DNA from: Alphaproteobacteria bacterium
Lineage (GTDB): Bacteria; Pseudomonadota; Alphaproteobacteria; CAAHEQ01; UBA3637
DNA: 61,129 nt
Direction: 5' to 3'
Assembly: GCA_017412085.1 (NCBI GenBank)
Contig: JAFPYS010000013.1
Coordinates: 1 to 61,129, forward strand
The notes below the pieces were generated by a model that ran no database searches, had not been told where the DNA came from, and saw nothing but the letters and a program-made list of their open reading frames with translations. Positions within the stretch are counted from its first letter, which is position 1; the number at the start of each line of letters is the position of its first letter. A program made the translations under genes and the position numbers. This document shows positions 1-61,129 of the stretch, in pieces.

Positions 1-35
1 ACTTTAAAGGAACCTTTTTGTTCGTCTAAAACAAC

Positions 36-62
36 AAAAAACGCCCCGTAAAATCGGGGGCG
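36..62 (-). terminator. Rho-independent terminator of the rpsO-pnp transcript
   Basis: On the minus strand a GC-rich stem (CGCCCC at 42-47 pairing with GGGGCG at 57-62) is followed by a run of T. It lies just past the pnp stop codon and would end the rimP-to-pnp transcripts. Confidence 0.85.
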
Positions 63-80
63 CTTTTAAAGATGCTTTAC

Positions 81-2282
81 TTACTCAGCCGGCGTTTCGG
101 CGGGTGCTTCCGCAGGAGCCTCAGCAGGCTTTTCTGCATTTTCACCTTCTGCGTGTTTTTTCTTTTCAGGCAATTCTATGATTTCGCCTGTTTCTTGGTT
201 AACACGCTTCATAGACAACTTGATCTTGCCACGGTTATCAGCACCTTGGCACAACACTTTGACCTTGTCGCCTTCTTTTAACACGTCCGTGACTTTTTCG
301 ACGCGCTCTGGTTTAATTTCAGACACGTGCACCAAGCCATCACGATTTGGCATAAAGTTCACAAATGCACCGAAGTCCATGATTTTCACAACAGTACCAT
401 CATACACCTTACCCTTTTCTGGTTCGGCAACAATGCCTTTGATCCAATCAATCGCGGCTTGAGCCACAGCGCCATCCACAGCGGCCACAGACACAATACC
501 ATCTTCGTTAATGTTAACGGTAGCGCCTGTTTTTTCTGTAATTTCGCGAATGGTCTTACCACCGGAACCGATAACATCGCGAATCTTTTCCTTGTCAATT
601 TGGAAAGATTGAATACGTGGCGCATTCGGGCTAACCTCTGCACGAGGTTCAGCAATAGATTCGGCCATCTTGCCCAAAATATGCATACGACCTTCATGAG
701 CCTGCTCCAACGCAATCTTCATGATTTCTTTTGTAATGGATGTAATCTTAATATCCATCTGCAAAGCGGTCACACCATCTTTTGTTCCAGCAACTTTAAA
801 GTCCATATCACCCAAGTGATCTTCATCGCCTAAGATATCTGTCAAGACGGCAAACTTATCGCCCTCTTTGATCAATCCCATAGCGATACCGGCCACAGGC
901 TTTTTCATCGGAACACCCGCATCCATTAAGGACAAGGTAGAACCGCAAACTGTCGCCATAGAGGAAGACCCATTGGATTCCATAATATCGGACACAACAC
1001 GAATTGTGTATGGGAATTCTTCTTTGCTTGGCAACATTGGATGAATAGCACGCCAGGCCAATTTTCCATGACCAATTTCACGACGACCCGGAGAACCCAA
1101 ACGACCAATTTCGCCGACAGAATATGGCGGGAAGTTGTAATGCAACATAAAGTGCTCACTTTGTTCGCCATCTAATGAATCAATGATTTGTTCATCGTCT
1201 TCTGTTCCTAATGTTGTCACAACCATGGCCTGTGTTTCACCTCGTGTAAACAAGGCAGAACCATGAGCTTTTGGCAACAAACCAACTTCTGTTTCAATCA
1301 CACGCACTGTCTTTGTGTCGCGGCCATCAATACGTGGGTTGCCCGCCAAAATAGAATCACGCACCGTGCGATATTCAATTTCGTGGAACACTTTTTCATA
1401 GATAGACAATTCAACTTCTTTACCTTCGAATAAAGCTTTTGCTTCCTCACGAATAGCATCCAAAGTTGTTTGGCGTTCCAATTTATTGTGGATTTTGTAA
1501 GCATCCGCAATTTTGGCGCCTAATTTTTCTTTAATTTCTGTGCGCACGGCCTCGTATTCGGCAGGTTCTTGTTGAACTTCCCAAGGATCCTTAGCACATT
1601 CTTCCGCCAACGCAATAATCATATCGATAACTGGTTTCAAGCTTTCATGACCAAATTCCACGGCGCCCAACATTACCTCTTCAGATAATTCTTGTGCTTC
1701 GGATTCCACCATCAACACGCCCTCTTTGGTGCCGGCAACAACCAAATCCAAATCGGTGTGTTTCATTTGTTGGATATCTGGGTTTAACACATACTGACCA
1801 TCAATATAGCCAACTCTGGCACCAGCAATTGGGCCCAAGAATGGCAATCCAGAAATGGTAATTGCAGCAGAAGCAGCAACCATGGCAACGATGTCTGCTT
1901 GCGTTTTCTTGTCATACGAAATTAACGTACAAACAACCTGTGTTTCGTTGTTAAAACCTTTTACAAACAACGGACGAATTGGACGGTCGATTAAGCGGCT
2001 GACCAACACTTCGTGTTCACTTGGTTTTCCTTCGCGTTTAAAAAATCCCCCTGGAATCCGACCAGCAGAATATGTTTTTTCCTGGTAATTCACTGTTAAA
2101 GGGATAAAATCTTCAAAAGTTTCTGGTTTTGTTTTGGCGGCACATACCGTTGCATGTACCATTGTATCTCCGTAACGGACAATCACAGAGCCATCAGCTT
2201 GACGACCAATTTTACCTGTTTCAATGGACAGGTTCTTACCTCCCCAAGTGATTTCCTTTTTAAATGTTGTAAAAACTGACAT
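81..2282 (-). CDS. pnp: Polyribonucleotide nucleotidyltransferase (PNPase)
   Basis: Phosphorolytic 3'-to-5' exoribonuclease of the cytoplasm and degradosome. The 733 residues show two RNase PH-like halves, then a KH domain ([12 protein letters not shown] near residue 560), then an S1 domain ([15 protein letters not shown]), and an acidic, Ala/Pro/Glu-rich tail. Length is normal for the family. The ATG follows a GAAAGGA ribosome-binding site. The gene is the last of the leftward nusA-type cluster and lies 76 bases after rpsO. A hairpin between the two genes could be an RNase III-type processing site, as in other bacteria where rpsO-pnp processing controls PNPase; that regulation is inference. 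Confidence 0.98.
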
Positions 2283-2326
2283 ATATATTTTTTCCTTTCA
2301 TCATCATTCATACATACAAGAGGCTT

Positions 2327-2344
2327 TAGGGTGTCCCTTGACAC
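2327..2344 (-). promoter_or_regulatory. Intercistronic hairpin between rpsO and pnp
   Basis: A perfect 7-bp stem (GGGTGTC/GACACCC) with a 4-base loop lies between the rpsO stop and pnp. There is no T tract, so it reads more as an RNA stabiliser or processing site than a terminator. Confidence 0.6.
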
Positions 2345-2358
2345 CCCAAGCCGAGAAA

Positions 2359-2628
2359 TTATTTCCGCAATTTCAAACGGGCAATCAAATCCTCATAACG
2401 AGCATTGTCTTGCTTTTTAACATAAGCCAACAATTGACGACGTTTTGTCACCATCGAATTCAATCCGCGACGGGAGTGATAATCTTTGGCGTGAGTTTTC
2501 ATGTGTTCGGCCAAAGCATTAATTTTTTCTGTTAAAACAGCAATTTGTACTTCTGGTGAACCAGTATCGCCTTTTGTGATTGCAAAATCAGCAATCAGCT
2601 TTTGTTTAGCTTCTTTTGTCAACGACAT
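2359..2628 (-). CDS. rpsO: 30S ribosomal protein S15
   Basis: Small-subunit protein that binds 16S rRNA early in assembly. The 89 residues match the family length, with the typical start [15 protein letters not shown], the central segment [11 protein letters not shown] and the R-R-Q-L-L-Y region. The ATG is preceded by AAAGGAT. The gene has its own near-perfect promoter at 2738-2766 and a leader of about 100 bases with a hairpin, so rpsO and pnp can be transcribed independently of the upstream rimP-truB genes. S15 feedback on its own leader is known in several bacteria and is possible here. Confidence 0.98.
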
Positions 2629-2680
2629 CGTATATCCTTTCTTTTAAGTTAATCAGTTGCTCTCTCCCACAAAACCGGCC

Positions 2681-2703
2681 TTAACCGAGATATCGGTCAG
2701 TTA
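2681..2703 (-). promoter_or_regulatory. Possible structured rpsO leader element
   Basis: On the minus strand ACCGA and TCGGT pair around a 4-base loop, with further imperfect pairing outside. It sits in the rpsO 5' leader, where S15 autoregulatory structures occur in other bacteria. Function is inferred from position only. Confidence 0.3.
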
Positions 2704-2737
2704 GGTCAACCTTGCTTTCATCGAAAACAACGGGGTT

Positions 2738-2766
2738 ATTATACACGATTTTTTTACAAAAATCAA
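2738..2766 (-). promoter_or_regulatory. Sigma-70 promoter of rpsO-pnp
   Basis: TTGATT (2766-2761), a 17-base spacer, then TATAAT (2743-2738) on the minus strand. It lies between the truB stop and rpsO. Confidence 0.8.
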
Positions 2767-2770
2767 GTGA

Positions 2771-3679
2771 TTATTTTATGTTTGACCAAATGAACTCGGG
2801 CCGAATAACTGAATCTTCCTTTTTCACAAGACCTAGTGTTTTTTGCCCGACCTTGGCGCAATAAATACCATCAAAAACCATTGCTTGTGTTTTTTCCAAC
2901 TTATTCCAAGAAAGTCTCTGCCCCTGCGATAGCCGTTTAATCTCTGTCTCTGAAAAAGAAAGGGCCAGCACATCTTTTAATACCGTTTCCATTGGAATTA
3001 ATTGTAAGTTATCTATATTGATTTTTTCTGTTTGCACATCTTCCAGCTGAATTGCCTGAGTCAGGTCAAATGGCAAACATACTGTACGGTGCAACATTGT
3101 CACAACGCCAACCGAGCCCAATGCGTGCGCTATATCATGCGCCAATGTCCGCACATATGTCCCCTTGCTACACACCACCTCAAAGGTGGCATCATCGGGC
3201 CGAATTTTTAATAATTTTAAATCATAAATTGTTACAAAACGGGATTTCATTTCAACCTTTTTGCCGGCGCGTGCTAAATCATAGGATCGCTTACCATCCA
3301 CTTTAATCGCGGAAAAAGCATTGGGCGTTTGCATAATTTCGCCAATAAATTTTGGTAAAATTGCACGCATTTCATCCTCTTGCGGCATCTTATTACTCGT
3401 GGCAATTTCGTTGCCTGCCAAATCATCCGAATCTGTTTCAACGCCCCATTTAACGGTGAATTGATAGGTCTTTTTTCCTTCCATCACATAAGGAATTAAA
3501 CGCGTCGCCTTTCCAAAAGCAATTAGCAAAACGCCGGTTGCCAAAGGATCCAATGTCCCGGCGTGCCCAATTTTTGTTGGATGAAAAAAATGCTTTAAAA
3601 CAGAAACAACTTTCGTCGAGCCCATATCATAGGGCTTATCAATCACCAAAAAACCATTTAAATTATTCTTTGGGCTCAA
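2771..3679 (-). CDS. truB: tRNA pseudouridine-55 synthase TruB
   Basis: Makes pseudouridine 55 in the T loop of tRNAs. The 302 residues contain the family signature with the catalytic aspartate (HAGTLDPLATGVL, near residues 39-51), followed by KATRLIPYV and the later GTYVRTLAHDIAHALG segment. The frame opens with TTG at 3679, overlapping the last 17 bases of rbfA; no in-frame ATG precedes the conserved FLVIDKP, so TTG is the most likely start. It belongs to the rimP-nusA-infB-rbfA-truB cluster, linking translation factors with RNA modification. Confidence 0.95.
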   Translation of the reverse strand: MSPKNNLNGFLVIDKPYDMGSTKVVSVLKHFFHPTKIGHAGTLDPLATGVLLIAFGKATRLIPYVMEGKKTYQFTVKWGVETDSDDLAGNEIATSNKMPQEDEMRAILPKFIGEIMQTPNAFSAIKVDGKRSYDLARAGKKVEMKSRFVTIYDLKLLKIRPDDATFEVVCSKGTYVRTLAHDIAHALGSVGVVTMLHRTVCLPFDLTQAIQLEDVQTEKINIDNLQLIPMETVLKDVLALSFSETEIKRLSQGQRLSWNKLEKTQAMVFDGIYCAKVGQKTLGLVKKEDSVIRPEFIWSNIK

Positions 3680-4049
3680 GATCAGCCTTCACCTTTGGAG
3701 AATTTAACAGCTCTTCAATACGTTCGACATTTTCCATGCGTGTATCCGCCACAAAATCCAATTCTGGCACAATGCGCAAGCGAATTTTACGACCAATTTC
3801 TTTACGGAAAAGACCTTTGTGCTCTCTTAACAAGGCCACCTGTTCGTTTGTATCAACCGGTGGAATCGCCCGCACAAAAATGCGCGCAAAAGATAAATCC
3901 GAAGAAATATCTACTTCCGTCAACATAATATAAGGCGCCTTTAATCCCGTAATAAAAAAGTTGTTATGAATCAACAACGTCGCCAACACATGCTGAATTT
4001 CTTCAGCAACACGTAATTGTCTTTCAGAAGGTGCTTTTTTACTTCTCAT
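3663..4049 (-). CDS. rbfA: Ribosome-binding factor A
   Basis: Small KH-fold protein needed for late 30S maturation and 16S rRNA 5'-end processing. The 128 residues begin PSERQLRVAEEIQHVLATLL and contain the typical VDISSDLSFARIFVR beta-alpha segment and an R-x-P-E-L-D-F block (RIVPELDFVADTRMENVERIEELL). A strong AAGGAG lies before the ATG. It sits 9 bases after infB and overlaps truB by 17 bases, so translation is probably coupled. Confidence 0.95.
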   Translation of the reverse strand: MRSKKAPSERQLRVAEEIQHVLATLLIHNNFFITGLKAPYIMLTEVDISSDLSFARIFVRAIPPVDTNEQVALLREHKGLFRKEIGRKIRLRIVPELDFVADTRMENVERIEELLNSPKVKADLEPKE

Positions 4050-4058
4050 ATCAGCTCC

Positions 4059-6467
4059 TTAATTTGCCACAAATTTGACCGCGGTTTGCTCCATCTCGAA
4101 GCATTCCACAATATCGCCCTCTTTAATATCATCAAATTTAGCCAATTTCACACCACACTCAAACGATTCCTTCACTTCGCGCACGTCGTCTTTCATACGC
4201 TTTAATTGTTCCAAATCGCCCGTGTAAATAACGGTATCATTGCGCAACAAGCGCACCTTGGCACCACGCTTAATCACGCCTTCTGTGACCATACAACCCG
4301 CAATCTTACCCACTTTGGAGATAGAAATCACTTGACGCACCTCGGCATAACCAATGATCTTTTCATGCTCTTCTGGTGTCAACATACCTTCAACAGCTTT
4401 CTTGATATCGTCGGCAACATCATAAATGATTGAGTAATAACGGATGTCCACACCATCGCGTTTGGCCGCACTTCTGGCGCCCTGATTTGCGCGCACATTG
4501 AAGCCTATAACAATCGCATTGCTGGCTCTGGCCAAAGCAATATCTGTTTCGTTAATACCACCCACCGCACTATGTACAATATTTACCTTGATTTCATCAT
4601 TTTTAATCTTGCTTAAAATACCAACCAAAGCCTCAACGGAGCCTTGTACATCCGCCTTAATCAAAACTGGCACTTCCTTCATTTGTCCTGCTTTAATCTG
4701 GGCCAACAAGCCTTCTGTGCCACCAATACGCTTCACATTTAATTGTTCTCGGGCTTTGCGTTGACGATAAGCCGAAATATCTCGTGCTGTTTGTTCGTCC
4801 TGCACCACAACAAAATCATCGCCAGCAGATGGCGTTCCATTTAAACCAATCACTTCCACTGGTTGAGCTGGTTCGGCAATTTCTAACACCTGGTTTTTGG
4901 CGTTAGACATAGAGCGCACACGCCCCCATTCTTGCCCCGTCACAAATAAATCACCAATATGTAATGTTCCTTTTTTCACCAAAATTGTCGCCACGGAACC
5001 GCGGCCTTTTTCCATGCGCGCTTCCACCACAACACCTTCAGCCGGACAATTTTTAGGTGCCTTTAAATCCAACATTTCTGCCTGTAATAAAATGGCTTCA
5101 ACCAATTTATCCAAATTTGTTTTCTGTTTGGCAGATACTTCTACTTCTAACACATCGCCGCCCATAGATTCAACAGCAACTTCGTGTTGCAACAAATCCA
5201 TACGCACCTTGTTTGGATTGGCGCCGGGCATATCGATTTTATTAATCGCAACAATAATTGGTACGCCGGCAGCTTTAGCATGATGAATTGCTTCAATTGT
5301 TTGAGGCATCACACTGTCGTTTGCGGCAACCACCAAAATCACAATATCCGTTACCTGAGCCCCACGTGCACGCATCGCGGTAAAAGCTTCGTGTCCCGGC
5401 GTGTCAATAAATGTAATCTTTTTACCACTTTCTAAAACAACCTGATACGCACCAATATGTTGAGTAATACCGCCTGATTCTTTTGCGGCAACATTGGTGG
5501 AACGCAATGCATCCAATAACGATGTTTTACCATGGTCCACGTGTCCCATCACGGTTACAACCGGTGGACGCGGTTCAAATTCGGATTCAGGAATCTCTTC
5601 ATGCTTCAACACATTTTCAACATCTGATTCGGCCACACGTTGTTTCACGCGGTGCCCCATCTCGGTCACAACCAACTCGGCTGTATCTGCGTCAATCGTC
5701 TGGGTAATGGTCACCATCATGCCCATTTTCATCAATGTTTTCACAACGTCAGCCCCTTTTTCAGCCATACGAGAAGCCAATTCCTGCACCGTAATTGTTT
5801 CAGGAATAATCACATCATGAATCACCTTTTCGGCCGGTCCTTTTTGAGCATTTAAGAATTTTTGATATTGTTTTTCGCGCGCCCGTTTGATGGAAGCCAA
5901 AGAACGTCTGTGATGATGCGGACCAGTTTCATCGTCAGAATCCTCATCATCGCCGGCGGAATATTGCTTGTACGCATTTAAATTCATTTTATTGGCACGT
6001 TTTTCTTCAAAAGACCCCTTGCCCTTATTCATGGCTTGTTCAAGTTCTTTTTGCTTTTTGGCCGCCAAAATTTCATCTAAATCTTTTTTCTTTGTTTCAG
6101 AGAAATTCCGCTGTGTTTTTTCGGAAACAGCCACGCTGGCTTCTAATGCCTGTTGCTCTATTTCGGCCTGACGCTTAGCTTCCTCGGCCACACGACGCTC
6201 TTGTTCTTGACGTGCTTTTTCTGCTTGAGCTTGGCGTTCTGCCTCTAATTGTTTGGCATGTTCGGCCACACGTTGTGCCTCTTGGAGCAATTTCAATTTC
6301 TGAGCCGCATCTTGGGTCATCGACACCGGTTTTTGTTCCGGCGTAATAATACGCCGTTGCTTGCGCACCTCAACTTGAACGCCTGTTCGGGCGCCCAAAT
6401 TAGGACGCAAAGTGCCGCCTAAAGATAACGTTTTTCCAGATAGTGTTAATTTCTTTTCTTCACTCAT
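4059..6467 (-). CDS. infB: Translation initiation factor IF-2
   Basis: GTPase that places initiator fMet-tRNA on the 30S subunit. Of the 802 residues, the N-terminal 200 or so are low-complexity and charged, rich in Glu, Lys and Ala. The G domain has G1 GHVDHGKTS (308-316), G3 DTPGHE (355-360) and G4 NKID (409-412), followed by the IF-2 beta-barrel and C-terminal initiator-tRNA-binding domains ending near EQTAVKF. The ATG follows AAAGGAG. It stands between nusA and rbfA; the small ylxR gene often found between nusA and infB is absent. Confidence 0.98.
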
Positions 6468-6487
6468 GAATCGCTCCTTTGGAACTG

Positions 6488-8005
6488 TTATTTTTGTGGC
6501 TGCGTCTCTTCACTAAACCAATGCTCGCGCGCTTTCATAATTAAAGCGTTGGCATCTTCTTCAGATAAATCAGCACCCACAATTTCGCGCAACTCATCGC
6601 CCGCCAAATCAGCCAAATCATCCAAAGTCTTAACGCCGGCCTCACCTAATTTAACCAACATTTCTGGTGTTAACCCTTCAAACTTGGTCAAATCTTCCGC
6701 CAGTTTTAACTCTTTTAATTTTTGAGAAACTTCGGCTTCTTTTGCCACTAAATACGCCTTGGCACGATTTTGCAATTCTGTTGCCAAATCGGCATCAAAT
6801 CCTTCGATGCTGGTTAATTCATCCAAAGCAATATAGGCAATATCTTCAACTTTGGCAAAACCTTCTTGCACCAACAAGTGGGCCATCATGTCATCCACAT
6901 CCAAAGCGGACATGAACAAATCAACGCGTCCCTTGGTCTCGGCTTGACGATGTTCAGATTCTTGCGCTTCTGTCATCATATCAATGTGCCAACCGGTTAA
7001 CTGACTGACCAAACGAATATTTTGTCCACGACGACCAATAGCTAAAGAAAGTTGTTCTTCAGGTAACACAACCTCCACATTCTTAGCCTCTTCGTCAATC
7101 ACAATTTTTAACACTTCGTTTGGCGCCAACGCGTTAATGATAAATGTGGCTGGATCATTGGACCATGTGACAACATCAATCTTTTCGCCCTGTAATTCGT
7201 TAACAACCGCTTGTACACGAATACCGCGCATACCAATACAAGCTCCACGTGCATCCAGCGTAGAATCGTTGGAATAAACGGCGATTTTAGCCCGAGATCC
7301 CGGATCACGCGCCACCGCTTTAATGTCAATAATGCCATCATAAATTTCTGGCACTTCCGCTTTAAACAGAGCCGCCAAAAAATCTGGATGAGAACGTGTT
7401 AAGAAAATTTGTGGACCGCGTACTTCGTTACGCACATCCAAAACCAACGCACGAATGCGATCGCCCGGACGATACATTTCTCTTGGAATCATTTCGTCCC
7501 GACGTAACAAAGCTTCCGCACGACCCAACTCAACAATCACATTGCCGGCTTCAACACGTTTCACTGTCCCGTGAACGATCTCGCCCTTCTTGTCTTTCAT
7601 TTCTTCATATTGTTGGCTACGTTCCGCTTCACGCACCTTTTGTGTAATCACCTGTTTCGCTGTTTGAGCCGCAATACGGCCAAAATCCATCGGTGGCAAT
7701 TCGTCCACAATTTCATCACCCACTTTTGCAAACTTATCCGTCTTGCGGGCGTCGGCTAAACTGATTTCACGAAATTCATCCATTACCTCTTCTACAACGG
7801 TAATATAGCGCGCCATACTGATAGAGCCATTGTTTGGATCAATGGTTGTACGAATATCATATTCTGGACCGTATTTGCTGCGACCAGCTTTAGAAATTCC
7901 TTCTTCCATAGCGTGTAAAACAGCTTCTTTTTCAATGCCTTTTTCGTGGGCCAACACATCGGCCATTTGAATCAGTTCTGGTCTGGGTAATGTTGCGTTT
8001 TGCAT
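6488..8005 (-). CDS. nusA: Transcription termination/antitermination factor NusA
   Basis: RNA polymerase-associated factor for pausing, termination and antitermination. The 505 residues have the N-terminal RNAP-binding domain, an S1 domain ([28 protein letters not shown]), two KH domains (around [28 protein letters not shown] and [24 protein letters not shown], the family signatures) and two C-terminal acidic AR repeats, which are common in Proteobacteria. It begins 1 base after the rimP stop, with GAAAGGA upstream, so the pair is co-translated. Confidence 0.98.
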
Positions 8006-8006
8006 T

Positions 8007-8492
8007 TTATTTTTTTCCTTTCTTGTTATCTAATGTTTCGTCTTTAAAAGTCAATTTTGCCTTTGCGATATCCTTAAAGTCAAAACTAATTTCTTGCCCC
8101 TCAAAATCGATCGTAATTGTTGTGCCGTTAACCCCCTTAATCACACCCTTAAAGCGTTTACGGCCATCAATGTCATTCAAAAGCTCCACCTTCGCTTCTT
8201 GACCAACAAAGCGTTCATAGTCTGCCAACTTTACCAATGGACGGTCTATGCCTGGTGAGGAAACTTCCAGCACCCAACGTCCGCTGAACGGATCTGCCAC
8301 ATCCAATAAGGCGCTGGCGGTTTGGCTGATTTTTTCACAATCATCCACCGTCATGTCTTCACGATCCACGCGTTCGACCATAATTTGAACCGTCTTGATA
8401 TCGGCCCCAATAATCGCCACACGCACCAAATCGTACCCCATATCTTTCAATGCGGGTTCAACTGCCTTCGTAATCGTTTCAACTAACTCCAT
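8007..8492 (-). CDS. rimP: Ribosome maturation factor RimP
   Basis: Assists 30S subunit assembly. The 161 residues include the family signature region VLEVSSPGIDRPL (near residues 75-87) and a C-terminal SH3-like part. It is the first gene of the leftward cluster, directly behind a fully consensus promoter at 8567-8595, with AAAGGAG before the ATG. A leader of about 60 bases includes complementary GGGGCTTT/AAAGCTCC-like segments but no clear terminator. Confidence 0.96.
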   Translation of the reverse strand: MELVETITKAVEPALKDMGYDLVRVAIIGADIKTVQIMVERVDREDMTVDDCEKISQTASALLDVADPFSGRWVLEVSSPGIDRPLVKLADYERFVGQEAKVELLNDIDGRKRFKGVIKGVNGTTITIDFEGQEISFDFKDIAKAKLTFKDETLDNKKGKK

Positions 8493-8566
8493 TTTTGCTC
8501 CTTTAAAATTTAAGTGGAGCTTTTTTCAAAGCCCCACCCGATCTCATTTATTCAGGAAGTGCCCCC

Positions 8567-8595
8567 ATTATAGCAAAAAAAAATAATCTTGTCAA
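8567..8595 (-). promoter_or_regulatory. Consensus sigma-70 promoter of the rimP-nusA-infB cluster
   Basis: TTGACA (8595-8590), a 17-base spacer, TATAAT (8572-8567) on the minus strand: all twelve bases match consensus. It stands back to back with the promoter of the divergent Cys-rich gene; the two -35 boxes are 9 bases apart. Confidence 0.9.
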
Positions 8596-8604
8596 TAGTT
8601 TTTC

Positions 8605-8634
8605 TTGACAACATTAAACCAAGTAAAATAATAT
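8605..8634 (+). promoter_or_regulatory. Promoter of the 913-residue Cys-rich gene
   Basis: TTGACA (8605-8610), an 18-base spacer, TAATAT (8629-8634), followed by AGGAGA at 8644-8649 and ATG at 8659. The -35 is perfect; the -10 is weaker (4 of 6). Confidence 0.65.
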
Positions 8635-8658
8635 AGAACACATAGGAGACGTATACGC

Positions 8659-11400
8659 ATGTTAAAAATTAAGCAAAGCCCCCCCCCATCACAAAATAAT
8701 CGTTTAATTTCAAATGGTTATTCTGAGTCTGGCCGGACAATGCTTGAAACTCTTGGGGTGATTATCATCCTGATTGTTCTCACGATTGGTGGTATTAAGG
8801 GCTTTGGTTGGATGCGTGCAAATGCCGTTGCAAACAACCTGTTGGATCAAGTAATGGATATGGCCGTTTCTCGTCAAAACGAGTTATTGGGACGAAATTG
8901 GCGGCGACCAGAAGAAAACGATAAATATACCAAAGACGGTGTTCACGGCATCTCTGTTTCCGTTGAAAACGGCATTTCGGGAAACTTAAAAGATGTCTTT
9001 TGGGTAACGTTAGGCACTTCCGATTTTGGTGTGGACAAAAAGGTGTGCGAAACATTGCTTGAAAAGAAAGAGCAGCTTCAAAACACCAAATTACCGCTGC
9101 TGGCCATTACTGTCGGAAGTGTTCTGGTTACAAATGGAACACCCGAATGCCATGATCAAAATATCATCAACTTTATTTTTCCAAAAAATGCCCAAAAGAA
9201 TGGCGGTACCCCAAATATTATCATTAATCCGGTTATTGGGCCTGAGGACGAGCCACAGAATTGCGATGCAAGATTGTGTCCTGTGGGTGCAGAATGTAGT
9301 GGCAGCAAAATTACCTGTTTGCCAGGATATAAAATGGTACATGACGACAACTGTTCTTTGATTAACTGTGTCGCCTGCACGAATAACACCTATAATACCT
9401 CCCGCGACACAACAAACAGCGAATGTACGGAATGTCCAGATGGACAAATTACCACGGATCATCGTTCTTGTCATTGCGCTGCCGATGGCACTGCTTGTTC
9501 GGTTGGCGGATTCAGCGGTTATGTGGAAGATTGCCGCTGTGTTCAATGCACCAAGGACAGCCATTGTCATGGAAAATGTGAAGTGTGTCGCGGCGGTCTC
9601 TGTCAAGAATTGCCGGATGGATCGCACTGTTCAGATTGCACCTTCCCGACCCCATGTTGGAATGATCAATTGCAACAGTGCATTGTGTGTGATGGATCTT
9701 GCCTGAAAGACGCCGATTGCGATAACAACAAAACCTGCAATAAAAACACGCATTTATGTGAAGATACGCCAATTCCACCATGCGTTACCGATAATGACTG
9801 CAATACCTGCGAGGTATGTTCAGATGGTACTTGCGTGTCTGAACCAGATTGTACCCCGTGCACCGATAACACATCGTGTCCCGCCGGTCAAACCTGCGAC
9901 ACCACCAACAACAAATGCATTGATAATCCCCAATGCGGAGAAAACGCCACTTTGGTCGGAAATACTTGTCAATGTAACGCCGGCTATTACGGTGATGGAC
10001 AAACATGTACACAATGTACGGTCCCGTTAACCAGCGATGTTGGCGCAACAACGGCCAATGATTGTTATTGTCCGATGGGGTATTATTTACCACAAAAAAA
10101 CAATACAACAGACTGCTTCGAATGTCCCAATGGAAGCACTAGTGACACAAAAAATGCGACTATTTGTACTTGTACTATACCAAACTCACATTGGACAATT
10201 TATGATGAAGATTATGGAACTTGGGGTGACTGCAGATGTAATGCGGGATATTGGGGCAATCTTGACCTTACAGACGGAAGTTGTACCGCATGCCCACAGA
10301 ATATGACCAGCGATATCGAAAATAACTTTTCAGAAAACCAATGTTACTGCTTACCAAATTTTGTTGTTATACAGGGTAGCTGTGCCTTATGCCCTACAGA
10401 TAGTACATTAGTATACATTGAAAATGCGCGGTACTGCAACTGTACTGCCCCCGAAAAGATGTGGAACTATGCCACAAACCAATGCGAAACGGTGTGTGAT
10501 ATAAATGCAACCGTTTTGGATAAATTCATATTGCATCCACAATACGCCGCATGTGTATGTAACAATGGTTACTATGGAGATGGAAAAATTTCCGGAACTG
10601 GCTGCACATCATGCGGTGAAGGCGATGGATGGACAACTTTAGGAGGACGTTGTTTCTGCGATTATACCACACATTACACAAATACGGCGCTATCCGAATG
10701 TTGGTCATGTCCCGCAAACAGCACTCTAACTCGTACTAGTAACTCCGATGTTTATAATTCTTGTGCTTGCACTGAAAGTGAAAAAGTCTGGATCAGACAA
10801 ACTAATACTTGTGAATCCTGCCCCTCAGGAATAAAATCAATTCTGTTAGACGACGGAACATACACTTGCGTTTCTTTGACAGAACTTAATATTGATCAAA
10901 CGCATACCTATTGGATTGCCTCTGGATTGGGCGATAAAAGTGGGTTTACTTATAACGAAGCAGAGCGCATCTGTTCAGCCTATCAAAAAACTTTATTTGA
11001 CCCTCTATGCCATCCTGCCGCAAGTGCAGAACATTCGCCCGAAGGAGAACCATCAGTAATTAATAACAGTTATTATAAAATAACAAACGCTTATTATTGT
11101 AATACAAACTATTTTTGTACGCCCGCCCCATATTCGTGTTATGGAGAAACAATTGATTCAAGCTGTCATCAAAACCAATTAGTCGCTTCTTCGTGGATTG
11201 CAGGGATCCCTGAAGGCTTTTGGTGGGTCAAGACAACTTCAAGCACCGCCTGCAGTAGCAACAAAGCTTTTTATGTATATCCGATAGATGCTAGTTTTCT
11301 TAACGCGGGAGATATAGAAGTAAGTTTTGGGGGATACGCCTTTCACGTCAACAGTGGTCCAAAAAGTTCTGACATGCGTGTACTTTGTAAAAATTATTAA
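8659..11400 (+). CDS. Large Cys-rich protein with prepilin-like N-terminus (possibly phase-variable)
   Basis: I recognise the N-terminal signal, not a named family. The 913 residues begin with a short leader ending SG25, then RTMLE with Glu at +5 and a hydrophobic helix to about residue 50, as in type IV prepilins cut after Gly. Residues 50-175 form a soluble head shared with the protein at 53555. A long region of EGF-like or growth-factor-receptor-like Cys pairs (for example CxCNAGYYGDGQTCTQC) runs to about residue 745. I count about 84 Cys in all. The last 160 residues have few Cys and end MRVLCKNY, reminiscent of lectin-like or FGE-like C-termini. The start is fixed by AGGAGA. Codons 7-10 hold nine consecutive C (8679-8687), a possible slippage site. 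It is probably exported, anchored by the N-terminal helix, and perhaps an adhesin; function is unproven. Confidence 0.85.
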   Translation: MLKIKQSPPPSQNNRLISNGYSESGRTMLETLGVIIILIVLTIGGIKGFGWMRANAVANNLLDQVMDMAVSRQNELLGRNWRRPEENDKYTKDGVHGISVSVENGISGNLKDVFWVTLGTSDFGVDKKVCETLLEKKEQLQNTKLPLLAITVGSVLVTNGTPECHDQNIINFIFPKNAQKNGGTPNIIINPVIGPEDEPQNCDARLCPVGAECSGSKITCLPGYKMVHDDNCSLINCVACTNNTYNTSRDTTNSECTECPDGQITTDHRSCHCAADGTACSVGGFSGYVEDCRCVQCTKDSHCHGKCEVCRGGLCQELPDGSHCSDCTFPTPCWNDQLQQCIVCDGSCLKDADCDNNKTCNKNTHLCEDTPIPPCVTDNDCNTCEVCSDGTCVSEPDCTPCTDNTSCPAGQTCDTTNNKCIDNPQCGENATLVGNTCQCNAGYYGDGQTCTQCTVPLTSDVGATTANDCYCPMGYYLPQKNNTTDCFECPNGSTSDTKNATICTCTIPNSHWTIYDEDYGTWGDCRCNAGYWGNLDLTDGSCTACPQNMTSDIENNFSENQCYCLPNFVVIQGSCALCPTDSTLVYIENARYCNCTAPEKMWNYATNQCETVCDINATVLDKFILHPQYAACVCNNGYYGDGKISGTGCTSCGEGDGWTTLGGRCFCDYTTHYTNTALSECWSCPANSTLTRTSNSDVYNSCACTESEKVWIRQTNTCESCPSGIKSILLDDGTYTCVSLTELNIDQTHTYWIASGLGDKSGFTYNEAERICSAYQKTLFDPLCHPAASAEHSPEGEPSVINNSYYKITNAYYCNTNYFCTPAPYSCYGETIDSSCHQNQLVASSWIAGIPEGFWWVKTTSSTACSSNKAFYVYPIDASFLNAGDIEVSFGGYAFHVNSGPKSSDMRVLCKNY
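8679..8687 (+). repeat. C9 homopolymer inside codons 7-10
   Basis: Nine C in a row, encoding part of Ser-Pro-Pro-Pro, lie 20 bases after the start codon. No other C or G run of this length was seen in the window. One-base slippage would shift the frame before the export signal. Confidence 0.9.
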
Positions 11401-11402
11401 CT

Positions 11403-11421
11403 GTGTTGTTTACTCCAACAC
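11403..11421. terminator. Possible hairpin between convergent genes
   Basis: GTGTTG (11403-11408) pairs with CAACAC (11416-11421) around a 7-base loop, between two convergent stop codons 9 bases apart. The T tracts are poor on both sides, so termination is uncertain. Confidence 0.35.
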
Positions 11422-13173
11422 GGCTTTAATGCGGCGCACGCCCGCAGAAGAAGATTCTTCCTTCAAGATCCGGAAGTGCCCTAAATCCCCTGTGTTCGTT
11501 GCGTGTGGACCGCCACATACCTCTTTGGACACGGTGCCGATGGTATAAACTTTCACTTTCTCGGCATCATATTTGTGGGTGAACAAGCCCAAAGCACCTT
11601 CAGCTTGCGCCTCGGCCAATGTCTTTTCTTCACAAACGACAGGAATCTTTTGTGCGATCACCTCGTTCACTTTTTCTTCCAAATATTTCAACTCTTCTGG
11701 CGTCATTTTGCGATCAAACGAAAAGTCAAAACGCATCCGTTCCGGCGTAATGTTGCTGCCTTTCTGACACACGGTTGGACCAAACATTTGACGCAAGATG
11801 GCCTGCATAATGTGTGTGGCTGTATGATAATGAGCCGATTTTTCAGAATGATCCGCCAAGCCGCCTTTGAACTTTTGCTCGGCCCCTTTACGGGACAATT
11901 CTTGATGCGCTTCATAACATTTATTAAAGCCGTCCACATCCACCTTCACATTGTGCTCGGCAGCAATTTCTTCTGTAAACTCCAACGGGAAGCCATAGGT
12001 ATCGTACAAATGGAAAGCCGTTTCGCCATCAATTTGTCCATTTTGGACGCGCGTCAAAACTTTATCCATCTCCTTCAAGCCGGCATTGATGGTGCGGTTG
12101 AACAATTGTTCTTCCTTTTCCAATTCAGCCATGATAAAGGCGCGATTGCGTTCCAATTCTGGGTAATAAGACTTATATTTGTTCACAACACATTCTGCTA
12201 ATTTAGCTAAAACAAAATCATTCACGTCCAACTTTTTCAAATTGCGAATAGCAATACGAATTAAACGGCGCAAAACATAACCTTGATCTGTGTTGCTGGG
12301 AGGAATTCCTTTATCGTCGCCCAAGATAAACACAGCCGCGCGCAGATGATCCAAAATTTTGCGGAAAGGCACAAGGTTTTCTTTATAATTTTTACCACTA
12401 ATTTCTTCCAGCTTCTTGCGGCAATCCTCAAAAACCTCTGTCATAAACACATCGCCTTCGCCATTTAAGAAAGCCAACGTGCGCTCCAATCCCATGCCTG
12501 TATCCACGTTTTTCTGAGATAACGGCTCCATGGATCCGTCTTTCTTTTTCAGGTATTGCATAAACACGTCATTCCACACTTCTGTGTATTTGCCACAGTT
12601 GCAGGAAGGATTGCAGTTTGGACCACAAGCGGGTTTGCCGTTATCAATAAACATTTCGGAATCTGGGCCACAAGGACCGCCGTCGGCCAATCCCCACCAG
12701 TTATCCTCTAAAAAGAAAATTTGGTTGTCATTCAACCCCTGAGCACGCCAAGCGGCCGCGGCCTCTTCATCCTTAGGAGCATTTTGATCTCCACAAAAAC
12801 ATGTGACGGCCAATTGCTCTTTTTTAAATCCCAATTTTTGGGTTAAAAATTCAAAACTCCAAGCAATCATTTCATTTTTAAAATAATCACCTAAAGACCA
12901 GTTACCCATCATTTCAAAGAACGTTAAGTGACAATGATCGCCCACTTCCGCAATATCATTTGTGCGAATACATTTTTGAATATCTGTAATGCGCTTACCT
13001 CCAGGATGTTTCTCGCCCATCAGATAAGGAACAAGCGGTTGCATTCCCGCGGTTGTAAACAGAACCGTTGCGTCATTTTCTGGCAACACGGAAGCTGAAG
13101 GAACTTCTATATGTCCTTTGGATTTAAAAAAGTCGATCCACAAATTACGCAGTTCATCATAAGTCATTGTCAT
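11410..13173 (-). CDS. alaS: Alanyl-tRNA synthetase, short form lacking the C-terminal domain
   Basis: Charges tRNA-Ala. The protein has 587 residues, against about 870 in usual bacterial AlaRS. The class II catalytic core is present (FTTAGMQPLVPYLMGEKHP, FFEMMGNWSLGDYF, KNVDTGMGLER), as is the editing site (HTATH and CGGPH, the zinc-binding histidines and cysteine). It ends at SSAGVRRIKAVLE, so the C-Ala oligomerisation domain is missing. The start at 13173 follows AAGGAGA; an upstream in-frame ATG would lie inside the promoter. The signature residues resemble the short AlaRS I recall from Patescibacteria rather than the alphaproteobacterial type (NAGMVQFK), suggesting horizontal replacement. 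Function as a working synthetase is very likely. Confidence 0.93.
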   Translation of the reverse strand: MTMTYDELRNLWIDFFKSKGHIEVPSASVLPENDATVLFTTAGMQPLVPYLMGEKHPGGKRITDIQKCIRTNDIAEVGDHCHLTFFEMMGNWSLGDYFKNEMIAWSFEFLTQKLGFKKEQLAVTCFCGDQNAPKDEEAAAAWRAQGLNDNQIFFLEDNWWGLADGGPCGPDSEMFIDNGKPACGPNCNPSCNCGKYTEVWNDVFMQYLKKKDGSMEPLSQKNVDTGMGLERTLAFLNGEGDVFMTEVFEDCRKKLEEISGKNYKENLVPFRKILDHLRAAVFILGDDKGIPPSNTDQGYVLRRLIRIAIRNLKKLDVNDFVLAKLAECVVNKYKSYYPELERNRAFIMAELEKEEQLFNRTINAGLKEMDKVLTRVQNGQIDGETAFHLYDTYGFPLEFTEEIAAEHNVKVDVDGFNKCYEAHQELSRKGAEQKFKGGLADHSEKSAHYHTATHIMQAILRQMFGPTVCQKGSNITPERMRFDFSFDRKMTPEELKYLEEKVNEVIAQKIPVVCEEKTLAEAQAEGALGLFTHKYDAEKVKVYTIGTVSKEVCGGPHATNTGDLGHFRILKEESSSAGVRRIKAVLE

Positions 13174-13204
13174 GTTTAATTCTCCTTTATTAAAAATTAG
13201 GGTT

Positions 13205-13233
13205 ATTCTATCAAAAAAACCTTGGAAAGTCAA
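13205..13233 (-). promoter_or_regulatory. Promoter of alaS
   Basis: TTGACT (13233-13228), 17 bases, TAGAAT (13210-13205) on the minus strand. Transcription would start near 13198, which rules out an alaS start at 13251. Confidence 0.75.
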
Positions 13234-13238
13234 GGTAT

Positions 13239-13267
13239 TTGACAAACGCAAAAAAGGAGTATAAAAT
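13239..13267 (+). promoter_or_regulatory. Promoter of the small lipoprotein gene
   Basis: TTGACA (13239-13244), 17 bases, TAAAAT (13262-13267). It is back to back with the alaS promoter, with 5 bases between the -35 boxes. Confidence 0.7.
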
Positions 13268-13299
13268 GAAAACTCTAAAACAAAAGAAAGGAATTTAAA

Positions 13300-13578
13300 A
13301 TGCGTAAATTATTCATTGTCGGATTGGCTCTTGCGCTTTCTGCTTGTGGGACGACTGCCAATACATCTAATGCCTCGTTGAACACCTGTTTAACCCAAAA
13401 GGCCTATGCTACTTTAAACGATGGTTCTTTAATGACAACAGAAGTCAAAACTTTAGCTAAAAATATTTCCGCCGCTTGCTTAAAACAATTGGCTTTGGAA
13501 AAATCTGGTTTAAGCGAAGAATCCGTTACAGCTGCCACAAATGTGTTGAATGCTTTGAAGGCTGCAAAAGGCGAATAA
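13300..13578 (+). CDS. Small predicted lipoprotein of unknown function
   Basis: The 92 residues have a short lipoprotein signal, MRKLFIVGLALALSAC, whose lipobox LSAC puts the lipidated Cys at residue 16. The mature part is Ala/Thr/Ser-rich with two more Cys (NTCLTQ and AACLKQ) and no recognised domain; the C-terminal half is probably helical. GAAAGGA precedes the ATG, and it has its own promoter and terminator, so it is a single-gene unit. It is probably membrane-anchored; its role is unknown. Confidence 0.75.
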   Translation: MRKLFIVGLALALSACGTTANTSNASLNTCLTQKAYATLNDGSLMTTEVKTLAKNISAACLKQLALEKSGLSEESVTAATNVLNALKAAKGE

Positions 13579-13597
13579 GCATTTGCTCATAACAAAA

Positions 13598-13626
13598 ACA
13601 CCCCATCGATATAAGGGGTGTTTTTT
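13598..13626. terminator. Bidirectional terminator between the lipoprotein gene and uppS
   Basis: ACACCCC (13598-13604) and GGGGTGT (13615-13621) form a 7-bp stem with T5 after it and A5 before it, so it can act on both strands. It abuts the uppS stop codon. Confidence 0.85.
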
Positions 13627-14344
13627 ATACAGCGCCAAAACGCCGATTTCGTCGCCCAAACGCCTCAATAGCTATATCTAAATCCTGCTCATTAAAGTCG
13701 GGCCAATAAATAGGGGTAAAATAAAGCTCTGCATATGCAATCTCCCACAACAAGAAATTGCTTAAACGTTGCTCGCCACTTGTGCGAATGACCAGATCTG
13801 GATAAGGAATGCCGTGGGTAGAAAGCGCGTCATTCACCACCTGTTCGTTGATGTTGGAAATCATACATTGCCGATCCATTACATCCATGGCAATGCGCTT
13901 GATGGCGGCAATCATGTCATCACGGGCGCCATAGGAAAGAGCCAAAATCACGTGAAAATCATTGTAATCTGCTGTTTCGCGCTCCACCTCGTTCATACGC
14001 TCTTGCATATCTTCAGGAAAACGCGTTCTGTCCCCAATAAATGAGATCCGCACCTTTTTCTTTTGAAGCTCGGCCACATCCTCCTTCATGTATTTGCGAA
14101 ACAAATCCAACAACACTTTAACTTCTTCCTTCGGACGTTTCCAGTTTTCTGAAGAAAAAGCATATAATGTCACATATTTAATCCCGCGTTCTTTGGCGTG
14201 TTCTAAAATCACGCGCACATTTTCTGCGCCCGCCTTATGACCTTCCGTCCGCGGCAAACCCTTTTCGGTCGCCCAACGACCGTTTCCATCCATAATGATG
14301 GCAATGTGCTTTGGCAATTTATCGTCTTCGGGCTTCGTTGTCAT
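13625..14344 (-). CDS. uppS: Undecaprenyl diphosphate synthase (cis-prenyltransferase)
   Basis: Builds the C55 lipid carrier used for peptidoglycan and LPS synthesis. The 239 residues carry the signature HIAIIMDGNGRWA with the catalytic Asp near residue 19, the second conserved block TLYAFSSENWKRP, and the C-terminal IRTSGEQRLSNFLLWEIAYAEL. The start overlaps the frr stop by one base (TAATG), implying translational coupling. It ends the rpsB-tsf-frr-uppS cluster; cdsA, often next, is absent here. Confidence 0.97.
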   Translation of the reverse strand: MTTKPEDDKLPKHIAIIMDGNGRWATEKGLPRTEGHKAGAENVRVILEHAKERGIKYVTLYAFSSENWKRPKEEVKVLLDLFRKYMKEDVAELQKKKVRISFIGDRTRFPEDMQERMNEVERETADYNDFHVILALSYGARDDMIAAIKRIAMDVMDRQCMISNINEQVVNDALSTHGIPYPDLVIRTSGEQRLSNFLLWEIAYAELYFTPIYWPDFNEQDLDIAIEAFGRRNRRFGAV

Positions 14345-14898
14345 TAGACCTGCTTAATTTCCGCTTCTTTGTTTTTCAAGTTTTCATCCAATTTGGCGAT
14401 TGTTTTATCTGTCAAATCTTGGATTTCTTTTTCAAAACGTTTGTAATCATCCTCGGACAAGCTGTCTTTGATGGCCTTTAAAGCATCCAACGCTTCTCGG
14501 CGATAGTTACGCACAGAAACACGAACTTCTTCGGTATAACGCCCGGCGATTTTTACAATCTCCATGCGGCGTTCTTCCGACAAAGGGGGAATCGGCAAAC
14601 GAATAATTTGTCCATCATTCATAGGATTCAACCCTAAATTGGCCTCTGTAATTGCCTTTTCCACCGATTTAATTAAACTCTTATCCCAAACGGAAATAGA
14701 AAGTGTCCGGGCATCCGGCACGCTGACGTTTCCCACTTGGTTAAGAGGGACCACCGAGCCATAGGCTTCCACCATAATACCATCCAACAAAGCTGTGCTA
14801 GCACGACCCGTGCGCAAGCCAGAAAATTCCTTTTTCAAAGCTTCCTCAGCTTTGACCATGTTGTTTTGCATATCGGTTTTAATTTGTTCCCAACTCAT
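14344..14898 (-). CDS. frr: Ribosome recycling factor
   Basis: Releases the post-termination ribosome together with EF-G. The 184 residues match the family length and contain FSGLRTGRASTALLDGIMVEAYGS and a YTEEVRVSVRNYRREALDALK-type region. It follows tsf by 18 bases with GAAAGGGG upstream and shares one base with uppS. The UMP kinase gene pyrH, normally between tsf and frr, is missing from this cluster. Confidence 0.97.
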   Translation of the reverse strand: MSWEQIKTDMQNNMVKAEEALKKEFSGLRTGRASTALLDGIMVEAYGSVVPLNQVGNVSVPDARTLSISVWDKSLIKSVEKAITEANLGLNPMNDGQIIRLPIPPLSEERRMEIVKIAGRYTEEVRVSVRNYRREALDALKAIKDSLSEDDYKRFEKEIQDLTDKTIAKLDENLKNKEAEIKQV

Positions 14899-14916
14899 GT
14901 GATCCCCTTTCGTTAA

Positions 14917-15801
14917 TTAACCATTCATTTGTGCAGCCACTTCGGCAGCAAAATCTTCTTGTTTCTTTTCAATGCCTTCTCCCAAAGCAAAGCGGGCAAA
15001 AGATGTCACAGTTACGCCGGCCTCGGCCAACACATCTTTGACCTTCTTGTCTGGATCCATCACAAAGGGTTGCTCAAGCAATACAGCTTCTTGATAGAAC
15101 TTTTGCATACGACCTTCCACCATTTTTTCAATAATGGCTTCTGGTTTGCCGCTGGCTTTAGCTTGTTCGGCATAAATACCACGCTCGTGAGCCGCTGTTT
15201 CAGCATCCACATCGGCCACGCTCAAGAACTTTGGAGCGGTTGCGGCGATGTGCATGGCCACTTGCTTTGCTACTTCGGCAGCATTAGCACCATTGGCGGC
15301 AACCAACACACCGATTTTGCACAAATCGTCACCCAATGTTGTGTGTAAGTAAGGAACCACTGCTTCCCCCTCCACAACGGCGACACGGCGCAAGCTCATA
15401 TTTTCACCAATCTTGGCAATCAAAGCAACCACATTATCTTGGACGGTGGAACCGTTCATCGCCGTTGCTTTTAAAGCTTCCACATCGTTGGAGCCATTCA
15501 AAGCCACCGCGGTCACATCTTGCACAAACTTTTGGAAATCGGCATTTTTAGCAGCGAAGTCTGTTTCAATGTTCACTTCCACCATAGCGCCTTTGTTACC
15601 GGCAACCTTCACACCGACAGCGCCTTGGTTTGCCACACGACCGTCTTTCTTTTCAGCCACGGACATACCCTTTTTGCGCAAAAAGTCAATCGCGGCTTCC
15701 AAATCACCATTTGTTTCCACCAATGCTTTCTTGCATTCCATCATTCCAGCGCCTGTTTTTTCACGCAGTTCACCCACTAATTTTGCTGTAATTTCAGCCA
15801 T
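14917..15801 (-). CDS. tsf: Translation elongation factor Ts
   Basis: Guanine-nucleotide exchange factor for EF-Tu. The 294 residues begin with the UBA-like N-terminus (ELREKTGAGMMECKKAL, the family signature), followed by VNIETDFAAKN in the core domain and a typical C-terminus. The start codon overlaps the stop of the upstream unknown gene by 8 bases, so its translation probably depends on that gene or on the AAGGAG inside it. Confidence 0.98.
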   Translation of the reverse strand: MAEITAKLVGELREKTGAGMMECKKALVETNGDLEAAIDFLRKKGMSVAEKKDGRVANQGAVGVKVAGNKGAMVEVNIETDFAAKNADFQKFVQDVTAVALNGSNDVEALKATAMNGSTVQDNVVALIAKIGENMSLRRVAVVEGEAVVPYLHTTLGDDLCKIGVLVAANGANAAEVAKQVAMHIAATAPKFLSVADVDAETAAHERGIYAEQAKASGKPEAIIEKMVEGRMQKFYQEAVLLEQPFVMDPDKKVKDVLAEAGVTVTSFARFALGEGIEKKQEDFAAEVAAQMNG

Positions 15802-16408
15802 TTGTATTCTCCTTCCTCACTGTTTGAATTATTTGTTTTGTTTTAATAGAAGACCCATTTTCTTCCGAAATTTCAAGAGATTTTAATTTCTTTTGTGCGG
15901 CCAGCAACGCTTGTTGATGCATTTCGCATTCATTTCTGGCGCTCAAAATTTGTTTTAATTTAGCCAAAATCGGATGCGCTTCACAAACCCGTTGCGGATT
16001 ATATTTGTGCAATCCTTCCAACTTTACCCATTTTTCTTTTGGACTTAATTCTTCTTGATATGTCCGCCATTCTTCTTCAGTTCCACGTTCAACAAAACGA
16101 CAATATGTCGTGATTCCGCGTTCTGGGAAAAGGTTACAGGCATTCCATTGGATTTCTTTTAAATTAGGCAATAAGTTTTTCAACGGACGAAGAGTAAAAG
16201 CATCCACTTGATTGTTTTCAGATCCTATATGGGCCACAAATTTTTGACCAGATGCCAAACCAATTGTGTAAAAGTATCCGCTCGGCGAACCGACGGTAAA
16301 AAGGCACCTTCCCTGTTTATCCGCAAACACTTCCCTCTCTTTGTCTGTTGAAGGACGTGCCAGCGTAATTGGGGCAGATAAAATTTCTTTTACACTTGGT
16401 TTTAGCAT
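15794..16408 (-). CDS. Unknown protein inserted between rpsB and tsf
   Basis: The 204 residues show no domain I recognise. The N-terminal half is mixed alpha/beta with Gly and aromatic residues (SPSGYFYTIGLASGQKFVAHIG). The middle holds two Cys (NACNLF, TYCRF). The C-terminal third is charged and likely helical. It has no signal peptide or membrane segment, so it is probably cytoplasmic. It lies 12 bases after rpsB and overlaps tsf by 8, so it is co-expressed with translation genes. A third gene between rpsB and tsf is unusual. It may be a lineage-specific ribosome-linked or RNA-binding protein, but nothing visible proves this. Confidence 0.7.
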   Translation of the reverse strand: MLKPSVKEILSAPITLARPSTDKEREVFADKQGRCLFTVGSPSGYFYTIGLASGQKFVAHIGSENNQVDAFTLRPLKNLLPNLKEIQWNACNLFPERGITTYCRFVERGTEEEWRTYQEELSPKEKWVKLEGLHKYNPQRVCEAHPILAKLKQILSARNECEMHQQALLAAQKKLKSLEISEENGSSIKTKQIIQTVRKENTNG

Positions 16409-16420
16409 TTTTTAAAATCC

Positions 16421-17188
16421 TTAGGCTTTTTCTTCTTCTACGACCGCTTCTTCTTTGACTTCTTCGGCGGCGCCAACATCAACACCAGCGGCTTTGAGTT
16501 CTGCTTGGATACCATCCAAAGCGGCACCAGCCATCAAGTTGCAGTATAAAGCAATTGCCTTGCCGGCATCATCATTGCCCGGAATTGGGTAGGCGATACC
16601 ATCTGGGTTAGCATTGGAGTCACAAATAGCGACCACAGGAATGCCCAACTTTTTAGCCTCGGCAACGGCCAAGTTTTCGTGTGGCACGTCAATTACAAAC
16701 ACGATATCTGGACGGCCATTCATGTCTTTGATACCACCAAAAGCGGCCATCAATTTTTCGCGTTCACGCTCAATGTTTAATTTTTCTTTTTTGGTTAACC
16801 CTTCATAGGCGCCTTTTTCTTGTTTAGATTCAATATCTTTCAAGCGTTTAATACTTGCAGAAATTGTTTTCCAGTTTGTCAACATACCACCCAACCAACG
16901 TTGGTTAACATAGAATTGGCCACAACGACCAGCAGCATCTGCCACCAAATCGCGAGCTTGTGCTTTTGTGCCAACAAACAAGACTTTTCCACCTTTGGCG
17001 GCCACATCACGAACGGCTTCCATCGCACGATAGAGCATCGGCACAGTTTGGTTTAAGTCCATGATATGCACACCTTCGCGTGTACCATAAATATAAGGAG
17101 CCATCTTTGGGTTCCATCTGCGGGCATTGTGCCCAAAGTGAACACCAGCTTCAATAAGCTGACGCATAGTAATCGTTGGAATAGACAT
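16421..17188 (-). CDS. rpsB: 30S ribosomal protein S2
   Basis: Small-subunit surface protein. The 255 residues from [20 protein letters not shown] include the S2 signatures ([13 protein letters not shown], then the [29 protein letters not shown] region) and an acidic Glu/Val tail. The start at 17188 is chosen because AAAGGA precedes it and the S2 family begins there; an in-frame upstream ATG at 17257 would add 23 residues unlike S2 within the leader. It is first in the rpsB-unknown-tsf-frr-uppS cluster. Confidence 0.96.
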
Positions 17189-17337
17189 TTTAAATCCTTT
17201 CTTTTTCCAGTTATTCCTCTGCAGGGCGTAAATATGCCGAAAGTCATTTTCCGACACACCGGAAGCGATCTTCTGGAACTCCCAAAAGGCGCCTGCCCCA
17301 CATGTGTTATTCGTCTTCCTTCTTGGAAAACACGTAG
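17189..17337 (-). promoter_or_regulatory. Structured leader of rpsB
   Basis: About 140 bases separate the promoter from the rpsB start. The leader holds a TTCCG/CGGAA hairpin (17249-17264) and a GGCGTA/TATGCC hairpin (about 17225-17238). Leader control by S2 is known in other bacteria; here it is a guess from position and structure. Confidence 0.35.
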
Positions 17338-17366
17338 AGTATATCAGATTTTATTTTAAAAATCAA
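17338..17366 (-). promoter_or_regulatory. Promoter of the rpsB cluster
   Basis: TTGATT (17366-17361), 17 bases, TATACT (17343-17338) on the minus strand, just downstream of the preceding unknown gene. Confidence 0.75.
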
Positions 17367-17374
17367 GAAAAAAG

Positions 17375-18238
17375 TTATCCGCGCACGCTGCGCACACGTC
17401 TCAACCCCAAATGGCCCAACAACGAGTGCCGCCCTCTTTCTTCGTGACGTAATTGTTGTACCATTGACCGAAGAGCTGGCTTATCATCCAATTGTCTCTC
17501 TTTTGATGCCAATAATGTTTCTTCCAAATCAAATCCCATGCGTTGACCAACCGTTCCGACTAAACCAAATTTAACATGGTCTAGTTTTGTTGGGTTTTCC
17601 TTTATAAGGATGTCGTGCATTTCTTTCCAAACTAAACTTCTCAGCGTTCCCGCATTTGAATTTTCCAGTAAAAATTTTTGGATCAATCCTTCTGCCAAAC
17701 CACGAAACAGGCGTTTTGCAGATGGCGTCCAGTTGTTTTTTTCAGCTTGCACACCGAAAAACAAGGCCAAATCTTCTGTTTTTGCTTTCAATTTTGGCGC
17801 ATCATAACCAGCATCACGTTCATTTTTGCTTATCAGCTGGGCATATAACCGCGCGACGGTTAAAGGAGATAACTTTATTTCTGGATCCAATCTTTCTGGC
17901 CCATAAACGATTTTTTGTTCCTTTTCCCAAGCGGTAAGCGCCTCTTTAGCTGTTTTATTTAAATATGCGTCAGTCGCAGCTTGAACTTGTTTCTGGGTTA
18001 TAACGGAACAACGTTCCATCATAAACGCTGCATTTAATGCGTCCTCCAGATCAAAAAAAGAAACTTTGTCTTTTCGATATCCCAAGCAAACACGCCGAGC
18101 ATGGCGATATTCCTCCCTCATTCGTGGCATGTCCGCCAACGCTCTTTTCAAATACCGTAACTCAGAATACCAATTCAGATATCGTATTTGTTCATTAGCT
18201 TCTTCTTTTTCGTCTGTTATTCTTTTGTCATCCAGCAC
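17375..18238 (-). CDS. Unknown helical cytoplasmic protein
   Basis: The 287 residues are counted from a GTG at 18238, chosen because AAAGGAG stands 6 bases upstream and the promoter at 18263-18291 lies before it. The composition is charged and almost entirely helical; no signal peptide or membrane segment is visible. Features include a Leu-rich central segment with AKRLFRGLAEGLIQKFL and a basic C-terminus (GLRRVRSVRG) that could bind nucleic acid. I do not recognise the family. It is divergent from recA but has its own promoter and no visible SOS box on its side. Confidence 0.65.
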   Translation of the reverse strand: MLDDKRITDEKEEANEQIRYLNWYSELRYLKRALADMPRMREEYRHARRVCLGYRKDKVSFFDLEDALNAAFMMERCSVITQKQVQAATDAYLNKTAKEALTAWEKEQKIVYGPERLDPEIKLSPLTVARLYAQLISKNERDAGYDAPKLKAKTEDLALFFGVQAEKNNWTPSAKRLFRGLAEGLIQKFLLENSNAGTLRSLVWKEMHDILIKENPTKLDHVKFGLVGTVGQRMGFDLEETLLASKERQLDDKPALRSMVQQLRHEERGRHSLLGHLGLRRVRSVRG

Positions 18239-18262
18239 AATATTCTCCTTTTTATGTGCTAA

Positions 18263-18291
18263 ATTGTACCACAAAATCAGTCTATTGTCAA
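18263..18291 (-). promoter_or_regulatory. Promoter of the 287-residue unknown gene
   Basis: TTGACA (18291-18286), 17 bases, TACAAT (18268-18263) on the minus strand. Confidence 0.75.
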
Positions 18292-18318
18292 ATTTCTTAG
18301 TAAAAATAAAAAAAGTTG

Positions 18319-18347
18319 TTGCAAATAATTTTTTTATGTTTTATGAT
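18319..18347 (+). promoter_or_regulatory. recA promoter
   Basis: TTGCAA (18319-18324), 17 bases, TATGAT (18342-18347). The predicted start of transcription falls in the SOS box immediately downstream. Confidence 0.7.
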
Positions 18348-18351
18348 ATGA

Positions 18352-18366
18352 GAACAAAACGAGAAC
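18352..18366 (+). promoter_or_regulatory. LexA (SOS) box GAAC-N7-GAAC
   Basis: GAAC at 18352-18355 and GAAC at 18363-18366 with exactly seven bases between. This direct repeat is the LexA operator form described in alphaproteobacteria. It covers the expected recA transcription start, so LexA binding would block the promoter. Confidence 0.85.
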
Positions 18367-18391
18367 GATTTTTAACAAGGAGTTGAAAAAT

Positions 18392-19426
18392 ATGGAAAAA
18401 GATAAGGCATTAGAAGCTGCTGTAGCACAAATTGAACGCGCTTTTGGAAAAGGATCCATTATGCGTCTGGGTCAACAAGATAACGCGGTGGAAATTCCCG
18501 CTATTTCTACGGGATCGTTGGGGCTGGACTTGGCATTGGGCATCGGGGGGCTTCCAAAGGGCCGTATTGTTGAAATTTATGGACCAGAAAGTTCGGGCAA
18601 AACAACCTTGGCGCTGCACGTTGTTGCCGAAGCCCAAAAGCAAGGGGGCGCCTGTGCCTATATCGACGCCGAACATGCTATGGACCCAAGTTATGCCCGT
18701 AAATTAGGCGTGAATATCGACGATTTGTTGATTTCTCAGCCAGATACCGGCGAACAAGCGTTGGAGATTGCTGATACATTGGTGCGTTCCGGAACATTGT
18801 CCGTGTTGGTTGTGGACTCAGTTGCCGCGTTGGTACCAAAAGCCGAGCTGGAAGGCGACATGGGGGATTCTCATATGGGGCTGCAAGCTCGTTTGATGAG
18901 CCAAGCTTTGCGTAAATTAACCGCTTCTGTGGCTCGTGCCAATACCTTGGTCATCTTTATTAACCAGATTCGTATGAAAATTGGCGTTATGTTTGGCAAC
19001 CCAGAAACAACAACCGGCGGCAATGCATTGAAATTCTATGCCTCTGTGCGTATGGATATCCGCCGCATCGGATCCGTAAAAGATCACGAAGATGTTATTG
19101 GCAACCAAACCCGTGTCAAAATTGTGAAAAACAAAGTGGCGCCGCCATTCAAAACGGTTGACTTTGATATTTTGTATGGAGAAGGCATCTCAAAGATGGG
19201 CGAATTACTTGATTTAGGCATCAAGGCTGGATTGGTGGAAAAAGCAGGTGCTTGGTTCTCATATAAAGACGAACGCATCGGCCAAGGGCGCGAATCCGCT
19301 AAGGCCTGGTTGAAGGAACACACCAAAGAAGCCAATGAATTAGAAAAGGCCATCCGCGATCACGCCAAAGATATCTCCAAAGATATGATTGTGGGCGATC
19401 ACGACGCTTCAACAGAGGCTGAATAA
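18392..19426 (+). CDS. recA: Recombinase RecA
   Basis: Strand-exchange ATPase and co-protease for LexA cleavage. The 344 residues from [13 protein letters not shown] have the Walker A GPESSGKT (64-71) and the RecA signature [14 protein letters not shown]. The ATG at 18392 follows AAGGAG with 9 bases spacing; an in-frame TTG nearer the ribosome-binding site is less likely. Its promoter has an SOS box, so it should be damage-inducible. It is a single-gene unit closed by a strong terminator. Confidence 0.98.
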
Positions 19427-19445
19427 ACAACTTTCGGCACAACAA

Positions 19446-19478
19446 AACCCCCGCTCAAACGAACGGGGGTTATTTATT
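19446..19478. terminator. recA terminator
   Basis: AACCCCCG (19446-19453) pairs with CGGGGGTT (19464-19471) around a 10-base loop, followed by a T-rich stretch. It also faces the end of the convergent gene at 19484. Confidence 0.8.
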
Positions 19479-19483
19479 TACTT

Positions 19484-20113
19484 TTACTTATCAAATCTAA
19501 ATTCTGTACCGCCCGGCAACATAAGTGTCCCTTTGTCGCTTTTTACTTCGCGCAATACTTCTGTTAAAGGACGGCTGTATTTTTTAAATCCACCCTTTTC
19601 TTCGTTCATCTGGTCCCCCTCTAAACTGCCGGCCCAAATATCCAAGTCCATATTTGGATGAACGCTTGTGTAAATCTTGCCATCCTCACCTTTATAAACA
19701 ATCTCCAGTGGTTGAGTATAGCTTGAAAACGGTCCCCATCCATGTTTTGTTGGCTTGCCAATAAACTCATGAGAAACGGCCTTAACTTTTGCACCTAACG
19801 CAGCTTTTGCGGCTTCAGCATTAGATGCGGCAGCGATATAATCGGCTCTTCTACCCTCTTCTATTTTGTCTTGACCCCAAGCCGCAGCTTTACCTAGACC
19901 GGCCAACGCCGCAGCGATAGCCAACACTCGAACAGCGGGATTTTTCTTTAAATCAGAAAAAATCTTGGACATGCTTTTGCGTTCTGTTTTCTTTGGTGAC
20001 GCTTGCTTTTTAGGGAGCGCAGGATTCTTTTTTTGCGCTTGCTTAGAATCCCCTCTCTTCAAAGCCTCATATAAGCTTGTTCCACCGATATCGCTATTTG
20101 ATTTTAATGCCAT
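19484..20113 (-). CDS. Unknown protein with one possible membrane segment
   Basis: The 209 residues are counted from ATG at 20113, preceded by AAGGAGA and a consensus promoter. The first 55 residues are Lys/Ser/Gln/Pro-rich and probably disordered. A hydrophobic Ala/Leu stretch (AVRVLAIAAALAGLGKAAAWG, near 60-80) could span the membrane, so it may have a cytoplasmic tail and an external part of about 130 residues with a Gly/Tyr-rich core (HGWGPFSSYTQPLEIVYKG). No family recognised. It is a single-gene unit, convergent with recA. Confidence 0.65.
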   Translation of the reverse strand: MALKSNSDIGGTSLYEALKRGDSKQAQKKNPALPKKQASPKKTERKSMSKIFSDLKKNPAVRVLAIAAALAGLGKAAAWGQDKIEEGRRADYIAAASNAEAAKAALGAKVKAVSHEFIGKPTKHGWGPFSSYTQPLEIVYKGEDGKIYTSVHPNMDLDIWAGSLEGDQMNEEKGGFKKYSRPLTEVLREVKSDKGTLMLPGGTEFRFDK

Positions 20114-20139
20114 GGCTGTCTCCTTTTTAAAACGCATAT

Positions 20140-20168
20140 ATTATACCACGTTTTTCGTTTTTTGTCAA
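20140..20168 (-). promoter_or_regulatory. Consensus promoter of the 209-residue unknown gene
   Basis: TTGACA (20168-20163), 17 bases, TATAAT (20145-20140) on the minus strand; every hexamer base matches consensus. Confidence 0.85.
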
Positions 20169-20242
20169 AAAAAGTTTATCCAATCAAAATAAGAGTTTGA
20201 AATAAAAAATAACCCATATATTTCAATGGGTTATTCTTATAA

Positions 20243-20333
20243 TGGCGGAGCGTACAGGATTTGAACCTGTGCATCCCTTTTGACGAGGATGACGGATTAG
20301 CAATCCGCTGCATTACCACTCTGCCAACGCTCC
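20243..20333 (-). tRNA. tRNA-Ser(GCU)
   Basis: On the minus strand the acceptor stem GGAGCGT pairs with ACGCTCC, followed by discriminator G and an encoded CCA. The anticodon loop reads TTGCTAA, giving anticodon GCU for AGC/AGU codons. A long variable arm (CATCCTCGTCAAAAGGGATG) is as expected for a class II serine tRNA, and the T arm contains GGTTCAAATCC. Confidence 0.95.
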
Positions 20334-20384
20334 GCAAGTGATGGACTTAAGATACCAAAAAATACCCGAAATGTCAAGAATAAA

Positions 20385-20417
20385 ATTTTAAAAAGCGCCC
20401 CAAACTGAGGCGCTTTT
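20385..20417 (-). terminator. thrS terminator
   Basis: AAAAGCGCC (20391-20399) and GGCGCTTTT (20409-20417) form a 9-bp stem followed on the minus strand by an A/T-rich run. It lies 3 bases past the thrS stop. Confidence 0.8.
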
Positions 20418-20419
20418 GG

Positions 20420-22360
20420 TTAATCCCATAAGTTCAAGGATTGTGTATCGTTGACCTTTTTCACTGTCGCAATAAAATCGTCCAGCGAAATGGCGTTCTT
20501 TTGGGTGCCGGTGCGATCACGCACAGAAATTGTGTTAGATTCAATTTCTTTGTCCCCCACGATCACAGCATACGGAATCTTGGCATTATGCGCCTCACGA
20601 ATCTGATATCCAATTGTGTTGGATTGACGCTCCATTTCGGCACGGATGCCTGCTGCCTCTAATTTTTCCAGAATCTTCCCGGCGGCTTCGCGATGTTTAT
20701 CGGACACCGGCAACAAACGCACTTGCACCGGACAAATCCACACAGGGAAAGCACCTGCAAAGTGTTCGGTTAAAACACCCATGAAGCGTTCCAAAGACCC
20801 ATACAACACGCGGTGAATCACAACTGGCGTCTTCTGATTGCCGTCTTTATCAATATACTTACATCCAAAGCGCCCAGCCAATTGAAAGTCCAGTTGGAAG
20901 GTACCTGTTTGCCACTCACGCCCCAAAGCATCCTTCATGGCGATGTCTACCTTCGGTCCATAGAAGGCGCCATCTTTTTCTTTCAAAGCATAGTTGCCTT
21001 TGCCACAGTGTTTATCCAAAATACGACGGAGTGCATCTTCCGCCCGATTCCATGTTTCAATATCACCGATAAAGTCATCCGGACGAGTGGACAGTTTCAT
21101 CTCATACTTCAAACCAAACAAATTATAGAATTGATCCGCCAGCGCAAACAACCGTTCATATTCTTCCTCGATTTGATCTTCCGTAATAAAGATATGCGCG
21201 TCATCTTGGTGGAATTCACGCACGCGGAACATACCATTTAAGGCGCCACTGGCTTCGTTACGGTGAATCATATCAACATCAGAAAAGCGGATTGGCAAAT
21301 CCTGATAAGAACGTGTTTTCAAATTGAATAACAACATTGTTGAAGGACAGCTCATCGGCTTTAAGGCATAAATCTCATTTTCAGCCATTTCTGTCGCTGT
21401 TAAAAGATACATGTCGTCTTTATAGTGCGACCAGTGCCCCGAAGTTTCCCACAACACTTTGGAATTCATCAACGGGCCGGAAAATTCTTGGTAGCCATTT
21501 TTTTCATGAACTTTGCGCCAATAATCCAGCAAAATATTGTACATTTTTAAGCCCTTAGGCAACCAGTATGGACATCCGGGGGCTGTTGGATCAAAATAGA
21601 ACAATTCCAACGCCTTACCAATCTTACGGTGATCACGTTTTTCGGCCTCGGCCAACAATTCAAAATAAGCTTTTAATTCTTTTTCTGACCAAAAAGCTGT
21701 ACCATAAACACGCTGTAAAGATTCGCGGGTTGAATCACCACGCCAATAAGCGGCCGCCACCTTTGTCAACTTAAACGCTTTGCCAATTAAACCTGTGTGC
21801 GGCAAATGTGGTCCGCGACAAAGTTCAACATAATCGCCTTGAGTGTACAAAGACACCTCTTTAACGTCTTCTGGCAAATCGTCGATTAACTCCACCTTGA
21901 ACGTTTCACCGCGTTTGGTAAAAATGTCACGAGCCTCTTCACGCGACACAACCGAACGGACAATTTCCAAGTCAGCCGCCACAATTTCGGCCATCTTGGC
22001 TTCAATCTTTGGCAGATCTTCTTCCTTCAAAATGATTCCATGAAAATCATAGTAAAAACCATTTTCAATGGCCGGACCGATTGTTGCCTTTGCGTTTGGA
22101 TATAACGCCTCCACGGCTTGAGCCAACGTGTGCGCTGTGGAGTGGCGCAAAATTTCTAAAGCCTCAGGGGTTTTAGTTGTCACGATAGAAACTGTTGCGT
22201 CCGTTGTGATAGGAGTCGTTAAATCAGTGAGTGTGCCGTCCACGATTGTGGCTAAGGCGGCTTTTGCTAAATTGACACTAATTTTTTCTGCGATTTGAAG
22301 GCCATTAACGGGTGCTTCAAAGGGCATTTTCGACCCATCGGGCAACTTTATTTCTATCAT
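20420..22360 (-). CDS. thrS: Threonyl-tRNA synthetase
   Basis: Charges tRNA-Thr. The 646 residues run in the usual order: TGS domain (MIEIKLPDGSKMPFEAPVNG), editing domain with HSTAHTLAQAV and CRGPHLPHTG, class II catalytic core (motif 2 FRVREFHQDDAH, motif 3 HRVLYGSLERFMGVLTEHFAG) and anticodon-binding domain. Length is normal. AAAGGAA precedes the ATG. A hairpin of six pairs in the leader could be regulatory. The promoter's -35 box overlaps the end of the upstream HNH gene. Confidence 0.98.
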   Translation of the reverse strand: MIEIKLPDGSKMPFEAPVNGLQIAEKISVNLAKAALATIVDGTLTDLTTPITTDATVSIVTTKTPEALEILRHSTAHTLAQAVEALYPNAKATIGPAIENGFYYDFHGIILKEEDLPKIEAKMAEIVAADLEIVRSVVSREEARDIFTKRGETFKVELIDDLPEDVKEVSLYTQGDYVELCRGPHLPHTGLIGKAFKLTKVAAAYWRGDSTRESLQRVYGTAFWSEKELKAYFELLAEAEKRDHRKIGKALELFYFDPTAPGCPYWLPKGLKMYNILLDYWRKVHEKNGYQEFSGPLMNSKVLWETSGHWSHYKDDMYLLTATEMAENEIYALKPMSCPSTMLLFNLKTRSYQDLPIRFSDVDMIHRNEASGALNGMFRVREFHQDDAHIFITEDQIEEEYERLFALADQFYNLFGLKYEMKLSTRPDDFIGDIETWNRAEDALRRILDKHCGKGNYALKEKDGAFYGPKVDIAMKDALGREWQTGTFQLDFQLAGRFGCKYIDKDGNQKTPVVIHRVLYGSLERFMGVLTEHFAGAFPVWICPVQVRLLPVSDKHREAAGKILEKLEAAGIRAEMERQSNTIGYQIREAHNAKIPYAVIVGDKEIESNTISVRDRTGTQKNAISLDDFIATVKKVNDTQSLNLWD

Positions 22361-22387
22361 TTTTTTCCTTTTTGTTAAAAATTACGC

Positions 22388-22404
22388 CGGGCAACCCCTG
22401 CCCG
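22388..22404 (-). promoter_or_regulatory. Hairpin in the thrS leader
   Basis: CGGGCA and TGCCCG (outer ends 22388 and 22404) pair around a 5-base loop between the thrS promoter and start. There is no T tract. A translational control element is possible but unproven. Confidence 0.35.
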
Positions 22405-22415
22405 ACAACGCGTTT

Positions 22416-22444
22416 ATTATAGCAAAAAAAGACTTGAAAGTCAA
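22416..22444 (-). promoter_or_regulatory. Promoter of thrS
   Basis: TTGACT (22444-22439), 17 bases, TATAAT (22421-22416). The -35 box overlaps the stop codon of the upstream HNH gene. Confidence 0.8.
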
Positions 22445-23562
22445 CGGTTTTTCTGATCTTTAACGATCATTTTTTGTTTTGTCGGTTGAGGAAAAACAGG
22501 AACCACCGTCCCTCGTCGTGTTTGTTGATACAAAGGAATTTTAGTGTCTTCTGGTACCGGCATTTCAAAAAAGATGGGGCGTTTTTCACCCACTAAACCA
22601 TCCAGATAATCAACCAGCGGGTCTATGTAAATCCGATGCAATCCATAATGAATATTTTTATCTAACCAGAAAATATTTTCCATATTATTTTTACCACCCA
22701 ACGACCGCGGCAACACGTGATGACAGGTGAGTCCTGTTATTTCCGGAACATGTCCTGTCGCCGAAATAGCTTCTCGAATTTCTTCTGGTTGCCCGTCAAA
22801 ATCGCCACGAACCAATGAGGCACGAACGATATCTGGCCGTGTTTTTAAATATTCTTGCCGCACTTGAGCGCGTACATCCATTGGCACCTGTTGAACCCGA
22901 ACAAACGCCATTTTCATTCCCTCTGGAGGACGAATTTTTCTGTTTAAAGACAAAATTAACATGTTTGTTTTGTCTGTTCGAGCGATCATCCGAGAGGCAT
23001 CTCGGCGCCATTGGGCTTTACGCGCCAAATATTCCGCTATCGTTCTTTTTTCGGCCAGCAAAACAACATCCAAAAATTCTAGATTTGAAAAGAAGCGTGG
23101 TAACTGGGGCATTGTCACCCCAAACCTGTGTCCATCTTCTTTACATTGAAATGCCTTTAATTCCAACAAAATCTGACGCCAATATAGGTCATACATCAAA
23201 GTGGCAACTTCTTTTGTGGTGACATACATATTGTCTATGCTGTACGCTCCCCCTAAGGCAGGAGGAACAATAAAATCCATTTGATAATCCCGGGGCAAAC
23301 GGCCGTTGATTTCTGCATTTTTAATTTCGCGTAATTTAAAACATCCGTTAAAAGCCCCTTCTCTCGCTAATTTCTTAACCAATTTATTGGATTGCTTTTT
23401 AAAATCAAAGGACGGATCTGGGGATGTACCATTGGGATCTAGATAAACAGTAACCTTTTCCTGTCTCGCTTCTCGAACCAAAAATTCAAGAATGGGATTT
23501 TTAAACTTGTCCCGTTTTTTGCGGTATCTTCTTGCCCGTAAACCTAAATTAAAATCGTCCAT
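22441..23562 (-). CDS. HNH-family endonuclease-like protein
   Basis: The 373 residues carry a good HNH motif in the C-terminal part (CHHVLPRSLGGKNNMENIFW, then H-Y-G-L-H), with the expected His pair, Asn and distal His. Near residues 92-115 a second copy of the same pattern (DFIVPPALGGAYSIDNMYV) lacks the His pair, so it looks like a degenerate HNH unit. The N-terminus is very basic (RARRYRKKRDKFK), suited to nucleic-acid binding. It is the last gene of fba-rpe-phoB-HNH, 3 bases after phoB. No intron, phage or restriction partner is seen nearby. The substrate is unknown. Confidence 0.75.
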   Translation of the reverse strand: MDDFNLGLRARRYRKKRDKFKNPILEFLVREARQEKVTVYLDPNGTSPDPSFDFKKQSNKLVKKLAREGAFNGCFKLREIKNAEINGRLPRDYQMDFIVPPALGGAYSIDNMYVTTKEVATLMYDLYWRQILLELKAFQCKEDGHRFGVTMPQLPRFFSNLEFLDVVLLAEKRTIAEYLARKAQWRRDASRMIARTDKTNMLILSLNRKIRPPEGMKMAFVRVQQVPMDVRAQVRQEYLKTRPDIVRASLVRGDFDGQPEEIREAISATGHVPEITGLTCHHVLPRSLGGKNNMENIFWLDKNIHYGLHRIYIDPLVDYLDGLVGEKRPIFFEMPVPEDTKIPLYQQTRRGTVVPVFPQPTKQKMIVKDQKNR

Positions 23563-23565
23563 AAT

Positions 23566-24243
23566 CTACACTTTCACGGCATAGCCCGAAGAACGCACTG
23601 TCCGAATCAATTCTGATTTATCATCGTCCAGATTGCGCCGAAGCCGACGGATGTGCACATCCACCGTTCTGGGTTCAACAAAAACACTATCCCCCCATAC
23701 CAACTTCAACAGCTCCTCCCGTGAAAATACATGTCCTGGTTGTTCCATCAAAATAGCAAGCAACCGAAACTCCGTCGGCCCCATGTGCATAGGTTGCCCC
23801 GACTTTAAAACTAATTTTTTATCGAAATCTAAACTAAGAACTCCCGCCGTTAATACACGATTTTTAGGCTTTACAACAACCCGTCTTAACAACGCCTGGA
23901 TCCGTGCAATTAGCTCTGGAACAGAAAAAGGCTTTGTCATATAATCGTCTGCCCCATAGGAAAGCCCCCGCACTTTGTCCGCTTCTTCTGCACGTGCTGT
24001 CACCATAATGATGGGGGTTAATTTTACGTCCGGATGCTGACGAATTTCACGGCACAAATCCACACCAGATACATTTGGTAACATCCAATCCATCAAAATC
24101 AAATCGGGTTTTTCTGTTAAAACTGTTTGCATGACAATTTTACCATCCATCGCCTCCACAGTTTCAAATCCGTGTTTTTCCAAATTGTATTTCAGGAGAG
24201 TCACCAATCCTGCTTCATCTTCTACGATAAGTACTTTTGTCAT
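23566..24243 (-). CDS. phoB: OmpR/PhoB-type response regulator
   Basis: Two-component transcription factor, probably for phosphate limitation. The 225 residues have a receiver domain with acidic pair E8/D9, phospho-acceptor D52 (LILMDWMLP) and K104 (MTKPF), then a winged-helix DNA-binding domain (LLKLVWGDSVFVEPRTVDVHIRRLR). The sequence resembles PhoB closely. AAAGGAAAG lies before the ATG, which overlaps the rpe stop by 4 bases. The likely partner kinase is 16 kb away at 40738; no pst or phoU genes are in the window. Pho identity is inferred from similarity. Confidence 0.85.
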   Translation of the reverse strand: MTKVLIVEDEAGLVTLLKYNLEKHGFETVEAMDGKIVMQTVLTEKPDLILMDWMLPNVSGVDLCREIRQHPDVKLTPIIMVTARAEEADKVRGLSYGADDYMTKPFSVPELIARIQALLRRVVVKPKNRVLTAGVLSLDFDKKLVLKSGQPMHMGPTEFRLLAILMEQPGHVFSREELLKLVWGDSVFVEPRTVDVHIRRLRRNLDDDKSELIRTVRSSGYAVKV

Positions 24244-24884
24244 GACTTTCCTTTCAGTTTTTTGATTGCCCCAGCTTTTGATTTATTTTTCAAAACATAG
24301 TTTCCGGCAACTAAGACGTCAGCACCAGCCAAACGACAAGCCGGAGCCGTCACATCATTAACGCCGCCATCCACCTCTACTAACACTTTTTTACGCCCAA
24401 TGAGCGCTTTCAATTCTGCGATTTTTTTAAGGGCCTGCGGCATAAAAGCTTGCCCGCCAAAACCAGGCTCAACGCTCATCACCAACACCAGATCTATCAT
24501 CGGCAAATAAGGAATGATATCTGCAACTTTTGTTTTGGGTTTAATGGAAATCCCCACTTTTTTATGGAATTTTTTAATTAAAGCAATTAAATTTTCCATT
24601 TTTTCTGCACATTCCAGGTGAACGGTGATGATATCGGATCCTGCCTGTGCGAATGCGGGGATCAACACGCTTGGTTTTTTGACCATTAAATGCACATCTA
24701 ATGGCTTTTTTGTATAAGGACGAATGCTTTGCACCACCATGGGCCCCATGGTTAAGTTCGGCACAAAACACCCGTCCATTACATCCACATGAATCCAGTC
24801 TGCTCCAGCCTTGTCCAAAGCCTTTACTTCGGACCCTAATTTGGCAAAATCTGCCGACAAAATGCTGGTAGCAACTTGAACCAT
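24240..24884 (-). CDS. rpe: Ribulose-phosphate 3-epimerase
   Basis: Interconverts ribulose 5-phosphate and xylulose 5-phosphate in the pentose phosphate pathway. The TIM-barrel protein has 214 residues from MVQVATSILSADFAKLG, with signatures HVDVMDGCFVPNLTMGP, DVHLMV, a VEPGFGGQAF active-site loop and VEVDGG. The start at 24884 lies just after the fba stop; an in-frame ATG at 24896 would overlap fba. It pairs functionally with transketolase encoded nearby. Confidence 0.96.
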   Translation of the reverse strand: MVQVATSILSADFAKLGSEVKALDKAGADWIHVDVMDGCFVPNLTMGPMVVQSIRPYTKKPLDVHLMVKKPSVLIPAFAQAGSDIITVHLECAEKMENLIALIKKFHKKVGISIKPKTKVADIIPYLPMIDLVLVMSVEPGFGGQAFMPQALKKIAELKALIGRKKVLVEVDGGVNDVTAPACRLAGADVLVAGNYVLKNKSKAGAIKKLKGKS

Positions 24885-24885
24885 T

Positions 24886-25950
24886 TTACCCCACAATCTT
24901 TGGATCTAATTCGCCAGAAGCATAGCGCTTTGCCATTTCTTCCAATGAAATTGGGGTGATGTGCGAAGCTTGACCGGCTGCACCAAATTGTTCATAGCGC
25001 GCTTTACAAACTTTTGTCATGGCCTCCATGGCTGGTTTCAAATATTTACGCGGATCAAATTCAGCCGGCTTGTCTGTAAAGACGGTCCGAATTGCGCCGG
25101 TCATAGCCATACGCAAGTCTGTGTCCACATTAACCTTGCGAACGCCGTGCTTAATCGCTTCTTGAATTTCTTCCACAGGCACACCATAGGTTTGTGGCAT
25201 CTGTCCACCATGTGCATTGATGATATCCTGCAAATCTTGAGGAACAGAAGAAGATCCATGCATCACCAAATGTGTATATGGCAATTTTTCGTGAATCTTT
25301 TTCACGGTATCGATAGACAAGATAGCGCCATCTGGCTTACGTGTAAACTTATAAGCACCATGCGACGTACCAATTGCCACAGCCAAAGCGTCCACTTTTG
25401 TTTGGCGGACAAAATCAACGGCTTGATCTGGATCCGTTAAAAGTTTGGACTTATCAATCGCACCTTCAAAACCGTGCCCGTCTTCCTTTTCGCCTTTTCC
25501 GGATTCCAAGGACCCAATACATCCTAATTCGCCTTCAACAGAAACGCCATTGGCGTGAGCTCTTTGAGAAACCTCACCTGTTACTTGTGCGTTATATTCG
25601 TATGTCGCTGGCTTGCCTTCTGGATCCAAAGAACCATCCATCATCACAGATGTAAAACCAGCAGCCATAGCAGAATAGCACACTTCTGGGCTAGAACCAT
25701 GGTCTTGGTGAACACAAATTGGCAAATGTGGATACATTTCAACACCCGCCATCATCAAGTGTTTTAACACAGCGTCATTTGCATAAGCACGGGCGCCTTT
25801 GCTGGCCTGAATAATCACCGGTGCATTCACCTCGTTAGCGGCAGCTAAAATTGCCAACACTTGTTCCATATTGTTTACGTTAAACGCCGGAATACCATAA
25901 CCATGTTCCGCGGCGTCATCTAATAATTGTCTTAAAGAAACTAAAGCCAT
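24886..25950 (-). CDS. fba: Fructose-bisphosphate aldolase, class II
   Basis: Cleaves fructose 1,6-bisphosphate to dihydroxyacetone phosphate and glyceraldehyde 3-phosphate, with a zinc ion. The 354 residues contain the class II signatures ([22 protein letters not shown] with zinc-binding His, [38 protein letters not shown]). It is the first gene of fba-rpe-phoB-HNH, with a promoter at 25987-26015. Confidence 0.97.
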
Positions 25951-25986
25951 TTTTTATCCTTTCCTTTGTTTTTTAATGGTGTTTTT

Positions 25987-26015
25987 ATTCTATAGAAAGA
26001 AAAGACAAAAATCAA
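25987..26015 (-). promoter_or_regulatory. Promoter of fba-rpe-phoB-HNH
   Basis: TTGATT (26015-26010), 17 bases, TAGAAT (25992-25987) on the minus strand. Confidence 0.7.
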
Positions 26016-26024
26016 GGGTATTTA

Positions 26025-26061
26025 CAACAAAAATTCCCCCTTTTTGTCGAAGAGGGAATTT
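26025..26061 (-). terminator. Terminator after the small His/Cys-rich secreted protein gene
   Basis: AAATTCCC (26031-26038) and GGGAATTT (26054-26061) form an 8-bp stem with a T-rich tail on the minus strand. Confidence 0.7.
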
Positions 26062-26080
26062 CTGAATATTTTAATACAGT

Positions 26081-26470
26081 TTAGCAGTCGCAGTAACAGT
26101 AATAATGCTCGTGATCCCCTGGAACACGTGCACATTCTCCGTCTTTAATTTCCACAACATGACAAGCCTCACAATTGCGGTGATTCTTTTTAACTGTTGC
26201 GATATTTTGATGAGATCCATGCATGCATTTTTTTCCTAATTTATGTGCATTTGTTTCCATATCTGCGGCTTTAACAAGCAAAGCATCTATTTTTCTTTTA
26301 TCCGCCTTAGCAGATGCCTTCAACTTCTCCGCCTCTGCACGGATCGCTTTTGCTTTTGCTACCGCAACTTCATCTACTGTTTCTTTAAGGTTAACAGGTT
26401 GTGCCTTAACAGAACCGGCCAACATCAATGTTATTACTACAGATAAAGCTATTATTGTTTGTTTTAACAT
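26081..26470 (-). CDS. Small secreted His/Cys-rich protein with a CxxCH motif
   Basis: The 129 residues begin with a clear signal peptide cut near SVKA/Q (residue 23), followed by a Lys/Ala-rich helical segment. The C-terminal 50 residues are rich in His and Cys: CMHGSH, CEACH at 100-104, C-x6-HEH, and CYCDC at the end. CEACH fits the covalent haem c motif, but one copy in such a Cys-rich tail could equally be metal binding. It lies 11 bases after tkt with AAAGGA, so it is co-transcribed with tkt and ends in its own terminator. Location is probably periplasmic. No family recognised. Confidence 0.7.
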   Translation of the reverse strand: MLKQTIIALSVVITLMLAGSVKAQPVNLKETVDEVAVAKAKAIRAEAEKLKASAKADKRKIDALLVKAADMETNAHKLGKKCMHGSHQNIATVKKNHRNCEACHVVEIKDGECARVPGDHEHYYCYCDC

Positions 26471-26481
26471 ATTTTTTCCTT

Positions 26482-28437
26482 TCAGTTTTTATTCATCATT
26501 TTCTTTGCTATTTTTAAAACATTTTCTTTTGTAAAACCAAATGTTTCAAAATTCTCTTTGGCAGGAGCACTTTGTCCAAACGTATCTAATCCTAAAATCC
26601 TATCTTGTTCACGCTTTAATGGGTACCAAGACAGACTGCTACCTGCTTCAATGAATAAGCGCGGTGCCGCCCCTAAAATATTCTCTCGTTCTTTTTCTGG
26701 CTGTTGCATAAATAAGTCCAAGCAAGGCACAGACACAACCGCCACATCAACCCCCTCTTCCGCCAAAGAAGCGAAAGCTTGAATAGCTAAACTAACCTCT
26801 GATCCACTGGCCACAAAAGTTAATTGCCGTTTCTTAAGTGGAGACCGCACAACATAGGCTCCCTTTTGAACCAAATTTTCACTCATATCCCGTCGGATAG
26901 TTGGTAAATTCTGGCGAGATAAAACAATGCAAGACGGTCCTTCTAATTGTACGGCCGTCTCATAACACTCTAATGTCTCAACAGCGCCTGCTGGTCTAAA
27001 AACACGCATATTGGGGATGGCCCTTAAAGCCGTTAAGTGTTCAATCGGCTGATGCGTTGGCCCATCTTCACCAACTCCGATAGAATCGTGGGTAAAAATA
27101 AACAATTCCTTCAAATTCATCATGGCGGCCATTCTGAGCGCTGGCCGCATATAATCTGAAAAGACAAAAAATGTACTGGCATAAGGAATAAAGCCTCCGT
27201 GCGCCGCTATTCCATTTGTCATGGCACCCATTGCGTGTTCCCGAACACCAAAATTAATATAATTACCTTCATAGTTTTTGGCACAAACAGGTTTAGAAGC
27301 CGCTGTTTTTGTTAAATTGCTTGCACCCAAATCGGCGGAACCACCAACCAACGCTGGCATATTTTCCAACATTTTTTCTAAAACAATTTGTCCAGATTTA
27401 CGGGTAGCGATATTGGGCTGTTCCTTTAAAAATTGCTTTTTTAACTCTTTAAGAGCTTTCGTTAAATCCTTTGGAATGTCCCCCTTAATTCTGCCCATTA
27501 AATTCGGATTTTTCTGAGCCATTATCAGCCATTTATCATGCGCTTTTTGTCCTTTTTCGGAACATGCGTGCCACATTTTATAGATTTCTTCGGGCACTTC
27601 AAAGGGCGGTAAAGTCCATTTCATGTTCTCTTTAAAAGCGCTCATCATCTCTCCAAGCGGCGTTCCATGGACTTTGGGTGTATTTGCTAATGCGCCAGCA
27701 CCATATCCAATTGTGGTTTTGCAATCAATCATCGTTGGTTGTTTTGCTTTCTGTGCTTTTTTTAGAGCCTTTTCAATGGATTTATAATTATGCCCGTCGC
27801 ATTTTAAAACTTGCCATCCGTTGGCCTCAAAACGCTTTTTCATGTCTGTTTTTGTGACAATATCTGTGTGTCCGTCTATGGTAACAGTATTATCATCCCA
27901 CAGGACAATCAGATTTTTAAGGTTTAGCACGCCGGCCAAACTAATTGCTTCTTCTGAGATGCCTTCCATTAAACACCCGTCCCCTACGAAGCAATATGTT
28001 TTGTGGTTAACCAACTCGTCTCCAAATTCTGCATTAAGCATTCTTTCTGCCAGAGCCATACCAACGGCACCAGCCATTCCCTGTCCCAACGGTCCAGTGG
28101 AAAAATCCACCCCATCCGTCGTAATTTCCGGGTGTCCAGGGGTTAAAGAACCTTTCTGTCTAAAACGTTTCAATTCATCCATTGTCATTTGGGGATAACC
28201 ACTTAAATGTAATAATGCATATACTAAAGCCGAGGCGTGCCCATTAGAAAAAACAACCCTATCCCTATTAAACCAATGTGGACATTTTGGATTAAACTTT
28301 AAAAATTTGGCATATAAAACGGTGGCTATATCCGCCATTCCAAGCGGCGCACCAGGGTGACCTGACTTGGCTTGCTCTACCATATCCGCCGCCAAAACGC
28401 GCGCAGCTGTTGCCATTTTCTTAAAATTCTGCTTCAT
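26482..28437 (-). CDS. tkt: Transketolase
   Basis: Thiamine-diphosphate enzyme that moves two-carbon units between sugar phosphates. The 651 residues carry the TPP-binding and pyrimidine domains (SGHPGAPLGMADIATVLY, GDGCLMEGISEEA, THDSIGVGEDGPTHQP) and the C-terminal domain. Length is normal. The start overlaps rsmD by 17 bases, with GGGAG upstream. With rpe and fba nearby it gives a local set of pentose phosphate and glycolytic genes. Confidence 0.97.
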   Translation of the reverse strand: MKQNFKKMATAARVLAADMVEQAKSGHPGAPLGMADIATVLYAKFLKFNPKCPHWFNRDRVVFSNGHASALVYALLHLSGYPQMTMDELKRFRQKGSLTPGHPEITTDGVDFSTGPLGQGMAGAVGMALAERMLNAEFGDELVNHKTYCFVGDGCLMEGISEEAISLAGVLNLKNLIVLWDDNTVTIDGHTDIVTKTDMKKRFEANGWQVLKCDGHNYKSIEKALKKAQKAKQPTMIDCKTTIGYGAGALANTPKVHGTPLGEMMSAFKENMKWTLPPFEVPEEIYKMWHACSEKGQKAHDKWLIMAQKNPNLMGRIKGDIPKDLTKALKELKKQFLKEQPNIATRKSGQIVLEKMLENMPALVGGSADLGASNLTKTAASKPVCAKNYEGNYINFGVREHAMGAMTNGIAAHGGFIPYASTFFVFSDYMRPALRMAAMMNLKELFIFTHDSIGVGEDGPTHQPIEHLTALRAIPNMRVFRPAGAVETLECYETAVQLEGPSCIVLSRQNLPTIRRDMSENLVQKGAYVVRSPLKKRQLTFVASGSEVSLAIQAFASLAEEGVDVAVVSVPCLDLFMQQPEKERENILGAAPRLFIEAGSSLSWYPLKREQDRILGLDTFGQSAPAKENFETFGFTKENVLKIAKKMMNKN

Positions 28438-28990
28438 TCGTATCTCCCTGTTTTATAAATAAAAATAGATTTCTTCCGGCCGCCCGTTCTTTTATCTCTA
28501 CAAATCCTTCTGGCACAATTTCGGGCGCCTTTTTATCTGTTTCTACCACAATCAACGTTTCCTTGTCAATCCATCCTGTCTGAATGAGTTTAGGTAGCGC
28601 GGCCGCCCATAAACCTTTTCCATAAGGCGCATCTAAAAAGGCAATACTCATTGCTCTTGGTGCTAAGGGAGGATTTGTCGCATCCACTGGTGTTGCTTTT
28701 GGTAATTTTACAAGCGCTAAATTTTGATTTAACACTTTTAAAGCATCCGCGTCATTTTCCATAAAATAAGGACATTTTACCCCGCGTGACCACGCCTCTA
28801 TCCCGATAGAACCGGATCCAGCGAAGACATCTAAAAAACTAAGCTGTCCCCAGCCCTTCCCCTGTTTCAAGCGCCAAGATTCCAACATATTGAACAATGT
28901 TTCTTTTGCCCGATCCATAGTGGGTTGAGTTGCCTCGGTGGTGGGTGAAAAAAGTTTCTTGCCTCTCGCTATTCCTGAAATAATGCGCAT
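28421..28990 (-). CDS. rsmD: 16S rRNA (guanine-966-N2)-methyltransferase RsmD
   Basis: Methylates G966 of 16S rRNA. The 189 residues start MRIISGIARGKKL, as is typical, with the SAM-binding motif DVFAGSGSIGIEAWSRG. The catalytic tetrapeptide, usually DPPY, reads DAPY here (AFLDAPYGKG). The ATG has an AAAGGAGGTG ribosome-binding site and overlaps rluB by 22 bases. rluB-rsmD next to tadA is a common alphaproteobacterial arrangement. Confidence 0.93.
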   Translation of the reverse strand: MRIISGIARGKKLFSPTTEATQPTMDRAKETLFNMLESWRLKQGKGWGQLSFLDVFAGSGSIGIEAWSRGVKCPYFMENDADALKVLNQNLALVKLPKATPVDATNPPLAPRAMSIAFLDAPYGKGLWAAALPKLIQTGWIDKETLIVVETDKKAPEIVPEGFVEIKERAAGRNLFLFIKQGDTNEAEF

Positions 28991-29676
28991 GGCACCTCCT
29001 TTACTTCGCCGGGTTTTAATTCGCCTAGATCATACGGGCCATAAGAAATGCGAATTAATTTAGCCACTTCTAAACCAAAAAACGCCATCAAGCGCCGAAT
29101 TTCCCTGTTTTTTCCTTCGGTTAGCGTCATTTTAATCCATGTATTTGTTCCTTGTTTTTTCTCTGCAATAACTTTGGTGGGCGCATATTGAATTCCATCA
29201 ATTTTAACGCCTTTAGAAAGACGAGATAAAACTTCCCCCGTTAAGTTTCCATGCACTTTTACACGATAGGTCCTTTCTAAATGCGAGGAAGGAAGCTCCA
29301 TTTTTCGTGCCCATTCCCCGTCATTTGTAAGCAACAAAAGGCCTTCCGAATTTAAATCCAAACGCCCGATAGAAATAACCCTTGGCAAAGATTTGGGCAG
29401 TTTTTCAAAAACTGTCGGACGGCCTTGCGGATCCTTATGTGTTGTTACCAACCCAACTGGCTTATGATAAAGCCAAACGCGTGTTTTTTCTTTTTGTTTT
29501 AATAACTTACCATCAACAAAAACTTCATCTTTTGCCCCCACAACAAAAGCGGGCGTATCTAACACTTTACCATTAACAGATACCCGTCCGGCCGCGATCC
29601 ATCTTTCTGCCTCACGTCTGGAACAAAGACCTGCTTCGGCCATTTTTTTTGCAATTCGTTCTTTCTTTTCTGTCAT
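28969..29676 (-). CDS. rluB: RluB/RsuA-family rRNA pseudouridine synthase
   Basis: The 235 residues have an N-terminal S4 RNA-binding domain (RIAKKMAEAGLCSRREAERWIAAGRVSVNG) and a catalytic domain with the family motif GRLDLNSEGLLLLTNDG, whose Asp is the nucleophile. The target is probably 23S rRNA position 2605, but RluE, RluF and RsuA are close relatives. A TATAAT at 29691-29686 lies only 9 bases before the ATG and no ribosome-binding site fits, so the message may have almost no leader. Confidence 0.9.
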   Translation of the reverse strand: MTEKKERIAKKMAEAGLCSRREAERWIAAGRVSVNGKVLDTPAFVVGAKDEVFVDGKLLKQKEKTRVWLYHKPVGLVTTHKDPQGRPTVFEKLPKSLPRVISIGRLDLNSEGLLLLTNDGEWARKMELPSSHLERTYRVKVHGNLTGEVLSRLSKGVKIDGIQYAPTKVIAEKKQGTNTWIKMTLTEGKNREIRRLMAFFGLEVAKLIRISYGPYDLGELKPGEVKEVPCALFQE

Positions 29677-29684
29677 ATCTGTGA

Positions 29685-29691
29685 TATTATA
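29685..29691. promoter_or_regulatory. Overlapping divergent -10 boxes for rluB and tadA
   Basis: The 20-base gap between two ATGs holds TATTAT (29685-29690, plus) and TATAAT (29691-29686, minus). They end 6 bases before the tadA ATG and 9 before the rluB ATG. Neither has a clear -35 box. Confidence 0.5.
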
Positions 29692-29696
29692 CCCTT

Positions 29697-30158
29697 ATGG
29701 AAGAAAAAGAAAGAAAAAAGATTATTTTAACCGCATTAAACGAAGCACATAAAGCCTTTGAATCTGAAGAAGTGCCGGTGGGGGCTGTTGTTTTTAACAC
29801 AAAAACAGGAGAAATCATCACGAAGGCACATAATTGGGTTGAAAAACAAAAGAATCCGCTTCATCATGCTGAAATACAAGCCATTGAAAAAGCATTAAAA
29901 AAAATTAACGACAAATTCTTGAGTGGTTATTCCATTTTTATTACCTTAGAACCTTGTGTGATGTGTGCTGGGGCAATTGCCTGGGCGCGCCTTGATGGGC
30001 TTTTTTACGGCGCCTCTGATCCTAAAACAGGCGCTATAGAGCAGGGGGCAAAAGTTTTTTCCCATTCACAAACGCATCACAAATTGAAGGTGGCAAAGTG
30101 GCCTAATCTGGAATGTGGCGCCCTAATGACGCAGTTTTTTAAAAGGAAGCGCAAATGA
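29697..30158 (+). CDS. tadA: tRNA adenosine-34 deaminase TadA
   Basis: Converts A34 to inosine in tRNA-Arg(ACG). The 153 residues show the zinc deaminase motifs HAE (57-59) and PCVMC (86-90), plus the alphaproteobacterial-type ending. The start codon is 6 bases after a -10 box with no ribosome-binding site, so it is probably leaderless. Its stop overlaps the xseA start by 4 bases (ATGA). Confidence 0.94.
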   Translation: MEEKERKKIILTALNEAHKAFESEEVPVGAVVFNTKTGEIITKAHNWVEKQKNPLHHAEIQAIEKALKKINDKFLSGYSIFITLEPCVMCAGAIAWARLDGLFYGASDPKTGAIEQGAKVFSHSQTHHKLKVAKWPNLECGALMTQFFKRKRK

Positions 30159-31420
30159 CAGAACAACCCATTTTGTCCGTTACAGAACTGTCTCTTTCTT
30201 TAAAAAGCTGTGTAGAACAGGTTTTTAACCACATTAAAGTTCGTGGCGAAGTCTCGGACGTTAAGCGAGCAACTTCCGGGCATATTTACTTCTCTTTAAA
30301 AGATAAAGATTCTGTGTTATCTGCCATTTGCTGGAAAGGATCCAGCCGGCAGTGTTCCCAACATATCCAGGAAGGCTTGGAAATTATTTGTACAGGAAAA
30401 CTTTCCACTTACCCAGGCCGATCTAATTATCAGATGATTGTGGAGGCCGCTGAGCCTGCTGGGATAGGTGCCTTACTAAAATTATTAAACGAACGCAAAG
30501 AAAAGTTGGAAAAAGAGGGGCTTTTTGATCCGGCGCACAAGCAAGCAATTCCTTTTTTACCAGAAGTTATCGGTGTGATTACAAGCTCAACAGGCGCCGT
30601 TATTCGTGATATTATTCATCGCGTAACAGATCGTTTTCCAAGGCATATTGTTGTGTGGCCTGTGGCTGTCCAAGGCGAAGAATGTGCCGAACAAGTTGCT
30701 GCTGCTGTGCGCGGTTTTAATGCTTTGCCTGATGACGGAAAAATTCCGCGTCCAGATGTTTTGATTGTGGCGCGAGGAGGGGGATCGCTAGAAGATTTAT
30801 GGGGATTTAATGAGGAATGTGTTGTACGTGCGGTTTATGAATCAAAGATTCCTATTATTTCTGCGGTAGGTCATGAAACGGATACAACTCTCGTCGATTT
30901 CGTGTCCGATTTACGGGCGCCCACACCAACAGGTGCGGCAGAGAAAGCTGTTCCTGTCCGAATTGAACTTTTTAACATATTGAATACAAAAGAAAATATT
31001 TTAAAAAACGCCTTGAATCAAACACTTGTTGAATCCAGATTAAAAATACAAACCCTGATGGGACGATTACCAAATTTAAATGATATAATTCAAGGATTTA
31101 TTCAAAAAACAGACGATAAAGCTGAAAGATTAGAATTGGCCATCAAAACTTATCTTTCTAAATACGCCGAACAAACCAAAACAATAGGGCGTTTACTCCA
31201 ATCTTACTCTTATCAAGCCATCCTAAAACGTGGTTTTGCGCTTGTTGCCAACGGATCGAAGGTTATAACAAACACCTTTGAAGCCCAGAAACAACCTAAA
31301 TTACAAGTGCGTTTTTCAGATGGAGTTGTAACAACTATCCCATTGAAAATTAATAAAAATAAAACAAAACAATCCACACAGAAACAACCGGACCTTTGGT
31401 CATATGTATCTACAAAGTAA
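30155..31420 (+). CDS. xseA: Exonuclease VII large subunit
   Basis: Single-strand DNA exonuclease subunit. The 421 residues contain an N-terminal OB fold (VRGEVSDVKRATSGHIYFSLKD), the catalytic core with GVITSSTGAVIRDI, RGGGSLEDLWGFNEE and SAVGHETDTTLVDFVSD-type blocks, and a coiled-coil C-terminus. AAAGGAAG precedes the ATG, and it is translationally coupled to tadA. The small subunit gene xseB is not in the window. Confidence 0.96.
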   Translation: MTEQPILSVTELSLSLKSCVEQVFNHIKVRGEVSDVKRATSGHIYFSLKDKDSVLSAICWKGSSRQCSQHIQEGLEIICTGKLSTYPGRSNYQMIVEAAEPAGIGALLKLLNERKEKLEKEGLFDPAHKQAIPFLPEVIGVITSSTGAVIRDIIHRVTDRFPRHIVVWPVAVQGEECAEQVAAAVRGFNALPDDGKIPRPDVLIVARGGGSLEDLWGFNEECVVRAVYESKIPIISAVGHETDTTLVDFVSDLRAPTPTGAAEKAVPVRIELFNILNTKENILKNALNQTLVESRLKIQTLMGRLPNLNDIIQGFIQKTDDKAERLELAIKTYLSKYAEQTKTIGRLLQSYSYQAILKRGFALVANGSKVITNTFEAQKQPKLQVRFSDGVVTTIPLKINKNKTKQSTQKQPDLWSYVSTK

Positions 31421-31431
31421 TAACCTATTTA

Positions 31432-31451
31432 ACATTATGTGTATATAATGT
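31432..31451 (+). other. AT-rich perfect hairpin after xseA
   Basis: ACATTAT and ATAATGT pair perfectly around a 6-base loop shortly after the xseA stop. No T run follows; it may be a weak 3' end structure. Confidence 0.4.
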
Positions 31452-31485
31452 AATTACAACTTTTTAACTGAGGATCATTTTTTTC

Positions 31486-31514
31486 TTGACTTTTATAAAA
31501 AAATGTATTATATT
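31486..31514 (+). promoter_or_regulatory. Promoter of greA
   Basis: TTGACT (31486-31491), 17 bases, TATATT (31509-31514). Confidence 0.75.
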
Positions 31515-31535
31515 TATTGTATTCTTAGATTAAAG

Positions 31536-31568
31536 GCTGCGGTGAATTTGACCGCGGTATCTTTTTTT
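31536..31568 (+). terminator. Terminator-like hairpin in the greA leader (attenuator candidate)
   Basis: An 8-pair stem (GCTGCGGT 31536-31543 with ACCGCGGT 31551-31558, including two G-T pairs) is followed by ATC and seven T. It sits between the greA promoter and start, so most transcripts could stop here, giving a short RNA of about 45 bases. Confidence 0.6.
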
Positions 31569-31590
31569 CTTTGAATGAAAGGAGTTATAT

Positions 31591-32067
31591 ATGGAAGATA
31601 AAGTTCCTATGACAAAAGTTGGCTTTGCCGCTTTGAATGAAGAATTAAAAAAATTAAAGTATGAGGATCGTCCTCATATTATTGCTGCTATTGAAGAAGC
31701 ACGTAGCCGTGGTGATTTGTCTGAAAATGCTGAATATCACTCTGCGCGTGAACAACAAAGTTTTATTGAGGGACGCATTCAAGATTTAGAGGGTGCCCTA
31801 TCTCATGCGCAAGTTGTTGATACAAAAGAATTATCTGGTGATAAAATTTTATTTGGTGCCACTGTTGATGTATCTGATTGTGACACAGAAGCAAAGGCCA
31901 CATATCAAATTGTTGGCCAATATGAAGCTAATCTTGAAAAGGGATTAATTTCTTTTATTTCTCCTCTTGCAAAAGCTTTAATTGGTAAACAATTAGGAGA
32001 TATAGTGGAAGTCAAAACACCTAAAGGTGATAAAGCTTTCGAGGTTTTAGCAGTCCGCTATATCTAA
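31591..32067 (+). CDS. greA: Transcription elongation factor GreA
   Basis: Stimulates cleavage of RNA in backtracked polymerase. The 158 residues have the N-terminal coiled coil ([48 protein letters not shown] pattern, with tip acidic residues) and the C-terminal FKBP-like domain (GATVDVSD ... [14 protein letters not shown]). GAAAGGAG lies before the ATG. Expression probably depends on reading through the leader hairpin. Confidence 0.97.
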
Positions 32068-32073
32068 CACATA

Positions 32074-32099
32074 AAAAACCTCTGATCTTAAAGGGGGTT
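32074..32099 (+). terminator. Hairpin between greA and trxB that covers the trxB ribosome-binding site
   Basis: AAAACCTC and GGGGTTTT pair over 8 bases just before the trxB ATG at 32102. The 3' arm contains the AAGGGGG ribosome-binding site of trxB, so a greA terminator and trxB translation would exclude each other. Confidence 0.5.
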
Positions 32100-32101
32100 T
32101 T

Positions 32102-33028
32102 ATGATTTTTGATACAATTATTTTAGGTTCAGGACCGGCCGGTTTCAGTGCGTCCATTTACGCAGGAAGGGCCGGTCTTTTGTGTCTTCAATTATCAGGT
32201 CCAGAAGAAGGTGGAAAGTTAACACTGACGGATAAAATTGAAAACTATCCAGGAGTTGGAACTGTAACAGGCTTTGAACTTATTAATACGTTAAAAGCTC
32301 AAGCTTTAGAAACAGGTATTACCTATAAAAATGAAAGTGCTATACAGGTTAATTTTAATAAATATCCTTTTGAAATTAAAACAGAAAATGAATTTTACTC
32401 AACAAAAACTTTAATTATTGCTATGGGATCTCGTGTTAATTGGCTTAATATTCCTTCGGAAGAAAAATTTAAGGGGCGTGGTATATCTGTATGTGCCACA
32501 TGTGATGGATTTTTCTATAAAAACAAAGATGTCGCTGTTATAGGCGGAGGAAATACAGCTCTTTATGAATCATTGCATTTAGCACAAACATCAAAACGTG
32601 TCACTATTATCTGTAAGGATTCTTTTTTAAATGGAGAACGCATCTTGTTAGATAAAGTAAAAAACACCCCTAATATCCAAATTTTAAATAATTCAGCTGT
32701 CGTGGAATTTATAGGAACTAACAAATTAACCCATTTAAAATTACATCAAACACCCCCGGAACGTGATTTTTTACTTCCCGTAGATGGTTGTTTCGAAGCA
32801 ATCGGTTTTTCTCCTTCCAGCCAACTTTTTCAAAACAAGCTTGACATAAATGCAAAAGGGTATATTAAGACAAACTGTCAAACATTTGAAACAAATATTG
32901 AAGGTGTATATGCGTGTGGAGATATTCAAGAACAGCATTATCGTCAAGCAATCATAGCTTCGGGTTCTGGAGCATTGGCCTCTCTTTCAGCTATTGAATT
33001 TTTAACACATACAAACTTATCCCAATAA
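32102..33028 (+). CDS. trxB: Thioredoxin reductase (NADPH)
   Basis: Flavoenzyme that reduces thioredoxin with NADPH. The 308 residues show the FAD-binding GSGPAG (9-14), the redox-active pair CATC (131-134), the NADPH-binding GGGNTA (148-153), and GVYACGDI near the C-terminus. Length is normal. It lies 34 bases after greA, with its ribosome-binding site in a hairpin arm. Confidence 0.96.
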   Translation: MIFDTIILGSGPAGFSASIYAGRAGLLCLQLSGPEEGGKLTLTDKIENYPGVGTVTGFELINTLKAQALETGITYKNESAIQVNFNKYPFEIKTENEFYSTKTLIIAMGSRVNWLNIPSEEKFKGRGISVCATCDGFFYKNKDVAVIGGGNTALYESLHLAQTSKRVTIICKDSFLNGERILLDKVKNTPNIQILNNSAVVEFIGTNKLTHLKLHQTPPERDFLLPVDGCFEAIGFSPSSQLFQNKLDINAKGYIKTNCQTFETNIEGVYACGDIQEQHYRQAIIASGSGALASLSAIEFLTHTNLSQ

Positions 33029-33297
33029 AAACTTTCTATTATTTAATAAATAAATGTTGTTGTAGTTATCCTGGGGATTTTGGGGATAAATTTTTAAAAT
33101 TTCACTTGACATAAAAAAGTATAGAAAAGACGAATCGTTATAAAATCAATAAAATGATCTTTTATAAGGATCTAAAAACGAATCGGTTAATCTTTTTTGT
33201 CCAGTGCGTTGTCAAAGCATAATTTTATATATCTTCTAGACAAAGCGCGAAACTTTGGACAAAGTATCAAGTTATCCACATAATACAAAACTTATGC
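33029..33297 (+). other. Gene-free AT-rich stretch with DnaA-box-like sites: candidate oriC
   Basis: About 300 bases between trxB and dnaQ hold no supported gene. A perfect DnaA box TTATCCACA lies at 33272-33280, TTATCCCCA on the minus strand at 33089-33081, and a weaker TTATCCTGG at 33066-33074. Very AT-rich runs lie next to them. dnaQ, rsmG, parAB and three parS sites follow immediately, and gene direction switches from left to right 3 kb upstream. All this fits a chromosome origin, but box number is low and no software was run. Confidence 0.5.
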
Positions 33298-33326
33298 TTG
33301 ATAAAACTTCGAAAATTTGATATACT
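33298..33326 (+). promoter_or_regulatory. Promoter of dnaQ
   Basis: TTGATA (33298-33303), 17 bases, TATACT (33321-33326). The ATG at 33334 is 7 bases after the -10 box, so the RNA would begin at or next to the start codon. Confidence 0.75.
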
Positions 33327-33333
33327 TATATGT

Positions 33334-34026
33334 ATGAGAGAAATTGTACTAGATACTGAAACAACAGGATTAGATCCCGAAAATGGAGACCGTATTGTTG
33401 AAATAGGGTGTGTTGAGTTAATTAATCATATTCCAACAGGAAAAACGTATCATCAATATATAAATCCAGAACGTTCTATGAGCGAGGAAGTTATCGCTGT
33501 ACACGGTTTGACGGAAGAATTTTTGTCTGACAAGCCGAAATTTTCTGAAATTGCAGATGATTTTTTGGCTTTTGTTGGTGAAGATACATTGGTTATTCAT
33601 AACGCCCCCTTTGATATGAAATTTTTAAATTTTGAATTACAAAAAGCAAATAGACCTTTATTAAGTTATGAGCATGTATTAGATACATTAGTAATGGCTC
33701 GTCAAAAATATCCAGGATCACGGGCCAATCTGAATGAACTATGTAAAAGATTTAATGTAGATGCATCCCGTCGGACTGTTCACGGGGCTTTATTGGATAG
33801 TGAATTATTAGCTGATGTATACCTAGCGATGATCCTTGATAAGGAGTTAAAATTTGGACAAGTTTCTGAAAAAAAAGAAAAAAAGGTATCTTTACAAAAT
33901 GTTTCACGTGAAACATTACCAGCAAGAAAGTTTGAATTATCACCCGAAGAAGAGGCAGAACATACAGCCTTTGTTTTAAAAATAAAAAATAATTTATGGG
34001 AAATAAATTCTCCCGAAAAAGCATAA
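33334..34026 (+). CDS. dnaQ: DNA polymerase III epsilon subunit (proofreading exonuclease)
   Basis: 3'-5' exonuclease that proofreads replication. The 230 residues have Exo I DTETTGLDPENGDRIVEIG, Exo II HNAPFDMKFLNFEL and Exo III HGALLDSELLADVY, the DEDDh set. The start at ATG 33334 fits the family; earlier in-frame codons lie in the promoter. No ribosome-binding site is visible, so it is probably leaderless. Codons near residues 189-194 (NVSRET) double as a perfect parS site. A terminator that is itself a parS palindrome follows. Confidence 0.95.
   Translation: MREIVLDTETTGLDPENGDRIVEIGCVELINHIPTGKTYHQYINPERSMSEEVIAVHGLTEEFLSDKPKFSEIADDFLAFVGEDTLVIHNAPFDMKFLNFELQKANRPLLSYEHVLDTLVMARQKYPGSRANLNELCKRFNVDASRRTVHGALLDSELLADVYLAMILDKELKFGQVSEKKEKKVSLQNVSRETLPARKFELSPEEEAEHTAFVLKIKNNLWEINSPEKA
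33900..33915. promoter_or_regulatory. parS site 1, inside dnaQ
   Basis: Perfect 16-base palindrome TGTTTCACGTGAAACA, the general chromosomal parS consensus bound by ParB. It is read in dnaQ as Val-Ser-Arg-Glu-Thr. Confidence 0.93.
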
Positions 34027-34045
34027 AAAACATAATTATTTTTAG

Positions 34046-34074
34046 AAAATTGTTTCACGTGAAACAATTTTTTT
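34046..34074 (+). terminator. dnaQ terminator built on a parS palindrome
   Basis: AAAATTGTTTC pairs with GAAACAATTTT around ACGT and is followed by a T run, forming an intrinsic terminator. Its core is a parS site. Confidence 0.75.
34051..34066. promoter_or_regulatory. parS site 2, between dnaQ and rsmG
   Basis: Perfect TGTTTCACGTGAAACA. The ParB-binding palindrome also forms the stem of the dnaQ terminator. Confidence 0.95.
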
Positions 34075-34085
34075 ATAAAAATGTC

Positions 34086-34113
34086 TTGAAATTAATTTTT
34101 TTATAGATATAAT
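34086..34113 (+). promoter_or_regulatory. Promoter of rsmG-parA-parB
   Basis: TTGAAA (34086-34091), 16 bases, TATAAT (34108-34113), 20 bases after the parS-terminator. ParB bound at parS could in principle affect it. Confidence 0.65.
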
Positions 34114-34151
34114 GACAATTATTCTGATAAAAAATATAAAAAAAGAGAAAA

Positions 34152-34763
34152 ATGATTTTATCAAAAGAAGAACTTGAACAGAAGATTGAACCAGCTATCC
34201 CTTTATTAAAAGAATATTGGGCTTTATTATTGCGGTGGCAAAAATCTGTTAACCTGATTTCAGATAAGACAATAAAAGAGGGGTGGACTCGGCACATATT
34301 GGATTCTGCTCAATTATATTTTTTACTTTCAAATCAACAAGATAGTTTGATGGACGTGGGGAGCGGTGGTGGCCTTCCAGCGATTGTAATAGCTATTTTA
34401 AATCAAACATTAAAAGGCCCGCTGACGTCAATTACTTTGGTAGAGTCGGATTTAAAAAAATGTCTCTTTTTAAAAGAATGTGCGCGAACGCTTCATTTAA
34501 ATATAAATATTTTACGTGAACGAATTGAAAGGGTAGAGCAGTCACCCAAAGTGATTACTGCACGCGCATTTGCTCCCTTGAATGAGCTTTTAAATTTGGT
34601 CCAGAATAATGTTTCACGTGAAACAATTTTGTTATTACCTAAAGGAAAATCCGTGAACGAAGAAATAAAAAATAATACAATAAAATGTGAGATTGAAAAA
34701 ATAAAAAATATAATCAATTCAGAAGGTTGTATATTAAAAATCAAGGGGGTAGAATATGTCTAA
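34152..34763 (+). CDS. rsmG: 16S rRNA (guanine-527-N7)-methyltransferase RsmG (GidB)
   Basis: Methylates G527 of 16S rRNA with SAM. The 203 residues include the SAM-binding MDVGSGGGLPAIVIAI, the preceding RHILDSAQL block and the ARAFAPLNELL region. The ribosome-binding site is weak (AAGAGAA). It overlaps parA by 8 bases. A perfect parS site lies in codons 153-158 (NVSRET). mnmG, often adjacent, is not seen here. Confidence 0.95.
   Translation: MILSKEELEQKIEPAIPLLKEYWALLLRWQKSVNLISDKTIKEGWTRHILDSAQLYFLLSNQQDSLMDVGSGGGLPAIVIAILNQTLKGPLTSITLVESDLKKCLFLKECARTLHLNINILRERIERVEQSPKVITARAFAPLNELLNLVQNNVSRETILLLPKGKSVNEEIKNNTIKCEIEKIKNIINSEGCILKIKGVEYV
34610..34625. promoter_or_regulatory. parS site 3, inside rsmG
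   Basis: Perfect TGTTTCACGTGAAACA, in the same reading frame as in dnaQ, giving Val-Ser-Arg-Glu-Thr. Confidence 0.93.
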
Positions 34764-35538
34764 ACCAACAATTTTTGCTGTTTCAAATCAAAAGGGTGGT
34801 GTCGGAAAGACAACGACGGTTGTTAACTTAGCAACAGCCTTATCTGCACTCAGAAAAAAAATATTGATTGTAGATTTAGATCCCCAAGGAAATGCCACAA
34901 CAAGCTTGGGATTAAAACGCCAAATGGGTGGAAAAAGTTCTTACAGCGTTTTGTTGGGACAACATAAAATTCAAGAAAGCTTGATGGAAACGGGTATCCC
35001 TTATCTATATATATTACCAGCAAGTCAAGAATTATTAGGGGTTGATTTAGAGCTTGCAGGTGTTGAAAAATGCCAATTTTTCTTAAAAAAAGCCATTGCC
35101 TCGTTAGATGATTTTGATTATATTTTCTTTGATTGTCCGCCCGCGGTTGGGATGTTGACGATGAATGCATTGGTGGCGGCCACAGATGTAATTATTCCAA
35201 TACAATGTGAATATTTAGCTTTGGAAGGTGTGGCAGATTTATTAAAAACCATTGAAAAAGTTAGAAAAAATTTCAATCCAACGCTTAAAATCAAGGGAAT
35301 TTGTTTAACAATGTTTGATGGGCGTTCTAACCTTTCAAAATCCGTTGTGCAAGATGTACGCAATTATTTTGGAGAGCTTGTTTTTGAAACAATTGTGCCG
35401 CGTAATGTACGTATTCCAGAGGCACCGTCTCATGGAAAACCCGTTATGTTGTATGATTTTAAAAGTGTTGGAGCACAAAGTTATGTGCGTTTAGCAAAAG
35501 AAGTATTAGATCGTGAAAAGGAGGTCAAAAATGGATAA
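34756..35538 (+). CDS. parA: Chromosome-partitioning ATPase ParA
   Basis: Walker-type ATPase that moves ParB-parS complexes along the nucleoid. The 260 residues begin with the deviant Walker A KGGVGKTT (13-20), then DLDPQGNATTSLG, Walker B-like YIFFDCPPAVG, and a C-terminal region typical of Soj/ParA. GGGGG lies before the ATG. It overlaps rsmG by 8 bases and parB by 8. Confidence 0.97.
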   Translation: MSKPTIFAVSNQKGGVGKTTTVVNLATALSALRKKILIVDLDPQGNATTSLGLKRQMGGKSSYSVLLGQHKIQESLMETGIPYLYILPASQELLGVDLELAGVEKCQFFLKKAIASLDDFDYIFFDCPPAVGMLTMNALVAATDVIIPIQCEYLALEGVADLLKTIEKVRKNFNPTLKIKGICLTMFDGRSNLSKSVVQDVRNYFGELVFETIVPRNVRIPEAPSHGKPVMLYDFKSVGAQSYVRLAKEVLDREKEVKNG

Positions 35539-36406
35539 AAATTTAGGTTTAGGAAAGGGCTTGAGTGCCTTAATGGGCGATGATGTGGTTGTTTTAAATC
35601 AAACTGTTGATGAAACGCCATCTGCTTTATTAGATAAAATTGTAATGGTCATGTTGGACGCATTAGTTCCAAGTCCTTTTCAACCGCGGCGTGTTTTTGA
35701 CGAAAATGCCTTAAATGATTTAGTGGAATCTATCCGTGAAAAAGGCGTTTTACAGCCTTTACTTGTTCGTCCAAATGCCAAAAAGAAAGGTGGATATGAG
35801 ATTATCGCCGGGGAACGTCGGTACCGCGCTTCGAAAAAGGCAGGATTGACACAAGTTCCTGTAATTATTAAAGATTTTGATGATAAATCCGCATTAGAAG
35901 TAGCTCTGATTGAGAATTTACAGCGCGAAGATTTGAACGCTATTGAAGAGGCGGAAGCATACGTTCGTTTACTAAAAGAATTTGATTACACACAGGAAGA
36001 ACTATCCCGAGTTGTGGGAAAAAGCCGCAGCTACGTTGCCAACATGATGAGATTGTTGGAATTGCCGACTTCTGTCAAAAAAATGTTGTCCGAAAAACAA
36101 ATGACAGTTGGTCATGCACGGAGTTTATTGACAGCGCAAAATCCCGAAAAATTAGCAAAAGAAATTGTAAAAAAGGGCTTAAGTGTTAGAGAAACAGAAC
36201 GGTTAGTTTCCGAACCACAACATACTGAAAAGAAAGAACAAAAAACAAAAGATGCAGATGTGTTGGCTTTAGAAAACGATCTTTCAAAAATGCTTGGTGC
36301 ACAAGTTTCAATTAAATGGAATGGAAATAAAGGAAGCATGACCATTCATTACGATAGTTTAGGAAAATTGGATACAATTTTACAAAAATTAACGCAAGCT
36401 AATTGA
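35531..36406 (+). CDS. parB: Chromosome-partitioning protein ParB
   Basis: parS-binding CTPase-type partition protein. The 291 residues from MDKNLGLGKGLSALMG include the N-terminal ParB/Srx domain (PFQPRRVFDENALNDLVESI, the GERRYRASKKAG box), the HTH (TQEELSRVVGKSRSYVANMMRLLELP) and a dimerising C-terminus. The start at 35531 follows AAGGAGG; 18 bases upstream an alternative ATG lacks a ribosome-binding site. The cognate parS sites lie about 0.9-1.6 kb upstream. It overlaps holA tail to tail by 18 bases. Confidence 0.97.
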   Translation: MDKNLGLGKGLSALMGDDVVVLNQTVDETPSALLDKIVMVMLDALVPSPFQPRRVFDENALNDLVESIREKGVLQPLLVRPNAKKKGGYEIIAGERRYRASKKAGLTQVPVIIKDFDDKSALEVALIENLQREDLNAIEEAEAYVRLLKEFDYTQEELSRVVGKSRSYVANMMRLLELPTSVKKMLSEKQMTVGHARSLLTAQNPEKLAKEIVKKGLSVRETERLVSEPQHTEKKEQKTKDADVLALENDLSKMLGAQVSIKWNGNKGSMTIHYDSLGKLDTILQKLTQAN

Positions 36407-37414
36407 TTTTTGAGCATAAAGAGCCAAACTTAAAAAAGCTTGATATAGAATCGTTTCGGTTGGAAGCGAGGTTGTGCGTGTACGCTTTTCAAGCTGCGCC
36501 AATTTACTAAGGACATTTAAAACAGTGGCCGGCGTCCACAAGCGGGCTTGTTGAATTAACGGCTTTTCCAAACGAAATTGGGCGGGACGTAAATTTTTTT
36601 TAACCACAACAGCCACTGGCTCAGAGGTATTAGAGACAATAGCTAAAAGTCGCTCAAAATAATCTCGCACACTCCAAAAAAGTGTTGTTTCTGGTTCATG
36701 AGAAGTAATAAATAAGTCAATTTCTTGTTGAACAGCTTCCACTCGACCATCTGCTAAACAAATGCACAAATTTTCCAAAGATGTCTCAGATCCGTCCACT
36801 AAACAATTTTGTATATCCTCAGAAGTTACTTCGTTTTTATCTCCTAAATAAATCAAAAGTTTATTGAGTTCTTGTTCCATAATTTGTTGATTAAATGGAA
36901 TTTTTTGGCATAATTCAGATAGAACAGAAGGGGCTATTTTTTTATGATGTAATGCCAAAAAAGAAGTAATGCTTTTTTGAATATCTAATAAAGTTGGTTG
37001 ATAACACGAAATGGCCAGAACGCGCGGATTTTGTTCCGCCTCTAAACGAAGAGCGTTGGATTTTGATAAATTGCCGGCCTGTATGATTAATAAGGCGTCG
37101 GTTTGTTTGTTGTCTAAAAAATGAAGCAAAGCAGGAGCTGTGAAGGGAGTATCATCTAAAACAACCAAAATACGTCTGGAAGCTATTAATGAAGGAGTGT
37201 TGGCCTCATCTGTCGCAATGAAAGGTGTTTTTTTGAAAGATTCTTTGGAAATTGTTTGAATGGTGATATCTTTGGAAAAAGAATTAACAACTTGTTTTAA
37301 TTGAGATAAGACATAATTGATCTCACCTTCATCAGTGCCATACAAAACAACAGCATCACAATCGTGTTGAAGCTGAGAAGTTAAGGCGTTGATTTGAAAA
37401 GATTTAGCTTTCAC
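36389..37414 (-). CDS. holA: DNA polymerase III delta subunit
   Basis: Clamp-loader subunit that opens the beta ring. The 341 residues have the N-terminal AAA-like domain (DAVVLYGTDEGEINYVLSQL), the middle RILVVLDDTPFTAPALLHFL region and the C-terminal collar domain. The start overlaps lptE by 4 bases. The usual alphaproteobacterial neighbours lptE and parB are kept. Its last 18 bases overlap the end of parB on the other strand. Confidence 0.88.
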   Translation of the reverse strand: MKAKSFQINALTSQLQHDCDAVVLYGTDEGEINYVLSQLKQVVNSFSKDITIQTISKESFKKTPFIATDEANTPSLIASRRILVVLDDTPFTAPALLHFLDNKQTDALLIIQAGNLSKSNALRLEAEQNPRVLAISCYQPTLLDIQKSITSFLALHHKKIAPSVLSELCQKIPFNQQIMEQELNKLLIYLGDKNEVTSEDIQNCLVDGSETSLENLCICLADGRVEAVQQEIDLFITSHEPETTLFWSVRDYFERLLAIVSNTSEPVAVVVKKNLRPAQFRLEKPLIQQARLWTPATVLNVLSKLAQLEKRTRTTSLPTETILYQAFLSLALYAQKSISLR

Positions 37415-37869
37415 TGGTCTTTCCTGTCAAGATGGGCAGTCACATGTAAAGCGATTTGTTCTGCCAAAATAGGAATTAAATTGTTTTGAGTGTTTTCAAA
37501 GGAAACAACGGTTGAATAGGGGTTTGTGACAACCGCCGAAGAACCTTGAGCGGATGTGGAATTTGACAATACAACTTTTTTATTTGCATCCAAAAGCTTG
37601 TAAGAAGCAGAGCTTTGTACGCGCTGCATGGTTATGAAGTCACTATTTGAAATACTTTGATCCGACATTGACATATGAGGAGTTGAAACCTTTAACGTAT
37701 ATTGACATTTGGAAGTGTTTGGAAAATGTTTTTGCAAGGCTTGTCGTAATTGATAGCCAGAAGCTTCTGGAATAGGATCCACACAAACATCTTGAATCAC
37801 CGATGAATTATACAACGGATGAAACTGACAAGCAGTTAATAACAAAAAAGGCACAACCAAATATTTCAT
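37411..37869 (-). CDS. lptE: LPS-assembly lipoprotein LptE
   Basis: Outer-membrane lipoprotein that plugs the LptD barrel for LPS export. The 152 residues have a lipoprotein signal, MKYLVVPFLLLTAC (Cys 14), followed by QFHPLY, close to the CGFxPLY start of the family. The rest is a beta/alpha fold with TLKVSTPHMSMS. Identity also rests on gene order (lptE-holA next to parB; leuS, often upstream, is absent). The ending is hydrophilic. Confidence 0.85.
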   Translation of the reverse strand: MKYLVVPFLLLTACQFHPLYNSSVIQDVCVDPIPEASGYQLRQALQKHFPNTSKCQYTLKVSTPHMSMSDQSISNSDFITMQRVQSSASYKLLDANKKVVLSNSTSAQGSSAVVTNPYSTVVSFENTQNNLIPILAEQIALHVTAHLDRKDQ

Positions 37870-37889
37870 ATAAAAACCTCATATGTTAA

Positions 37890-37922
37890 AACAAGTATAA
37901 CATTTTTTATAAAAAAAACAAG
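37890..37922 (-). promoter_or_regulatory. Promoter of lptE-holA
   Basis: TTGTTT, 16 bases, TATACT on the minus strand, in the intergenic region shared with the divergent miaA promoter. Confidence 0.55.
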
Positions 37923-37954
37923 AAAAATGATAGATTTTAAAAAGGTTTTTGTGT

Positions 37955-37960
37955 TATAAT
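37955..37960 (+). promoter_or_regulatory. miaA -10 box, six bases before the ATG
   Basis: Perfect TATAAT, then six bases, then ATG at 37967. No ribosome-binding site and only a weak -35 box. A leaderless message is likely. Confidence 0.6.
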
Positions 37961-37966
37961 AACAGC

Positions 37967-38821
37967 ATGAAAAAACAACGGATTTTTGTAATTGGTGGAC
38001 CAACAGCGAGCGGAAAATCCGCCCTGGCAATGAAACTTGCCTCCAAAATTGATGGATGTATCGTTAATGGCGACGCAATTCAGGTTTATCAAGATTTACA
38101 AGTTTTGTCCGCGCGTCCTAATGAAAAAGACACCCAGAAATTCAAACATTTTTTATTTGGTTTTGTTGATGCGTGGACAAATTATTCGCTGGCAAATTGG
38201 TTAGACGACATGGCGAAGATTTTGCCAGAGTTGAAAAAACCCATTGTTGTAGGTGGGACAGGCATGTATCTTGATGCCTTAATAAATGGAGTACACGAAA
38301 TTCCTGAAATAGATCCAAAGATAAGACAAGAAGTTCGCCAAATGCCCGTAGAGGAAGTAAAAAAACGGATGAAAGGCTATCTTTTTCAAGATCCTCAACG
38401 CTTAAGACGCGGCTTGGAGGTTTTGTTGTCGACGGGTCATCCGCTTACATATTTTTATCAACAACCCAAAAGAAAACCCGTGGATGCTGATTTTGTTTTG
38501 ATTCGTGTGCTGCCAGATCGTGAAAAGGTGTATCGATCGTGTGCTGATAGATTTGAAATAATGAAAAAAAATGGCGCGATTGAAGAGGTGGCTCACCTAA
38601 ATAAAATTAAGGCGACGGGTGGTGTGATAAAAGCCATAGGCGTGCCCGAAATACAAGATTTCTTAAGTGGTAAAATAACAGAGACTATTATGACGGAGAA
38701 AGTGGTAACGGCGACACGTCAATATGCGAAGCGACAAATGACATGGTTTCGTCATCATGGGAATCCTCGGTACGTTGTGACAGATGTTTCTCAAGAAAAT
38801 TTAGAAGATATTACAAAGTAA
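37967..38821 (+). CDS. miaA: tRNA dimethylallyltransferase MiaA
   Basis: Adds an isopentenyl group to A37 of tRNAs reading U-starting codons. The 284 residues have the P-loop GGPTASGKS (10-18), DAIQVYQDLQVLSARP and the GGTGMYLDALINGV substrate block, then a C-terminal RQYAKRQMTWFRHH segment. A start at 37949 (GTG) would lie inside the -10 region, so ATG 37967 is preferred. It seems leaderless. Confidence 0.95.
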   Translation: MKKQRIFVIGGPTASGKSALAMKLASKIDGCIVNGDAIQVYQDLQVLSARPNEKDTQKFKHFLFGFVDAWTNYSLANWLDDMAKILPELKKPIVVGGTGMYLDALINGVHEIPEIDPKIRQEVRQMPVEEVKKRMKGYLFQDPQRLRRGLEVLLSTGHPLTYFYQQPKRKPVDADFVLIRVLPDREKVYRSCADRFEIMKKNGAIEEVAHLNKIKATGGVIKAIGVPEIQDFLSGKITETIMTEKVVTATRQYAKRQMTWFRHHGNPRYVVTDVSQENLEDITK

Positions 38822-38889
38822 TTACATTATAAAATTATTTAAAATCAATATGTTATTTTAATAAAGACGAGGCATTACAAAAAGAGAGT

Positions 38890-38910
38890 AATTACAATGT
38901 AATTTTTTTG
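38890..38910 (+). terminator. miaA terminator
   Basis: AATTAC (38890-38895) and GTAATT (38899-38904) form a short AT-rich stem followed by T5. Another copy of TTACATTATAAAATT-like sequence lies earlier in the gap. Confidence 0.6.
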
Positions 38911-38939
38911 TTGACTTCTCAAAAAAAGCGAGGTACAAT
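38911..38939 (+). promoter_or_regulatory. Promoter of the coiled-coil/mazEF operon
   Basis: TTGACT (38911-38916), 17 bases, TACAAT (38934-38939). GGAGG then precedes the ATG at 38963. Confidence 0.75.
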
Positions 38940-38962
38940 CCACTTAAGCTGGAGGGTAATAA

Positions 38963-40252
38963 ATGACGAAAAAGAAAGAAAAAATCATTTGGATTGGGCG
39001 GTATACATTTATCGCCTTAACAATTATATGGGCGCTATTTGCGCTGTACGGTTTTTTAAGTTTTGGTTGGATTGGGCGTTTACCCGATCTTACTCCAGCG
39101 GAAATGGTGGTTCAGTTTGGGGCCTTGCTGTTTCCTGTGGCCATCTTCTACTTGTTGGGGAACTATATAGATCGGAATCAATTAGCTAATTTGGAAATGG
39201 CCTCGGCAAAAGCGTACTTAGAAGAGTTAATATACCCATCAGATTTGGGGGCTAAGCGTGTTCAAGAGCTTAATGCCGATTTAAAACAACAAATTCAGTT
39301 ATTTAAGTCATCTTTCACAGATGTTTCAAAGCAAACGAATCAGGTGCGGGAAGATCTAACCCAATGGATTGAAGATTTAAACAAAATTATTACACACATG
39401 GACGAACAAGCAAAAAATATGGCGGGTTATGTTCAACAATTGGGACAAGCGACAATAACAGTTCAGGAACAATCGGCGCAGGCCGGACAGAATTTAACCA
39501 CTCAAGCGGATATTTTGTTAAAAGTAACGGATGAAACACAAAGTCGTTTAGAAGAGACAACAAAGCAACTTAAAACACAGACGGAGGAAATTACTCAAAA
39601 TGTGCACGCTGTCATGCAGGCTGAAAAAAATATCGGCCAAACATTAGATAAATCCAGTGAATGGATAGGCGCTTTGTCGGAAAACGCCCGAAAGATAGAA
39701 AAGGCGATGAAGACGACGGACGTGATGCAAGGATTCTTAGCTGATACGGATAAAGTGTTGCTTGGCTTTAAAGAAATTGGGACCACGTTGGATTTACGGC
39801 TTAAAGCCATCAAACAACAAAAGTCCAATGCGGCGACGAAGGAAGAACAAATTAACCTTCCCAAAACAATTCCCGCCAAGGAATTCACAGAAAAAATGCA
39901 GCAGATTCTAGATAAATTACAGGGGCTTTCTGTGGAAATGATGGCCGCTTTTAAACCCAAAGATGAAGAGGCTTTATGGGATAAATATTATGCGGGAGAC
40001 AAGGCCGTCTTTATGCGCCACATTAAAGGCGTTTTAAATCAATCTAAGCGGCAAAAAATGTTGGATGTTGCTATTTTGGATCCAGAGTTTCAAAGTAAAG
40101 TACAATCCTATATGACAGCGTTTGAGGATTTAACGCGAGGGCTGGAAGACAGTCCATGGTTGGGCGTTTTGGTTGGTTCTGATCCAGGACGTTTATACAT
40201 GGTTTTGGCAAATTTATTTAAAGGAGAAAAACATGCAAATAAAGTTGGTTAA
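38963..40252 (+). CDS. Membrane-anchored coiled-coil protein of unknown function
   Basis: The 429 residues open with two transmembrane helices (about 13-33 and 49-68) and a short loop between. A long coiled coil of about 200 residues follows, rich in Gln, Glu and Lys (ETQSRLEETTKQLKTQTEEI). A compact C-terminal domain then ends with PWLGVLVGSDPGRLYMVLANLF. Topology suggests the coiled coil and C-domain are cytoplasmic. I recall similar proteins in many alphaproteobacteria but no function. Its end overlaps the MazE-like gene by 20 bases, so the three genes are an operon. Confidence 0.8.
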   Translation: MTKKKEKIIWIGRYTFIALTIIWALFALYGFLSFGWIGRLPDLTPAEMVVQFGALLFPVAIFYLLGNYIDRNQLANLEMASAKAYLEELIYPSDLGAKRVQELNADLKQQIQLFKSSFTDVSKQTNQVREDLTQWIEDLNKIITHMDEQAKNMAGYVQQLGQATITVQEQSAQAGQNLTTQADILLKVTDETQSRLEETTKQLKTQTEEITQNVHAVMQAEKNIGQTLDKSSEWIGALSENARKIEKAMKTTDVMQGFLADTDKVLLGFKEIGTTLDLRLKAIKQQKSNAATKEEQINLPKTIPAKEFTEKMQQILDKLQGLSVEMMAAFKPKDEEALWDKYYAGDKAVFMRHIKGVLNQSKRQKMLDVAILDPEFQSKVQSYMTAFEDLTRGLEDSPWLGVLVGSDPGRLYMVLANLFKGEKHANKVG

Positions 40253-40451
40253 AATAGGAAACTCTTTTGGTGTGCGTCTGCCAAAAACAGTGATTGAGAC
40301 CTGTGAATTTTCATCCGATCTGGAAATGACCGTTAAAGGGAAAACAGTCGTTTTAAAGGCTGATAAACAGCCTCGTCAGGGATGGCAAAATGCCATTCAA
40401 GACGAAATTAGTTCTAAACCATTAAGATATTTAGGAGAGTGGGAATGGTAA
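40233..40451 (+). CDS. mazE: MazE/AbrB-type antitoxin
   Basis: The 72 residues from MQIKLVKIGNSFGVRLPK fit the SpoVT-AbrB swapped-hairpin DNA-binding fold of MazE antitoxins. A Trp- and acidic-rich C-terminus (PLRYLGEWEW) would bind the toxin. GGAG precedes the ATG. It overlaps the upstream membrane-protein gene by 20 bases and the toxin by 7. MazE usually represses its own operon, but here the promoter lies far upstream, before the coiled-coil gene. Confidence 0.85.
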   Translation: MQIKLVKIGNSFGVRLPKTVIETCEFSSDLEMTVKGKTVVLKADKQPRQGWQNAIQDEISSKPLRYLGEWEW

Positions 40452-40759
40452 AACGTGGAGAAGTTTTTTTATGTGAGTCTCATGGGACAGAAAAACCTTG
40501 TGTTATTTTATCACCAGACGAGATGGCCGAAACAATGCCATATGTTTTGATTGCGCCTATTACAACAGCGGAAAGAAATCTTCCTTTTCGGTTGGGGGTA
40601 AAGCTGCGTGGCAAAACAGGTCAAATAGCTCCGGACATGTTACATGCTGTTCCAAAGTCTGATTTAATCAGCAGAATCGGTAATTTGCCAGAAGGGTTGA
40701 TGAACGAATTAAATCAGATTTTAAAAGAGATTTTTTGTTATGAAAGCACTGGAAAATAA
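40445..40759 (+). CDS. mazF: MazF/PemK-type toxin (endoribonuclease)
   Basis: The 104 residues begin MVKRGEVFLCES and contain EKPCVILSPDEMAETMPYVLIAPIT, matching the PemK/MazF beta-barrel start. The PKSDLISRIGNLPEGLMNEL ending is also typical. Family members cut mRNA at short motifs. The ATG at 40445 is preferred over the in-frame GTG at 40439 because AGGAG stands 7 bases before it. The last 22 bases overlap phoR on the opposite strand. Confidence 0.88.
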   Translation: MVKRGEVFLCESHGTEKPCVILSPDEMAETMPYVLIAPITTAERNLPFRLGVKLRGKTGQIAPDMLHAVPKSDLISRIGNLPEGLMNELNQILKEIFCYESTGK

Positions 40760-42114
40760 ACAGTAAAAGTGGTGCCTGTTTCTTCGTCGCTGACAACCTC
40801 AATTCGTCCTTGATATTTTCGAACAATACTTTGTACAATGCCCAGTCCAAGGCCGCTTCCCTCAACTGATAAAGTTTGGGCGGAATTTACTCGATAAAAT
40901 TTATCCCAAATTCTGCTTAAATGTTCAGGAGGAATAGGATCTCCCGTATTATGAATGGCGACAACCAAAGTTGGCGATGGGGTTGTATCCAAATATGTTG
41001 AAATATGAACATCTGATTTTGCGGCCCCATATTTTAGGGCATTATCAACAAGATTCTGAAAAATGTGATACAGGTCGTTACGGTTTGCCAAAAATAAAGG
41101 CAAATGAGGTTGTTTGTTTAAGATAATTTTTTTGTGCAAGGCTTTGGCGCGTACGTTAAAATCGTCCACAACTTTTTGAATTAAATCATTTAAGGAAAAA
41201 GATTTTTTGGGGCTTAGGGGGACGTCTATCTGAAGTCGTGAAAGCTGTAACATATTTTGCACCAAGCCCGTCATACGCGTCGTTTGTTCGGCGATGAGCG
41301 ATAAAAACTTATTGCGCGCGGCCGAATCATTTTTTGCTGATCCTTGTAATGTTTCCACGCTACCACTGATAATGGCTAATGGCGTTTTTAATTCATGGCT
41401 TGCATTGGCAAAAAAGTCCGCCTGTTGAACTTTAAACAATTTGAAAGGAGTAATATCAAAAAATGAAAGCACGACTATGGCGCCGTCTTTAGTGGGAGCT
41501 GGCAAATGGTCAACTTTCACTTGAAAAGTTCGGATTTGATCTGTGCTATCTTTCAGGTCTAATTCGGTTATCGTTTTGGATAATTTATTAGATCCAATGA
41601 CTTCTTTTGTAATGCTGAACAAAGCAGGATCCTCAAAAACAGCTCGAAGTTTTTTACCAAGAAGCTTGTTTCCTAAAAGATTCTTTGCACTAACATTTAC
41701 AAAAACAATTTTCTGATCTTTATCCACCATCAGCATAGGATTAGGAAGATTTTGTAAGACGCTGTCCGCAGAAGCAAATTGATTAGACCATAAATTCTTA
41801 ACGCTTAAAAAAGTTTTTGTTAAACGCATAGAGGAGAAAACGCCCCAATGGAGTTTGGGTAATTCTGGCTCAAAACCTTGTGCAAGTTTTTTTAAATAAG
41901 CCATAAAATCATCTAAATCTTTGAAGACATAAAAAACAATAATGCCACTAATAGCCCAAAAGGCCAATAAAGAAATCCCCGCAGAAATCCAAGACAGCTG
42001 GTCGGCGGCCAATAATGCCAGCAAAATAATGACCGCTGGAATATTTAAAATTAAAACCCGTGCAATGGTTTTTAAAATGCGAATCAGGACATTTAATGCT
42101 TTATTTTTTTTCAT
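40738..42114 (-). CDS. phoR: Sensor histidine kinase, PhoR-like
   Basis: The 458 residues have two N-terminal transmembrane helices (about 17-37 and 41-64), a PAS domain (SADSVLQNLPNPMLMVDKDQ), the HisKA box with H240 (ANASHELKTPLAII) and an HATPase domain with NLVDNALKYGA and GSGLGLGIVQSI. It lacks a large periplasmic domain, as in PhoR. PhoB at 23566 is the likely partner; they are not adjacent, unusual for this pair. The ATG is 6 bases after TATACT (42126-42121), so it may be leaderless. Confidence 0.85.
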   Translation of the reverse strand: MKKNKALNVLIRILKTIARVLILNIPAVIILLALLAADQLSWISAGISLLAFWAISGIIVFYVFKDLDDFMAYLKKLAQGFEPELPKLHWGVFSSMRLTKTFLSVKNLWSNQFASADSVLQNLPNPMLMVDKDQKIVFVNVSAKNLLGNKLLGKKLRAVFEDPALFSITKEVIGSNKLSKTITELDLKDSTDQIRTFQVKVDHLPAPTKDGAIVVLSFFDITPFKLFKVQQADFFANASHELKTPLAIISGSVETLQGSAKNDSAARNKFLSLIAEQTTRMTGLVQNMLQLSRLQIDVPLSPKKSFSLNDLIQKVVDDFNVRAKALHKKIILNKQPHLPLFLANRNDLYHIFQNLVDNALKYGAAKSDVHISTYLDTTPSPTLVVAIHNTGDPIPPEHLSRIWDKFYRVNSAQTLSVEGSGLGLGIVQSIVRKYQGRIEVVSDEETGTTFTVYFPVLS

Positions 42115-42117
42115 AAA

Positions 42118-42131
42118 TTTAGTATACTAAA
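42118..42131. promoter_or_regulatory. Palindromic divergent -10 region of phoR and mutS
   Basis: TTTAGTATACTAAA is a perfect palindrome that gives TATACT on both strands: 42126-42121 for phoR and 42123-42128 for mutS. Both -35 regions are weak. Confidence 0.5.
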
Positions 42132-42157
42132 AACAGAAGAAAAAAGAAAGGATAAAA

Positions 42158-44743
42158 ATGGCACAAAAGAAAACTTCGCCCATGTTAGCTCAATATTTTG
42201 AGATTAAGAAGGCATATCCGGATTGTCTTTTATTCTTTCGTTTAGGCGATTTTTACGAATTGTTTTTCGATGATGCTAAAGCGGCGTCAAAAGCGTTGGA
42301 TTTGGTTTTGACTCACCGCGGTGAGTATGAGGATAAAGAAGTCCCCATGTGTGGCATCCCTTTTCATGCCTATGAAAATTATCTGGTGCGACTTATTAAA
42401 GCTGGATTTAAGGTGGCTATTTGTGAACAAATGGAAACGCCAGAAGAAAGCAAAAAACGTGGATCCGCAGCGATAGTAAAACGAGAAGTAATCAGGGTGG
42501 TCACTTCTGGCACATTAACAGAAGATGCGTTATTGAATGCGAAAGTAAATAATTATCTAGTGGCGTTGGCGCCCCAGGCAACAGCATGTGGTATCGGTTG
42601 GGTTGATATCTCAACGGGCGATTTTTTTGTTGAAGAGGTGGAGTTTGCACAAGTTCCCTCTGTGTTGAATCGATTAAAGGCTTCAGAATTGCTAATTCCG
42701 GAGAATTTTGAAAGTAAATACCCAATTTTATTGGATGATTCTTTCGGCCAACAAACAACGCGCCCAGCGAATGAATTTTTATCCATTAATCAAGTGGATG
42801 TTATTACAAAATATCCAACCCTAACAAAGGCAGAACAAATTGTGGCCGGCGTTATTTTAAATTATTTAAAAGAAACGCAACTAAAAGGCATGCCGAATTT
42901 GTCAGAACCACAAGAGTTTTTGGAAGAAAAATACATGAGTATTGATGGAGCAACTCGGCGCAGCCTAGAGCTTACCACAACATTATCTGATGAACGCGGT
43001 GCAAAAAGTTTACTCTCAACAATTGATCGCACAGTAACTGGTGCTGGTGCTCGTTTATTGGCAACGTACCTATCATCCCCATTGATTCATGTTGAAGAAA
43101 TCAATGTACGTTTAGATAAAATAAAATATTTTGTTGATAACGCTGAAACAATGCAAGCTGTTCGTTCAATTTTAAAAGAAACATCTGATATTGAAAGATC
43201 GTTCAGTCGTTTGGCGGCCAATCGAGGGGGACCTCGCGATATGCTGGCGATTGCATACAGTTTAGAAAAGGTGCCAAGTATTAGAAACAGGATGATAGAA
43301 GAGATGCCTCTTCCCTTAAAAAACACAACTAACAGAATGGGAATTCATGGAGAGTTGTGCGATAAAATAAAACGTTTTATTCGCGAGGACGCGCCTTTGT
43401 TTGCTCGTGATGGTGGGTTTATTCAAAAAGGTGCAAGCGCTGTTTTAGATGAATTTGATAACATAAGTGCGGGCTCAAAGAAATTTTTGATGGATTTACA
43501 ATATAAGTACGCCCATGAAACAAATATTCAAAATTTAAAAGTCGCCTTTAACAACTTAGTTGGATATTATGTGGAAGTTCCAGCTAAACAGGCGGATGTG
43601 TTGTTTGGCAACCCACAATTCATTCACCGACAAACAATGACAAATGTGGTGCGTTTTACCACAGTAGAGTTGTCAGAAGAAGCCGATAAAATTTTACATG
43701 TAGAAGACAGAAAATTGGCGGTTGAGTTGGAATTATATGAGCAATTGAGACAAGAAATTTTGGCAGATGGAGAATCCATTTTAATGGCAGCAAGCGCATT
43801 GGCTGAATTAGACGTTGCAACGGCGTTGGCAGAATTGTCTTTGGAAAATCATTGGTGTCGTCCGGTTTTGAACGAAACAACTGATTTGAAAATTATTGGT
43901 GGCAGACATCCTGTGGTTGAAGAGGCATTAAAAAAGGATAATATAACCTTTATCCCGAATGATTGTGCTATGACAGACAAAGATAATTTGTGGCTTTTGA
44001 CGGGGCCCAATATGGCTGGTAAAAGTACATATTTAAGACAAAATGCCCTGATTGTGATTTTGGCGCAGATGGGATCTTATGTGCCGGCAGAATCAGCAAA
44101 AATTGGTATTGTGGATAAAATTTTTTCACGCGTCGGTGCAAGCGATGATTTGGCGCGTGGTCGCTCCACGTTTATGGTGGAAATGGTTGAGGTGGCGTCC
44201 ATTTTAAATAATGCGACGGAACGTTCGTTGGTGATATTAGATGAAGTGGGTCGAGGAACAGCTACATATGATGGGTTGTCTTTGGCTTGGGCTGTTGTGG
44301 AATATTTACATGATTCTGTTAAGGCGCGCGCCTTATTTGCCACACATTATCACGAGTTGACGGGATTAACAGGACGCTTAAAAAGATTATCCTTGCACAC
44401 AATGAAGATTAAAGAGTGGCAAGGGGACGTAGTATTTTTGCATGAAGTGACAGAAGGGGCGGTCGCGCGGTCATACGGCATTCATGTGGCGAAGTTAGCC
44501 GGATTGCCGTCCGTTGTAGTGGATCGCGCAAGTTCTATTTTGGAACAATTAGAAGAAAAGAAAAAGACTCAAAAACCGCTTTTTGATGATTTACCCTTAT
44601 TTTCACAAATACAAAATGAGGTGCGCCCAACAGCGGAATCGGAAGTTGAGAAGAAGTTAAAAGCATTAGATGTGGATGCGCTTTCCCCACGAGAGGCGTT
44701 GGCGCTTTTATATACGCTTAAGCGGGAGGCAGAACCAGAATGA
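42158..44743 (+). CDS. mutS: DNA mismatch repair protein MutS
   Basis: Recognises mismatches. The 861 residues start with the mismatch-binding domain (MLAQYFEIKKAYPDCLLFFRLGDFYELFFDDA, with the Phe-x-Glu FYE), followed by connector, lever and clamp, then the ATPase domain with TGPNMAGKST and ILDEVGRGTATYDGLSLAWAVVE, and a C-terminal tail. AAAGGAT precedes the ATG. mutL is not in the window. It overlaps the next small gene by 4 bases. Confidence 0.98.
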   Translation: MAQKKTSPMLAQYFEIKKAYPDCLLFFRLGDFYELFFDDAKAASKALDLVLTHRGEYEDKEVPMCGIPFHAYENYLVRLIKAGFKVAICEQMETPEESKKRGSAAIVKREVIRVVTSGTLTEDALLNAKVNNYLVALAPQATACGIGWVDISTGDFFVEEVEFAQVPSVLNRLKASELLIPENFESKYPILLDDSFGQQTTRPANEFLSINQVDVITKYPTLTKAEQIVAGVILNYLKETQLKGMPNLSEPQEFLEEKYMSIDGATRRSLELTTTLSDERGAKSLLSTIDRTVTGAGARLLATYLSSPLIHVEEINVRLDKIKYFVDNAETMQAVRSILKETSDIERSFSRLAANRGGPRDMLAIAYSLEKVPSIRNRMIEEMPLPLKNTTNRMGIHGELCDKIKRFIREDAPLFARDGGFIQKGASAVLDEFDNISAGSKKFLMDLQYKYAHETNIQNLKVAFNNLVGYYVEVPAKQADVLFGNPQFIHRQTMTNVVRFTTVELSEEADKILHVEDRKLAVELELYEQLRQEILADGESILMAASALAELDVATALAELSLENHWCRPVLNETTDLKIIGGRHPVVEEALKKDNITFIPNDCAMTDKDNLWLLTGPNMAGKSTYLRQNALIVILAQMGSYVPAESAKIGIVDKIFSRVGASDDLARGRSTFMVEMVEVASILNNATERSLVILDEVGRGTATYDGLSLAWAVVEYLHDSVKARALFATHYHELTGLTGRLKRLSLHTMKIKEWQGDVVFLHEVTEGAVARSYGIHVAKLAGLPSVVVDRASSILEQLEEKKKTQKPLFDDLPLFSQIQNEVRPTAESEVEKKLKALDVDALSPREALALLYTLKREAEPE

Positions 44744-44973
44744 GTCTTATTTCTACAATTATTGCTGTTGGAATTTTGATTGTAATTATCACGGCTATTT
44801 TTTGGGTTGGTATTTACGTGGTTTTACCAGTTGTCCTCTTTTTTATGATTGTCTCAGCTGTTGTTTCTTTAATCAGATCCTTTGTGCCGCCTAGGTTTCA
44901 AAGCCGTGGGCACCACATGAAAAAAAGTCAAGAAAATCAGATAATTGATGTTGAATTTGAAGAAATAAAATAA
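44740..44973 (+). CDS. Small membrane protein, unknown
   Basis: The 77 residues open with two close hydrophobic segments (LISTIIAVGILIVIITAIFW and VVLPVVLFFMIVSAVVSLI). A short basic then acidic cytoplasmic tail ends IIDVEFEEIK. The start overlaps the mutS stop (ATGA), and no promoter is visible, so it is co-transcribed with mutS. No family recognised. Confidence 0.65.
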   Translation: MSLISTIIAVGILIVIITAIFWVGIYVVLPVVLFFMIVSAVVSLIRSFVPPRFQSRGHHMKKSQENQIIDVEFEEIK

Positions 44974-45001
44974 TATTTGTGACGTTTTTTTGACATTTTT
45001 G

Positions 45002-45030
45002 TTGCGTTTTTATGAACGAACGTGTATAAT
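45002..45030 (+). promoter_or_regulatory. Promoter of the FadL-type porin gene
   Basis: TTGCGT (45002-45007), 17 bases, TATAAT (45025-45030). Confidence 0.75.
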
Positions 45031-45066
45031 GCCTTTTGTAAACTTTTTAACAAAAGGAAAAACAAA

Positions 45067-46329
45067 ATGAAAAAAGTAATGAAAATAGCTTTATTATTGG
45101 GTGCTACCTTGGGCGTTTGTTCTGCTCAGGCTGGTAGTTACCAATTAAACGACTATTCTGTAACTGGTTTGGGTCGTTCTTATGCTGGACAAGGAATTGT
45201 TGGCGACGACTATTCTGCCATTGCGTTTAACCCAGCCGGTATGATGTTAATGGAGAGATCCGGTGTTCAACAAGTATTTAATATGATTAACTTGCGCGCG
45301 GATGTGGATGGTTTGGGCGCAAATGCTGGTAAGCATAAAAAGATGGACTTTTGGCAACCAGTTCCAGCGGGTTTTGCCCAATACAATGTGAACGATCGCT
45401 TCAAGCTTGGTGTTGGTATTTATGCGCCATTTGGTCTTAAGACACAATACGATAGCGGTTGGTATGGTTCCGATGCTGCTATTTTATCCAAATTAGACAT
45501 TGTGGATTTTAACTTGTCAGCAGCCTATAAAGTAACGGATCACCTGTCTCTGGGTGTGAGTGCAATTTTGCGTTACATCTACGGTCGGATGACACAAAGC
45601 GTTCCGTCAATGTTACCAGTTCCTGGTGTGGGATTGAGGCCAATTGGTGGTGGAGATATTAACTTCAACGTGCATGGTTGGACTCAAACAGCTGCTTTTG
45701 GTGCTATGTATGAAGTGAACAAAAACACACGTTTTGGTTTGTCCTATCGTTTGCGTTCTGCACAACGGGCAAAGGGACATTTTAAGGTTGGTGGCAATGC
45801 CAATCCGGCCTTAAATGGTAACTATACCGTTCGTGCAAATCCGGACTTGCCAGAATCCATCGCTTTATCAGCATATCATCGTTATAAGGATGTTGGGTTT
45901 TCTGGAACAGCGCGTTTTACGCACTGGACATCCTCATTTCCTAACTTTACTGTTAGATCTGATTGGCCGGGTTTAGCGCCTTCGGGTGGTGAAGAGAAAA
46001 AATATTACCACTATAAAAACAGTTGGACCTTAACGGGTGGCGTGGATTATTACTACTGTAAAAATTTGACCTTCCGTTTTGGGGGTGGTTGGGATGAAAG
46101 TCCGGCCCACGATGCAAGTCGTAGAACCATCCGTATTCCGGATAACGATCGTTGGTGGATGAGTGTGGGTGCCAGTTATATGAAAAACAACTGGCAGATC
46201 GATGTGGGCTATGCGCACATGATCGCAAAAACCGCTCGCGCCGAGGGTGATGCCGCGGTTAACGTGACGGCAAAATATAAGAACATGCAATCTCATATCT
46301 TGGGCGTGCAAGTTCAATATAAATTCTAA
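45067..46329 (+). CDS. FadL/OmpP1-family outer-membrane porin
   Basis: Likely hydrophobic-compound transporter of the outer membrane. The 420 residues have a signal peptide (MKKVMKIALLLGATLGVCSAQA, cut after residue 22). A FadL-type N-terminus follows with SVTGLGRSYAGQG and AIAFNPAGMM (the NPAGM motif), then alternating beta strands and a C-terminal Phe (VQYKF), as in outer-membrane barrels. The start at ATG 45067 follows AAAGGAA. A DUF378 gene lies 18 bases downstream in the same transcript. The substrate is unknown. Confidence 0.9.
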   Translation: MKKVMKIALLLGATLGVCSAQAGSYQLNDYSVTGLGRSYAGQGIVGDDYSAIAFNPAGMMLMERSGVQQVFNMINLRADVDGLGANAGKHKKMDFWQPVPAGFAQYNVNDRFKLGVGIYAPFGLKTQYDSGWYGSDAAILSKLDIVDFNLSAAYKVTDHLSLGVSAILRYIYGRMTQSVPSMLPVPGVGLRPIGGGDINFNVHGWTQTAAFGAMYEVNKNTRFGLSYRLRSAQRAKGHFKVGGNANPALNGNYTVRANPDLPESIALSAYHRYKDVGFSGTARFTHWTSSFPNFTVRSDWPGLAPSGGEEKKYYHYKNSWTLTGGVDYYYCKNLTFRFGGGWDESPAHDASRRTIRIPDNDRWWMSVGASYMKNNWQIDVGYAHMIAKTARAEGDAAVNVTAKYKNMQSHILGVQVQYKF

Positions 46330-46347
46330 TAAAGAAAGGAGAAAAAT

Positions 46348-46539
46348 ATGAAACTTATAGCTTTAATTGCAAGTATTTTGGTTTTATTTGGTGCTTTAAA
46401 CTGGGGCTTTGTTGGTATGTTTGGAATCGACTTGGTTGTAAAAATGTTTGGCGCTGGGACATTGGCCACAAAGGTGACCTATGATTTAATCGGTGTATCT
46501 GCTGTGTTGGCCATCCTGGGCTATGTTGGCAGAAAATAA
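46348..46539 (+). CDS. DUF378 small membrane protein (copy 1)
   Basis: The 63 residues hold two transmembrane helices joined by a short loop, with the DUF378 hallmark ALNWGFVGMFGIDLV. AAAGGAG precedes the ATG, and it is co-transcribed with the porin. Family function is unknown. A paralogue lies at 47211 on the other side of the pilin gene. Confidence 0.88.
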   Translation: MKLIALIASILVLFGALNWGFVGMFGIDLVVKMFGAGTLATKVTYDLIGVSAVLAILGYVGRK

Positions 46540-46557
46540 ATTAGAACCAGATAGTAT

Positions 46558-46590
46558 AAAACCGGGGCGTTTGCTCCGGTTTTATTTTTT
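46558..46590 (+). terminator. Terminator after DUF378 copy 1
   Basis: ACCGGGGC (46561-46568) pairs with GCTCCGGT (46573-46580), one G-T pair, GTTT loop, extended by A-T pairs and followed by T7. Confidence 0.88.
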
Positions 46591-46601
46591 TTAAAAGTTT
46601 C

Positions 46602-46630
46602 TTGACAAGGTAAAAATCTTTATATATGAT
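46602..46630 (+). promoter_or_regulatory. Promoter of the pilin-like gene
   Basis: TTGACA (46602-46607), 17 bases, TATGAT (46625-46630): a strong promoter, as expected for a structural protein. Confidence 0.8.
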
Positions 46631-46636
46631 GAAGAA

Positions 46637-46678
46637 GTAGTCCAAAATTTTGTTAACAAAATTAGGGAGGAAGACTAC
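46637..46678 (+). promoter_or_regulatory. Structured leader of the pilin-like gene
   Basis: An inner hairpin AATTTTG-TTAA-CAAAATT (46646-46663) lies within an outer pair GTAGTC (46637-46642)/GACTAC (46673-46678). A GGGAGG and a CCCCCC tract offer an alternative pairing. It may stabilise the RNA or control translation. Confidence 0.5.
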
Positions 46679-46709
46679 ATCCCCCCTTTGAGTAAGAAAG
46701 GAATATAAA

Positions 46710-47093
46710 ATGACAAATAATGAATCCGGCCGTTCAATGGTTGAAATGTTGGGCGTGTTAGCCATTATCGGCGTGTTATCCGTTGGTGGTATCGCTGGTT
46801 ACACAATGGCTATGAACAAACATAAAGCCAATAACTTGGTAGATTGTATTGCTAAAATGTCCATCGCCGCTCAAGTGAGCACAACAGCTACAGCTCCCAC
46901 ACAAACTGATTATTGTGCTGTCACAGACGTTGGAAACTGGGATATTACAGCAACCGCCACAACAGGAGCGATATCTCTAACTGCTGGAACAAACGCCTCA
47001 GCGGCCGCTTGTAAGGCAGCGAAAGATGCCATGGGTAACAAAGTTGGAAGCAATGGTCCAACCATTACATGGCCAACAACTGGTTGCTCGTAA
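46710..47093 (+). CDS. Small type IV pilin-like protein
   Basis: The 127 residues start MTNNESG, then RSMVEMLG, with the cut expected after Gly7 and Glu at +5 (E12). A hydrophobic helix (VLAIIGVLSVGGIAGYTMAM) follows, then a small Thr/Ala-rich globular part with four Cys (NNLVDCIAK, DYCAVTD, AACKAAK, TTGCS). The last two or three resemble a D-region disulphide loop of pilins. Position +1 is Arg rather than Phe. GAAAGGA precedes the ATG; a strong promoter and terminator make it a single unit. It may be the major pilin of a system whose other parts are elsewhere; no prepilin peptidase, PilB or PilC is in the window. Confidence 0.85.
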   Translation: MTNNESGRSMVEMLGVLAIIGVLSVGGIAGYTMAMNKHKANNLVDCIAKMSIAAQVSTTATAPTQTDYCAVTDVGNWDITATATTGAISLTAGTNASAAACKAAKDAMGNKVGSNGPTITWPTTGCS

Positions 47094-47110
47094 TTTTAAC
47101 GAGACATCAA

Positions 47111-47141
47111 AAACTCCCCGTTTTTCGGGGAGTTTTTTTAT
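47111..47141 (+). terminator. Terminator of the pilin-like gene
   Basis: AAACTCCCC (47111-47119) and GGGGAGTTT (47127-47135) with a 7-base loop and a following T run. Confidence 0.9.
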
Positions 47142-47210
47142 TTAAGGCTACCTTGCAGAACTTAAAAACTTATCCCATGTTAAAGGGGTCAAATAAAAAA
47201 GGAGGAACAA

Positions 47211-47414
47211 ATGGAACTAGTAAATAAAATAGCATGTATCTTGGTAATCATAGGCGCATTAAACTGGGGATTGGTCGGCTTTTTCAATTTTGATTTAGTC
47301 GCTTTCTTGTTCGGTATGGGCAGCTTTCTTTCAATGATAGTTTATGATATTGTTGGATTGTCCGCATTGTGGTGCATCTTTGCCTACGCCGGCAAGAAAA
47401 TGAAAAAACAATAA
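47211..47414 (+). CDS. DUF378 small membrane protein (copy 2)
   Basis: The 67 residues hold two helices with GALNWGLVGFFNFDLV, the DUF378 hallmark, and a short basic C-terminus (KKMKKQ). AAGGAGG precedes the ATG. It shares its core pattern with copy 1. Family function is unknown. The position of both copies around a pilin gene may reflect duplication or a shared envelope role. Confidence 0.88.
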   Translation: MELVNKIACILVIIGALNWGLVGFFNFDLVAFLFGMGSFLSMIVYDIVGLSALWCIFAYAGKKMKKQ

Positions 47415-47435
47415 ATGTGTAATCCCGAGTAAAAG

Positions 47436-47465
47436 AAAGCTCGTCCATTTGGGCGAGCTTTTTGT
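47436..47465. terminator. Bidirectional terminator between DUF378 copy 2 and gatB
   Basis: AAAGCTCG (47436-47443) pairs with CGAGCTTT (47454-47461), followed by T on the plus strand and A-to-T run on the minus. It abuts the gatB stop. Confidence 0.85.
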
Positions 47466-48913
47466 TATTGCAATTTTTTATTCAACAATTCGTTAGCCAT
47501 GGCGGGATTGACTTTGCCTTGACTGGCCTTCATAATCTGGCCCACAAACCAACCCTTCAGCTTATCTTTGCCGGCCTTGATTTCGGCAACCTTATCGGGA
47601 TTGGCGGCCAACACTTCATCAATAATGGCTTCAATGGCTCCCGTATCTGTTGTTTGTTTCAATCCTTTTTCTTCCACAATAACTGCCGGAGCTTTGCCCG
47701 TTTCAATCATGAATACGAATACATCTTTGGCGATTTTACCCGAAATGGTATTGTCTTCAATCAAACCAACCAACGCGCCCAAATTTTCGGCAGTAACAGG
47801 GCTTTTTGTAATGGGCAAGCATTCTTTATTTAAATAGGCAAACAAATCGCCCATCACCCAGTTCGCCACTTTTTTGGCGTCATGCCCTTTGGTTGCCGTT
47901 TCAAAATAGGCAGAAGTGTCGTTGTCAGCGGTTAAAATACCTGCATCATATTCAGGTAAGCCCAATTGTTCAATATAACGTTTTTTCTTTACTTCCGGAA
48001 GTTCTGGCAGGTTCTTGCGAATGTTCTCAATATATTCGTCTGTCAAAACCACGGGCAACAAGTCTGGGTCAGGGAAATACCGATAATCGTTTGCATTTTC
48101 CTTGGTTCTCATCGAACGTGTTTCTCCGTTTTCGGAATCGTAAAGCCGTGTTTCCTGACGAATTGTGCCGCCGTTTTCATACACTTCAATTTGGCGTTCA
48201 GCTTCCACTTGGATGGCATGCATGACGAAACGCACAGAGTTCACGTTTTTAACTTCTGCTCTGGCACGCAAACCTGTTTCTCCAACGGGGCGAACAGAAA
48301 TGTTCACATCACAGCGCATGGATCCTTCATCCATGTTGCCATCACATGTTCCCAGGGCACGCACGATGGCGCGAAGTTGGCGCAAATACTCGCCCGCTTC
48401 TTCGGGGCTGTGCATGTCTGGTTTTGACACAATTTCCATCAATCCAACACCCGAACGGTTAAGATCGATCAATGTCTTGGATGGGTGCATATCATGGATG
48501 GATTTACCCGCATCTTGTTCCAAATGCAAGCGTTCTACCCCAATCTTTCTTGTGCCATCGGCAGTTGTAACCTCAATAAATCCTTCGCCCACAATCGGAT
48601 GATAAAGCTGAGAAATCTGATATCCCTGAGGCAAGTCAGCATAAAAATAATTTTTACGGTCAAAGCGTGAATATTTGTTAATTTTTGCGTTTAAACCCAT
48701 GCCCGTCTTAACGCATTGTTCAACACAATATTCATTCACTTTTGGCAACATGCCAGGAAAACCTGCGTCAATAAAAGACACTTGCGTATTTTGTTCGCCG
48801 CCAAAAGCTGCGCTGGCGCCAGAAAAGACCTTGGATTTTGATAAAATCTCACAGTGGACTTCCAATCCAATAACTAATTCCCACTTACCTGTTTTTCCTT
48901 CAATCGTATACAT
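47465..48913 (-). CDS. gatB: Asp/Glu-tRNA amidotransferase subunit B
   Basis: Kinase and tRNA-binding subunit of the complex that turns Glu-tRNA-Gln and/or Asp-tRNA-Asn into the amide forms. The 482 residues begin with the GatB cradle ([30 protein letters not shown], with catalytic and metal ligands), the [16 protein letters not shown] block, then the helical and YqeY-like tail domains. It is the third gene of gatCAB, 3 bases after gatA. Confidence 0.98.
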
Positions 48914-48916
48914 CTT

Positions 48917-50383
48917 TTATCCTTTCACTCTGTGGGGAGTTTTATCAAAGTTCGCTAATTTTTCCAAAACATCAGCCACTTGAAAAACCGTGTTTTCGTC
49001 AAAGTGTTTGCCAATTACTTGTAACCCGATGGGCAGCCCATTTTGGGATAAGCCAATTGGCAAGGAAAGCCCCGGAACACCAGCCAAACTTGCCGGTGTT
49101 GTAAACACGTCGCCCGCATAGACATCAACGGGTTTCATATTTTTCATATCTTCCGCAGAAAGGGCGGGGGTTGGTGCGGCTGGCACTAAAATAGCGTCCA
49201 CTTGTTTAAATGCTTCCACAAAATCATTGTAAATTAACCGGCGTACACGTTGAGCGCGTGTGTAGTAGGCATCATAAAAACCAGCGGACAACACGAATGT
49301 GCCCAATAAAATCCGGCGAACAACTTCGTCTCCAAAGCCATCTGTTCTTGTGTTTTCATACATCTCATCCAACGAATTACCTTCCACGCGCGTTGTGTAA
49401 CGGACACCATCATAACGAGATAAGTTAGAGCTGGCTTCCGCACATGCAACAATGTAATAAACAGGCAAGGCATACTTGGTGTGAGGTAAGGAAATTTCCA
49501 CCACCTCTGCGCCCGCGTCTTTTAAAAATTGAATTCCCTTATCCCAGATGGCATTCACATCAGGGTTTAATCCATCAAGACGATATTCTTTTGGAATACC
49601 AATTTTCTTGCCCTTAATATCTCCGGTCAGCGCCTTTGTATAATCGGGAACAGGAATATCCGCAACTGTAGAATCTTTATCATCTGCGCCAGCCATAGCC
49701 CCCAACATCAACGCGCAATCTTTAACTGTACGCGCCATAGGACCAGCCTGATCCAAAGAGCTTGCAAAAGCGACAATGCCATAACGTGAGCAGCGGCCAT
49801 AGGTTGGTTTAATGCCTGTAACACCACAAAAACTAGCTGGCTGACGAATAGAACCGCCCGTATCAGAACCTGTGGCACCCATGCACAAACCAGCGGACAC
49901 CGCCGCGGCTGAACCACCAGAAGAACCACCCGGCACCAAATCCAAATTCCAAGGGTTTTTTGTTACACCAAAATAACTTGTTAAAGTGGATCCACCCATT
50001 GCGAATTGGTCAGTGTTTAATTTACCCAACATGACCGTTCCAGCATCTTTTAATTTTTGAGAAACAGTAGATTCGTAAGGTGGCACAAAGTTCGATAAAA
50101 TTTTACTGGCGGCCGTTGTTTTAACCCCTTTTGTGCAGTACAAATCTTTGTTAGCGATTGGAATACCTTCCAACGATCCCAAGGCAGAGCCGGCGGCACG
50201 TTTTTCGTCGCTTGCTTTTGCTTGTTCAAGAGCCAATTCGGGCGTTTCGGTAATAAAGGCATTCAGCACCCGACCTTTTTCCATTTCGGCAATATGCGCT
50301 TTTGTTAAATCCACAGAGGAAATCTCTTTTTTGTTCAATAAATCCAACGCGGTCGCGATGGTTAAGTTCACTAAATCTGTCAT
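48917..50383 (-). CDS. gatA: Asp/Glu-tRNA amidotransferase subunit A
   Basis: Amidase subunit that frees ammonia from glutamine. The 488 residues have the amidase signature [14 protein letters not shown], with the Ser-cisSer-Lys triad (IANKDLYC lysine; [16 protein letters not shown]). The start shares one base with the gatC stop (TAATG), so translation is coupled. Confidence 0.98.
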
Positions 50384-50670
50384 TATTTCACCACCTTTGG
50401 CACCACATAAAACCCTTGAATTTCCTCAGGAGCATTCATCATCAATTCTTTTTGTAAACCACCATCCGTTACCTCATCTTGGCGCATAGGGGCGTTTCCT
50501 TGTGTAACAGATACTAACGGTTCCACACCATCGATATTTACTTCCTTTAATTGTTCAACCCAATCTAAAATACTTTGAAGGTCAGACAAGATCTTTTCTT
50601 CACGTTCTTGGGGCAATCTTAACCGAGCCAACGTGGAAAGATTTTTAATTGTTTCTTGATTTAAGGCCAT
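50383..50670 (-). CDS. gatC: Asp/Glu-tRNA amidotransferase subunit C
   Basis: Small belt subunit that stabilises GatA-GatB. The 95 residues from [19 protein letters not shown] show the family N-terminus and the [19 protein letters not shown] block. The ATG at 50670 follows AAGGAG; a longer frame start at 50724 would sit inside the promoter. It is first of gatCAB. Confidence 0.95.
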
Positions 50671-50695
50671 TTTATTCTCCTTGATGAATAGGGGA

Positions 50696-50724
50696 ATTAT
50701 GCCAAAAAATACAAAAAAAGTCAA
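50696..50724 (-). promoter_or_regulatory. Promoter of gatCAB
   Basis: TTGACT (50724-50719), 17 bases, CATAAT (50701-50696) on the minus strand. Confidence 0.7.
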
Positions 50725-50742
50725 GAAAAAAGCATTTTTTTC

Positions 50743-50771
50743 TTTTCATTTGTAAGAATTTAGAGTATGAA
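50743..50771 (+). promoter_or_regulatory. Weak promoter candidate of virB3-virB4-Cys-rich operon
   Basis: TTTTCA (50743-50748), 17 bases, TATGAA (50766-50771), followed by AGGAGA and ATG at 50790. Both boxes are below consensus. Confidence 0.4.
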
Positions 50772-50789
50772 TAGAAATAGGAGATTGAA

Positions 50790-51083
50790 ATGCGTGCACC
50801 AATTTTAAAAGCTGTGGCAATGCCACCTCGTATTTTGTTAGCGCCATTTGTGCCAGCTATGGCCAACTTGGTGGTTCAGATTGCATGGATGTTTATCTTA
50901 ATTGGCGCACTTGATGTGAACCCAATCGTGTCTATCGTAACGATTTTATCGGGGCACGTTTTTTTGGTGATTGCAGGAACGCGGGAACCGCACCTATCAC
51001 ATATGATGCAAGCATGGGGAACCAATGGCCCGGCAATAAGCCGAAACATCTATAAATCTAAAGGAGTCAAGTTGGCTCCATGA
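50790..51083 (+). CDS. virB3: VirB3/TrbD-like type IV secretion membrane protein
   Basis: The 97 residues have a short polar start (MRAPILKAVAMPPRILLAPF), two close hydrophobic stretches (residues about 24-42 and 44-62) and the downstream TREPHLSHMM block. This fits the VirB3 family, small inner-membrane subunits next to VirB4. AGGAGA precedes the ATG. It is 11 bases before virB4. The identification rests on pattern and on virB4 directly after it. Confidence 0.75.
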   Translation: MRAPILKAVAMPPRILLAPFVPAMANLVVQIAWMFILIGALDVNPIVSIVTILSGHVFLVIAGTREPHLSHMMQAWGTNGPAISRNIYKSKGVKLAP

Positions 51084-51094
51084 AAAGGGAATAA

Positions 51095-53536
51095 ATGAAC
51101 AATATAGATGCGAACATAGTTGATTTTATTCTGACAAGCGCAACATCGGTCCCGATGATTTTGGCGGTGTTGGGGTTAATCTCGGCCATTTTGTTGGCCT
51201 TTGCATCTGTGACAAAAATCGGCGAATGGGTTTTGCCCAAACCCAAAGAAACGCGTTTATCAGACTTTTTACCCTTTGAAAAACTGGATGAGGATGGGGC
51301 AACTATCCATTTAAGAAATGGTGCCTTGGCGCGCGTTTTCGAGGTCAAGGGTGTGGATAGTACGTTGATGCCGCCAGAGGATCGGATGACATTGACCAAC
51401 GCCCGCAAAAGGTGGATTGATTCAATGGCAGAGTTGGAAATTGTTGTTCGCATGATAACTGTTCGCGATAAAGTGCGGTTGGACACAATGGAGGCGTTTG
51501 AGGACAATAAATTATTGCATCAGATTGATGAGTTATGGATGGAAAATATGCATCGGATATTTAAAAACCATCACTACATTGTGCTCGGAGTTAATGATCG
51601 GCGAGAGGCGATGCGGGATTTAGATCAAGCATGTAACGCTTTGACGGCTATCTTGGATATGTATAATCCCGTTCTTCTTACAGAACGAGAAGGGGTTAAC
51701 CAGGAAGATAAAAGTCCTTTATGGTTGTTTGCACGGTTGGCAAGTCCTTTATCACGCCCCAAGCCTTTGATTCACGGAGAGCAGGGCGATTATTTAAACG
51801 TTTTATTAACGTCAGACTATGTGCATTTTACCAAAGACGAAGGTATTGTACGTTTTTTTGCGGGCGATCGTGAAAAGTTGGCCATCATGATGGGGATTCG
51901 TAAGCCCGGCGACTTCATGGATGAACAAATGGTGGCGGATTTGTTAAGTATTGATATGGAAATGACGTTTTTGCACAATATAAAGGCCGTACCAATGTCT
52001 AAGTCAACTGCCCTGCTGGTTAACCAGCGCAGAATGGCTGCGGTTACTAGTTTTTCTCAGAACGTGTATGACCAATATAATGAGGCTTTAGCATCATTGG
52101 ATGCAACAGATGCCGACAGCCAAACGCTGAACGAGTATGCAATGTCCATTATTTTATATGGTGACTCGGCAGAAGAGCTAAAGTTTGGGCAAGAAGAGGT
52201 GGAGCGCATTTGTCGTATTCATAACGTGACGCCAGTTAGAGAAGGTTGGTCTGCACAAGCGGTGTTCTTTAATCAATTTCCAACATATGATGTTTACCCG
52301 AGAACTTATTTGTATCTTTCCAATGTGGTGGCGTGCGCAACGATGATTGATCAGCCATCGGAAGGTCGCAAGAAATCTGACTGGGGACCAGTGCCTTTGG
52401 CCTATTTTAGAACAATTACGGGTACGCCATATGCCTTCCAATTTCACGTTAGCGAAGAACCTTATGCGGTGGCGCACACGGCTTTGATCGGTCCAACTGG
52501 TCAAGGTAAAACAACATTTTTCAGCTTTATTGCTTCGCAAGCTATGCGTATTCCGGATTTGCACACATACTTTTTTGATCGCAATAAGGGTGCTAAGGTT
52601 TTTGCGGTGGTTAACGGGGCGCCGTATATTAAGTTTGATGGCGAAGATTCTGTGTCATTAAATCCGTTTTTGATTGAAGATAATTTGCCCAACAGAGCTT
52701 TCTTGCGCGGGTGGTTGCGGGATATCACCGAAGGTAAAGATGCTGTGTCAGAAACGGAAATTGCACGCGCGGTAACAACGGCATTTGAATATTTGCCGAA
52801 AAGTGATCGTATGTTAAAGAATTTGTATAAAGCATGTTTTGCGCCTAATGGCTATATGCGTCGAGAATTAAATCGATGGATTGATCCGGATCAATATGGA
52901 AACATCTTCAATTCGCCAGAAGATAATTTGGATTTGTCCAACCGTTACGTTGCCTTTGATTTTACGAGCATTTTTAATGATAGCAATAAATCGTTGGCCC
53001 CCGCTGTGATCAGTTACATCATGCACCGTATTGACGAAATAGCAAGTTCAACAGGGGCGCCTAGTATGGTTATGATCGATGAAACGGCGCCTATGTTAGA
53101 GCACCCAATGTTTAAAGAAAGTTTTATCGTGGGCTTGCGAGAAGGCCGTAAGAAACGTCAAGCGTATCTGTGTGCGTTCCAGCAACCAAAGTTCTTAGAT
53201 GAAGCGGGCTTGGGGGATGTAATCCGCGGCCAATGTCAAACGGTTATTTTCTTCCGAAATCCACAGGCGAATCCATCCGATTATGCTACATGGAACCTGA
53301 CGCCGCGCGAATTGAATTTTATTCTGGGCAAAGAATGGGCAGACAGCAAATATGCTATTTTGGTCAGCCGTCCGGCCATCCATGAATCCGTGATTTTAGA
53401 CATTGATTTATCTGGATTGGGACCGTATTTAAAGGTTTATTCGTCGGGTAGTAAAAACATTATATTGGCCGAAAAATTACAATCTGAGATAACAGATACA
53501 GACCAATTGGTGCAAGAATATTTAAAACGAGCTTAG
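51095..53536 (+). CDS. virB4: VirB4-type secretion ATPase
   Basis: Hexameric ATPase that powers type IV secretion or pilus assembly. The 813 residues have a hydrophobic N-terminal helix (about 20-40), the N-terminal VirB4 domain, Walker A GPTGQGKTT (466-474) and Walker B VMIDE (D662-E663), followed by EGRKKRQAYLCAFQQPKFL and the C-terminal motifs of the family. The VirB3-then-VirB4 order is classic, but no VirB6, VirB8, VirB9, VirB10, VirB11 or VirD4 is in the window. The next gene, 18 bases on, is the giant Cys-rich protein, an unusual partner. Confidence 0.92.
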   Translation: MNNIDANIVDFILTSATSVPMILAVLGLISAILLAFASVTKIGEWVLPKPKETRLSDFLPFEKLDEDGATIHLRNGALARVFEVKGVDSTLMPPEDRMTLTNARKRWIDSMAELEIVVRMITVRDKVRLDTMEAFEDNKLLHQIDELWMENMHRIFKNHHYIVLGVNDRREAMRDLDQACNALTAILDMYNPVLLTEREGVNQEDKSPLWLFARLASPLSRPKPLIHGEQGDYLNVLLTSDYVHFTKDEGIVRFFAGDREKLAIMMGIRKPGDFMDEQMVADLLSIDMEMTFLHNIKAVPMSKSTALLVNQRRMAAVTSFSQNVYDQYNEALASLDATDADSQTLNEYAMSIILYGDSAEELKFGQEEVERICRIHNVTPVREGWSAQAVFFNQFPTYDVYPRTYLYLSNVVACATMIDQPSEGRKKSDWGPVPLAYFRTITGTPYAFQFHVSEEPYAVAHTALIGPTGQGKTTFFSFIASQAMRIPDLHTYFFDRNKGAKVFAVVNGAPYIKFDGEDSVSLNPFLIEDNLPNRAFLRGWLRDITEGKDAVSETEIARAVTTAFEYLPKSDRMLKNLYKACFAPNGYMRRELNRWIDPDQYGNIFNSPEDNLDLSNRYVAFDFTSIFNDSNKSLAPAVISYIMHRIDEIASSTGAPSMVMIDETAPMLEHPMFKESFIVGLREGRKKRQAYLCAFQQPKFLDEAGLGDVIRGQCQTVIFFRNPQANPSDYATWNLTPRELNFILGKEWADSKYAILVSRPAIHESVILDIDLSGLGPYLKVYSSGSKNIILAEKLQSEITDTDQLVQEYLKRA

Positions 53537-53554
53537 TAAATAGTGGGGGAATAA

Positions 53555-56500
53555 ATGAAACAACGTAAAAAAACATTAAAAATAGAATCCGGCCGCAGCA
53601 TGTTGGAAATGCTGGGTGTTTTGGTGTTGTTGGTGATTTTAACGTTGGGCGGCGTCATGGTTTTTAGTATGGTTTATACCAACGTTGTGTCAAAGGCGTT
53701 GACGGACAGCGTGGTTACGCAAGCGTCCATTCGGCGTCATGACCATATGCGGAAAGTGATTGAGCGTGATGGTAATGTGTTGGATATAGAGGGTCCCTAT
53801 GGATATCCCATTCATGTGGAAGATGGTATGGAAGGCACTTTGGAAAATACATTTTGGGTCAGCGTGTCTTTGTCGGAATCTTACTTTCAAAAGAAGCTGT
53901 GTGACAAATTGTTGGGGCGCAGTGATGACTTGAAAAAAGTCCAAGAGGACTCAACTGATTTAGACGCAAATGAAACACATTGGCTTGGATTTATTGAGTT
54001 GTATGTCAACGATGAAGTGGTGGAAGATTGTAGCGAAGATGTTACTGGCGTTCGGTATGTTTTTGCAAAAAAAGGAAATGGTTTGGTTGATGATATAGAT
54101 GTATGTTTGCCGGGATGTCCACGGCGTTTGTGTCCACAAGGGGCAACATGTGCGGGGGCAACGTGCGAAGAGCGAACAATTACCTGTAATCCCGGGTATA
54201 AAAAAGTAAATGCGGGAACGTGTAAAGAGTCGTGTCAAAAGTGTGTAAGTCGTGAAGTTTGTCCGCCGGATGAGCCGCCGTATGAGTGTCCTGAAGGCAC
54301 AAAGCCAAATGAGAAACATACAGATTGTCCCTGCTGTAATCCAGCGGATAGCCCAGAAGAATGTGGTTGTACGGCGCCACTTTCCCCAAACAGCGAGTGT
54401 GGTTGCGGATGTACAACAGATGAAGATTGTTATGGAAATAGAAGGTGCGATCCTATCACTCGCACATGTCCATGCGAAAAGAAAACATGTAAAACATCAG
54501 AGTCTTGGAACAATAAAACATGTCGGTGTGAATCGCCCATCAGAAAGCCGTGTAAAGAAGACTCTGATTGTCCGGAGGGATGGCGGTGTCCAGACAGTGA
54601 GCCAAAAGAATGTGTGCCGGAATGCGAAGAAGATTCCGATTGTCCGTACGGATGGAAGTGTCCAGACAGCGAACCAAAGATTTGTACGCCCACCGAGTGC
54701 GAGAAAGATGAAGACTGTGAAAAAGGGATGATTTGTAATCCGGAAAAGAAGATTTGTGAGCCCAAGCCATGCGAAGAAGATAAAGATTGCGAAGGCAACA
54801 TGGTTTGTGATCCGAAAACAAAAACATGTACATGTCCCGATGGTGCCACACCGATTAGCGATAAGCCGTGCGATTGTGCGGAAAATCAATATCTTGCCGA
54901 AGATGGGCGGGCTTGTTTGGATTGTACAACGGACGCAACAGCCGAAGCAGGAGTCAATGAATGCACCTGTACGGATGCGGCGCGAACGTGGAACAAAGTA
55001 AACAACACTTGTTTACAGCTAGAATGTGCATATCTTCCGAAAATAGACTCAACCCCTTGGACGGCGGAAGATGTGCGCAATGTTTGTAGCGAAGCCCAAA
55101 TAACCATACCATCAGATTGGCGGTTGTTACTGCCGGGATGGATGTTGAATAGTATCTGTCTTTCTCGTCATAGTGCGACAGCGGTTATGTTAAGCCGCCT
55201 AGAATTTAATGATTCATGTTTATATGAAGCAGGCGAAAGAAGGGGAAGTGCTTCATATCCTCAGAACTTGTATGTGCCAACCATAGCCGAGTCCTCGTGG
55301 TGTGTTTGTCCTGCGTCCGCAGTAGACGGTATTGATGTGCCACAAAGTGCCAACCCCGATTATATTTTGACAGAAGAAATTCAGGCAACATGTCAACTCT
55401 TTGATTTATGGGGGAAAGTGTCGGCCTGTAGTTGGACATTCTCAAATGGTCATCATTCGGCCTTTGGTTCTGTTGGAGCAAATGGTCGGTATACGTTGGA
55501 AGGATATGTATCCACACACGGCTTTTGTGGCAACTGTGATTCCGATTGTGATTGTCCTAAAAATCATAAATGTTACGCCCATTATTGCCACTGTGACAAT
55601 GGTTGGAAACTATTAGAGAAGGCGTGCCAGCCGTGTGTAGAGGGAGATGCTTCTTGTTGTCCGGCGGGACAAGTGGCCACTGGTCGTGGTGGTTGTGTAA
55701 ACTGTGCCAATGGTGATTGTTCGTGCAAAATCACAGGAACAGAGTCGCATATAGATATTGAAAGAGGAGGTTCTTTGCCCTGCGCAGGACTGCAGCGTTA
55801 TGTGTGCCGGGATCGAGGTTGTAACGCTGGTTGTACGTGCCAACGAACAACTTGTGCAACGGGAACAGTGGATGTCGGCGGGGAATGTTGTGATGAGGAT
55901 AAAGTTGTGGTTGACGGATCAATCCAAGAGTGTTGTAAAGGAACCGTCTTTACCAACAATTTGGGATCACAAGAATGTTGTCCAGAAGGTAAAACGGTAC
56001 AAGATGGCGAATGTGTGGATATGCCGTGTCCAGAAGATCCTAACCACGTGGCGGCTGCGTCATATGATGCGGAAACAGATACATGTTGTGGCACAAATGG
56101 ATTGGCGTACGACGGGGAATATTACAGCACCTTGAATGCAGAAGTTTGTGGATGTCCAAATGGCGGAACAAAAACAGGCTCTGGTGCGTATGCATATTGC
56201 TGCAAGAATGGTTCTCAGTGGTCACCATATTGTATACCAGATAATACTAATCGTCCAGGTACATCCGAGGATGGTTATTGTATTTCTGGCGGTTGTGGTT
56301 GTCCTCCGGGGACTACGTCAGCATTGAAGAACTATTCTGGATGTTGTGATAGCAGCGGCCATTATGACTCGGCGCCAGGTCTTTGGAGGTTTGAAGGGCA
56401 AGCTGCCGAGGCTTGTGGTGCCTGCCCTGTTGAAGGAACATATACAGAAGCCAATGGTTCAAGTGCTTGCTGTAACGAAAACGGCAAAGATGTTAACATT

Positions 56501-58267
56501 GCGGCTGGATTATTCCCCGGTGGCAGTTATTATTATCGCGAAGAAGTAGAATCGGCGCTTTGTTGCCCGGGTGGATATGAGGATAGTGCAAACAGTAGTG
56601 ATCGTATTTGTTGCGCGGTTGATGGAGGTGGCAACAGAACAGGAAAAGATATGCAGGGGAATAATGATATTGCCTGTGGTTGTCCATCGGGATCATCAGA
56701 AGTGGATTGCGGCGGCGATGCGCCGGCTTGTTGCCAAGTAAATGAAAATGGCGATCTGACGGGAAGGAACTTAGAGGGCGAGTATGCCAGTTGTTGTTGT
56801 GAGGCCGCCTATGGTACGATGGTAGATGGCTATAATGTTTGCTGTTTGATGGGAAGTGGCATGGAGACGGATGGTACCGCCAATGTGTGTGCATGCGGTT
56901 GTCCCAGTGTCACAAACTTTTTTACTCCTACGGAGGATACTACTCATAACGCCCCAGAAGAGTGTGAGATATGTTGTAGCCAGGAAGTTCCCGGGCACGA
57001 ACTAAACTGGAGGAAAGCCTTCGCGAATTCCTCACCTGGTGATTTTACTATGAGGTATCTCTGGAATCCCCAATCTTGTGGTTGTCCATACGGAGGGCAT
57101 TTTGGTAACGACGGAACAACTTGCTGCAGCGAAGATAATCAGGCATGGTCAGAGGAGTGTGTGAACACTGCCGAAGGGAGCATGGATTTAAGAGGATCAG
57201 GCTGTTACTACGATATATTGCCATCTATTTGCGGATGTTATGCGGGTTCAACGGAATCTAGCGATGGCGGTTGTTGTTTGGATGGATATTATAACCCACC
57301 AGACAGACATACCGGCTTTGGCGAAATTAATCCAGAACAATGTCATGCTTGTCCAAATGGGTTTGGATTGACGTATACAGTTGGTGACCACGGAGCAGAA
57401 GCATGTTGTGATGGCATGGGATATGCTGCCCTAAGTGGTGATATATCAGAGTTGACGGTTGAACAATCATCCATTTGTTGTCCAAGTAATGTGTATACAT
57501 ATGGGGGTTCGTGTTGTGCACAAAATGCTAAGGGCGATTTGACTGGATATAATCTAAGCGGGCAATTTGATTCTGAATGTGGTTGTCCCGCTGGCAGCAC
57601 CTTGACAGAACGAAATGGAGACCAAGCCTGTTGTGATGATAACGCCATTGGTTATGATACTATGGGAAATTTGAACACAATCTGTGGCTGCCCAGACGGG
57701 AATACGTTAATAGAAAATGTATGCTGTGATGATGCAAGACCAGCATATGATATGTCGGGAAGTTTAAATCCAGTATGTGGTTGTCCAGACGGTTCTGAAA
57801 AAAGAAATGGTGTTTGTTGCTCTCTTGCACAACCGGGCAGAAATGTTGCGGGAGTCGCTGTAATGGCCTGTTGTCCAGAGGAAAATAAAGTTTGTGCAAG
57901 CTCTGGTAATAGGAGCGACAAATGTGTGTGTAATGTAGAAAAGCCAAAGACGGCTTGTTCGTCTTATGCTTGTATTGCATGCGCATCCGATGAAATAGCA
58001 GTGTGTTCATCACAAGTTTATAGTACGCAAAATTATTCTAAGCCCTGCATTTGTTATAATTCAAGCACACAAGTTGGTGTGTGTTCAACAAATGGACAAT
58101 GCACAGTTTGTAATAAGCCGTTAAAAGCGAGATGTATAAATGAGGGTTGTGCATGCTATAACAGTTCAACTCAAAATGTGGGTTGTAACAGCTGGGCAGG
58201 TGGGTGCACCGTTTGTGATAAGCCTAAAACGGTGGATGCTCGGAACAAAAAATGCTTAGATCCTTAA
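53555..58267 (+). CDS. Giant Cys-rich protein with prepilin-like N-terminus
   Basis: I do not know this family. The 1570 residues start with a short leader ending ESG13, then RSMLEMLG with Glu at +5 (E18) and a hydrophobic helix to about residue 42. A head of roughly 130 residues resembles that of the protein at 8659 (GMEGTLENTFWVSVS matches GISGNLKDVFWVTLG), then a shared RRLCPQGATC block. The rest is Cys-dense: I count about 176 Cys (11%). Repeats include CPEGWRCPDSEPKEC/CPYGWKCPDSEPKIC near residues 333-380, and many CGCPxG...CC units after about 800. A Cys-poorer module (about 490-650) interrupts them. GGGGGA precedes the ATG. It is co-transcribed with virB3-virB4, probably exported and disulphide-bonded; a fibrous adhesin is possible. 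Confidence 0.88.
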   Translation: MKQRKKTLKIESGRSMLEMLGVLVLLVILTLGGVMVFSMVYTNVVSKALTDSVVTQASIRRHDHMRKVIERDGNVLDIEGPYGYPIHVEDGMEGTLENTFWVSVSLSESYFQKKLCDKLLGRSDDLKKVQEDSTDLDANETHWLGFIELYVNDEVVEDCSEDVTGVRYVFAKKGNGLVDDIDVCLPGCPRRLCPQGATCAGATCEERTITCNPGYKKVNAGTCKESCQKCVSREVCPPDEPPYECPEGTKPNEKHTDCPCCNPADSPEECGCTAPLSPNSECGCGCTTDEDCYGNRRCDPITRTCPCEKKTCKTSESWNNKTCRCESPIRKPCKEDSDCPEGWRCPDSEPKECVPECEEDSDCPYGWKCPDSEPKICTPTECEKDEDCEKGMICNPEKKICEPKPCEEDKDCEGNMVCDPKTKTCTCPDGATPISDKPCDCAENQYLAEDGRACLDCTTDATAEAGVNECTCTDAARTWNKVNNTCLQLECAYLPKIDSTPWTAEDVRNVCSEAQITIPSDWRLLLPGWMLNSICLSRHSATAVMLSRLEFNDSCLYEAGERRGSASYPQNLYVPTIAESSWCVCPASAVDGIDVPQSANPDYILTEEIQATCQLFDLWGKVSACSWTFSNGHHSAFGSVGANGRYTLEGYVSTHGFCGNCDSDCDCPKNHKCYAHYCHCDNGWKLLEKACQPCVEGDASCCPAGQVATGRGGCVNCANGDCSCKITGTESHIDIERGGSLPCAGLQRYVCRDRGCNAGCTCQRTTCATGTVDVGGECCDEDKVVVDGSIQECCKGTVFTNNLGSQECCPEGKTVQDGECVDMPCPEDPNHVAAASYDAETDTCCGTNGLAYDGEYYSTLNAEVCGCPNGGTKTGSGAYAYCCKNGSQWSPYCIPDNTNRPGTSEDGYCISGGCGCPPGTTSALKNYSGCCDSSGHYDSAPGLWRFEGQAAEACGACPVEGTYTEANGSSACCNENGKDVNIAAGLFPGGSYYYREEVESALCCPGGYEDSANSSDRICCAVDGGGNRTGKDMQGNNDIACGCPSGSSEVDCGGDAPACCQVNENGDLTGRNLEGEYASCCCEAAYGTMVDGYNVCCLMGSGMETDGTANVCACGCPSVTNFFTPTEDTTHNAPEECEICCSQEVPGHELNWRKAFANSSPGDFTMRYLWNPQSCGCPYGGHFGNDGTTCCSEDNQAWSEECVNTAEGSMDLRGSGCYYDILPSICGCYAGSTESSDGGCCLDGYYNPPDRHTGFGEINPEQCHACPNGFGLTYTVGDHGAEACCDGMGYAALSGDISELTVEQSSICCPSNVYTYGGSCCAQNAKGDLTGYNLSGQFDSECGCPAGSTLTERNGDQACCDDNAIGYDTMGNLNTICGCPDGNTLIENVCCDDARPAYDMSGSLNPVCGCPDGSEKRNGVCCSLAQPGRNVAGVAVMACCPEENKVCASSGNRSDKCVCNVEKPKTACSSYACIACASDEIAVCSSQVYSTQNYSKPCICYNSSTQVGVCSTNGQCTVCNKPLKARCINEGCACYNSSTQNVGCNSWAGGCTVCDKPKTVDARNKKCLDP

Positions 58268-58316
58268 AAGAAAATTTGTAAGCTGCGGCAGAAGTATGGG
58301 TATCAAGAAATTTGGG

Positions 58317-58994
58317 CTATTCTTTTTCCACCGCTTGCAGGTCTTCCCAGGCCTGACGGCGTTGTGGCGTAGCTTTCAGCGAGCTGATGGCCAAAGTGGT
58401 GCGCACAGGAATATTTTCCCATTTGTGCCACTTACCACGTGCCTTTGCCAGCGAATCGATGTTCAAAAGCGCTTGTGCAACGCCCGCGCCAAACAGCAAG
58501 ATTTTTTGGGGGCGCACTAATTGAATTTCACGCACTAAAAACGGCAAAAACAGAGCGCGCTCCGCCTCGGTCAAGGTGCGATTACCGGGTGTTCTCCATG
58601 GGCTTAAATAGGTAACATAGACATCTTTGGACGTGTCCAAATGGATGGCCGTCATCATTTTTCCAAATTGTTCACCCAAAGGCCCCGCCAAAGTTTGCCC
58701 AGACCGATCCGAATCGGTGTCCGGCGTTTCCATAATGCACATAAGCGTTGGTTTGGCCAGCCCTTGTCCGAAAATTGTATGAGCAGCTGTCTTTTTTAAG
58801 GAAGAAAGGCCAAAGGATTCCTTATCAGAGTTTAGAGCGGGTAAATCTTTTGCTTTGGATGCGGTAAGGGTGGCTTGCGCACAAGCCGACACTTCGGTCG
58901 GCCTCTCAGAAGAGACAGACTTTTGAGGGCTTTCCGAACAAAAACAGGAAACGCCCGCCTGCATAAGCCAATATAATTTTCTCTTAATATCCAT
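58317..58994 (-). CDS. Divergent uracil-DNA glycosylase, family 4-like
   Basis: The 225 residues from MDIKRKLYWLMQAG have a Ser/Thr/Ala-rich N-terminal region and a UDG-fold core. PTLMCIMETPDTDSDRSGQTLAGPLGEQ replaces the usual GEAPG...GxPFVGxAG region. VYVTYLSPWRTPGNRTLTEAE, LVREIQLVRPQKILLFG and ARGKW follow as in family 4. The four iron-sulphur Cys are not visible, and the C-terminal HPA motif reads SSLKATP, so the catalytic/uracil-binding His seems absent. GGAAG lies before the ATG at 58994; an ATG at 59030 lacks a ribosome-binding site. It may be inactive or altered in specificity. Confidence 0.75.
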   Translation of the reverse strand: MDIKRKLYWLMQAGVSCFCSESPQKSVSSERPTEVSACAQATLTASKAKDLPALNSDKESFGLSSLKKTAAHTIFGQGLAKPTLMCIMETPDTDSDRSGQTLAGPLGEQFGKMMTAIHLDTSKDVYVTYLSPWRTPGNRTLTEAERALFLPFLVREIQLVRPQKILLFGAGVAQALLNIDSLAKARGKWHKWENIPVRTTLAISSLKATPQRRQAWEDLQAVEKE

Positions 58995-59053
58995 TTTTAG
59001 CTTCCAATTTAATGAAAAATATCTTATCATATTTCCATTAAAAAGGAAAGAAA

Positions 59054-60793
59054 ATGCGCGTAAAAAAATTGTTTAAAGGTTTAATATGGATTGTGGTGCT
59101 TGCTGCCCTAGGTGTTGGTGGTTGGTATGGTTATTCGTGGTACCAACAATCGCCGATAGTTGGTGCAATAACGCAAAAAGAAAAGCCACTGTGGGTGACC
59201 GACAAGCCGGCACCAAAGACGGTGGAGCCCGGCGCGTATTTGGCGGCACTAAATGCAATTATCAATGAAGATTTAGAAAAGGCGGCTGAGCTGTATGCGA
59301 AGGTTTTAGAGGGCGATCCCGACAACGAAAAAATCCAACGCGAAGCTTACTTTTTTAATGCGATCTTGGGGAACTTTGATGCCCTAAAGCCTGTGGTCGC
59401 CAAGATGTCTCCAGAACATCGCGTTGTGTTTTTGACGGATTATGTGAAGGCGGGGTATGCACTGCATGACGGTAAGTGGAGCCAGTTAAGACAAGACATT
59501 GCGAATCGAAAGCCACTTCCCTTGGATGAAGTTGTAAATCCATTGTTGATTGCATGGAGCTATGCTGGCGAGGGGGATTTAAAAAGCGCCGAAGCAGCTT
59601 TGGAACCGTTGAAAAAGCAAACGGGCTTAATGCCGTATTACTATTATCACAAAGGGCTTATTGCCTTAACGCTGGGAAACGATTTTGTGGCTGCGGAAGC
59701 GTTCGAAGGGTTGTCGAAAGACAAATTACCAACGTTTGCGTTGTATCCGGAGATCCGTGATTTTTATGTGCGCAGAGGCGAATGGCGTGTTGAAACACCT
59801 TTTTTTGTGCAATGGCAATTATTTACTGCCGAGCAACCAGCGACAGCCGAGCTGATTATGAAACGTCCGTCAAAAGATATGACGGTGGCGCGTGGTGCGG
59901 CGGAGGCATTTTATAATTTGTCCACAGCGATGGGGACGTCTCAAAATGGATATGAGGGCGCTTTGATTTTAAGTGCTTTGTCCTTATACCTGAATCCCGA
60001 TCAAAATCTGCCCAAAATATGGAATGCGGAAATATTAGAACAGGCGGGCAAACCCCAATTGGCGGCACATTATTATAAACAACTGACTGGCCCCTTAACA
60101 CAAACTGTGGAATTTAAACGGGCATCAAATATGATTGCGTGTGGCCACGAAGAGGAGGCGCTGCCTTTATTACAAATTTTAAAGAAAACGAATCGGGAAT
60201 CGGCACCATTATGGTCAGCGTTGGCAAGTGTGTATCAAAAGCTAAAAAATTGGCCGGCCGCCGTGCGTGCGTACACGCGCATATTAGAAATAGAAGGCGA
60301 AACGAATCGAGCCTATGCGTCGGATATCTATTTTGCGCGTTCTTTTATTTATGCGGCCCAAAAACAAGATGTTTTAGCCGAAAACGATTTGAAAAAAGCA
60401 TTGGAATTGAATCCTGAAAATCCTCTTTTGTTGAACCATTTGGGGTATCAGTGGCTGGAAAAGGATGCTACGTTGGATCAAGGGTTTGAATTGGTTGAAA
60501 AAGCCTATAAACTGCGCGGATCCGATCCCAATATTATAGATAGTATGGCGTATGCATATTATCGGAAGGCCAGTTATGAAGAAGCGTTGCCTTTGGCGGA
60601 AAAAACGGTAGATATTATGCCACAAAGTTCGGTGGCAAATGCACACTTGGGTGACATTTATCAGGCGCTAGGTCGTCGGCGTGAAGCGATTTTCCAATAT
60701 CATAAAGCTTTAGCGTTGAAGTATGATCTGACGCCAGAATTAAAGGAAGAATTAACCCAAAAGATAGCTCAAAATAAGGCCTTCCTTAAATAG
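59054..60793 (+). CDS. Membrane-anchored TPR-repeat protein
   Basis: The 579 residues begin with a membrane anchor (LIWIVVLAALGVGGWYGYSWY, about residues 9-29). Tetratricopeptide repeats follow: a pair near 70-110 and a cluster from about 370 to 570 (for example AENDLKKALELNPENPLLLNHLGYQWLEK, and a last PQSSVANAHLGDIYQALGRR). Repeats form a helical scaffold for protein contacts, probably in the periplasm given the N-terminal anchor. AAAGGAAAG precedes the ATG. Partner and function are unknown; similar proteins occur in many alphaproteobacteria. Confidence 0.88.
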   Translation: MRVKKLFKGLIWIVVLAALGVGGWYGYSWYQQSPIVGAITQKEKPLWVTDKPAPKTVEPGAYLAALNAIINEDLEKAAELYAKVLEGDPDNEKIQREAYFFNAILGNFDALKPVVAKMSPEHRVVFLTDYVKAGYALHDGKWSQLRQDIANRKPLPLDEVVNPLLIAWSYAGEGDLKSAEAALEPLKKQTGLMPYYYYHKGLIALTLGNDFVAAEAFEGLSKDKLPTFALYPEIRDFYVRRGEWRVETPFFVQWQLFTAEQPATAELIMKRPSKDMTVARGAAEAFYNLSTAMGTSQNGYEGALILSALSLYLNPDQNLPKIWNAEILEQAGKPQLAAHYYKQLTGPLTQTVEFKRASNMIACGHEEEALPLLQILKKTNRESAPLWSALASVYQKLKNWPAAVRAYTRILEIEGETNRAYASDIYFARSFIYAAQKQDVLAENDLKKALELNPENPLLLNHLGYQWLEKDATLDQGFELVEKAYKLRGSDPNIIDSMAYAYYRKASYEEALPLAEKTVDIMPQSSVANAHLGDIYQALGRRREAIFQYHKALALKYDLTPELKEELTQKIAQNKAFLK

Positions 60794-60861
60794 TATGTGA
60801 TTGAGAAACAACAAAAAACGGCGCCCCTTAAAAAAATATTAAAAAAAGTTTAAAAAAGTGC

Positions 60862-60890
60862 TTGACATTTCTTTTTTGTTCTGATAGAAT
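60862..60890 (+). promoter_or_regulatory. Strong promoter of the final unannotated transcript
   Basis: TTGACA (60862-60867), 17 bases, TAGAAT (60885-60890). No convincing gene starts for at least 190 bases downstream. Confidence 0.8.
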
Positions 60891-60896
60891 AGTATC

Positions 60897-61129
60897 ACTT
60901 TCGCGAAAAAATCGCGGAATTTGTTGTTTAACATAGTCAATATGATATAGAAACGGATGCACGGACGGTCGTTGATCGAATCGATTAAAGGGCTGTTGTG
61001 CATCAGGAAACTATAAAAACGGATAGTGTACATAACATGTAGATTGGTAAGTTTTTGTAGGGTTTCTGTTATACTACTTTATAGTAAGTAATGATGATGC
61101 ACAGGAACAGCTACTCAAGATTTTTTAAA
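60897..61129 (+). ncRNA. Candidate structured RNA or long leader, continuing past the window
   Basis: About 230 bases behind a strong promoter lack a supported gene. A 5' hairpin CGCGA-AAAAA-TCGCG (60902-60916) is followed by GATGCAC (60956-60962) pairing with GTGCATC (60998-61004). The phrase ATAGAAACGGAT at 60947 recurs with one change at 61013. A short open frame (ATGATGATGCACAGG, from about 61090) runs off the end and may be the start of the next gene. I cannot match it to 6S, tmRNA, RNase P or SRP RNA. Confidence 0.4.

Follow-up and report, generated by a model that had tools for sequence, protein, structure and literature searches.

The run of nine C at positions 8679–8687 of the window (the whole stretch of DNA that was analysed, 61,129 bp) is very likely a contingency, or phase-variation, switch of a gene for a prepilin-like adhesin. 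Comparison with related genomes points to on/off switching as the most likely function of the tract, since many such runs are found in surface genes of the relatives, and the majority have a length that disrupts the frame of a gene intact in every other respect. The features around the tract are the following.

8605–8634, forward strand: promoter-like site, TTGACA (8605–8610) followed by AATAAT (8627–8632) or TAATAT (8629–8634), with spacers of 16 and 18 nt, respectively; a consensus match only
8644–8648, forward strand: Shine–Dalgarno-like AGGAG
8659–11400, forward strand: gene (P0001) for a 913-residue prepilin-like, putative surface protein with a leader, an N-terminal hydrophobic segment, a Cys-rich body and a C-terminal part
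8659–8733, forward strand: predicted 25-residue prepilin leader MLKIKQSPPPSQNNRLISNGYSESG, with cleavage expected after G25 and E at +5, according to the prepilin leader rule
8663–8727, forward strand: recurrent core element (model R1), TAAGCAA-N2-Cn-N6-AAATWATCSTTATTTWTCAA, which occurs in the genus in both orientations
8679–8687, forward strand: C9 tract, putative slipped-strand switch, nine being an in-frame (ON) length
8734–8811, forward strand: N-terminal hydrophobic pilin helix RTMLETLGVIIILIVLTIGGIKGFGW

The initial annotation described nine consecutive C at codons 7–10, twenty bases from the start, and direct reading of the sequence bears this out: the first C is 20 nt past the A of the ATG at 8659, and the tract begins at the last base of codon 7 (AGC) and ends with the first two bases of codon 10 (CCA). 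It encodes S-P-P-P within the predicted 25-residue leader, which agrees with the claim that Pro-Pro-Pro lies in the part that is cleaved off. The description of the genome as rather AT-rich is right in direction and overstated in degree, the window having about 42% G+C. The tract is the only run of C or G longer than six in the window. Dinucleotide-preserving shuffles give an expectation of 0.27 C9 or G9 per window, with at least one in 16 of 100 shuffles, so that the C9, taken on its own, is mildly unusual and is weak evidence of a switch. Four tracts of nine or more C occur in the whole genome (967 kb). A C10 on contig 16 (L002:5640–5649, G000:C16) lies between two small ORFs, beside phage portal-like genes; the idea that it is a frameshift which splits one gene was dropped, since in all congeners the downstream ORF is a gene of its own, with about 137–140 aa.

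The effect of tract length on the window gene can be predicted by simple frame arithmetic. The frame of P0001 is open with C9 and C12, while with C7, C8, C10 or C11 it ends after 12–15 codons, before the export signal, as was anticipated for the gain or loss of a single C. The coding frame of the window gene has no ATG, GTG or TTG from the tract to the cleavage site, hence the OFF lengths would yield no exportable protein. We propose that slipped-strand mispairing during replication changes the number of C: with 9 (or 6, or 12) of them, the ATG and the prepilin leader would share one frame, the protein would be exported and processed and the gene would be ON, and with other lengths translation would stop after 12–15 codons and the gene would be OFF. 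The tract is thus a simple repeat whose length is predicted to alter expression. A role of the tract on the minus strand, for rimP, was also considered and was dropped because rimP has its own consensus promoter, located between the tract and the gene.

Prepilin-type leaders have a Gly before the cleavage site and a Glu at position +5. The predicted N-terminus of P0001 consists of MLKIKQSPPPSQNNRLISNGYSESG, which ends in SESG, the cleavage site, and RTMLETLGVIIILIVLTIGG, which begins with RTMLETLGV; it combines the leader-final G, the xxxxE motif and the hydrophobic stretch of a type IV prepilin. The same genome encodes a prepilin peptidase (PF01478, E 3.3e-19) and, in three places, homologues of T2SSE-type secretion ATPases (PF00437), which provides the peptidase and the assembly ATPase expected beside a type IV prepilin. 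Further prepilin-like starts are present in the window at 46728 and 53591. The Pfam N_methyl model was not reported for P0001 and was below the cut-off for a shorter homologue in the window, and the body of P0001 gives weak EGF_3 and Cys-repeat matches, also below the cut-off. A protein search of the genome contigs with P0001 returned no relatives, nor did a sequence search of the PDB, and AlphaFold, run without an alignment on the C-terminal 180 residues, gave a pLDDT of 30 and no usable structure. We note that this C-terminal part (10858–11397 of the window, ending in ...MRVLCKNY) has spaced Cys and Trp residues reminiscent of C-type lectin-like domains, a likeness that no search supports.

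The evidence for switching comes mainly from relatives. Runs of C9–C15 are found at the same leader position in 17 prepilin leaders of three genera of the family, counting only the leaders that have both an RBS and an ATG. Four of these 17 are in frame (the window C9, C12 and C13 in G025, and C12 in G031) and 13 are out of frame; about one third would be expected in frame under free slippage, and all of them under ordinary coding. The lengths are compared among paralogues and between species, with one genome per species, rather than between alleles of one locus, and related loci thus differ in repeat length and in predicted state, ON or OFF. Among the out-of-frame copies from the same genus, none has a start codon for the productive frame on the 5' side of the tract. 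The open frames behind out-of-frame tracts extend over 366, 378 and 411 codons to natural stops, and dN/dS is 0.10–0.52 for pairs of out-of-frame copies, where one pair comprises 47 codons only and others have near-saturated dS. Because of these long open frames and dN/dS values, the out-of-frame copies appear to be under purifying selection and do not look like decaying pseudogenes. The claim of a phase-variation switch is therefore supported by the comparison of sequences: homologous leader tracts vary in length, and most are out of frame in ORFs that are otherwise intact and constrained.

In 43 genomes of the family, C8 followed within 25–55 nt by a prepilin motif occurs at eight distinct sites, and the reversed pattern at none. 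The C9 version of this pattern matches only three uncultured alphaproteobacterial assemblies among 84,980 species genomes, which is an underestimate, since the pattern is strict and misses the window gene itself. The initial annotation had taken interruption of the tract in relatives, together with a uniform tract in reads, as an argument against switching. Some copies in G006 (C5, in a truncated copy, and C7) and G007 are indeed short or interrupted, and the nearest orthologues of P0001, in G010 and G004 (38% identity), are devoid of the tract, whereas in most leader copies it is uninterrupted.

The leaders show other peculiarities. In G010, three loci (L085, L087 and L090) have a nearly identical leader after the tract and downstream proteins that are only 38–56% identical, so this leader behaves like a shared cassette. 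At L040 (G010:C9) and L083 (G005:C24), sequences resembling palindromic repeats (CHSGLDPES...MLNQVQHD and CHPCESGD) have been inserted into a prepilin leader or immediately behind it. In G030, a C-tract near the start of a gene for a protein with a Sec-type signal (MFILSKFTPPPPTLNNLFKYLILLSITTLPAHA), which is not a prepilin (L178, G030:C11, about 4395–4410) is in frame in the assembly. In the same assembly, which belongs to another genus, a G15 comes right after a TTGACA and before a possible -10 box, upstream of a prepilin-like motif (L173, G030:C28, about 8570–8600); this arrangement looks like promoter-spacer phase variation.

The C-tract appears to be part of a small recurrent element. About 42 tracts of nine or more C are present in congeneric genomes, and about half of them share flanks with the window tract; strong matches to the R1 model of this core are confined to the genus, and the matches in other genera of the family are weaker. 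The flanks of the window tract match those of four G-tract copies at 33–40 of 56 positions, which is reached in 0 of 20,000 shuffles, whereas unrelated C9 tracts match at no more than 22 of 56 positions, most of them at chance level. One copy, G009C3, matches R1 and yet agrees with the window flanks at only 21 of 56 positions, no better than chance in this ungapped comparison. The same C-tract layout in other prepilin leaders would result in a set of independently switched surface proteins.

The genomes compared are fragmented draft assemblies, those that are named being derived from metagenomes, and the lengths C9–C15 may be off by one. Of 18 leader tracts, nine are no more than 300 bp from a contig end, against an expectation of 0.95, which indicates that assembly is difficult at these tracts; the excess may be due to repeats, to length heterogeneity or to both. 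Since these are draft assemblies with tracts close to contig ends, and since the finished reference of Bifidobacterium breve differed in tract length from the population (PMC9187656), individual ON and OFF calls are provisional, and the argument is carried by the pattern over many loci.

It may be that the C-tract is simply carried along by a dispersed element and is not selected for switching, the out-of-frame copies being broken or misassembled. The core common to about half of the C-tracts of the genus, the palindromic repeats in some leaders and the excess of tracts at contig ends are in line with this idea, which we nevertheless regard as unlikely, considering that long intact ORFs under apparent purifying selection lie behind out-of-frame tracts and that the tract sits at the very point at which a frameshift prevents export.

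Long homopolymers can cause slippage by RNA polymerase and by the ribosome. Slippage at either step on the C-run could produce mixed frames at all lengths, and hence a low level of expression with no on/off state, which would also accommodate the many copies at non-productive lengths. The shift needed to restore the frame is not the same in all copies (-1, +1 or none), so that no fixed programmed shift fits, and this explanation is quite improbable.

That the tract merely encodes Pro-Pro-Pro in a dispensable leader is harder still to accept: the window copy is in frame, 0.27 C9 are expected per window, the leader is free to drift (the nearest orthologues have no tract) and valS of a congener has an in-frame C9, hence not every C9 is a switch, but 13 of 17 homologous leaders are out of frame and the spacing from C-tract to prepilin motif is strongly non-random. 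We thus retain phase variation of the prepilin-like gene as the preferred explanation of the window tract.

The reverse-orientation copies of the core are organized differently. They are intergenic and mostly 100–125 bp upstream of a gene, and their G-run is on the sense strand; the genes downstream encode prepilins, MORN-repeat-like proteins and Cys-rich proteins that have signal peptides. In the best-conserved copies, the ATG of a short ORF (MK.YV......YQ.K.LINKDNF..) comes no more than about 8 nt after a -10 box (TATACT), and this ORF continues into the G-run. The leader ORF of the reverse copies is under weak codon-level constraint only. Nearly all copies have a hairpin and a run of at least six T just before the gene, while in the window a terminator-like site is found close to the gene start in one case out of 43. 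One tract phase in three takes the leader ORF into this terminator-like hairpin; in the other two, the ORF usually stops a few codons past the G-run (+7 to +34, with one exception at +53). The long phase is found in one of the uninterrupted copies (G009 C6, n = 8) and in two of the interrupted copies, both in G010; one copy in G005 is open through the hairpin, its start being masked by N.

In Streptococcus gallolyticus pil1 and pil3, GCAGA pentanucleotide repeats in a leader ORF before an intrinsic terminator bring about an attenuation-like phase variation (PMC3894217). The reverse copies, and not the window tract, have the pil1-type layout (a repeat in the leader ORF, a terminator before the gene and one phase that reaches the hairpin), and because this layout matches the mechanism shown for pil1, our analysis favors reading them as pil1-like attenuation switches: the reversed element, whose G-tract lies in a leader ORF and is followed by a terminator, probably controls other accessory genes in this way. 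The genome under study has two reverse copies, G000:C3:969–1170 (L001) and G000:C17:1879–2080 (L003), with G9 and G11, each with promoter, leader ORF and terminator; they are located upstream of a gene for a 198-aa prepilin and of a gene for a 692-aa MORN-like protein, respectively, and both are in the short (OFF-type) phase.

We consider it possible, at somewhat less than an even chance, that the portable homopolymer element of about 65 bp is a phase-variation cassette, used in both orientations within one genus, whose C-run in prepilin leaders would act as a translational on/off switch and whose inverted G-run, in a leader ORF before a terminator, would act by transcriptional attenuation, so that a set of surface genes would switch independently.

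The pilC tract of Neisseria is located in the signal-peptide region. In pilC1 and pilC2, a C/G tract of 9–20 is part of the coding sequence of a gene associated with type IV pili, and its length sets the on or off state (PMC5953494). The window gene also has a homopolymeric tract within the reading frame of a pilus-related gene; it differs in that PilC, which is not itself a pilin, carries a Sec signal, while the window tract falls within the short prepilin leader of a pilin-like protein, and in that multi-gene families of unrelated, uncultured Alphaproteobacteria are concerned. In B. breve, a gut commensal, a G-tract splits the first gene of a sortase pilus and sets the secretion signal apart from the rest, and the length of this tract is heterogeneous (PMC9187656). 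In both cases a homopolymer tract lies in a pilin or pilin-like gene, but the pili of B. breve are Gram-positive sortase pili, its tract is downstream of the signal and there is no shared element with two orientations. As for S. gallolyticus, the likeness concerns the reverse copies only, in which a repeat in a leader ORF precedes a terminator and an accessory gene and the frame decides whether translation reaches the hairpin; pil1 has GCAGA repeats and an ordinary RBS, whereas here there is a mononucleotide G-run, with the start codon right after the -10 box in the best-conserved copies, and the reverse copies number about a dozen, spread over several genomes of the genus.

The mechanisms themselves are therefore known from Neisseria pilC, Bifidobacterium pili and S. 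gallolyticus pil1, while their use in prepilin genes, the group of hosts and the core shared in two orientations appear to be new; a literature search, with most subscription journals outside its range, did not turn up such switches in this group of bacteria. The results suggest that, in these uncultured Alphaproteobacteria, a phase-variation system with multiple loci acts on prepilin-like surface proteins, and its predictions can be checked without culture in existing metagenome reads. If one family of elements does serve in both roles, coding switch and attenuator, it would show how contingency loci can spread between genes.

Follow-up and report, generated by a model that had tools for sequence, protein, structure and literature searches.

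The window analysed here, a stretch of 61,129 nucleotides taken as a whole, holds at 53555-58267 on the forward strand an intact open reading frame for a protein of 1570 residues with exactly 176 Cys. The protein joins a pilin-like head to a Cys-rich tail and has two relatives in the window, 8659 and 46710, named like 53555 by the first position of their genes. The features of the locus and of these relatives are listed below.

50790-51083, forward: putative VirB3, 97 aa (by position and size only; kept upstream of VirB4 in genome G004)
51095-53536, forward: VirB4-type ATPase, a neighbour outside the pilin system (TIGR00929, E=2.8e-103, under the model's curated cut-off)
53555-58267, forward: Cys-rich modular prepilin (intact reading frame; head homology and structure)
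53555-53593, forward: predicted class III leader peptide MKQRKKTLKIESG, cut after Gly13 (sequence; invariant G13, R14 and E18)
53588-53749, forward: predicted long alpha-1 helix, residues 12-65 (AlphaFold2 model, block pLDDT 78-95)
53555-54103, forward: pilin head module, residues 1-183 (alignments, AlphaFold2 model)
54104-55024, forward: Cys-rich region I, residues 184-490, with EB/WAP/EGF-like spacing (Cys density; sub-threshold Pfam EB and WAP)
55025-55534, forward: Cys-poor internal domain, residues 491-660, no family match (Cys density, Pfam search)
55535-57874, forward: Cys-rich region II, residues 661-1440 (Cys density; no Pfam match)
57875-58264, forward: C-terminal Cys-rich repeats, residues 1441-1570 (sequence)
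8659-11400, forward: Cys-rich modular prepilin paralogue, 913 aa with exactly 84 Cys (head homology, Cys count)
46710-47093, forward: small prepilin, 127 aa, with the same N-terminal cassette and a hypervariable remainder (sequence, alignment)

The Cys-rich prepilin and its paralogues

The leader of 53555 is basic, 13 residues long and ends in Gly; it is followed by R-S-M-L-E and about 20 hydrophobic residues. Cleavage after the Gly is predicted to give a mature protein starting RSMLE, with Arg at +1 and Glu at +5, as the first-pass annotation had read it. The usual type IV pilin residue at +1 is hydrophobic, whereas 53555 has Arg there. G13, R14 and E18 are invariant both among six aligned members from the genus and in an alignment of 25 pilins. 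The start SGR[ST]M[LV]E, seen from the outset as common to 53555, 8659 and 46710, occurs among the three as SGRSMLE, SGRTMLE and SGRSMVE.

After the long first helix, which spans 54 residues in the AlphaFold2 model (pLDDT 84.7, pTM 0.73), the head has a pilin-like strand order, with strands at 75-79, 85-90 and 99-105, a helix at 112-135 and strands at 146-151 and 165-171. It carries the conserved Cys116 and Cys159. The heads of 53555 and 8659 are 37% identical across 209 residues (E = 1.4e-23), and those of six genus members share 29 invariant columns. The homologous head first proposed for the two large proteins is thus borne out by alignment, and the approximate counts of 84 and 176 Cys prove to be exact.

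The head (residues 1-183) is followed by 1387 residues (184-1570) with 12% Cys, a module not specific to pili. Region II contains twelve degenerate C-x-CP...CC units between residues 865 and 1422, and neither TRF nor self-BLAST detects the tail's internal repeats, which have diverged too far. A PDB sequence search with the Cys-rich tail gave no match. The ectodomains had been described as EGF-like; matches to EB and WAP in 53555 and to EGF_3 in 8659 lend this weak support, as all lie below the Pfam cut-offs, and they are the only database domains matched in the extra modules of the two proteins.

The family is real but had been undercounted from one window as having three members, as a degenerate DNA pattern for GR[ST]M-x-EMLG finds at least 15 copies in the window's genome and none when the pattern is reversed as a control. 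The ten small pilins read in this genome have 122-167 aa, plus one of 198 aa, and five members are Cys-rich (1570 aa with 176 Cys, 1133 with 88, 913 with 84, 466 with 35 and 316 with 22). In eight aligned small pilins the first 32 residues are nearly invariant and the remainder is hypervariable. The DNA of their cassettes is on average 96% identical over the first 40 bases and falls to background level about 110-160 bases on, a pattern suggesting that the 5' end was recently duplicated or subject to gene conversion. The genes 53555 and 8659 look older because their codons differ in the 5' cassette. Pilin cassettes also seem to break assemblies in this family: the right end of contig G000:C1 overlaps the left end of G000:C11 (L053, L060) inside a pilin 5' cassette, so that two pilin genes stand head to head. 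A separate pilin-motif reading frame in L204 (G017:C44) ends 28 residues past the start of the motif and probably represents a disrupted pilin gene.

The C-terminal domain of 8659 is shared with several sister proteins, most of which have a W-W-x-A-x-x-F-C motif. As a lead, this domain may loosely resemble C-type lectins. Its profile weakly matches snake-venom C-type lectins (echicetin, E=0.026; botrocetin, E=0.13 and 0.27) and one member of the set weakly matches Pfam Lectin_C (E = 0.061), while the structure model of the 8659 domain has a pLDDT of 34.5, too low to use. A PHROGs search gave weak pilin matches for the small pilin 46710 and nothing for the large pilins. Next to 8659, at 11410-13251 on the reverse strand, lies an alanyl-tRNA synthetase-like reading frame with a TTG start and only 613 aa, shorter than is usual for the bacterial enzyme.

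Relationship of the head to type IVb pilins

The two generic models of the pilin N-terminus, PF07963 (N_methyl) and TIGR02532 (GFxxxE), have no match in 53555 or 8659, and 46710 scores under both curated cut-offs (16.1 bits against 21.2 and 12.1 against 16.3). Such a cut-off is a signature threshold and not a biological property, and the features behind it are present in 53555. Automated annotation would probably miss these pilins, most likely owing to the Arg at +1. Likewise, 53555 itself has no PilS or Bundlin match above the Pfam cut-offs and no PilV-type Pfam match.

The connection to pilins comes through relatives. Sister-genome proteins with the same N-terminus match PilS at 52 bits (cut-off 22) and Bundlin at 58 bits (cut-off 22.3), and a PDB search with their profile retrieves BfpA (1.4e-11) and PilS (3e-6). 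A profile of 25 pilins headed by 53555, a mixed one that includes some of the PilS- and Bundlin-matching sister pilins, finds TcpA (E=9e-5) and BfpA (E=2e-4). With the N-terminal part removed, pairwise hhalign comparisons link the genus heads to Cys-rich pilins of other lineages (E=5.9e-7), and these in turn to PilS-type pilins (E=4.3e-5); the direct comparison of the genus heads with PilS, again without the N-terminus, is not significant (E about 0.06). The genus heads alone match PDB pilins at the N-terminus only, and not significantly. A Foldseek search of the head against the PDB gave nothing at E<=0.001, with Clostridioides difficile PilW at rank 16 and S. typhi PilS at rank 38. The structure alignments of this analysis were put together by hand. 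Taken together, the N-terminus, the intermediates, the model and the pilus machinery described below make a strong case that the head is a pilin, and 53555, 8659 and 46710 belong to a type IVb prepilin family. The pilin-type anchor suggested by the first-pass annotation thereby gains support from relatives that match PilS and Bundlin above cut-off and from a head that models as a pilin.

Pilus machinery, distribution and divergence

The window's genome encodes one A24 prepilin peptidase (G000:C15:167.8 kb), and the enzyme is found in 40 of the 43 genomes from its taxonomic family, including 27 of 27 of good quality. The co-occurrence that had been proposed as a check is therefore present; neither a plain signal-anchor N-terminus nor a constant lack of the peptidase was found. 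The genome also has the following gene set on another contig.

Contig C18, L048:2741-11405: type IVb pilus operon (gene content by family models)

Besides an unassigned protein, this operon encodes a TcpQ-domain protein, a PilN-type secretin, PilO, a PilP-like protein, an ATPase of the T2SSE type and a T2SSF protein with two domains, with the genes from TcpQ to T2SSF at L048:3583-11405. PF10671, PF00263, PF06864, PF00437 and PF00482 score above their cut-offs, and TIGR02520 (PilN, E=5e-80) and TIGR03021 just under theirs. By these family models the set is that of an R64/TCP-like type IVb pilus. PilO is found in 38 of the 43 family genomes (26 of the 27 of good quality) and in 0 of 14 controls. 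The C18 pil operon stretch showed no pilin gene; the pilin genes are dispersed away from it. One family genome, G012 (98% complete), has 18 motif copies and the A24 peptidase and is without a PilO or T2SSF match, which means a gap in the assembly or else pilins that do without this machine.

As to disulphide formation, L053:16659-17498 encodes a membrane-anchored DsbA-like thioredoxin whose active site reads CGWC. A search of 11 genus genomes gave no DsbB, which leaves the route only partly explained. FadL/OMPP1-like outer-membrane proteins are encoded upstream of this DsbA-like gene (L053:15239-16564, assigned by eye from its likeness to the other) and just upstream of the small pilin 46710 (window 45022-46329).

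The motif pattern occurs in all 43 family genomes, with 1 to 86 copies each and none for the reversed control in any of the 43. These counts are lower bounds, as 4 of the 15 copies in the window's genome, and likewise many in the relatives, are less than 350 bases from where a contig stops. In a sample of the class, 22 of 385 genomes have the pattern, with high copy numbers in a few families. Scanning a collection of named genomes with a small-pilin profile gave at least 463 relatives, and for the best 79 loci almost every title reads Alphaproteobacteria, proteobacterium or Pseudomonadota, with many of them coming from animal guts; one of the 79 loci is labelled Gastranaerophilales, possibly by mistake. 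The majority of family members are small pilins, and a second class, in at least five genera, is Cys-rich and ranges from about 300 to more than 2300 aa. Stretches around motif copies in six further genomes revealed Cys-rich members in five of the six, which makes five genera counting the window's own. The largest member from these six has 1833 aa, counted from the motif, and 258 Cys. The longest of all, in G004, has at least 2367 aa and 283 Cys, and runs into the end of the contig stretch. In the literature searched, no publication describes prepilins from this lineage that are Cys-rich or end in a lectin.

Two other genomes have a Cys-rich pilin gene after VirB4, in the position of 53555: that of G004 encodes at least 2367 aa and that of G010 729 aa. 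VirB4 is 90-95% identical between the window's genome and these two, while the pilin proteins are about 30% identical overall (heads 42% in G004 and 32% in G010) and differ greatly in length, indicating that the pilin is evolving fast. Such low identity after a near-identical VirB4 is as expected of a fast-diverging surface adhesin.

Proposed function and its alternatives

We consider 53555 likely to be a modular minor pilin, an adhesin rich in disulphides and carried on a type IVb pilus, with which the cell probably holds on to partner or host cells by means of its pili. The A24 peptidase would cut the 13-residue leader after the Gly, and the long first helix and pilin head would then allow assembly by the R64/TCP-like machine of TcpQ-type protein, PilN secretin, PilO, PilP, ATPase and T2SSF protein. 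The tail of 1387 residues, presumably held by disulphides, would face the cell exterior, most likely from the tip of the pilus, and may there bind the surface of a partner or host. Beside the small fibre-type pilins, 53555 would be one of several interchangeable adhesive subunits encoded in the same genome. No ligand-binding domain was found among the domain matches of 53555, which counts against an adhesin, and a host-contact role is plausible.

An unlikely alternative is that 53555 serves as a pseudopilin-like membrane anchor that is not built into a pilus and whose tail stays periplasmic or attached to the cell. Its mature mass of 166 kDa, very large for a pilus subunit, and the absence of a gene of its kind from the pil operon stretch would suit such an anchor; however, the head retains pilin features, the secretin offers a route through the outer membrane, and large modular pilins are known on pili (PMC8179133). 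The pilin anchor might also be only a tether for a Cys-rich protein that mainly binds metal or buffers redox state. This we regard as very unlikely despite the very high Cys content of the tail, since the Cys spacing loosely resembles that of extracellular disulphide modules (EB, WAP, EGF_3 and TNFR-like, all sub-threshold), the tails vary strongly from species to species, and in some sister proteins the tail has a lectin-like domain at its end. It is hardly credible that 53555 is an ordinary signal-anchor protein unrelated to pilins: the failure of the N_methyl and GFxxxE models would be explained, but not the PilS- and Bundlin-matching relatives, the distribution of the peptidase and PilO, the head model or the profile links to pilins.

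The position of the gene raises a further possibility, that 53555 is a component of the VirB-type secretion system whose putative VirB3 and VirB4 are encoded just upstream. The gene begins on the same strand as VirB4 and 18 bases past it, an order kept in G004 and G010; the putative VirB3 gave no family match. VirB4 is present in 43 of 43 family genomes at about 60-95% identity, but among 30 VirB4 loci read, one of which was without downstream sequence, a pilin comes next only in the window's genome and G004, with G010 as the third known case. Because the pilin follows VirB4 in only these three, the link is local, and we reject a role in VirB secretion as highly improbable. Separately, the retention of VirB4 in every family genome hints that these reduced genomes have conserved a VirB-type secretion system.

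A modular minor pilin has precedents. The joining of a pilin anchor to a large module was initially thought non-standard, yet modular pilins, in which a pilin module is followed by a bulky C-terminal module, are an established class (PMC8179133). Like 53555, PilB and PilC of Streptococcus sanguinis have an N-terminal pilin module and a bulky non-pilin C-terminal module, and there the function is adhesion (PMC8179133, PMC9934059); the 53555 family differs in its type IVb machine and in Cys-rich proteins of up to more than 2300 aa. The case described as the most extreme multi-domain one in the survey of modular pilins has 860 residues and 12 copies of one motif (PMC8179133, PMC9934059). A motif-based survey of this kind would probably miss the 53555 family, whose N-terminus with Arg at +1 falls under the curated model.

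TcpA, BfpA and PilS are of the type IVb pilin sequence family, to which the profiles and relatives link the 53555 head, but are plain fibre pilins without a tail. CofB and TcpB are far smaller than 53555. Both belong to the large minor pilins of type IVb and sit at the tip of the pilus (CofB, PMC8179133; TcpB, PMC12075869), and CofB, unlike 53555, has beta-repeat and beta-sandwich modules and no Cys-rich tail (PMC8179133). CofB also illustrates that membership of the modular class does not need a database-defined domain (PMC8179133). PilV of the R64 and TP114 thin pili is a type IVb minor pilin whose variable C-terminus selects the surface recognised, and such variable-ended adhesins determine which cells are recognised (PMC9045228). 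The PilN, PilO, PilP, ATPase and T2SSF components of these pili are shared with the window's genome; in contrast to PilV, the variation here appears to be spread over separate dispersed genes and not one shufflon, and the composition of the 53555 tail is unrelated. The tips of the Kil Tad pili of Myxococcus likewise use several interchangeable sets of minor pilins with variable domains, specific combinations of which work against different prey (PMC12075869), but these belong to a Tad system, with gene clusters of three and different modules.

What is unusual in the 53555 family is its size, Cys content, Arg at +1, lineage-wide expansion in small genomes and fast divergence. The range of known modular pilins becomes wider with it, and a family carried by every genome tested in this lineage seems to escape the usual pilin motif models. 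More speculatively, this whole taxonomic family of gut alphaproteobacteria with reduced genomes may use one type IVb pilus as a multi-tool, in which the dispersed, fast-diverging pilins of each species, some of them giant Cys-rich adhesins of 1500 to more than 2300 residues, are swapped on one machine for docking on particular partner cells (bacteria, protists or gut epithelium) to obtain nutrients; we hold this as possible rather than likely. For gut alphaproteobacteria with genomes of about 1 Mb, order Rs-D84 (Enterousia) among them, a life as symbionts or parasites drawing metabolites from a partner has been proposed, and the 2025 study reports type IV pili for another lineage and makes no mention of them for Rs-D84 (PMC12306168). 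In class, size and the habitat of its relatives, the window's genome resembles those of Rs-D84. If it belongs to this order, the pilus and its set of adhesins would be a concrete candidate for the device by which such bacteria make contact.
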